The notes beneath the pieces are model-generated. The model was not told the origin of the DNA, made no database searches, and saw only the letters and a list, made by a program, of their open reading frames with translations. The position numbers and the translations under genes are program-made. From a virus, in IMG/VR virus record IMGVR_UViG_3300046642_000908, positions 1 through 22,266 of that record: a DNA stretch of 22,266 nt. One strand, given 5' to 3'. This document shows positions 1-22,266 of this stretch, piece by piece. Numbering within the stretch: the first letter of the stretch is position 1; every line of letters begins with the position of its first letter.

Positions 1-393
1 CTGACCAACCTGACGCAGCTCGGCAACAATCAATTTGCGTTGCCGAACCAGGAAATCGGCAACCTGATGCAATACATGGGTCTCGGGCAGAATGCCTCGC
101 AGCTTTCAGGTCAACTCGGGCAGATGGGCTTCAACCAGACCGCGCAGGGCATTGGCGGCGGACTTTCCGGCATCAACTCGCTGTTCGGGAATAACGGGAT
201 CTTCGGCGGCGGCGGGGCGCTTGGCGGATTGGGCGGGGCCGCGACCGGCGGAGCATTCGGGGCGGGCGATTTCGGCGGTGGCGGGGCAGCGCTGGGGATC
301 GCGGACCAGTTGGGATTGGGGGCGGCTCCGCTGGCCGCAGACGCCGGCGGTGGCGGTCTGGCCGCTGCGCTACCCTTGGCGCTGAGCGCCTGA
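1..393 (+). CDS. C-terminal part of a Gly-rich phage virion protein (5' end outside window)
   Basis: The reading frame is open from base 1 and stops at 391-393, so this is the 3' end of a gene that begins upstream. The visible 130 residues start with an amphipathic Gln/Asn-rich stretch (LTNLTQLGNN, then QASQLSGQLGQMG-like heptads). They pass into a low-complexity Gly/Ala tail with runs such as FGGGGALGGLGG. Such tails are common in short-tailed phage virion or ejection proteins, but no family-defining motif is visible. It sits 1 bp before the next virion gene and is probably co-transcribed with it. The virion role is inferred from position and composition only. Confidence 0.6.
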   Translation: MTNLTQLGNNQFALPNQEIGNLMQYMGLGQNASQLSGQLGQMGFNQTAQGIGGGLSGINSLFGNNGIFGGGGALGGLGGAATGGAFGAGDFGGGGAALGIADQLGLGAAPLAADAGGGGLAAALPLALSA

Positions 394-394
394 C

Positions 395-2497
395 ATGCCC
401 GGCTTTCCCCTCGCCGCGATCGGTGCCGGCCTCGGGCTGTTCGCGAAGCAGTATCAGGAGCAGCAGGCGGCGGCCGAGCGCAACAAGATGCTCCAGATGC
501 AGCTGGCGATGTTCCAGCAGCAGATGCAGGATCGGCAGGGGCAGAATGAGCTATCGAACCTGGATCTGAGCGGTGTCGGTGCCCCGACCGTTCAGCCGAC
601 CCCAGGCGGCGCGTCGGCGGTGCCCCCGCTGGGCGGCGGGATGCCGTTTGCGCCGAAGATGCCGAAAGCCCAGCCGGATTATGGGGCGCCGGGCGAGTAC
701 GGTGTTGGGCAAGCTCAACCGGCGGGTGGTGGCAGCGCCGGAGGAGGAAACTGGGAAGTCAGGAACAATAATTTCGCGGGGATGCGCCGACCCGGTGTCC
801 CCGCTGCCGGTGGCCCGATGACCAATCCTAGCGGATGGCAGTCGTTCGATACGCCCGAGGCGGGTATCCAGGGGATCGCCAACCAGCTTGACCGCTATGC
901 GAGTGGGGCGACGACCGGATCGCCACTCACAACTATCCGGCAGATTGTCTCGACATGGGCGCCGCCGAGCGAGAATCCGACCGCGCGGCTGATCGCCCGC
1001 GCATCTCAGGTGGTAGGGGTTTCGCCCGATCAGCCGCTCGATCTCAGCAATCCTGTCGTGAAGGGCAAGCTGGTTGAGGCGATGATTCGGGGGGAACAGG
1101 GTGGCAATCTGCCGATAGATCAATCCGTAATCACCCGCGCTCTCTCAGGCGGCGGAGGACCGGCGGCTGGTGCGCCCGTAAGCGGTCAGCAGATGGCACA
1201 GGCCGGGCCGCAGACCGCGACCGATGCGGGGCCGCAGGACGATCTTCAGGCGCAGATCGCCAAGATCCCGCTGCCATCGCCGCCGGACCTTCACCTCGAT
1301 GAGGTCAGGCGTCGGATCAACGCGACGAACGCTCGTTGGGAAGACAAGGAGCGGATGCTGCAGAACTACATCGCGCAGCGTGGACCGCAAGCAAAGGCGG
1401 CATACGATCAGGCGATGGAGCAATATAAGGTTCACGTCGGTGTCGCTGAAAAAGAGTGGGCCGAGCGCAACAAGCAGCGGGATCGGGCAAGCGAGGGCGG
1501 TTCTCTTATAGAGCGCCCCGAGGGGACTTACCGAGAAAAGGGTGGCATTGCTACTCCGGTCACGGTCGCCGGTACGGGGCAACCTCTCGGCCCCGCCACA
1601 CGGCTTGGGACCGGCGCTGCTGGCGGAAAGACCAGCCACAACGTCGAGGTGACGGATGCGGACGGTAAGGTGATTTTCAGCGGCTCGGCACACCAAGGGC
1701 CGCAGGGGTGGATTTCTGACAAGGATCAACAGTCGGTCCAGATCCCCGAATCAGGCAACATCAAGATTCTTGGCACCGGAGGACAAGGGCGACAGGCGGC
1801 GCAGCAGATACAGTCGATGGTCGGCGCGTCGAGCGAACTTGTCGGCGAGGCACGCAACCTCATGGAGTTGCCATCGACTGCAACAGCCGGCGTCTTCCAG
1901 GGGCTACAGGGGATTCCTGCGGCCCAGCTTGGCGACACGCTGAAGCGCACGCTGGCGAACAAGCTGACCCCGGAGGAATCGACCGATCTCGCGACGAGCT
2001 TCCAAGGTGTTGCGCGTTCTCTGGCGACTATTGAGGCGCAGGGCCGCGCCACCGGCCTCGTGGGTCTGACCGGCATGAGCCAGGGGCTCATCCCGCAGAC
2101 CGGTGACACCATCGGGAATATCTGGCGCAAGTATGCGACGCTGCGGCAGATCATGGAGCGTAACATTGATGCGATCCAGGCCAGTCCCAATGCGAGCCCG
2201 GAGCAAAAGGGCTTGCTGAAAAAATTGCGTACTGAGATGGAAAGCGTAATCCCGTTCACCGTTTCCGACGTAAACAAAATGCAGCACGGCGATGCGCAAT
2301 CGTTCTCTCAAGCGGCGCAAAAGGCCGGCCTCGGACGGGGCGGTGCGGGCGGCCCTCCGCCGGAGGCAGTTGAGGCGTTGCGCAACGACAAAAGGCCGAC
2401 TGCTCAACAGGATTTCGATGCGATTTTCGGTGCCGGGGCAGCGGTAAAGGCGTTGGGTGGGGGCACTGTCCCAACCGCCACGCCGGGCGCGCTGTAA
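395..2497 (+). CDS. Large virion protein with embedded muramidase/transglycosylase-like domain (internal virion protein type)
   Basis: 700 aa. ATG at 395 directly follows the previous stop. Residues about 1-55 form a hydrophobic start and then a Gln-rich coiled coil (KQYQEQQAAAERNKMLQMQ). Residues about 118-235 hold a compact domain: NNNFAGMRRPG, then GWQSFDTPEAGIQGIANQLDRY, then a TIRQIVSTWAPPSENPTAR segment and a Gln/Glu-containing end. This order (NNPGNLR-like start, F-Gly-Ile helix, Y..G..TI..II..WAP..EN.T) is known from phage-borne peptidoglycan-cleaving domains in structural proteins. The C-terminal third is helical (SMVGASSELVGEARNLMEL onward), as in podovirus internal proteins. I infer that it is ejected with the DNA and locally opens the cell wall. 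Catalytic residues are not confirmed. Confidence 0.7.
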   Translation: MPGFPLAAIGAGLGLFAKQYQEQQAAAERNKMLQMQLAMFQQQMQDRQGQNELSNLDLSGVGAPTVQPTPGGASAVPPLGGGMPFAPKMPKAQPDYGAPGEYGVGQAQPAGGGSAGGGNWEVRNNNFAGMRRPGVPAAGGPMTNPSGWQSFDTPEAGIQGIANQLDRYASGATTGSPLTTIRQIVSTWAPPSENPTARLIARASQVVGVSPDQPLDLSNPVVKGKLVEAMIRGEQGGNLPIDQSVITRALSGGGGPAAGAPVSGQQMAQAGPQTATDAGPQDDLQAQIAKIPLPSPPDLHLDEVRRRINATNARWEDKERMLQNYIAQRGPQAKAAYDQAMEQYKVHVGVAEKEWAERNKQRDRASEGGSLIERPEGTYREKGGIATPVTVAGTGQPLGPATRLGTGAAGGKTSHNVEVTDADGKVIFSGSAHQGPQGWISDKDQQSVQIPESGNIKILGTGGQGRQAAQQIQSMVGASSELVGEARNLMELPSTATAGVFQGLQGIPAAQLGDTLKRTLANKLTPEESTDLATSFQGVARSLATIEAQGRATGLVGLTGMSQGLIPQTGDTIGNIWRKYATLRQIMERNIDAIQASPNASPEQKGLLKKLRTEMESVIPFTVSDVNKMQHGDAQSFSQAAQKAGLGRGGAGGPPPEAVEALRNDKRPTAQQDFDAIFGAGAAVKALGGGTVPTATPGAL

Positions 2498-4153
2498 ATG
2501 TCCGATCTTCCGGCCGAAAACCCATACGCGAAGTTCAAGCCCGCGCAAGCGTCGGACAACCCCTATGCGAAATTCGCTCCCGCCGGTTCATCGGGGGCGG
2601 CGGCACCCGCGCCAGCCGCGCAGCCTTCGCTCATCGAATCCATGTGGAACACCGTGAAGGGTGTGGGCGGCGCTCCCGCCCGGTTCGGGCAGGGCGTGGC
2701 CGAGGGCGCGGTCGGTATGGGCATCCCCGAGGGTCCCGCGTCGCAGCTTGAGGGCGGCCCCGCGCGCTTCGCCGGGCGAGCGATTGGCACCGGGGGCAAG
2801 AGCCTCATCGAAAGCATGTGGGACACCGTGAAGGCCCCGGGCCAGATGTTGAGGGGCGAGATGCAACCTGGGCCGCAGGCCGAGCAGGCGGCGCGCGGGA
2901 TGGCGCTGGGGATCGCGGGCGCTGGCGGGGGCTTCCGTCCCGGCATGGGTACGTCGATGATGAGACCTGCCGTTACGCCTGCGCCGGGCATTCCTCCGGT
3001 CGGTGGGGGAACAAGGCTTGCCACGGTACAGATGCCTACAGGAGCGGCGCGCACGGTGCAATCGCGGCCGCTGACACAGGAGCAGATGCCGCCGGTCGAG
3101 CCTACCGCGGCGTCTGCGGAAACCTCCGCGCTGGGCGATGCGATTGCTGCGAACAATCCAGGCGCTGTCGACTCGTACATCACGAAGCGATACCGGAGCG
3201 TCGTCAAGCCTCCGCCGGGAACGGCCAAGGGAGAAACAGGGCTCGCGCAGCAAGACCAGCGCATCTTGACGACGGTTGACCAGATCATCGCCAACAAGGA
3301 TGCGCTCAGGCTGACCGATGCGATACCCGGGCAGCTTCCTCGTAGCCTACGGCAGTTTTCCGAGGCGGTCGACCAGACCAAGAAATCGCTGTTCCAGAAG
3401 TATGACGCAATGGCCCAGCAATCGGGCGATGTGGGCGTGCAGGTCGATCTCGCTCCGGTTATATCCGAACTGCGCAGCATCGGCACACGGCCCGAGGTGG
3501 TCGACCTTCACCCCGAGCTGATCCCGCAGGCCGAGCAGCTTGCACGTAATTTCGAGGCGCGAGGCTTCTACTCGCCATCGGCGGCGCAGGATGCCATCGA
3601 GAACCTGAACCGAACCCTCTCTGCCTTCTACAAGAACCCGACCGAGCAGACTGTTGGGCGGGCCAATCTCCTCGCCCCGGTGGCGCGCATCCTGCGCTCG
3701 CAACTGGACGAAGCGATCGGAGAGGCGCAAGGCCCCGGCTACCAGGCGCTGCGCTTACAGTACGGGGCGCTTGCGTCGGTCGAAAAGGATGTGGCGAGGG
3801 CGGTGCAGCGCGAGGCCAACAAGATTCCGGGGGGGCTCGCCGGCACGTTTGCCGACATGGCCGCGTCCGAGGAGGCTATTCGCGGCGTCCTGACACTGAA
3901 TCCCGCGGCGCTGGCGCGTGCAGGCGGGATCAGGGCCGCCAAGTCGGCCATCAAATACATCTACGATCCCAATCGTGCGATCGAGCGCATGTTCGCGCGC
4001 CGTGCCGCGCCGCAGGTGCCACCTGCGCCACTCGCCGCGCCTGTAGCGCAAGCTGGGGGCATTGGTGCGGGGGCGGGCATGGCCGGCGGCGGCTTCCCGC
4101 AGCCGAAGCGCGATCCCGACCAGCCGCTCCAGCGCAGCATAGGCCAGTTCTAG
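2498..4153 (+). CDS. Phage structural protein with duplicated NPYAKF and SLIESMW motifs
   Basis: 551 aa. The ATG at 2498 abuts the preceding TAA. The N-terminus carries two copies of NPYAKF (residues 8-13 and 21-26) and then two copies of an SLIESMW-x-TVK motif (residues about 44-54 and 103-112), each followed by a Pro/Gly-rich stretch. Residues about 225-500 are mostly helical (TVDQIIANKDALRLTDAIPG, AQDAIENLNRTLSAFYKNP, GLAGTFADMAASEEAIRGVL). The C-terminus is Pro/Ala/Gly-rich. Short N-terminal NPYAKF-type repeats are common in large phage virion and ejection proteins. The product is probably a second internal or tail-associated protein; no enzymatic motif is visible. Confidence 0.6.
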   Translation: MSDLPAENPYAKFKPAQASDNPYAKFAPAGSSGAAAPAPAAQPSLIESMWNTVKGVGGAPARFGQGVAEGAVGMGIPEGPASQLEGGPARFAGRAIGTGGKSLIESMWDTVKAPGQMLRGEMQPGPQAEQAARGMALGIAGAGGGFRPGMGTSMMRPAVTPAPGIPPVGGGTRLATVQMPTGAARTVQSRPLTQEQMPPVEPTAASAETSALGDAIAANNPGAVDSYITKRYRSVVKPPPGTAKGETGLAQQDQRILTTVDQIIANKDALRLTDAIPGQLPRSLRQFSEAVDQTKKSLFQKYDAMAQQSGDVGVQVDLAPVISELRSIGTRPEVVDLHPELIPQAEQLARNFEARGFYSPSAAQDAIENLNRTLSAFYKNPTEQTVGRANLLAPVARILRSQLDEAIGEAQGPGYQALRLQYGALASVEKDVARAVQREANKIPGGLAGTFADMAASEEAIRGVLTLNPAALARAGGIRAAKSAIKYIYDPNRAIERMFARRAAPQVPPAPLAAPVAQAGGIGAGAGMAGGGFPQPKRDPDQPLQRSIGQF

Positions 4154-5442
4154 TGCGTTTGCTTTGTATCGAGGACACGGCGGACGGCCTCCTCGACCTC
4201 GCCATGATCGCCCAGCGCAACGGGCACGATGTCAAATACTACATGCGTGCCTACGATGAGGAGAAAGCGCCGGTTGGGCGCCGTCTCGTTGGCCGTGTTG
4301 CGGATTGGCGGCAGCACATGCGCTGGTGCGATCTCGTCGTCGTCGGCGGAAACGGCAAATGGATGCGCGAGATCGACGCCTTACGCGCGCAGGGCGTGCC
4401 GATCATCGGCGGCTGCGCCGAGGCGGCGGCGTGGGAACTTGACCGTATGGCGGGCATGGCGGCGTTCAAACGCGCCGGCATCCCGGTCCCGCCGTTCCGC
4501 CAGTGCGGCACGCTCAAGGAGGCGATGGAGTACGTCGAGAAGCGCGACGAAGGGTGCGCCGTCAAGCCCTGCGGCGACATCGCCGACAAGGCAACCAGCG
4601 TCGTTGGCAAGGATGCGCGCACGATCCTGTGGCGCCTCGACCGCTGGCGCCGGGAGGGCAAGAGCTTCCCCGGCGGCCTCATGGTGCAGGACAAGATCGA
4701 CGGCGTGGAGTTTGCGGTTGGAGCATGGATCGGGCCTGACGGGTTCGCGCCGGGGTGGGAGATCAATGCCGAGGAAAAGGCTCTGTTCGCCGGCAACCTT
4801 GGGCCGGCCACGGGAGAGCAGGGCACGACCATGATGCTCGTGAAGTCGGAGAAGATGGCCGACCTGGTGCTTAAGCCCTTCGAGGACCGTCTTGTCTCGA
4901 TGGGCTACTGCGGCAACGTGGACGTGAACTGTATCGTCGACGAGGACGGGACACCCTGGCCGCTCGAGTTCACGATGCGCCTCGGGTGGCCCGCGTTCAA
5001 TATCGAGCCGGCGCTACACTCGGGCGACATTGTGGAGTTCCTGGCCGGGCTCGCCGAGGGCAGGCCGCCCAACACGCGGCGGATGAACGAGGTCGCGGTC
5101 GGGGTGGTGATCTCGCTGCCACCGTACCCGCATAGCCATGCGAAGACCGAGGAGGTCGTCGGGGTGCCGATCTGGGGCATGGTGCCGAGCATCGAGGACC
5201 GGGTGCATCTCGTGGCGGCGCAGATGGAGAAGGGACAGCTTGCGACCGCCGGCGATTACGTCTGTGTGACGACGGGCGTTGGGGACACGGTGCAGGCAGC
5301 CCGCAACGCCGTCTACCGCACGGCGCAGCGGCTACAGTTCCCGATCAAGCCGCAAATGCGCATTGATATCGGCCAGCGGCTCAGCCGCGATCTGGATCGG
5401 CTACAGACGCATGGGTTTGCGAAGGGGATGTCCTACGCTTGA
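4153..5442 (+). CDS. PurD-like ATP-grasp ligase
   Basis: 429 aa. The start is GTG at 4153, sharing one base with the preceding TAG. The arrangement follows glycinamide ribonucleotide synthetase (PurD): an N-terminal Rossmann-like part with VVVGGNGKWMREIDAL, a helix that captures substrate (AWELDRMAGMAAFKRAGIPVPPF, residues about 95-117), an ATP-grasp lysine (CAVKPCGDIADKA), and a C-terminal metal site (GNVDVNCIVDEDG, then WPLEFTMRLGWPAFNIEPAL, about residues 253-290). The PurD motif EFNxRxGDPE reads EFTMRLGWPAFNIE here, so the usual metal-ligand Asn is Thr and the GDPE acids are altered. No other purine gene is nearby. A different carboxylate-amine ligation, for instance on a nucleotide or peptide, is therefore possible. 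Confidence 0.75.
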   Translation: MRLLCIEDTADGLLDLAMIAQRNGHDVKYYMRAYDEEKAPVGRRLVGRVADWRQHMRWCDLVVVGGNGKWMREIDALRAQGVPIIGGCAEAAAWELDRMAGMAAFKRAGIPVPPFRQCGTLKEAMEYVEKRDEGCAVKPCGDIADKATSVVGKDARTILWRLDRWRREGKSFPGGLMVQDKIDGVEFAVGAWIGPDGFAPGWEINAEEKALFAGNLGPATGEQGTTMMLVKSEKMADLVLKPFEDRLVSMGYCGNVDVNCIVDEDGTPWPLEFTMRLGWPAFNIEPALHSGDIVEFLAGLAEGRPPNTRRMNEVAVGVVISLPPYPHSHAKTEEVVGVPIWGMVPSIEDRVHLVAAQMEKGQLATAGDYVCVTTGVGDTVQAARNAVYRTAQRLQFPIKPQMRIDIGQRLSRDLDRLQTHGFAKGMSYA

Positions 5443-5702
5443 TCCTTCAAGCGCTCCTTGATACGCGACACGGTAGGCGCAGCAATCGGAAACTCCCGCG
5501 CAATCCAATCTGCGGGGTAATAAGCGTGCTCTCCATCGAGAATGGCCTGGGTGCCATCATACCCCGCGCAAAGGAACATTTCCATTTCACCTACACCAGC
5601 TATCGCGGGTGAGAGATAGATCGTACCATCTGAGTCGCGTGCCGCCCGGCGCATCCATGCTGGAACGTGATGGCCCCCTGATGAGACCTCAAACCATTCC
5701 AT
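5433..5702 (-). CDS. Small phage protein, unknown function
   Basis: 89 aa, the last gene of the leftward operon. It overlaps the 3' end of the rightward ATP-grasp gene by 10 bp, so this is a convergent boundary. The protein begins MEWFEVSSGGHHVPAWMRRA and ends in a basic helix (AAPTVSRIKERLKDQA). Its middle (GTIYLSPAIAGVGEMEMFLC) is predicted to be beta-rich. No signal peptide or membrane segment is seen. I do not recognise the family. Confidence 0.55.
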   Translation of the reverse strand: MEWFEVSSGGHHVPAWMRRAARDSDGTIYLSPAIAGVGEMEMFLCAGYDGTQAILDGEHAYYPADWIAREFPIAAPTVSRIKERLKDQA

Positions 5703-5715
5703 GTCCCGTGTTCCC

Positions 5716-5982
5716 CTAGTTGCAGATCGTTTGGTTGCCGTAGGTCGTGCAGATAACGCTCGACCCGCCGGCGCTGGTGCAGAATGTCTGATTGCCGTAG
5801 GTAGTACACATGGTCTGCGCGCGGGCCGGGGCGAGAGCGGCGAGCAGCAACAGGGCCGCGAGAACGATCTTGGTCAAGGGGATTCTCCGTTTGGTTATGG
5901 TGGCCGCGCGTTCCAGCGTCTGGACACGGCGCTCCAGGATCTCGATGCGGGTCAGCATGTCGTGCGGGTTCGGATCAGGCAT
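5716..5982 (-). CDS. Membrane-anchored or secreted small protein with two CTTYGNQT Cys repeats
   Basis: 88 aa. The first ATG at 5982 overlaps the upstream gene by 8 bp. Residues 10-26 form a short coiled coil (RIEILERRVQTLERA), followed by basic residues TKRR. A hydrophobic segment then reads IVLAALLLLAALA and ends APARAQ, like a signal-peptidase site. The exported tail is only about 31 residues and contains two copies of the unit CTTYGNQTxC. This gives four closely spaced cysteines in the mature part, probably disulphide-linked in the periplasm. It could be a type II membrane protein or a signal peptide with a long n-region. The function is unknown; an envelope role is inferred. Confidence 0.65.
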   Translation of the reverse strand: MPDPNPHDMLTRIEILERRVQTLERAATITKRRIPLTKIVLAALLLLAALAPARAQTMCTTYGNQTFCTSAGGSSVICTTYGNQTICN

Positions 5983-6502
5983 CGGCTTGTTTCCTCTTAA
6001 AGTCGATGGTCAGCCAGACACAAGGGCTATCCCCCATGTTGATCGCGCAATGCGGCAGCCGCGGTGAGACGATGGTGAGCCAGCCGACGCCAGGGCTCGC
6101 CGTCTCGACGCCGCACACGAACAGCACGCCGGGCCCCGTGCGCAGCGGCACGATGGCGCGGGACCAGCGCGCGAAGTAGGGATCGGTCTCGGTTGTCCAG
6201 TTGAGCGTTGCGCCAGCGTCAAGCATTTCCAGGCTGATCTCGCCGAAGTCGACCCCGGGCGGCATGTATGCCTCGGCCCGGCGCTCGATCTCGCCACGCA
6301 GATTGTCGAGCTCGACCCACCCGCTCGTCGGCTTGTAGCGAACGAACTCCTCCGGGCCTTCCTCGGTGCCGGTCTTGACACCGCGTACGCGCAGGATGCG
6401 TAGGCCTGGGACGCCGGTCGACTTGAACAACCCCCACCGCTTGAGCAGGGAGCCCGCAAGCTCGAAGGTGTCGAGGTGGGCTACTGCGGCGAACGCTGGC
6501 AT
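5975..6502 (-). CDS. Aspartyl/asparaginyl beta-hydroxylase-like protein
   Basis: 175 aa; the ATG at 6502 lies inside the preceding gene. The C-terminal half looks like a double-stranded beta-helix: WSRAIVPLRTGPGVLFVCG (candidate Arg for 2-oxoglutarate binding), then GWLTIVSPRLPHCAINMGDSPCVWLTIDF. The last piece matches the Asp/Asn beta-hydroxylase pattern of a His in an H-x-A-x-N context followed by a hydrophobic strand ending in Asp. The first iron-binding His is not obvious, since no clear HxD is seen. The protein may therefore bind but not catalyse, or belong to a divergent cupin branch. It is followed directly by the Cys-repeat membrane gene. Confidence 0.5.
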   Translation of the reverse strand: MPAFAAVAHLDTFELAGSLLKRWGLFKSTGVPGLRILRVRGVKTGTEEGPEEFVRYKPTSGWVELDNLRGEIERRAEAYMPPGVDFGEISLEMLDAGATLNWTTETDPYFARWSRAIVPLRTGPGVLFVCGVETASPGVGWLTIVSPRLPHCAINMGDSPCVWLTIDFKRKQADA

Positions 6503-6675
6503 TTCTTTTCGCTTTGCGGGGCCTCGCGCGATGCGGTACGCAGCAGTTTGGCGGCGTGGTGGGTGCTTATCTGGCGGAGGGATAACCGAATGTCGTCATC
6601 GTATGTAGCCTGTGCCCGCTCTAGCTCGGGCACCAGAGACACGATCTTTGGCTTCTTCCCCTCAAGGTCGATCAT
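6481..6675 (-). CDS. Small hypothetical phage protein
   Basis: 64 aa. ATG at 6675 has a strong ribosome-binding site on the minus strand (GAGGAGAGG about 6 bases upstream). It overlaps the hydroxylase-like gene by 22 bp and the upstream two-helix membrane gene by 14 bp. The sequence is charged and helical (VPELERAQATYDDDIRLSLR), soluble, with a basic C-terminus. The family is not recognised. Confidence 0.55.
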   Translation of the reverse strand: MIDLEGKKPKIVSLVPELERAQATYDDDIRLSLRQISTHHAAKLLRTASREAPQSEKKCQRSPQ

Positions 6676-6820
6676 GCTTTCCTCTCCTCACGAGATATAA
6701 CAACCACCAAGCGGTTAACGACACAGGCAGGATCAAGCCGGTAATCGGCCCGGGCCAAATCGTTCCAACAATCAAACCTGTGACGGTGGACGCGATCACA
6801 ATGACGCTCAACAAAGCCAT
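6662..6820 (-). CDS. Tiny two-helix membrane protein (52 aa)
   Basis: The protein begins MALLSVIVIASTVTGLIVG and continues IWPGPITGLILPVSLTAWWLLYLVRRGKH before ending DRP. Two hydrophobic segments (residues about 2-20 and 25-43) are joined by a short WPGP turn, and a positively charged end follows. It overlaps the next gene's start by 14 bp. No strong ribosome-binding site precedes ATG 6820, so translation may depend on the gene 19 bp upstream. Size and topology suit a holin-like or membrane-modulating peptide, but nothing identifies it. Confidence 0.5.
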   Translation of the reverse strand: MALLSVIVIASTVTGLIVGTIWPGPITGLILPVSLTAWWLLYLVRRGKHDRP

Positions 6821-6839
6821 ACTGACCGGGCGGGGCAGA

Positions 6840-7007
6840 TCACGGGAGCTTCAGCAGACACGCAAGCAAAAATAAATTCACGACGGCGAGGCCCGCGTTA
6901 ACGAGAGCGAGCCCGGGGCGCCCCGTGGCGGCGCAATATAAGACAAGCAGCGTCGCGCAGGTGCCGACCAGGGACGTTCCCACCATTACGAATGCTTTGG
7001 GAGCCAT
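6840..7007 (-). CDS. Tiny two-helix membrane protein (55 aa)
   Basis: ATG at 7007 follows immediately after the TAG of the KTSC gene and has a good ribosome-binding site (AAGGAAAG). The protein begins MAPKAFVMVGTSLVGTCATL; its first hydrophobic segment ends near residue 26. The second segment runs from about GLALVNAGL through VVNLFLLACLLKLP at the C-terminus. Both segments are long enough to span the membrane. Together with the next gene it makes a tandem pair of very small two-helix proteins. Confidence 0.55.
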   Translation of the reverse strand: MAPKAFVMVGTSLVGTCATLLVLYCAATGRPGLALVNAGLAVVNLFLLACLLKLP

Positions 7008-7223
7008 CTACGCTTTCCTTATTCTATAAAGATTTTTTACGTTTCTATTATAGTACGAGCCAGGCGACGGAGAGGCGACCATCTCCTCCAGCACGCTCTT
7101 GTCCACGCTGTCTACGGCGTAGGTGCCGCCGGAGCGGAAGGTGATCGTGCCGGTGCGGGTCTCGTCATCATAGGCCACAGTGGCGATGTTCGAGGAGTTT
7201 GGGGTCTCCCAGGTTTCGATCAT
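7008..7223 (-). CDS. KTSC-domain protein
   Basis: 71 aa. ATG at 7223 overlaps the previous stop (ATGA) and has GGAGGCGAGGG upstream. It matches the KTSC pattern across its whole length: SSNIATVAYDDETRTGTITF at the start, then SGGTYAVDSVDKSVLEEMV, then the closing SPGSYYNRNVKNLY motif with Ser-x-Gly-x-Tyr-x-Asn. KTSC proteins are short and are often found beside phage recombination and nuclease genes; their biochemical role is not known. Confidence 0.85.
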   Translation of the reverse strand: MIETWETPNSSNIATVAYDDETRTGTITFRSGGTYAVDSVDKSVLEEMVASPSPGSYYNRNVKNLYRIRKA

Positions 7224-8089
7224 CCCTCGCCTCCCTCGGACTGCGGCGGGGCGGCGGCGAGGGCGCGTATGGTGTCGGCTAGTTCATGCGGCGTATCGTC
7301 GATACGATAGTCTGCTTCACAAATCTGCGCCGCTTCCTCGATCGCCGCCGCGCGGGCCTTGCGCGCGACAGCCTCTCGTAATGGTGTACTGTCTACCAGC
7401 ATCTGCTGCCGGGCATCGCGGGCGCGCTGGTCGCCGTAGGCGGTGAGGGCGGTACACAACTTACGATCTGCACTTTCATATGCGGGGAGAGTGCCTGGAG
7501 ATAATCGAAGAGGCGTTAAAGCATCTCGCACAATTTTCATCACGTCAGCCTCGGGCGTCTTGGCGGCAGCCCGAGCGATCTCGGCCGCAACGATTGCCGC
7601 GCGAGCATCGTCAAGTTCTCCCTCTGTGAGGGGAGTGGTCTCGTCGAAAGACGATATGCGCCCCGTCCGTAGGAAACGGTTACGACGCACCGCCCTTGCT
7701 ACGCGCTCGACGCTGTTCATCGTGTACTTCGCCTGCTCGTCAGACGCCGGGGTGCGCAGCCGATCCGCTTTCGCAACACACTGGTCGCCGTATTCGGTGA
7801 GAGCGCGGGCAACGGCATGAACATCGGGAAACCGTTGCGGATCGTTGATGATCCAAGCCGGATCGGCTGTGTAACCCAGTACAACCCGCGCTATTTCCAT
7901 CACGTCGACCTCGGGTAAGGCGCACTCCGGAGGGCTACTGGTAGCGGCCCTGTCATCTTCCTCGACCCGCTCAAGAGCCATCGCGATTTGCTGTTCTAAT
8001 TGTTGGCGTTCTCGCTCGGCGTCAGGAGTCGCGTACTTTGCCTGCTCGTCAGACGCCGGGGTGCAGTCGTTCAGTCGGGTGCCGGTCAT
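7220..8089 (-). CDS. Internally duplicated hypothetical phage protein
   Basis: 289 aa; ATG at 8089 overlaps the upstream stop (ATGA). The protein contains two related halves. Each starts with PASDEQAKY (residues about 12 and 113). Each later has a D-V-M-x-I-x-R start, a degenerate middle and an AL-T-x-YGDQ end (ALTEYGDQ, then ALTAYGDQ). It is rich in Ala, Arg and Glu and mostly helical, soluble, without a recognised domain. Its position between the KTSC gene and the recombination genes suggests an early accessory role. The first repeat also carries a Glu/Gln coiled coil. Confidence 0.65.
   Translation of the reverse strand: MTGTRLNDCTPASDEQAKYATPDAERERQQLEQQIAMALERVEEDDRAATSSPPECALPEVDVMEIARVVLGYTADPAWIINDPQRFPDVHAVARALTEYGDQCVAKADRLRTPASDEQAKYTMNSVERVARAVRRNRFLRTGRISSFDETTPLTEGELDDARAAIVAAEIARAAAKTPEADVMKIVRDALTPLRLSPGTLPAYESADRKLCTALTAYGDQRARDARQQMLVDSTPLREAVARKARAAAIEEAAQICEADYRIDDTPHELADTIRALAAAPPQSEGGEG
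7724..8064. repeat. Pair of 32-bp direct repeats inside one gene
   Basis: Copies lie at 7724-7755 and 8033-8064 and differ at one base (position 7 of the unit). They start 309 bp apart, a multiple of three, and both encode the PASDEQAKY segment of the same protein. The high nucleotide identity compared with the rest of the two halves suggests a recent partial duplication or gene conversion. Confidence 0.85.
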
Positions 8090-8697
8090 CTCGGTTCTGC
8101 CATCTGGTTCGTTTCAATGAGATACTGAGTTTCCATCGCGATAAATGCCCGGTAGCACGCCTCGTCCTCGGCGATCAGCTTGCGGCTCTCGCCCGCGCAG
8201 CATCCGTTTCGGATATAGACGGTCGCCGCTTCCTCGTCCGACAAAATGTCATCGAGAATTGTATTGTTGTCGATCACCCATTGCTGAAACCGCGCATCCT
8301 TAGGCAGCAGCGCCGCCCGCGTGCGCGCCCGTTCCATGTCGCTCGCGGAGGCGTAGCGCGCGCGGCCTCGCTTGGAGGCGAGGAAATGGTTGGCCCCCGT
8401 CGCGGGAATCGAACCCACTGTTCGGCCAAGCCCCGCATCACCCGCCGAAGGAGCGGCCGGCGTGGCTCCTACTCCGGGGTTGTTGACGCGGGATAGGTGG
8501 CTCTGGTCCACCACGGGGATAGGCTTCTCATCGTCTCCGATAGCCGCCAGTGCGAGCATGTACCGCTGCCCGAGCGGGGCGACGGCGAGTGCGTCGGGCA
8601 TATCCGATGGATGCACCACGAACGAGATCACGAAGCCATCGCGGCTCTGCCGATAGGCGAGCTTCTTTGCCTCGAGGTGGAAGGATGGGACGGTCAT
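8086..8697 (-). CDS. Conserved phage protein of the recombination cluster, unknown function
   Basis: 203 aa. ATG 8697 is preferred over GTG 8706 because AGAGGTGG lies about 6 bases upstream. The N-terminus (SFHLEAKKLAYRQSRDG, then FVISFVVHPSDMPDALAVAP, then LGQRYMLALAAIGDDEKPIP) resembles a phage family typically encoded near annealing proteins. The centre is a Pro/Gly/Ala linker (about residues 70-105). The C-terminus begins near KRGRARYASASDMERARTRA and ends in ETQYLIETNQMAEPR. Part of the linker DNA resembles a tRNA 3' end. Function is unknown; DNA-metabolism context only. Confidence 0.65.
   Translation of the reverse strand: MTVPSFHLEAKKLAYRQSRDGFVISFVVHPSDMPDALAVAPLGQRYMLALAAIGDDEKPIPVVDQSHLSRVNNPGVGATPAAPSAGDAGLGRTVGSIPATGANHFLASKRGRARYASASDMERARTRAALLPKDARFQQWVIDNNTILDDILSDEEAATVYIRNGCCAGESRKLIAEDEACYRAFIAMETQYLIETNQMAEPR
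8391..8418 (-). other. tRNA 3'-end-like segment (T-arm, acceptor strand, CCA) inside a gene
   Basis: Read on the minus strand, the segment gives GTGGG, loop TTCGATT, CCCGC (a perfect 5-bp T-stem with canonical loop), then GACGGGG, G and CCA. No matching acceptor 5' strand occurs 65-75 bases upstream, so this is not a whole tRNA gene. It may be a chance match within the Pro/Gly linker, a captured tRNA piece, or an attachment-site core, since many phages integrate at tRNA 3' ends. Confidence 0.35.
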
Positions 8698-8699
8698 GG

Positions 8700-8945
8700 C
8701 TACCACCTCTGGAGGTCGGCGGGCAGCGGATCATAATGCTTTTCAGTACTCCACGAACCGTTACGCCAGCGCCAGTAGCGGCGGCCATGATTGCCCACCA
8801 ATAGGACGCGCTCAACCTCTGCCTGCGAATGTCCACGTGCGCGCAAGCCCACAACCGCTCGTTTTGCTTTGACGATTGACCTCGGACCACTGGGCCAGAA
8901 AACAATAGCGCCCTCGACAGGTTGATAGAGATACGCGCTCATCAT
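8700..8945 (-). CDS. Small hypothetical phage protein
   Basis: 81 aa. ATG 8945 overlaps the stop of the RAD52-type gene (ATGA); a second ATG at 8942 is also possible. The protein starts MMSAYLYQPVEGAIVFWPSG, has a basic helix (SIVKAKRAVVGLRARGHSQAEVERV) and ends with aromatic RRYWRWRNGSWS. The middle could be a small helix-turn-helix-like DNA-binding unit, but the match is weak. It is part of the recombination cluster by position. Confidence 0.5.
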   Translation of the reverse strand: MMSAYLYQPVEGAIVFWPSGPRSIVKAKRAVVGLRARGHSQAEVERVLLVGNHGRRYWRWRNGSWSTEKHYDPLPADLQRW

Positions 8946-9664
8946 CCCGTCGCTCCATAAAGCTCGCCCTTGAGTCTGGCGGACAGCGCCATGATGGCGT
9001 CGAGCGATGGCTCGTGGACTTCTTTTATGAGCGCCAGATCCTTCGTGGCGCGCTCGATCACCTCGTCGATGATCGCAGGCGTGCGCGCGACACCCAGCGC
9101 CTCGGTTATGCGCTTGCGGGCCTCGCGTGCGGCCAGCACCTTGCGCTCGCGCTCGGTCGGGTGCGCCGCGGCCTCAGGGGTTCTTGGGCGCGAGGCGACT
9201 GGCTCGACCTCGGCCTGTGTCTTGTCGTAGAGGGCGAGGCCGAAGGGATTGCCGAAGGTCATCAGACTGCGCTTTAGGGCATCTGTCTCACATTCTTTCG
9301 CCGCGCTCTCGTGCGCCTCGCCGATGTCAGCGTCGATGCCGGAACCATAGCCGGTGCCCTCACGGACGATGACGCACTCGCCGGCCCTTACCGTGACCCG
9401 CACCTTTCCAACGTAGGAGACGCGGAAGCCGGGCTTCTCGTATTGACCGCCAGCGCCGATGATGCAGGGCTTTTCCGAGACGCAGCGGCATTCGATGGTC
9501 TCGCGGTCCCAGCCATCAAAACCGAATATCCGGTTGGCTTCGGCGATGGCTACCCACCCTTCCAGATATGAGAGGGTCCGACCTGCCTGAGTACGTGTCT
9601 TAACGTGGTCTCTGGATAGGGGGGCGCGGAGCAACGAGAGTTGTTGCTCGTCAAATCCTGGCAT
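8942..9664 (-). CDS. RAD52-family single-strand annealing protein
   Basis: 240 aa. The start at 9664 is chosen because AAAGGAAGAAG lies just upstream and the N-terminus MPGFDEQQLSLLRAPL is natural; an in-frame ATG at 9772 lies inside the overlapping HNH gene. Motifs in order: TLSYLEGWVAIAEANRIFGF followed by DGWDRETIE, a beta region (YVGKVRVTVRAG), then GTGYGSG, then HESAAKECETDALKRSLMTF and GNPFGLALYDK. These are the hallmarks of the RAD52/Rad22 fold (N-terminal annealing ring). The C-terminal 90 residues are charged and helical, probably a partner-binding tail. It should pair complementary single strands in phage recombination. Confidence 0.9.
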   Translation of the reverse strand: MPGFDEQQLSLLRAPLSRDHVKTRTQAGRTLSYLEGWVAIAEANRIFGFDGWDRETIECRCVSEKPCIIGAGGQYEKPGFRVSYVGKVRVTVRAGECVIVREGTGYGSGIDADIGEAHESAAKECETDALKRSLMTFGNPFGLALYDKTQAEVEPVASRPRTPEAAAHPTERERKVLAAREARKRITEALGVARTPAIIDEVIERATKDLALIKEVHEPSLDAIMALSARLKGELYGATG

Positions 9665-10106
9665 GAGACTTCTTCCTTTCTCGATATTTGGCTTGTCTAA
9701 CATGCAGACATTCCCGGCATTGCCGATGGCCCTGTGTGTCGATATACATAAATGTCGCCAAAAGATGACCATGTGAACAATGTGCGCGAGGCGGACGCAA
9801 GGCGCTTATTGCGCCCCTAAGCGTATTCTCGCGATTGGTTACTGGTTCTAAATGAGAGGGGTTGACACAAAAACTATTCCGGCACAGATGGTCAATTTGT
9901 AATCCTTCTGGTATTGGCCCTTGCGCGAGTTCATATGCGAGGCGGTGAGCATAAATGCGCATTCCCTTCTGAAAAAACATAACTCCATATCCTCGCCCGT
10001 TAGTCGCTCCTATCCATATCCAACATCCGCTATTAGGTTCTGGAATATATTTTTCCTCGAACCTTTGTAAGAGAGGTTTAAATATATGACCCCTATGAAG
10101 GCTCAC
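9651..10106 (-). CDS. HNH homing endonuclease (HNH_3 type)
   Basis: 151 aa from GTG 10106, which has GAGGAG about 7 bases upstream and overlaps the previous stop as GTGA. The core is NSGCWIWIGATNGRGYG, then IYAHRLAYELAQG, then LQIDHLCRNSFCVNPSHLEP. It contains His54, the Asp72-His73 pair, Asn82 and His85 of the HNH site. Four Cys/His near the end (HCSHGH and CREC) suggest a stabilising zinc site. Its DNA is clearly richer in A/T than both neighbours, a sign of separate origin. It overlaps the RAD52-type start by 14 bp and follows an 18-codon remnant. Confidence 0.85.
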   Translation of the reverse strand: MSLHRGHIFKPLLQRFEEKYIPEPNSGCWIWIGATNGRGYGVMFFQKGMRIYAHRLAYELAQGPIPEGLQIDHLCRNSFCVNPSHLEPVTNRENTLRGAISALRPPRAHCSHGHLLATFMYIDTQGHRQCRECLHVRQAKYRERKKSHARI

Positions 10107-10159
10107 GGATAGCGCTCCTCGTCGAACGGGGCGGCGAGCTTGGCGGCAATGTCGGTCAT
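10103..10159 (-). pseudogene. 18-codon remnant of a gene cut by the HNH insertion
   Basis: ATG 10159 overlaps the upstream stop (ATGA) exactly as intact genes here do, and the product is MTDIAAKLAAPFDEERYP. It then ends at a TGA shared with the HNH GTG start. The codon use and GC content match the phage, not the AT-rich HNH gene. The simplest reading is that the HNH unit replaced the remainder of this gene. The L-AAPF-type N-terminus resembles the start of some phage annealing proteins, but this is too short to prove. Alternatively it is a real leader peptide that couples translation. Confidence 0.45.
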
Positions 10160-10371
10160 CGGGATTCCTTGCCGACCAGCGTGTATCGGCTATTACGGGT
10201 TTCGATTTCGCCCGTAGCTTCGTCATGGAACACAACATAGCTGGTGTGTCCGTCTCCCCGGATGTGCTCATGGTCGAGAAACTGTCCATTGATGCCGTAG
10301 CCGAGCCCGCCTTGACATGGGTAGCGCCACCAACGCTCAATGCGCCCTTTGTGAGGTTTGTCGGTCATCAT
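10156..10371 (-). CDS. Small phage protein, unknown function
   Basis: 71 aa from ATG 10371 (or ATG 10368). It overlaps the upstream stop in the ATGATGA string and the downstream remnant by ATGA. The sequence MMTDKPHKGRIERWWRYPC is followed by GYGINGQFLDHEHIRGDGHT and TSYVVFHDEATGEIETRNSRY. It looks like a small beta-rich domain with the last strand matching short phage and bacterial modules. No catalytic motif is recognised. Confidence 0.6.
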   Translation of the reverse strand: MMTDKPHKGRIERWWRYPCQGGLGYGINGQFLDHEHIRGDGHTSYVVFHDEATGEIETRNSRYTLVGKESR

Positions 10372-10571
10372 CGTGTGTGTTCCTGATAGGCTTCGCAGCC
10401 GGGGCACAGCTTGCTCGGCGGATCGGCATAGTTGGTGCCGCACTCGATGCACTTCTTGGGCAGCGGATAACGCTTCCGCCACTCAGCAAGTCGGGCGCGA
10501 GTTTCATCCAGCCGCTCCTCGCGCATGGCTTCCTGCCGCTCGAACTCAGCGAACCATTGTGGCGTGCTCAT
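10368..10571 (-). CDS. Small zinc-ribbon-like protein
   Basis: 67 aa. The start at ATG 10571 is preferred because it overlaps the upstream stop as ATGA; upstream in-frame starts lie inside the preceding gene. Residues 5-38 form a charged helix (FAEFERQEAMREERLDETRA). Residues 41-59 carry CIEC and CPGC, that is Cys41, Cys44, Cys56 and Cys59, a four-cysteine zinc ribbon. Such proteins in phage early operons often act as small adaptor or DNA-binding proteins; the target is unknown. Confidence 0.65.
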   Translation of the reverse strand: MSTPQWFAEFERQEAMREERLDETRARLAEWRKRYPLPKKCIECGTNYADPPSKLCPGCEAYQEHTR

Positions 10572-10915
10572 CGTCCGCGCTCCTTCCAAAAGCCTTCCCA
10601 AGCTGAACACGCAACGCGCGCCCGGCCGATGTGCAGGCGGCGCTCCATCTCGGGCTGCCGTTCCCACCACTCTTGCGGCGTGGCGTGATAAAATGCCTCT
10701 CCTACGCTAAGCACCGGCCTCGCGTGCCAGCACAGCGCCACCGCTGCGGCGAGGATGGCGGCGTCGTCCTCCGCGAGCTGCGCGACCTTGAGGCATTCGG
10801 CACACTGTCCGTTCGGCGCAAGACTGTCGCATGGGCCGTACCAAGAATGCGGGGAAGCGTCCTCCGCGAGCTGCGCGTCGGTCTGTGGGTCAGGCATTAT
10901 CCATGCTCCAGACAT
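10568..10915 (-). CDS. Hypothetical phage protein with repeated QLAED motif
   Basis: 115 aa. ATG 10915 is chosen because AAAGGGAA precedes it by a suitable distance; ATG 10897 (MPDPQTD) is an alternative. QLAED occurs twice (AQLAEDASPHSWYGPC and AQLAEDDAAILAAAV), around a CxxC-type pair (GQCAECLKV). The C-terminal half ends with EWWERQPEMERRLHIGRARV and a Trp/Lys-rich end. The Cys residues could bind zinc. I do not recognise the family. Confidence 0.55.
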   Translation of the reverse strand: MSGAWIMPDPQTDAQLAEDASPHSWYGPCDSLAPNGQCAECLKVAQLAEDDAAILAAAVALCWHARPVLSVGEAFYHATPQEWWERQPEMERRLHIGRARVACSAWEGFWKERGR

Positions 10916-11342
10916 AGGTTCCCTTTCCGAGACCTCGCCTCGCGACGCGGCCACCAGCTTCGAGGGTATAGCGCCACTGCCTGATATCGGGGGCCGGCCG
11001 CTCGTCCCTGCTTTGCGCACCTTGCGGCGGGGCTGGTGCAGGACACCATAGGCGAGGCTCGATGTGGCGTTGCCCGTTCCCTAGCTGGCTTCGGGGTGAC
11101 GGCGGTCGGAAAGCCCCTCTCGGGGAAAAGTGCCCGCCCTCGTATGCATTTGCTCCACCGCGCTTTGGGGAAGGGAGCGCGGGCGACCTTGGGAGACGAT
11201 CGGTGTGCCGAGGTTGCGGTAAGCGGCAGGATGCCGTATATACCTCGGCAGGAAAGCAGGTCGTCGCCACGACTGCCATCCAGGCGGCGGATCGAGGTTT
11301 CCTAGACCTCTCCGCTGCCGCCTCTCTTTTATAGCCGATCAT
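10890..11342 (-). CDS. Doubtful 150-codon reading frame in the leftward operon
   Basis: ATG 11342 overlaps the stop of the Gp157-like gene by one base, and the frame stays open to 10890. The end (WRYTLEAGGRVARRGLGKGT, then YVWSMDNA) looks like a real protein terminus. The middle is unusually rich in Pro, Arg and Ser with mixed third-position use, like a wrong frame. The frame may be an intact unusual protein, or a decayed gene with frameshifts whose true frames alternate. Without it, bases 10916-11341 would hold no gene. No rival frame on either strand is convincing. Confidence 0.3.
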   Translation of the reverse strand: MIGYKREAAAERSRKPRSAAWMAVVATTCFPAEVYTASCRLPQPRHTDRLPRSPALPSPKRGGANAYEGGHFSPRGAFRPPSPRSQLGNGQRHIEPRLWCPAPAPPQGAQSRDERPAPDIRQWRYTLEAGGRVARRGLGKGTYVWSMDNA

Positions 11343-11839
11343 CACGAGCGATGCACCGTCAAAAATGCGGCGGCGTTGCTATAGCAGGCGCCGGGTACGT
11401 CGCCCTTTTGCAAGGCCTCGCCGATCAGCGTCTTCGATGGCTCGCGTGTAAATTTGCAAAGCTCGTCGGGGATGAGGGCGGGGTCGGTTATTTGCACGCG
11501 CGCTTTGCCATGCCCAACGGAGAGGGACATATCAATTGCGCGTATCTTGGGAAGATTGCCCTCGATCATCGCCTGCAATGCCGCCGCTCGCATCGTCCGC
11601 GCCCCATCCTCAAGACGGTGTGCGCGATAGAGCAGCCGGGCGATCAGCTCGTCCTTGATTGCCTTCGCCTGCGCCTCGCGTTCGAGGGCGGCGCGCAGCA
11701 CGGCCACGATGGCGTCCGGAAGATCGGACATCCCCGCGATGCTATCGGCGAGCGTGTCCTGATCTTCCTCGGGAAACATCGCGCTTACCCGCTCCACGAT
11801 GGCGCGGTGGGCGGGGACGAGGGCGCGGAGGTCGGTCAT
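11342..11839 (-). CDS. Siphovirus Gp157-like protein
   Basis: 165 aa. ATG 11839 is used because GAGAGGGTG lies just upstream and it overlaps the 31-aa peptide gene by ATGA; an upstream start at 11860 is unlikely. Residues 1-95 are a long alpha-helical section (MTDLRALVPAHRAIVERVSA, then an acidic EEDQDTLADSIAG, then EREAQAKAIKDELIARLLYR). The C-terminal part has a short beta region, IPDELCKFTREPSKTLIGEA, and the signature closing LQKGDVPGACYSNAAAFLTV. This order (Asp-Thr-Leu box, long helix, P-x-K and G-A-x-x-x-N end) defines the Gp157 family. It has been linked to phage interference resistance, but the mechanism is uncertain. Confidence 0.85.
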   Translation of the reverse strand: MTDLRALVPAHRAIVERVSAMFPEEDQDTLADSIAGMSDLPDAIVAVLRAALEREAQAKAIKDELIARLLYRAHRLEDGARTMRAAALQAMIEGNLPKIRAIDMSLSVGHGKARVQITDPALIPDELCKFTREPSKTLIGEALQKGDVPGACYSNAAAFLTVHRS

Positions 11840-11931
11840 CGCAGCACCCTCTCGATCCACGGCCAGAACAGCGCGATCATCACGCAGGCCATCGTGAAGC
11901 CGGCGAACAGCGAGCCGAGGCGGTCGATCAT
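11836..11931 (-). CDS. 31-aa single-helix membrane peptide
   Basis: The peptide begins MIDRLGSLFAGFTMACVMIA and ends LFWPWIERVLR. Residues 6-25 are one hydrophobic helix with charged ends. ATG 11931 overlaps the stop of the upstream HTH gene (ATGA), has GGTAGGG upstream, and its own stop overlaps the Gp157 start. This double overlap strongly suggests real translation. It may act in the inner membrane as an early host-modifying peptide; function is unknown. Confidence 0.55.
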   Translation of the reverse strand: MIDRLGSLFAGFTMACVMIALFWPWIERVLR

Positions 11932-12275
11932 TGTTGTGCCCTACCTTTTGTTTCCCACGGTCGATTGCCGTTTAAATTATTGGCCTTCTCGGGGTTGTGT
12001 GGGGGAAGGCCAAGTCGTTGGCGCATATTGGCGGCGGCCTTCGCCTCGATCCCCATCGCTCTCGCGATTTCAGCTACCCCCATGTTCTCGTCTACATACA
12101 TGCGGCGCATATCTTCTTTCATCTTGGGCGTCCATGTCGCTCGTCTCACTCGTCCACCAAGCCTATGAATGTCACCCGCCAATCGTTGCCAATCGTCAAG
12201 CGACATTTCTACATCGACGCCCGCCGAGAAGCGCACCATCAAGGCATCAGGACATTGGTAGATTTTGTAGGTCAT
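11928..12275 (-). CDS. Helix-turn-helix protein with GcrA-like domain
   Basis: 115 aa. ATG 12275 overlaps the preceding stop by ATGA. Residues 1-45 form a small N-terminal domain (MTYKIYQCPDALMVRFSAGV and DVEMSLDDWQRLAGDIHRLG). From residue 46, RATWTPKMKEDMRRMYVDEN then GVAEIARAMGIEAKAAANMR and QRLGLPP give a homeodomain-type helix-turn-helix. This resembles the GcrA-like family (W-x3-M/L...IA..LG...A...RLGLPP), whose members regulate transcription in alphaproteobacteria. It is second in the leftward operon, so it could be an early transcription or recombination regulator. Confidence 0.65.
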   Translation of the reverse strand: MTYKIYQCPDALMVRFSAGVDVEMSLDDWQRLAGDIHRLGGRVRRATWTPKMKEDMRRMYVDENMGVAEIARAMGIEAKAAANMRQRLGLPPHNPEKANNLNGNRPWETKGRAQQ

Positions 12276-12499
12276 TTCAGCCCCGTTATCCGGTCGAGCG
12301 CGGTCTGCGCCGCCGCTTGCAGATCATGCGGAAGCCGAGGCGTTCGCTCCGCAATCAACTCAAGCGCCACGATTGCGATACGCAGCTTGCGCGAGCACAG
12401 GTTGGCCTCGTCGTTCGCCGCCCGCACGCCGTCCGCAAAGGCGCGGGCCGGAGCGGTCATCATGTCGAGCACGTCGCGCGCTTTGCTGAAATCAGGCAT
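12272..12499 (-). CDS. First gene of the leftward operon, small helical protein
   Basis: 75 aa. ATG 12499 is preferred because GGAGGGA precedes it; a further upstream start at 12553 lies in the promoter. The protein is helical (FSKARDVLDMMTAPARAFAD, ANDEANLCSRKLRIAIVALE, HDLQAAAQTALDRITGL). No motif is recognised. It stands next to the leftward promoter and operators, where lambdoid phages place early regulators. Confidence 0.55.
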   Translation of the reverse strand: MPDFSKARDVLDMMTAPARAFADGVRAANDEANLCSRKLRIAIVALELIAERTPRLPHDLQAAAQTALDRITGLK

Positions 12500-12523
12500 G
12501 TCGTCCCTCCATCGGTGCGAGCG

Positions 12524-12553
12524 ATAATTCGCACATAGCGAACGGATCGTCAA
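12524..12553 (-). promoter_or_regulatory. Candidate leftward early promoter
   Basis: On the minus strand TTGACG (12548-12553, 5 of 6 to consensus) and AATTAT (12524-12529, 4 of 6) are 18 bp apart. Operator 1 fills the spacer and -10 region, so a bound repressor would block RNA polymerase. The first ATG lies 25 bp downstream of the -10 element. Confidence 0.55.
12528..12542. promoter_or_regulatory. Operator-like palindrome 1
   Basis: TTCGC, five bases, GCGAA: perfect 5-bp arms centred at 12535, inside the leftward promoter. Confidence 0.65.
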
Positions 12554-12560
12554 GAGGCAT

Positions 12561-12579
12561 TATTCGCCCCTTGCGAATA
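12561..12579. promoter_or_regulatory. Operator-like palindrome 2
   Basis: TATTCGC, CCCTT, GCGAATA: perfect 7-bp arms with a 5-bp spacer, centred at 12570, exactly 35 bp from palindrome 1. It overlaps a TATAAT string (12578-12583, plus strand). Confidence 0.75.
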
Positions 12580-12599
12580 TAATCGGATCGGGTTATATG
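12571..12599 (+). promoter_or_regulatory. Weak candidate rightward promoter
   Basis: TTGCGA (12571-12576) and TATATG (12594-12599) are 17 bp apart on the plus strand. The -35 lies in operator 2 and the -10 touches operator 3. A TATAAT at 12578-12583 is an alternative -10 without a clear -35. Either would transcribe the Cro-like gene with a long leader. Confidence 0.35.
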
Positions 12600-12613
12600 G
12601 GGGCACTGCGAAT
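12596..12613. promoter_or_regulatory. Operator-like half-site 3
   Basis: The right arm GCGAAT (12608-12613) is intact and the left arm is degraded (TATGGGG). Its centre is 12605, again 35 bp from site 2. It is a candidate low-affinity third operator. Confidence 0.45.
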
Positions 12614-12795
12614 GTGGATTGGCAGGTGGTCAACCTGATGATGGAGGTGCTCATGCGCGGGGGGAACGGTGGCACGCCGCTCGGCTATAGAGGGCAAACG
12701 CTCGCCGGTCACGAAAGCCTCGCTGATAAAATCCTCGCCTACAGAATGGGTAGAGATACCGCCCCCCGCCTTATAGCAATCCACAGGCGGGGGGC
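12614..12795. other. Leader between operators and the Cro-like gene
   Basis: About 180 bp. A plus-strand frame from GTG 12614 runs to the TGA at 12797-12799 and overlaps the Cro-like ATG, so a leader peptide is possible; its sequence has no recognised domain. A minus-strand frame (12593-12802) is open as well but unsupported. An untranslated leader or antitermination (nut-like) region is the other option. Confidence 0.3.
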
Positions 12796-12996
12796 ATGAC
12801 ACTCGCCGAATGGATCGAGGCCGAGGGGATCACCCGCGCAGCAGCGGGGCGCCGGCTCGCAATTTCCCCATCCTACATGACCGAGCTATGCCAGCGGAAA
12901 CGCACGCCGAGCATCGACCTCGCGCTCAAGATCAACGAGGCATCGGGTTGCCGCGTCAGCTTCCGCGAGATGCTGGCGGAGCGTGCCGATGGTTAG
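12796..12996 (+). CDS. Cro-like helix-turn-helix transcription regulator
   Basis: 66 aa. ATG 12796 has GGCGGGGGG upstream. The whole protein is one helix-turn-helix domain: MTLAEWIEAEGITRAAAGRR, then LAISPSYMTELCQRKRTPSI, then DLALKINEASGCRVSFREML. The second and third helices (ITRAAAGRRLAISPSYMTELC) match the Cro/CI and YdaS-type pattern. Its size and place as first rightward gene beside palindromic operators suggest it is the Cro-type repressor that binds the 35-bp-spaced sites. It overlaps the next gene's start by 8 bp. Confidence 0.75.
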   Translation: MTLAEWIEAEGITRAAAGRRLAISPSYMTELCQRKRTPSIDLALKINEASGCRVSFREMLAERADG

Positions 12997-13417
12997 AACG
13001 GCAAAGACGCTGCTCGATGAAAAGTTCGACCGTCGCTACCTGCATCCGAAACCTAAATGGCGAGCGCCCGAGCAGGCGCTGCAGCGTCAGATCGCGCAGT
13101 TCCTCGATGCGGCGCTCACCGGCAACGCCTGGTACAGCACGATCCCGCTTGGCGGCGGCGGCAAGGTGCGCGGGGCGATCCTGCGCGGCATGGGGGTCAA
13201 GGTCGGTGTGCCGGATATGGTCGTGGTTGATGCCGGCCGAGCGATGTGGCTGGAGCTGAAGGCGCCGAAGGGTAGGATCTCGGATGAGCAGACCGCGTGT
13301 CACAAGGCGCTACGCCGGGCCGGGTGCGCGGTCTACGTGATCCGCTCGCTCGATGAGGCGATTATCGCGCTGCGGGAGTGCGGCGTGCCGTTGCGGATAG
13401 CGGAGGCGGTGGGATGA
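12989..13417 (+). CDS. VRR-NUC domain nuclease
   Basis: 142 aa. ATG 12989 is favoured because GGAG lies 7 bases upstream; GTG 12983 is possible. Motifs in order: helix WRAPEQALQRQIAQFLDAAL, then GAILRGMGVKVGVPDMVVVD with GVPD at 73-76, then MWLELKAPKG with Glu89 and Lys91, then SDEQTACHKALRRAGC with Gln101, then the last strand AVYVIRSLDEAI. These are the PD-(D/E)XK residues of the VRR-NUC family. In eukaryotic FAN1 the domain cuts flap structures; stand-alone phage forms probably resolve branched DNA. It stands directly after the Cro-like gene. Confidence 0.9.
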   Translation: MVRTAKTLLDEKFDRRYLHPKPKWRAPEQALQRQIAQFLDAALTGNAWYSTIPLGGGGKVRGAILRGMGVKVGVPDMVVVDAGRAMWLELKAPKGRISDEQTACHKALRRAGCAVYVIRSLDEAIIALRECGVPLRIAEAVG

Positions 13418-13599
13418 CGGAAGCGGAGATACGTAAAGACGAACGGGCGCGTATCGCGGCAAAGTTGCTCGAGCCGCCGCCCTCTGAGATTGTCAACGCT
13501 GCGCCAGAGTGGCGAGATATAGATCTCTACCCGTCTGATGTTTGGTGTCCGATGGCGCGGGCGTTTGCCGATTTCTTCCTAAGCGAGCGGAAACCATGA
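13414..13599 (+). CDS. Small hypothetical phage protein
   Basis: 61 aa from ATG 13414, overlapping the VRR-NUC stop by ATGA. An N-terminal charged helix (MTEAEIRKDERARIAAKLLE) is followed by PSEIVNAAPEWRDIDLYPSD and an aromatic end. No domain is recognised. The same type of short helix-first protein is common in phage right operons. Confidence 0.55.
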   Translation: MTEAEIRKDERARIAAKLLEPPPSEIVNAAPEWRDIDLYPSDVWCPMARAFADFFLSERKP

Positions 13600-13784
13600 A
13601 GCCAAACATGAAGGACTGGAACCATTTAAATTTGGCCGAGGTCGCCGAGGTCGAGGCGCTGTCGCTGGTGATCGTGGGCGAGATGCCGGTATGGGGCCGG
13701 CAGGGACGCTCCGCACGTCTCGCCGAGCTGCTCGCGCGCCGGGTGCGACCGCTGTACGACGATAAGCCAACGGACGCAGCATGA
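13596..13784 (+). CDS. Small hypothetical phage protein
   Basis: 62 aa. ATG 13596 overlaps the preceding stop (ATGA), and its own stop overlaps the next ATG. The sequence starts MKPNMKDWNHLNLAEVAEVE and ends in a basic helix (RSARLAELLARRVRPLYDD). It is soluble, with no motif. Confidence 0.5.
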   Translation: MKPNMKDWNHLNLAEVAEVEALSLVIVGEMPVWGRQGRSARLAELLARRVRPLYDDKPTDAA

Positions 13785-14614
13785 TGCCGGGCGATGTTAA
13801 AGCGGCGCGCGAGGTCAAGCTGCGTGTGCTCTCGCTCGGCGCGGGGGTGCAGAGCACGACGCTCGCGCTGATGGCAAAGCACGGCGAGGCTCCGATGCCC
13901 GACGTGGCCATCTTCGCCGATACTCAATGGGAGCCGGAGGCGGTCTACAAACATCTTCGCTGGCTGATGTCGGTGCTGCCCTATGAGGTTATCACCGTGA
14001 GCGCGGGCGACATTCGCCAAGCAATCAGGGATCGCCGCAACACGACCGGCGGTCGGTTTGCGGCGATCCCGTGGCACACGGTCAACCCGGACGGTTCGCA
14101 TGGCATGGGCCGGCGGCAATGCTCATCGGAATACAAGCTCGGGCCGATCATGCACGCGATCCGCGCGCATCTTGGCAAGCCGGGGCGCGTGCGTATCCCG
14201 TCCAAAACGGTCGAGGTGCTGCTTGGCATCTCGCGCGATGAGGCACAGCGGATGCGCGAATCTCGGCAGCGGTACATGGTCAATCGCTATCCGCTGATCG
14301 AGATGGGGATGACGCGGCAGGCTTGCTTGCGATGGCTCGATGCCCACGGCTATCCGCGCCCGGCCAAGTCCGCCTGCATCGGGTGCCCCTACCATGACAA
14401 TGACCATTGGCGCGGGATGCGAGACAATCAGCCCGAGGAGTGGGCCGATGCCGTCGCGGCCGACCATGCGCTGCGGATCGGCGATGCGCGTGGGATGCGG
14501 GCCATCGAGTTCATGCACCCGCAGCGCGTCCCGCTCGATGAGGTGGACCTGTCGGTGGACAACCGGCAACTCGACCTGTTCGGCAACGAATGCGAGGGGG
14601 TCTGCGGTGTCTAG
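13781..14614 (+). CDS. PAPS-reductase-like nucleotide alpha-hydrolase
   Basis: 277 aa from ATG 13781 (or 13784). Residues 14-30 hold the PP-loop variant RVLSLGAGVQSTTLAL, and residues 38-49 give PMPDVAIFADTQW, the second conserved box of the PAPS reductase/adenine nucleotide alpha-hydrolase superfamily. RRQCSSEYK (Cys114) and a late CIGCPYH (Cys199, Cys202) make a CxxC motif that could hold an iron-sulfur or zinc centre. The C-terminus VDNRQLDLFGNECEGVCGV is Cys-rich. Phage members of this superfamily are frequent. The substrate may be a nucleotide rather than PAPS, and DNA or RNA sulfur or base chemistry is possible. Confidence 0.75.
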   Translation: MMPGDVKAAREVKLRVLSLGAGVQSTTLALMAKHGEAPMPDVAIFADTQWEPEAVYKHLRWLMSVLPYEVITVSAGDIRQAIRDRRNTTGGRFAAIPWHTVNPDGSHGMGRRQCSSEYKLGPIMHAIRAHLGKPGRVRIPSKTVEVLLGISRDEAQRMRESRQRYMVNRYPLIEMGMTRQACLRWLDAHGYPRPAKSACIGCPYHDNDHWRGMRDNQPEEWADAVAADHALRIGDARGMRAIEFMHPQRVPLDEVDLSVDNRQLDLFGNECEGVCGV

Positions 14615-15101
14615 GGATGAGGCGCGCGAGGTCGCCGAGAGGGACGATCCGCTGCTTGCTATAGCCGCAAAACGGGTGGCCGAGAGGCGGCAACACGGGT
14701 GCCACTATGCCGAGGGCACCTGTCTCGAATGCCTTGCTATCGCCGAAGAAGTGCTGCGCGCAATCTTCCCGGAGAAGCCGCCGCTTGGTGCTATTGAATG
14801 GATGGCCCGGGCGCACTCTCCACGTTTGTGGACAGCGATCGACACCAAGGCGTCACCTAAAGCACCTAATCCACCTAAAGCTCTCGCCTGCGGCGGCTCG
14901 ATCGGGTCGGCTTTAGGTGCTTTAGCCGGTTTAGGTAGGGTGGAGCCGCGAACTTCGTTTTGCAGAGTGTCGCTGAACTTGCGATACGCGATCACGATCA
15001 AGGCTCCCGCACGATGCGCCATGCGTCGCGCCGGCGCACCCCTGCCACCACCGCGCCCTGCGGTATGGGTTCGAGCCAGCCGTGATCTTCGAGAATGCTG
15101 A
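14607..15101 (+). CDS. Phage protein whose 3' half is fused to foreign antisense DNA
   Basis: 164 aa from GTG 14607, with GAGGGGG about 6 bases upstream and an 8-bp overlap with the PAPS-reductase-like gene. The first half is plausible (SRDEAREVAERDDPLLAIAA, then HGCHYAEGTCLECLAIAEEV with a Cys/His cluster, then EWMARAHSPRLW). From about residue 80 the sequence is low-complexity (KASPKAPNPPKAL) and then Arg/Ala-rich. There the opposite strand reads better. I infer the true gene ended near residue 75-80, and that a foreign segment now supplies the tail. The Cys/His part may bind zinc. Confidence 0.5.
   Translation: MSRDEAREVAERDDPLLAIAAKRVAERRQHGCHYAEGTCLECLAIAEEVLRAIFPEKPPLGAIEWMARAHSPRLWTAIDTKASPKAPNPPKALACGGSIGSALGALAGLGRVEPRTSFCRVSLNLRYAITIKAPARCAMRRAGAPLPPPRPAVWVRASRDLREC
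14854..14924. repeat. Inverted CACCTAAAGC-type repeats
   Basis: TAAAGCACCTAA (14858-14869) is the exact reverse complement of 14913-14924. CACCTAAAGC (14872-14881) is the exact reverse complement of 14910-14919. They can form a stem with a loop of about 28-43 bases. On the minus strand the same DNA spells Lys-Pro-Ala-type (KPAKAPK) and then Leu-Gly-type (LGGLGALG) repeats, so the symmetry may come from coding. Confidence 0.7.
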
Positions 15102-15177
15102 CGAGCTTCGCCGCGGTCGCCTTGTCGCCGATCGCGTTAAGGGTTCGCTGGTTCGTGCGATGCCTATATGGCGGGTA
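14998..15177 (-). pseudogene. Antisense C-terminal remnant of a DUF3987/primase-like gene
   Basis: The minus strand is open for about 59 codons, without a start, and ends at a TGA (14998-15000). It reads RTLNAIGDKATAAKLVSILE, then DHGWLEPIPQGAVVAGVRRR, then DAWRIVREP. This resembles the closing winged-helix part of DUF3987-type proteins of bacterial genomic islands and plasmids (LxDHGWL..P..G.......RR..AWRI). Downstream on the same strand AYRKFSDTLQNEVRGSTLPK continues like the next island gene. The fragment lies against the direction of the phage operon, so it appears to be captured DNA. Confidence 0.55.
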
Positions 15178-15179
15178 TT

Positions 15180-15227
15180 ATGGACACGATAGAGGCGCGC
15201 GAGGTCGCCGAGGAGATGATCCGATGA
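15180..15227 (+). pseudogene. 15-codon 5' stub of a gene split by a homing endonuclease
   Basis: ATG 15180 gives MDTIEAREVAEEMIR and then TGA, which overlaps the HNH start (ATGA). The stub aligns with the start of the gene after the endonuclease (MKKYDEAISVAEEQIRHWKYW): EA, VAEE and IR match in order. I infer that the endonuclease entered after the IR codons. It could also survive as a short leader that couples translation. Confidence 0.55.
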
Positions 15228-15694
15228 TAATTACGCTTAGAGGCGGTCTTGAAACCATAATTGATGACGAAAGTTGGCCCATAGCTGAAGGGTATAAATG
15301 GCTTCCATCTAACGGGAGGCGAGGGTATTGGTATGCCTGTGCTTATCGTTTCAATAGGCGATTCGTGCTTCATCGTCTTATTGCCAACGCTCTTCCTGGG
15401 CAAGTCGTAGACCATATAAATAGAAATACATTGGATAATAGAATTGCCAATCTTCGTATAGCAACTGTTTCCCAGAACGCCGCCAACTCACATCATCGAA
15501 ACAGGCTGTCGGGTTATCGTGGGGTATACTATGCACCTCACGGATTACCATGGGCCGTATTTATCCAGAGAGAATATGTTGGTAAATTTTCTAACAAAGA
15601 AGATGCTGCCTGAGCTTTTGATGCTGAGGCTATTAAAAGATACGGAGAGTTTGCAACGCTGAATTTTGAGGATTCTCGGCATGAAAAAATATGA
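15224..15694 (+). pseudogene. HNH-AP2 homing endonuclease with in-frame TGA
   Basis: From ATG 15224 (GAGGAG upstream) 129 residues are read before TGA at 15611-15613. The N-terminal half has His50, VDHINRNTLDNRIANLR with Asp63-His64, and NAANSHHRN, a complete HNH site. The AP2-type DNA-binding domain follows: SGYRGVYYAPHGLPWAVFIQ, then GKFSNKEDAA. After the stop the same frame continues AFDAEAIKRYGEFATLNF and runs to 15694, exactly the usual AP2 end. The family normally has Arg or a similar residue at the stop position, and CGA to TGA is one transition. The DNA is A/T-rich relative to its neighbours. Confidence 0.8.
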
Positions 15695-15857
15695 CGAAGC
15701 AATTAGCGTAGCTGAGGAACAAATTAGGCATTGGAAGTATTGGGACGTAAGTGCCCGCACCGCCTCGGTTGCGCTCGGCTACACGACGCATCGGCGGGGG
15801 TGGGAGCGGGTGCGCAAGGCGCTGGTGCGCTGGTGGCGGGAATACGGCGAGGCTTGA
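15681..15857 (+). CDS. Small phage protein, rebuilt gene after the endonuclease
   Basis: 58 aa from ATG 15681 (GAGG 10 bases upstream); the frame overlaps the end of the HNH-AP2 reading frame. The sequence is MKKYDEAISVAEEQIRHWKYW, then DVSARTASVALGYTTHRRGW and ERVRKALVRWWREYGEA. It looks like a compact helical, DNA- or RNA-binding-like protein with many Trp and Arg. Base composition changes within the gene: the first 24 codons are A/T-rich like the endonuclease, the rest are G/C-rich like the phage. This marks a recombination join inside the gene. Confidence 0.6.
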   Translation: MKKYDEAISVAEEQIRHWKYWDVSARTASVALGYTTHRRGWERVRKALVRWWREYGEA

Positions 15858-15887
15858 GCTCGCCGACCGCATCCCATATAATCGCCG

Positions 15888-15979
15888 ACGAGCGCGGGCC
15901 CGCCTGATCGACGGATCAGGACACAAAGCCCGCTACGCCGACCAGCAGCCCGGTTCAGCATTGGCCGGCCCGCGCTCGT
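15888..15979. ncRNA. Structured intergenic element with 13-bp inverted repeat
   Basis: The 13 bases at 15888-15900 are the exact reverse complement of 15967-15979. Between them CCTGAT (15903-15908) pairs with ATCAGG (15915-15920), a 6-bp hairpin. No frame here is convincing. It could be a folded RNA, a recombination or processing signal, or a cruciform. It is in the 152-bp gap between two genes. Confidence 0.45.
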
Positions 15980-16009
15980 TTCTCTCCCGGCTGCCAAGGC
16001 TGCTGCGCA

Positions 16010-16534
16010 ATGGACGATTGCCTACGCAAGATAGCGAAGATCGCGAATGATTTCGCGGTGCTCTCTCGCGAAACATTCATGTCGGACCTCGATACCATCT
16101 GCAATATGGAAGGGAGTCCGATAGAGATTTTGTTCGGCGCTGCATTGATCTTTGCCTTAAAGGAACAGATACCAGAATTTTCATTTGAGTTTATGGAAGA
16201 TGCGAGCGATCTCATAGATGGAAAAGAATATTATTCTAATTTTGTATTAAGCCAAAAGAAGATAGGGGCATATACGGTTGATTTTTATCTGTTTGCCAAG
16301 ACGGCATGTGGTGGACCGCTACGGATCGCCATAGAATGTGACGGGCACGATTTCCACGAAAGAACCAAACAACAGGCGGCGCATGACAGACGGAAGGATC
16401 GTTGGTTACAATCTCAGGGTCTTATCGTCATGCGGTACACCGGCTCCGAGATATGGGGCGATGCTGTCGGGTGCGCTCGGCAGGTTGCTAAGCTGGCAAG
16501 CGATCGCATCTTTTTCCTGGCCGCAGCGCAATGA
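16010..16534 (+). CDS. DUF559/Vsr-type PD-(D/E)XK nuclease
   Basis: 174 aa, ATG 16010. An N-terminal helix region holds GSPIEILFGAALIFALKEQI with Glu39. Then YTVDFYLFAKTA gives Asp91 and LRIAIECDGHDFHERTKQQA gives Glu109, Asp111 and His113. HDRRKDRWLQSQGLIVMRYT and GSEIWGDAVGCARQV close the fold as in very-short-patch-repair-type DUF559 proteins. The first half is markedly A/T-rich, a sign of acquisition. It ends in an ATGA overlap with the initiator gene, so it is tied into the replication operon. Probable role: nicking or cleaving modified or mismatched DNA. Confidence 0.75.
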   Translation: MDDCLRKIAKIANDFAVLSRETFMSDLDTICNMEGSPIEILFGAALIFALKEQIPEFSFEFMEDASDLIDGKEYYSNFVLSQKKIGAYTVDFYLFAKTACGGPLRIAIECDGHDFHERTKQQAAHDRRKDRWLQSQGLIVMRYTGSEIWGDAVGCARQVAKLASDRIFFLAAAQ

Positions 16535-17304
16535 CCCGCATCTGTCTCCCCGAGCGGGCGTTCAACGATCGCCGTATCCGTGGGACACATCTACGATTGC
16601 TTGCCGCCATCGCGGCGCTTGGCGAGGGGGTGCTATCACTTCGGCAGATGAGCGGGCAGAGCGGCATAAGCGATCGTGACTTACGGCGACAACTCCGCGA
16701 GCTTGAGGATTTCGGCTACCTTGTCACCATACCAAACCCCGGCTCTGAATCGTCGTATTCTATAAACTTCAATGACATTGATGGGGGGGAAGAAAACTCC
16801 CCCCAGGGTGAGAAAAAACACACACCGACGGTTCCCCCCTTGCATGTCCCCCTCTCTTCCCCCTCTGGACTCCCCCTTCTCTCCCCCCTTAATCCCCCCT
16901 CCCTCTCGCCACAAAAGCGCGCGCGCGCGACAAGGCTCGCCGATGATTGGCGACCGAGTGCTGCGAGCATCGTTTATGCCGAAAGCAAGGGTTTTTCGGG
17001 CGATGATCTCGACAGACAGATCGAGGATTTTCGCGATTATTGGCAGCCGAAATCGGGGCAGAACGCCACTAAACTCGATTGGTCGAAAACATGGGCGACC
17101 TGGATTAGGAAGGCGGCCGATTGGCGCGGTCGACAGCAAATCAATGGCCATATCGCCAAGGCTCCGAACGGCTTAATGAGCTATGACGAGCCTTGGCCGC
17201 AACGGGTTCGCAGCTGGAAGCGCGATGGTGTGTGGATGTTCGATCAGTGGGGGCCGAGACCAGGCGAGCGCGGCTGTCGCGCGCCGCCCGAGTTGGTGGC
17301 TTGA
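16531..17304 (+). CDS. Replication initiator, lambda O-like with winged-helix N-terminus
   Basis: 257 aa from ATG 16531. Residues 1-80 are a winged helix: RRIRGTHLRLLAAIAALGEG, then LSLRQMSGQSGISDRDLRRQ and LRELEDFGYLVTIPNP. Residues 85-133 are a Pro/Ser/Lys-rich linker. Residues 134-200 form the DnaT/O-type domain: LADDWRPSAASIVYAESKGF, then RQIEDFRDYWQPKSG and KLDWSKTWATWIRKAADW. In lambda O the origin repeats lie inside the gene before the C-terminal domain; here the linker DNA is a repetitive C-run tract. The protein probably recruits the host helicase. It ends convergently with a leftward gene. Confidence 0.8.
   Translation: MTRICLPERAFNDRRIRGTHLRLLAAIAALGEGVLSLRQMSGQSGISDRDLRRQLRELEDFGYLVTIPNPGSESSYSINFNDIDGGEENSPQGEKKHTPTVPPLHVPLSSPSGLPLLSPLNPPSLSPQKRARATRLADDWRPSAASIVYAESKGFSGDDLDRQIEDFRDYWQPKSGQNATKLDWSKTWATWIRKAADWRGRQQINGHIAKAPNGLMSYDEPWPQRVRSWKRDGVWMFDQWGPRPGERGCRAPPELVA
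16834..16903. repeat. Helically phased C-run array, candidate origin
   Basis: Runs of five or six C start at 16834, 16848, 16859, 16872, 16883 and 16894, spaced 14, 11, 13, 11 and 11 bp. The minus strand therefore has six G5-G6 runs and could form G-quadruplexes. A GGGGGG...CCCCCC hairpin-like pair lies upstream near 16783-16805, and a CG-repeat follows at 16918-16929. Confidence 0.6.
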
Positions 17305-17459
17305 ACCGCCGGCACGGTAAGCCCGCGATGGATCTGCGCCCAGGTAAAACCCGGAAAGAGCGGCATGAGCGGGCGGATCGCCTCGCGCTCGGCCATGCGC
17401 TTGTCGACCGCGGCGTTGGCGGCTTGGAGGATCGCGGCGAACTGCGCTTGCGGGATCAT
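17244..17459 (-). CDS. Small phage protein at the end of the second leftward operon
   Basis: 71 aa. ATG 17459 overlaps the upstream stop (ATGA). The N-terminal part (MIPQAQFAAILQAANAAVDK and RMAEREAIRPLMPLFPGFTW) is helical. The C-terminal part is Pro/Gly/Arg-rich and overlaps the end of the initiator gene by 61 bp on the other strand. No domain is recognised. Confidence 0.5.
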   Translation of the reverse strand: MIPQAQFAAILQAANAAVDKRMAEREAIRPLMPLFPGFTWAQIHRGLTVPAVQATNSGGARQPRSPGLGPH

Positions 17460-17737
17460 GGCTCGCCTCGGGCTTTGGCGAGTGCGGCACGAGCAAACTT
17501 CATATCGTGGTTGTTGAAGCCGCCCAAATTGTTGATTTTGGCATATTCAGCAATATTGTCGTGTAAGAGTTGTAGGGCGTCGTAAAGCTCCGGTGCGGCG
17601 GCGATCAGAAGGGCGTTAGCCTCCCCGGCTGGCGCGTGGCAAAATTGCGTTGTCGCCACGGCATCATACTCAGCATCGATCTGCCAGCATGATCCGTTGT
17701 ATCGGGCTTTCCAAGGGCCGGGCGTCGGTTTGGTCAT
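17456..17737 (-). CDS. Conserved small phage protein
   Basis: 93 aa. ATG 17737 has an excellent ribosome-binding site (TAGGAGGA). It starts MTKPTPGPWKARYNGSCWQI, a form frequent in phage genomes, followed by AVATTQFCHAPAGEANALLI and AAAPELYDALQLLHDNIAEY. The C-terminal AAPELYDALQ-type helix is shared with many short phage proteins. Function unknown. Confidence 0.7.
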   Translation of the reverse strand: MTKPTPGPWKARYNGSCWQIDAEYDAVATTQFCHAPAGEANALLIAAAPELYDALQLLHDNIAEYAKINNLGGFNNHDMKFARAALAKARGEP

Positions 17738-17764
17738 CGGTTTCCTCCTACGATGGCTCAAAAT

Positions 17765-17780
17765 GCCCCGCAGATGGGGC
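17765..17780 (-). terminator. Short terminator-like hairpin
   Basis: Read on the minus strand, GCCCC, ATCTGC, GGGGC is followed by ATTTTG. The stem is only 5 bp and the T-run four bases, so it may be a partial terminator or processing site between the membrane peptide and the next gene. Confidence 0.4.
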
Positions 17781-17848
17781 GTGAGTGCAAAGAAGGGCCG
17801 GGGAGCATGTCGAGAGCCCCCCGGACCCTTCCGCGCGTGTGGCGGCGT

Positions 17849-17959
17849 TTATGGGGCTTTGTCGCGTTGGCTGCGAATATCGACGAGCAGGCCGATTACA
17901 ATTCTGAAACAGATTACAAAGCCGAAGATCCCGGCGTAGATCATGAATTGCAGCAGCAT
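17849..17959 (-). CDS. 36-aa membrane peptide
   Basis: It begins MLLQFMIYAGIFGFVICFRI, continues VIGLLVDIRSQRDKAP, and has one hydrophobic helix (residues 3-24) with a charged tail. ATG 17959 is 4 bp after the previous stop with AGGG just upstream. A longer frame starting at 18040 overlaps the upstream gene and is unlikely. It resembles other tiny membrane peptides in this genome. Confidence 0.5.
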   Translation of the reverse strand: MLLQFMIYAGIFGFVICFRIVIGLLVDIRSQRDKAP

Positions 17960-17963
17960 GGCC

Positions 17964-18188
17964 CTAAGCCGCGCTGTCGAGCCGGAGCGGCTGACCCGAG
18001 GCGCTGAACTCAGCATGGATGCGAAATCCTTGCTTGCCACCGTAAGTTACAACGCGCAGCTCGCGCTGCAACTCGATGGCAATGTCCTGCGTAACCGCGC
18101 GGGCGGCTTCCAGGCTGCGCGCAGAGTTTCCCAAGGTCAGCCAATAGCCTTGCGTGTTCAGTCGCCGGCATTCGATCTGGTATGTCAT
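17964..18188 (-). CDS. Small phage protein
   Basis: 74 aa. ATG 18188 has GAGGAGGATG upstream. The sequence MTYQIECRRLNTQGYWLTLG, then NSARSLEAARAVTQDIAIEL and QRELRVVTYGGKQGFRIHAE suggests a small alpha-beta domain. The end LDSAA is shared with the preceding gene because of a 16-bp direct repeat. Function unknown. Confidence 0.6.
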   Translation of the reverse strand: MTYQIECRRLNTQGYWLTLGNSARSLEAARAVTQDIAIELQRELRVVTYGGKQGFRIHAEFSASGQPLRLDSAA

Positions 18189-18218
18189 CGTCCATCCTCC
18201 TCAAGCCGCGCTGTCGAG
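17966..18218. repeat. 16-bp direct repeats at two gene ends
   Basis: AAGCCGCGCTGTCGAG occurs at 17966-17981 and 18203-18218. Each copy ends a gene and encodes LDSAA followed by the stop. Confidence 0.75.
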
Positions 18219-18413
18219 CGCATTGCGGGCATCGCACGCCTCAACCCAGCGCTGGTATTCCTTTGTGACTCGCCATTGCCACTCGCTGCTGTGCGACCAA
18301 GAAAGCGAGGGCCGGCGATACGAGATATATTTAATCTTGCCGTGCGGACGCATTGGAGCTAGTCCCGGCACAAATGCTTGTTCCTCTTCGCTCCAATGTA
18401 CAATCTGAGCCAT
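18201..18413 (-). CDS. First gene of second leftward operon
   Basis: 70 aa. ATG 18413 has AGGGG about 8 bases upstream. The sequence is MAQIVHWSEEEQAFVPGLAP, MRPHGKIKYISYRRPSLSWS, then a C-terminal helix (WRVTKEYQRWVEACDARNAL) ending LDSAA. It looks like a small soluble protein. No family recognised. Confidence 0.6.
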   Translation of the reverse strand: MAQIVHWSEEEQAFVPGLAPMRPHGKIKYISYRRPSLSWSHSSEWQWRVTKEYQRWVEACDARNALDSAA

Positions 18414-18461
18414 CGTCTCATCCCCTGCGGCACCATTGCCGTGAACAGACAATGACGCATG

Positions 18462-18520
18462 GCACGATACGTGTCAACAGGAAAAGATACGTTGCGTGTC
18501 GATTTCTCGTGTGCTAACGT
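18462..18520. promoter_or_regulatory. Second divergent switch region
   Basis: GATACG, TTG, CGTGTC (18486-18500) is a near-perfect inverted repeat, and a related GATACGTGTC lies at 18466-18475. On the minus strand a perfect TTGACA (18472-18477) could be the -35 for the leftward operon. On the plus strand TTGCGT (18493-18498) and TAACGT (18515-18520) are 16 bp apart, only six bases before the next ATG. Confidence 0.5.
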
Positions 18521-18526
18521 TTTGGC

Positions 18527-18718
18527 ATGACCAAAGCCGAGTTGCGAGCTTGGATCGACGCCAGGAACATCACTCAAGAGGAGGCCGCAAACCTCCTCGG
18601 TCTAACCCGCGCATCGCTCGTGCGTACCATCAGCGACGCTCCGAGCGCCTTCCTCAAGGTCGGCCGCCAAACGGCAATTATCTGCCGTCTGCTGGATCGT
18701 CCTTCTCAGCAGCCATAG
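18527..18718 (+). CDS. Small helix-turn-helix regulator, probably leaderless
   Basis: 63 aa. The sequence MTKAELRAWIDARNITQEEA, then ANLLGLTRASLVRTISDAPS, then AFLKVGRQTAIICRLLDRPS is a Cro/XRE-like helix-turn-helix unit (ITQEEAANLLGLTRASLVRTI). There is no ribosome-binding site before ATG 18527, and a candidate -10 ends six bases upstream, so the mRNA may start at the ATG. It faces away from the leftward operon across the inverted repeats, suggesting that it represses that operon and itself. It overlaps the 3' end of the opposing HGG-motif gene by 41 bp. Confidence 0.6.
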   Translation: MTKAELRAWIDARNITQEEAANLLGLTRASLVRTISDAPSAFLKVGRQTAIICRLLDRPSQQP

Positions 18719-19271
18719 CAGCCAACAGCCGGCCGATCAGGTCGTAATTCCGCTCGCCCTCGGCCCGCTCCCGAGCCTGCTTCAACAGCGCGTGCGCCAT
18801 ATCTCCCACGAGCCGCTGCTGCTTCAATCCCCAGGCACTCTCCTCGCGGATCGTCCCCTCGATATCCAACGGCTGAACGATAATCAGCCGCAACTGACGC
18901 AATCCCTCCAACGCCCCACGCGCCATCAGCTCGGCGCCGTTCAGCGTCTCCGGGTCCGCAACCATGATGTCGCCCGGCAACCGCGCCTCGAGTTCCCGAA
19001 CCTCCTCCTCGATCAACGCCACAGCCTTCTCCGCCATGCTCCTCACCCTCTCCGGCTTCCTCGGAGCCCCACCGTACCACGGCAGCCCCAGCGCCGCACG
19101 CTGTGCCCGTAGCTGCGCCTTACGCGCAAGGCTCACCAAAGACCAGCCCGATGGCCGGTGCGGCGCCGTGTTTACGCCACCGTGAAATTTGCACCGTCGT
19201 CGGCCAGGAACCGGCCATGCGCGACAGCGACCGCCGTGGTGAGCCTTCGCGCCGCATCTTAGGACACTCAT
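18678..19271 (-). CDS. HGG-motif zinc-knuckle phage protein (possible small-terminase-type)
   Basis: 197 aa, ATG 19271. The N-terminus has RCGAKAHHGGRCRAWPVPGR, then RRCKFHGGVNTAPHRPSG, with Cys6, Cys16, Cys27 and His30 and the HGG-x-x-T motif known from many phage and plasmid proteins near terminases. A basic stretch follows, then long helices (EKAVALIEEEVRELEARLPG and LMARGALEGLRQLRLIIVQ). It may bind DNA and could be the small packaging subunit, but it is on the opposite strand from the large terminase. No clear ribosome-binding site is seen. Confidence 0.65.
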   Translation of the reverse strand: MSVLRCGAKAHHGGRCRAWPVPGRRRCKFHGGVNTAPHRPSGWSLVSLARKAQLRAQRAALGLPWYGGAPRKPERVRSMAEKAVALIEEEVRELEARLPGDIMVADPETLNGAELMARGALEGLRQLRLIIVQPLDIEGTIREESAWGLKQQRLVGDMAHALLKQARERAEGERNYDLIGRLLAAMAAEKDDPADGR

Positions 19272-19302
19272 GGCCGGACTGCATTGCGCGCCGCGTGCGG
19301 TA

Positions 19303-19317
19303 TGTCAAGCTTTGACA
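19303..19317. promoter_or_regulatory. Palindrome containing divergent TTGACA boxes
   Basis: TGTCAA, GCT, TTGACA (19303-19308 and 19312-19317) is a perfect inverted repeat whose arms are consensus -35 boxes facing both ways. It lies 31 bp before the HGG-motif gene. The matching -10 elements are weak, so it may be an operator. Confidence 0.45.
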
Positions 19318-19790
19318 TTGCAGAACGAAGCGTGTACAGCGCCTCTCAACCGCTCCTCGCAGGATGGGCCAAAGGATGGGTAGCGCAGCGGCCAGCGCCA
19401 CACAATCGTTCTAGATCAACCACATACAGCGCCGTTTGGCGGACGCTGTGTCCGCCGCACTGGTCAACCGGCGTTCGGGGAAAATCCGGGACGCGGCGGC
19501 GCGGCGGGTGAATTTGCACTCCCCCGAGAAAAGTGCGCACCGAAATTCGAAATCCGGTTCCCCGAGAAAAGTGCGGCAGGTTTTTCGGAATCTGGGTCGC
19601 TGGCTGGGAAGGGTAGCTGCGGGGCGATCAGGCGCTTTCCCGCTTAGAGGGGCATCGCAAGCAACGATGCCTAACGTGAGGTTTAGCACACGTTTTTCGG
19701 TGAGTGTGGCGAAAGTGGCGCGGTTTAAGGGTATTTAGGGGGTTGACAGGTTTTGGCGGTCCCTTTGTTTTGGTCGGACCAATTCGTTGG
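19318..19790. other. Gene-poor, hairpin-rich segment upstream of the packaging genes
   Basis: No frame here is convincing on either strand. It holds two perfect hairpins: GGCGGAC, GCTGT, GTCCGCC (19438-19456) and GGCATCG, seven bases, CGATGCC (19651-19671). It also holds the paired 16-bp repeats and TTGACA at 19743-19748. Candidate roles are a packaging site, a decayed insertion sequence, or a regulatory RNA. Confidence 0.5.
19522..19575. repeat. Paired 16-bp repeats CCCCGAGAAAAGTGCG
   Basis: Perfect copies at 19522-19537 and 19560-19575, 38 bp apart. A related GGGGAAAAGTGC occurs at 11117-11128. Repeated GTGCACTTTT-like motifs near AATTTGC resemble the multiple ends of IS21-type elements. 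Alternatively they could be terminase-binding sites like the R sites of lambda cosB. Confidence 0.65.
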
Positions 19791-19792
19791 TC
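19770..19792. promoter_or_regulatory. Mutually exclusive hairpins with TTCG loop
   Basis: TTGGTC (19770-19775), GACCAA (19777-19782) and TTGGTC (19787-19792). The middle arm can pair with either neighbour; the second pairing closes a TTCG tetraloop on the plus strand. It abuts the stop of the leftward small gene. Confidence 0.5.
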
Positions 19793-19970
19793 AGAAGTGG
19801 ATTTCGTCGTCGCTTTCACGCGGACACGGTTGGGGGCCTTGGGCAACGACGAGAGTTTTGTAACGCTCGAAGGTGCGAGCGATAGCAACCTCTCGGAGAA
19901 TTTCGCGGGCGGCTTTCCATGCGATAGGGCAGCCGTGTTGATTTCGCTCCTTTGGTGGAGTATCTGACAT
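19791..19970 (-). CDS. Small hypothetical phage protein
   Basis: 59 aa. ATG 19970 has GAGGGAGG upstream, and a longer frame from 20024 is less likely. The sequence is MSDTPPKERNQHGCPIAWKA, then AREILREVAIARTFERYKTL, ending acidic (CPRESDDEIHF). It is soluble and helical with one basic patch. No domain recognised. It is transcribed away from the holin region. Confidence 0.5.
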   Translation of the reverse strand: MSDTPPKERNQHGCPIAWKAAREILREVAIARTFERYKTLVVAQGPQPCPRESDDEIHF

Positions 19971-20057
19971 TGCAAGGCCTCCCTCGGCCGGTTGCTTCGC
20001 GGGCCTCGACCCCCCGCGGCGCACACGCTAGGCGATGCTTCGCGGTGTCGTCAAGGG

Positions 20058-20095
20058 GCGGCCCCGCTCCATCCCCGGCGGGGCCGCTTCGTTTT
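20058..20095 (+). terminator. Strong intrinsic terminator
   Basis: GCGGCCCCG (20058-20066) pairs perfectly with CGGGGCCGC (20079-20087), 9 bp with a 12-base loop, followed by TTCGTTTT. It lies 35 bp before the holin-like ATG and would isolate the late operon from upstream rightward transcription. Confidence 0.7.
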
Positions 20096-20122
20096 CCGTC
20101 AGAAGCGTGCTATGAGGTCGGG

Positions 20123-20377
20123 ATGAACCCCGTTTCTCCCAAGGTTACCGCGGGCCTCGGCGGCGCTGGCGCCACAACGCCCCTCTCGATAGTCATCATC
20201 TGGGCGTTGGGCCTCACCGGGCTCACCGTGCCGCCCGAGGTCGCCGGCGCCATCGCTGCGCTGATCGCGACGCTGGGTTCGGGCCTCGCAGGCTACACCG
20301 TGCATGATCCATCGAGGGCGACCGTGCCCGACCCGGAGCCGCCGCCCCCGGCCTTCACACCGGCGAGGAAGCCATGA
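20123..20377 (+). CDS. Holin-like small membrane protein
   Basis: 84 aa. ATG 20123 has GAGG about 7 bases upstream. A short Gly-rich start (MNPVSPKVTAGLGGAGATTP) leads into two hydrophobic helices: LSIVIIWALGLTGLTV and VAGAIAALIATLGSGLAGYTV (residues about 21-36 and 39-59). A Pro-rich cytoplasm-like tail follows (ATVPDPEPPPPAFTPARKP). Two helices with this layout match phage holins placed before lysis or terminase genes. It overlaps the next gene by ATGA. Confidence 0.7.
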   Translation: MNPVSPKVTAGLGGAGATTPLSIVIIWALGLTGLTVPPEVAGAIAALIATLGSGLAGYTVHDPSRATVPDPEPPPPAFTPARKP

Positions 20378-20655
20378 GGCCCCTATATATAATGTGTGCG
20401 CTCGCACTCGCGGGCTGCGCGGTCCAGCCGCAGCCGGGCGATCCGGCGGTGACGGCGCGCATCGCCGGGGCCTGTGTCGATTCGGGCCTCTTCAAGATTG
20501 CGGACGGGATCGTTGCGGCAGCCGTTCCGGCGGCAAGCCTGCCGATCGCGGTCGTCAACGCCGGCGTCGACCGGGTGTGCGCCAATCCGGCGGCGTTCTC
20601 CGCCGACCTCTCGACCGTCGAGTGGGTGGCGAAGAACCTTGGGAGAAAGTTGTGA
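20374..20655 (+). CDS. Putative phage lipoprotein
   Basis: 93 aa from ATG 20374 (ATGA overlap with the holin-like gene). The N-terminus MRPLYIMCALALAGCAVQPQ has a short hydrophobic core and a lipobox (LAGC), so Cys15 would carry the lipid. The mature part is about 79 residues with a Cys pair (ACVDSGLFKIADGIV and DRVCANPAAF) that could form a disulphide. The position after a holin-like gene suggests an outer-membrane lysis protein (o-spanin type), but it is larger than typical Rz1 proteins and no Rz partner is seen. Confidence 0.7.
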   Translation: MRPLYIMCALALAGCAVQPQPGDPAVTARIAGACVDSGLFKIADGIVAAAVPAASLPIAVVNAGVDRVCANPAAFSADLSTVEWVAKNLGRKL

Positions 20656-20846
20656 GCGAGAGCGTGGTTGAGAGGGTGGCGCGAGCGATTTGCGAACATA
20701 TGAGCGGACGTGAGGCCGACGACAGGTCAGGCGGCCCCCATCCTAGCGGAACATGGCTCGACGAGGGCGAACCGTGGTGGACTGGCTATGTTGACGTCGC
20801 TCGCGCGATAATCGAGGCGATCGACGCGGCGCTGGCTGAGGAATGA
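20652..20846 (+). CDS. Small hypothetical protein before the terminase
   Basis: 64 aa from GTG 20652, overlapping the previous stop as GTGA and the terminase start as ATGA. The sequence is SESVVERVARAICEHMSGRE, then a Gly/Pro loop, then WTGYVDVARAIIEAIDAALA. It has two short helices around an acidic, Trp-rich loop. A similar layout is frequent in phage genomes. Function unknown. Confidence 0.6.
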   Translation: MSESVVERVARAICEHMSGREADDRSGGPHPSGTWLDEGEPWWTGYVDVARAIIEAIDAALAEE

Positions 20847-22266
20847 GCGCCAGCCGCCTCGCAATCCCGCCCGAGTTCCGCGCGGCTCGCAAGGCGGGCG
20901 ACAAGGCCGCGCTCGCCGATTTTGCCCTCGAATCCGTCCGTCGCCTTCACGATGACCGCTGGTTTGCCCACGCTCACCTCTTCGCCCATCGTCACCCGGA
21001 CGCCTCGGCTCGAGCGCACCGCGAGATGGTCGCCGCGATCAACCGCCCGATCCCGCGCCTCTCGATCGAGGGCTTCCGCGGCATAGGGAAAACTACGTAT
21101 ACCGAGGAAACCGCGCTCCTGAAGGCCGTTTTCCGCGAGTTCCACAACCTCGTCATCATCGGCCCCTCGTTCGCCCGCGCCTGCGATCGCGTCACCGCGA
21201 TCCGGAACGAGATCGACACCAACCCCTACTTCGCCGAAGACGGCCTCTTCGGTAAGCTGAAGGGAGAGACCTGGGCGGACGGCAAGATCGTGCTCGGTTC
21301 AGACATCATGATCCAGGCATTGGGCCGCGAGCAGTCGATCACCGGGCTCAAGTTTCTCCAATGGCGCCCCGATGCTTTCATCATCGACGACATCGAAGAC
21401 CCCGAGGAGGAGCGCACCGACGCCGAGCGCGAGAAGACCTGGCGTTGGCTGAAGCAGACGTTCCAGCCCTGCCTCGACGATGCGCTCCTGACCTGGGGCC
21501 GCTTCCTCGGCACCCGCCGGGGCAAGAACAGCCTCCCCGAACGGCTGGAAAATGACCGGATGCCGGTCGTCAAGTTCCCGATCGAGAGCCAGGACGAGAA
21601 CGGCGAGCGCACCGCAACATGGCCGGCGAAGTTCCCGCTTGAGAAGATCGACACGCTGCGGGAGGATTACCGGGGCGACCTCAACCTCTACGAGCAGGAG
21701 TTCATGTGCCGCGCCTCCTCGGATGCGGCCCGCGTGTTCAAGCGCGAGATGTTCCGCTACGAGGAGCGCATCCGCACCTGGGAGGCAGTCTATGGAATGG
21801 TCGATCCCGCCCGCACCAGCCACGGCAACGCCGCAGCCACCGGCTACGCCATCTGGTCCTGGGTCAAGAACCGGCTCGTGGTGTGGGCCTCGGACGCTCT
21901 CTTCCTGGCCCCCGACGAGATCGTGGCGCTCTGCTTCGATCTTTGCGAACGGTTCGACCTGGTGCAGCTTGGCGTCGAGCGAGACGGTCTTGAGCAATTC
22001 CTCTTACAACCGCTACGCCACGAGCAGCTAAAGCGCAGTATCATGCTACCGCTGAAGCCCATCGCGGCGATCAGCGGGACGCAGGGCCGCGGCCAAACCC
22101 GATTCATCGGGGGACTGCAGCCCTATTTCCAGGCCCGGGAGGTGATCTTTGCCCAACCTTTCCCTGCCCTTGAGGCTCAACTGCTCAGCTTCCCGCACGG
22201 CATTCGCGACGCGGCAAATGCGCTTGCATATGCGCCGACGCTGCGCCCAGCCCAGCCGATCTACGA
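20843..22266 (+). CDS. terL: Large terminase subunit (3' end outside window)
   Basis: Open to the last base; 474 residues visible. ATG 20843 overlaps the preceding stop. Walker A is GFRGIGKTTYTEE (residues 77-84 and following) and Walker B is DAFIIDDIEDPEEE (residues 177-190), with catalytic Glu expected at 185. The nuclease part begins VYGMVDPARTS with Asp321, and VQLGVERDG supplies a further acid. The visible order (ATPase, linker, RNase-H-like nuclease) is that of phage DNA packaging motors. It opens the late operon after the holin-like and lipoprotein genes. Confidence 0.95.
   Translation, partial: MSASRLAIPPEFRAARKAGDKAALADFALESVRRLHDDRWFAHAHLFAHRHPDASARAHREMVAAINRPIPRLSIEGFRGIGKTTYTEETALLKAVFREFHNLVIIGPSFARACDRVTAIRNEIDTNPYFAEDGLFGKLKGETWADGKIVLGSDIMIQALGREQSITGLKFLQWRPDAFIIDDIEDPEEERTDAEREKTWRWLKQTFQPCLDDALLTWGRFLGTRRGKNSLPERLENDRMPVVKFPIESQDENGERTATWPAKFPLEKIDTLREDYRGDLNLYEQEFMCRASSDAARVFKREMFRYEERIRTWEAVYGMVDPARTSHGNAAATGYAIWSWVKNRLVVWASDALFLAPDEIVALCFDLCERFDLVQLGVERDGLEQFLLQPLRHEQLKRSIMLPLKPIAAISGTQGRGQTRFIGGLQPYFQAREVIFAQPFPALEAQLLSFPHGIRDAANALAYAPTLRPAQPIY

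Follow-up and report, generated by a model that had tools for sequence, protein, structure and literature searches.

The homing endonucleases of phages are usually described as intergenic, as encoded by introns or inteins, or as splitters of genes. Can such an enzyme also reside inside a gene that is restored by a foreign piece of that gene? The question is raised by a 22,266-nucleotide stretch of DNA (IMG/VR record IMGVR_UViG_3300046642_000908), here called the window, which is a bacterial virus contig with 62% GC overall. A small gene, which we name gene X and which encodes 58 amino acids in the window and about 58 in relatives, is preceded by an endonuclease ORF and a short stub (Table 1). 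An earlier note on this DNA had proposed that a gene was split and rebuilt around the endonuclease, and the coordinates it gave for stub, endonuclease ORF and downstream gene hold (15180-15227, 15224-15613 and 15681-15857). Comparison with related viruses leads us to conclude that gene X harbours the endonuclease gene and that a foreign, differently spelled gene start in the inserted DNA restores it.

A second contig of the same virus, UViG_3300046796_000264, showed 100% identity across 13.8 kb of comparison, and there the stub, HNH endonuclease and gene X are likewise present at 100% identity. The insertion is known from this one virus only, in two assemblies.

Table 1. Features at and upstream of gene X, in window coordinates
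Feature	Position	Strand	Evidence
Older partial gene X start (MMPGDVKAAREV), first 12 codons of a PAPS-reductase-like ORF	13781..13816	+	41/41 bases as in L005/L059
Second older partial gene X start (VSRDEAREVAE)	14607..14639	+	Immediately follows the PAPS-like gene, an order shared with L071
Stub, 5' fragment of resident gene X (MDTIEAREVAEEMIR*)	15180..15227	+	15191-15225 identical (35/35) to the uninterrupted L004 gene
HNH_3 endonuclease ORF, 129 aa	15224..15613	+	Pfam HNH_3, PHROG 99, alignment of relatives, fold match
Inserted unit, 506 bp, 43% GC, endonuclease and foreign gene X start	15226..15731	+	Comparison with L004, L005, L007, L008 and L009
GAGG, likely ribosome-binding site of rebuilt gene X	15668..15671	+	Sequence; inference
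Imported gene X start (MKKYDEAISVAEEQIRH), 35% GC	15681..15731	+	8/13 residues as in the resident start
Resident gene X body (WKYWDVSARTASVALGYTTHRRGWERVRKALVRWWREYGEA*), 68% GC	15732..15857	+	89.8-95% nucleotide identity to six uninterrupted relatives

Gene X and its uninterrupted relatives

The gene X search returned matches in seven other viral contigs, one of which is the same virus; L010, a candidate carrier from that search, was rejected as an unrelated chance match. Six related contigs (L004-L009) have gene X without the endonuclease, reading uninterrupted as MMPGDVK(E/A)AREVA(E/D)EMIR(H/S)WKYWDVSARDASVALGYTTHRRG... with slight variation in the first residues. In L004 the stub half and the G+C-rich tail adjoin as ...GAGGAGATGATCCGAT CC TGGAAGTATTGG... 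(more fully, ...GAGGCGCGCGAGGTCGCCGAGGAGATGATCCGAT CC TGGAAGTATTGGGACGTAAGTGCCCGC...), the very halves that stand apart in the window, and the window tail is 95% identical to that of L004. There is one exact site with two allele states, empty in L004-L009 and occupied in the window and L003. Stub and resident tail therefore belong to one gene, as the earlier note had anticipated, although the uninterrupted gene does not begin with the MDTIEAREVAEE (MDTI-) that it had supposed. Those MDTI residues come from the edge of an older insertion upstream.

Neither Pfam nor PHROG gave a match to gene X. The predicted fold has three helices, the first spanning residues 3-22, and nearly all of this predicted helix is the part cut and restored. 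HipB/HigA-type helix-turn-helix antitoxins and POU domains matched the model only weakly (E 1.8 or worse), so no function is assigned. In L009 the gene carries an in-frame TAG at about 4094 (Trp to stop), hence the rescue of gene X function may lack strong selection.

Directly behind gene X (15856-15995) lie a promoter-like TTGAGC...TATAAT and then a strongly paired element of about 110 nt (ACGAGCGCGGGCC...GGCCCGCGCTCGTTTCTC). The element is kept in relatives including L071, with a nearly invariant outer stem and an inner hairpin of variable sequence; it matches no Rfam family at E<=1 and is a possible phage small RNA. In L004 (4175-4290) and L009 (4325-4430) this promoter occurs a second time, ahead of other RNA-like elements, and in L009 an opposite-strand tRNA-Asn is found right behind it.

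The inserted unit and the imported gene start

Where an empty site of the L004/L009 type has two bases (CC), the window has the 506-bp block. Base composition by part is 61% GC for the stub, 43% for the inserted block, 35% for the imported gene X start and 68% for the resident tail. The corresponding GC3 values are 29% for the imported start and 35% for the endonuclease, 79% for the L004 resident start and 81% for the resident tail. Two observations of the earlier note, that stub and downstream start differ in composition and that the downstream gene switches from A/T-rich to G/C-rich within its length, are thus borne out. The 26 bp immediately after the junction (TGGAAGTATTGGGACGTAAGTGCCCG) are invariant in all relatives, so the right edge of the insert may be as much as about 26 bp further to the right; this segment is also less G+C-rich in every relative, which explains why the composition appears to switch some 20-25 bp to the right of the junction.

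Is the A/T-rich stretch truly a gene X start? MKKYDEAISVAEEQIRH is the translation of the final 51 bases of the insert, whose reading frame runs on into the resident WKYWD tail. With the register anchored on the conserved WKYWD, the agreement with the uninterrupted start of L004 (eight of 13 residues) is equalled in only 5 of 100,000 shuffles. Codons differ at seven of the eight common residues and nucleotide identity is 19/45. The imported start is a long-diverged version of the gene X start, not a recent duplicate, and the proposal that the invading unit brought its own divergent start, which now opens a hybrid gene, is upheld.

The homology that had been claimed between the stub and the downstream start themselves fares less simply. 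It stands by way of the relatives; blind comparison of the pair gave a score of 33, reached by 55 of 600 mismatched pairs and so not above chance, and for this reason the homology is secure only when relatives are included. The failed blind comparison would suit a start of non-homologous origin, the end of the insert having supplied by chance an ATG and a similar peptide. Such a coincidence is very improbable given the rarity of the 8/13 agreement in the WKYWD register, an imported length that matches the number of missing codons, and the DEA and EEQ held in common with the gene X homologue of L071, a distant one.

The GAGG lies nine bases before the ATG and likely came within the inserted unit. 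No donor with an A/T-rich gene X start was found in IMG/VR, genome contigs or INPHARED.

The endonuclease

The ORF carries the HNH_3 catalytic motif (Pfam HNH_3, 6.2e-10; PHROG 99, 4.4e-24). The best fold match of the model is the phage homing endonuclease I-HmuI (1u3e), a weak match with a probability of 0.96 and E of 0.08. No PDB relative was found by sequence, nor any close HNH relative across IMG/VR, genome contigs and INPHARED, where the best reached about 44-46% over part.

The frame is not intact. An in-frame TGA (15611-15613), identical in the second assembly, ends the endonuclease, with loss of the C-terminal helix. Past it the frame is open to 15694 and encodes a conserved AP2-like C-terminus (AFDAEAIKRYGEFATLNFEDSRHEKI); alignment with relatives reveals the family-typical end YGEFATLNF still encoded there. 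The AP2-type matches are sub-threshold (E 0.06-0.11), with the relatives in L013 and L032 scoring better. A stop followed by a conserved continuation indicates that this endonuclease is probably a decaying copy. The TGA, like the partial gene X starts at 13781 and 14607 described below, goes beyond the earlier note.

HNH_3 endonucleases occur in phage introns too (PMC10448857), and one might envisage a group I intron (or an intein) that is spliced out so that the stub joins the tail. A search of 13500-17500 for a group I intron core around the ORF led to rejection of that candidate, as Rfam gave nothing at E<=1. The stop of the stub lies inside the endonuclease start, the two overlapping as ATGA, and all of the sequence that separates endonuclease from tail is coding and contains the gene start once more. 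Splicing is accordingly a most unlikely account of this locus.

Two further nuclease-like ORFs were noted in the window. One (16010-16534, of MTES_1575/DUF559 type, with an A/T-rich stretch at 16150-16300) is also present in L004 and is therefore not tied to the HNH insertion. The other, HNH-like (IDHLCRNSFCVNPSHLEPVT), is on the minus strand at 9651-10340.

Older events at the gene X start

The gene X start has been entered before. The PAPS-reductase-like ORF (13781-14614) opens with gene X codons, the identity with the L005/L059 gene X start spanning 13776-13816, and alignments with related PAPS proteins begin only at residue 4-16. In L071 a PAPS-like gene (83% identical) is followed, at the place of the second partial start, by an intact gene X homologue that is 40% identical to the family's X; identity between L071 and the window stops at 14639. 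A 21-bp exact repeat is formed by the stub core (15192-15212) and part of the 14607-14639 copy. In L008 another small inserted gene is flanked by duplicated gene X start. New DNA has entered the 5' end of gene X time and again, in at least one instance with no recognisable nuclease, and the locus illustrates how new genes come in over and over at the 5' ends of small phage genes.

Since the PAPS-like gene brought a gene X start with no visible nuclease, recombination here is not always endonuclease-dependent. This weakens the case for the enzyme's role in the HNH insertion, which is plausible rather than established; the split-and-rebuilt gene of the earlier note is right in outline, with that caveat.

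These older events bring in the main rival explanation, passive shuffling by short homology. The gene X start would serve as a landing pad for units from other phages, each consisting of any gene plus the start of a gene X homologue, and the HNH gene would be merely one passenger. The two partial starts upstream, one of them placed after a PAPS-like gene just as L071 has it, and the duplication in L008 fit such a process, and elsewhere too relatives appear to swap single genes between short conserved boundary sequences. The HNH insertion alone, however, replaces only two bases, and its two edges fall at one point in gene X, which is what cutting at a single site would produce, whereas in the other events about 20-36 bp of gene start were duplicated. 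This two-base precision is peculiar to the HNH insertion among events at the gene X start, and we consider shuffling without homing rather unlikely, if still a serious competitor.

The DNA between the second partial start and the stub (14640-15179) looks foreign. It contains remnants of coding sequence on the reverse strand (TNQRTLNAIGDKATAAKLVSILEDHGWLEPIPQGAVVAGVRRRDAWRIVREP*), has a 27-nt inverted repeat at 14855-14936 and finds no match in relatives. Short conserved gene-boundary sequences (GACAGCGCGGCTTGAGGAGGATGGACGATGAC; CGGCAATGGTGCCGCAGGGGATGAGACGATG) are found in the window at 18184-18219 and 18411-18441 and, more than once, in L056. Across relatives unrelated genes lie between them, as if single genes were exchanged between boundary linkers.

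Proposed route of invasion

Invasion by an HNH unit with an imported start, through cutting and repair, is in our judgement the best explanation and the most likely route. In the donor phage a gene X homologue would have followed immediately after the endonuclease gene. Cutting of the resident gene by the enzyme at the gene X site would have led to repair that carried over both the endonuclease gene and the donor gene start next to it, with the join made within the conserved TGGAAGTATTGGGACGTAAGTGC. By these steps the unit, an I-HmuI-like HNH gene followed by a divergent A/T-rich gene X homologue start with its own putative ribosome-binding site, would have invaded gene X at codon 16/17. The old start would have been left as a dead-end stub of 15 codons and the resident tail given a new start, with which a full-length hybrid gene X of 58 amino acids can still be made. 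The respelled start would also abolish the cutting site and so protect the carrier. The endonuclease would since have entered decay, as the TGA suggests.

A mirror case among HNH loci

Does the arrangement recur? We surveyed 80 HNH loci, 60 from viral or genome contigs and 20 from phage records, mostly isolates, for gene ends that occur both before and after the endonuclease, judged against mismatched pairs. One clear independent case emerged, L032, in which the end of an endolysin gene is duplicated and recoded. The endolysin (CHAP domain; nearest relative only 41% identical) ends ...CRYVNHKYRGVLGWLHPKK..., the HNH gene is next, and ...CRYVNHDPRYRGVAGWLHPRK* stands directly behind it. The duplicated ends have the same residue at 18 of 22 codons and an identical codon at only four of the 22. 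The HNH enzyme of L032 belongs to the family of the window endonuclease, and the locus is the mirror image of the gene X case, the gene end rather than the gene start being duplicated and recoded. L063 and L047, suggested as duplications by the first survey, were rejected after inspection and the mismatched-pair control, and the 20 loci from phage records yielded no further case.

We tentatively suggest that both loci represent a cut-and-rescue phage element, a unit that carries a recoded start of its target (in L032, the end) and sits in coding sequence with neither intron nor intein. On the same reading, and with the same reserve, the gene may be kept working while the unit's own cutting site is removed. 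If this is true, phage homing endonucleases would have one more arrangement, in which the target is restored by a terminal piece that is foreign and recoded, and with it a recurrent but rare extra way to live inside genes. Such a unit would resemble engineered home-and-rescue gene drives, and it would account for some of the hybrid phage genes whose base composition shifts abruptly.

Comparison with known systems

Intronless endonuclease genes within phage coding sequence are known in T4-related phages, where mobE in nrdA of Aeh1 and mobA in T4 gene 60 split their host genes without rebuilding (PMC2988022). Those genes are in two pieces that need reassembly, in contrast to the window, where the imported start restores a single full-length frame. 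Free-standing I-HmuI-like HNH endonucleases, the enzyme family of the window, occur in Skunavirus (PMC12724721) and in ICP1 and others (PMC10448857); many are truncated and they are often at sites of genetic exchange. The available portions of these two articles contain no duplicated, recoded gene start. In the open-access literature we found no description of a phage endonuclease with a replacement gene start, subscription papers being mostly outside the scope of that search.

The closest likeness is with the mORFs of fungal mitochondria. In Allomyces, Glomus, Rhizopus and Mortierella, mORFs are associated with duplicated gene ends and donate divergent C-terminal pieces of atp6, atp9, cox2 and nad3; the native piece is left as a relic and the differences are mostly synonymous (PMC3630166). 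Duplicated ends of cob and atp6 are also known (PMC6279837). As in the window, the endonuclease ORF has come into a gene along with a divergent version of part of that gene. This foreign segment is joined in frame to the resident gene, and the resident segment it displaced persists as a relic. The mORFs differ in replacing the 3' end, and with it the C-terminus, whereas in the window it is the 5' start that is replaced, in a phage and with an HNH enzyme; the mORF enzymes of Glomus are of LAGLIDADG or GIY-YIG type. L032, with its duplicated 3' end, is the phage version that corresponds to the mORFs in this respect also. With gene X and its insertion, an arrangement described chiefly for fungal mitochondria has a counterpart in a phage.
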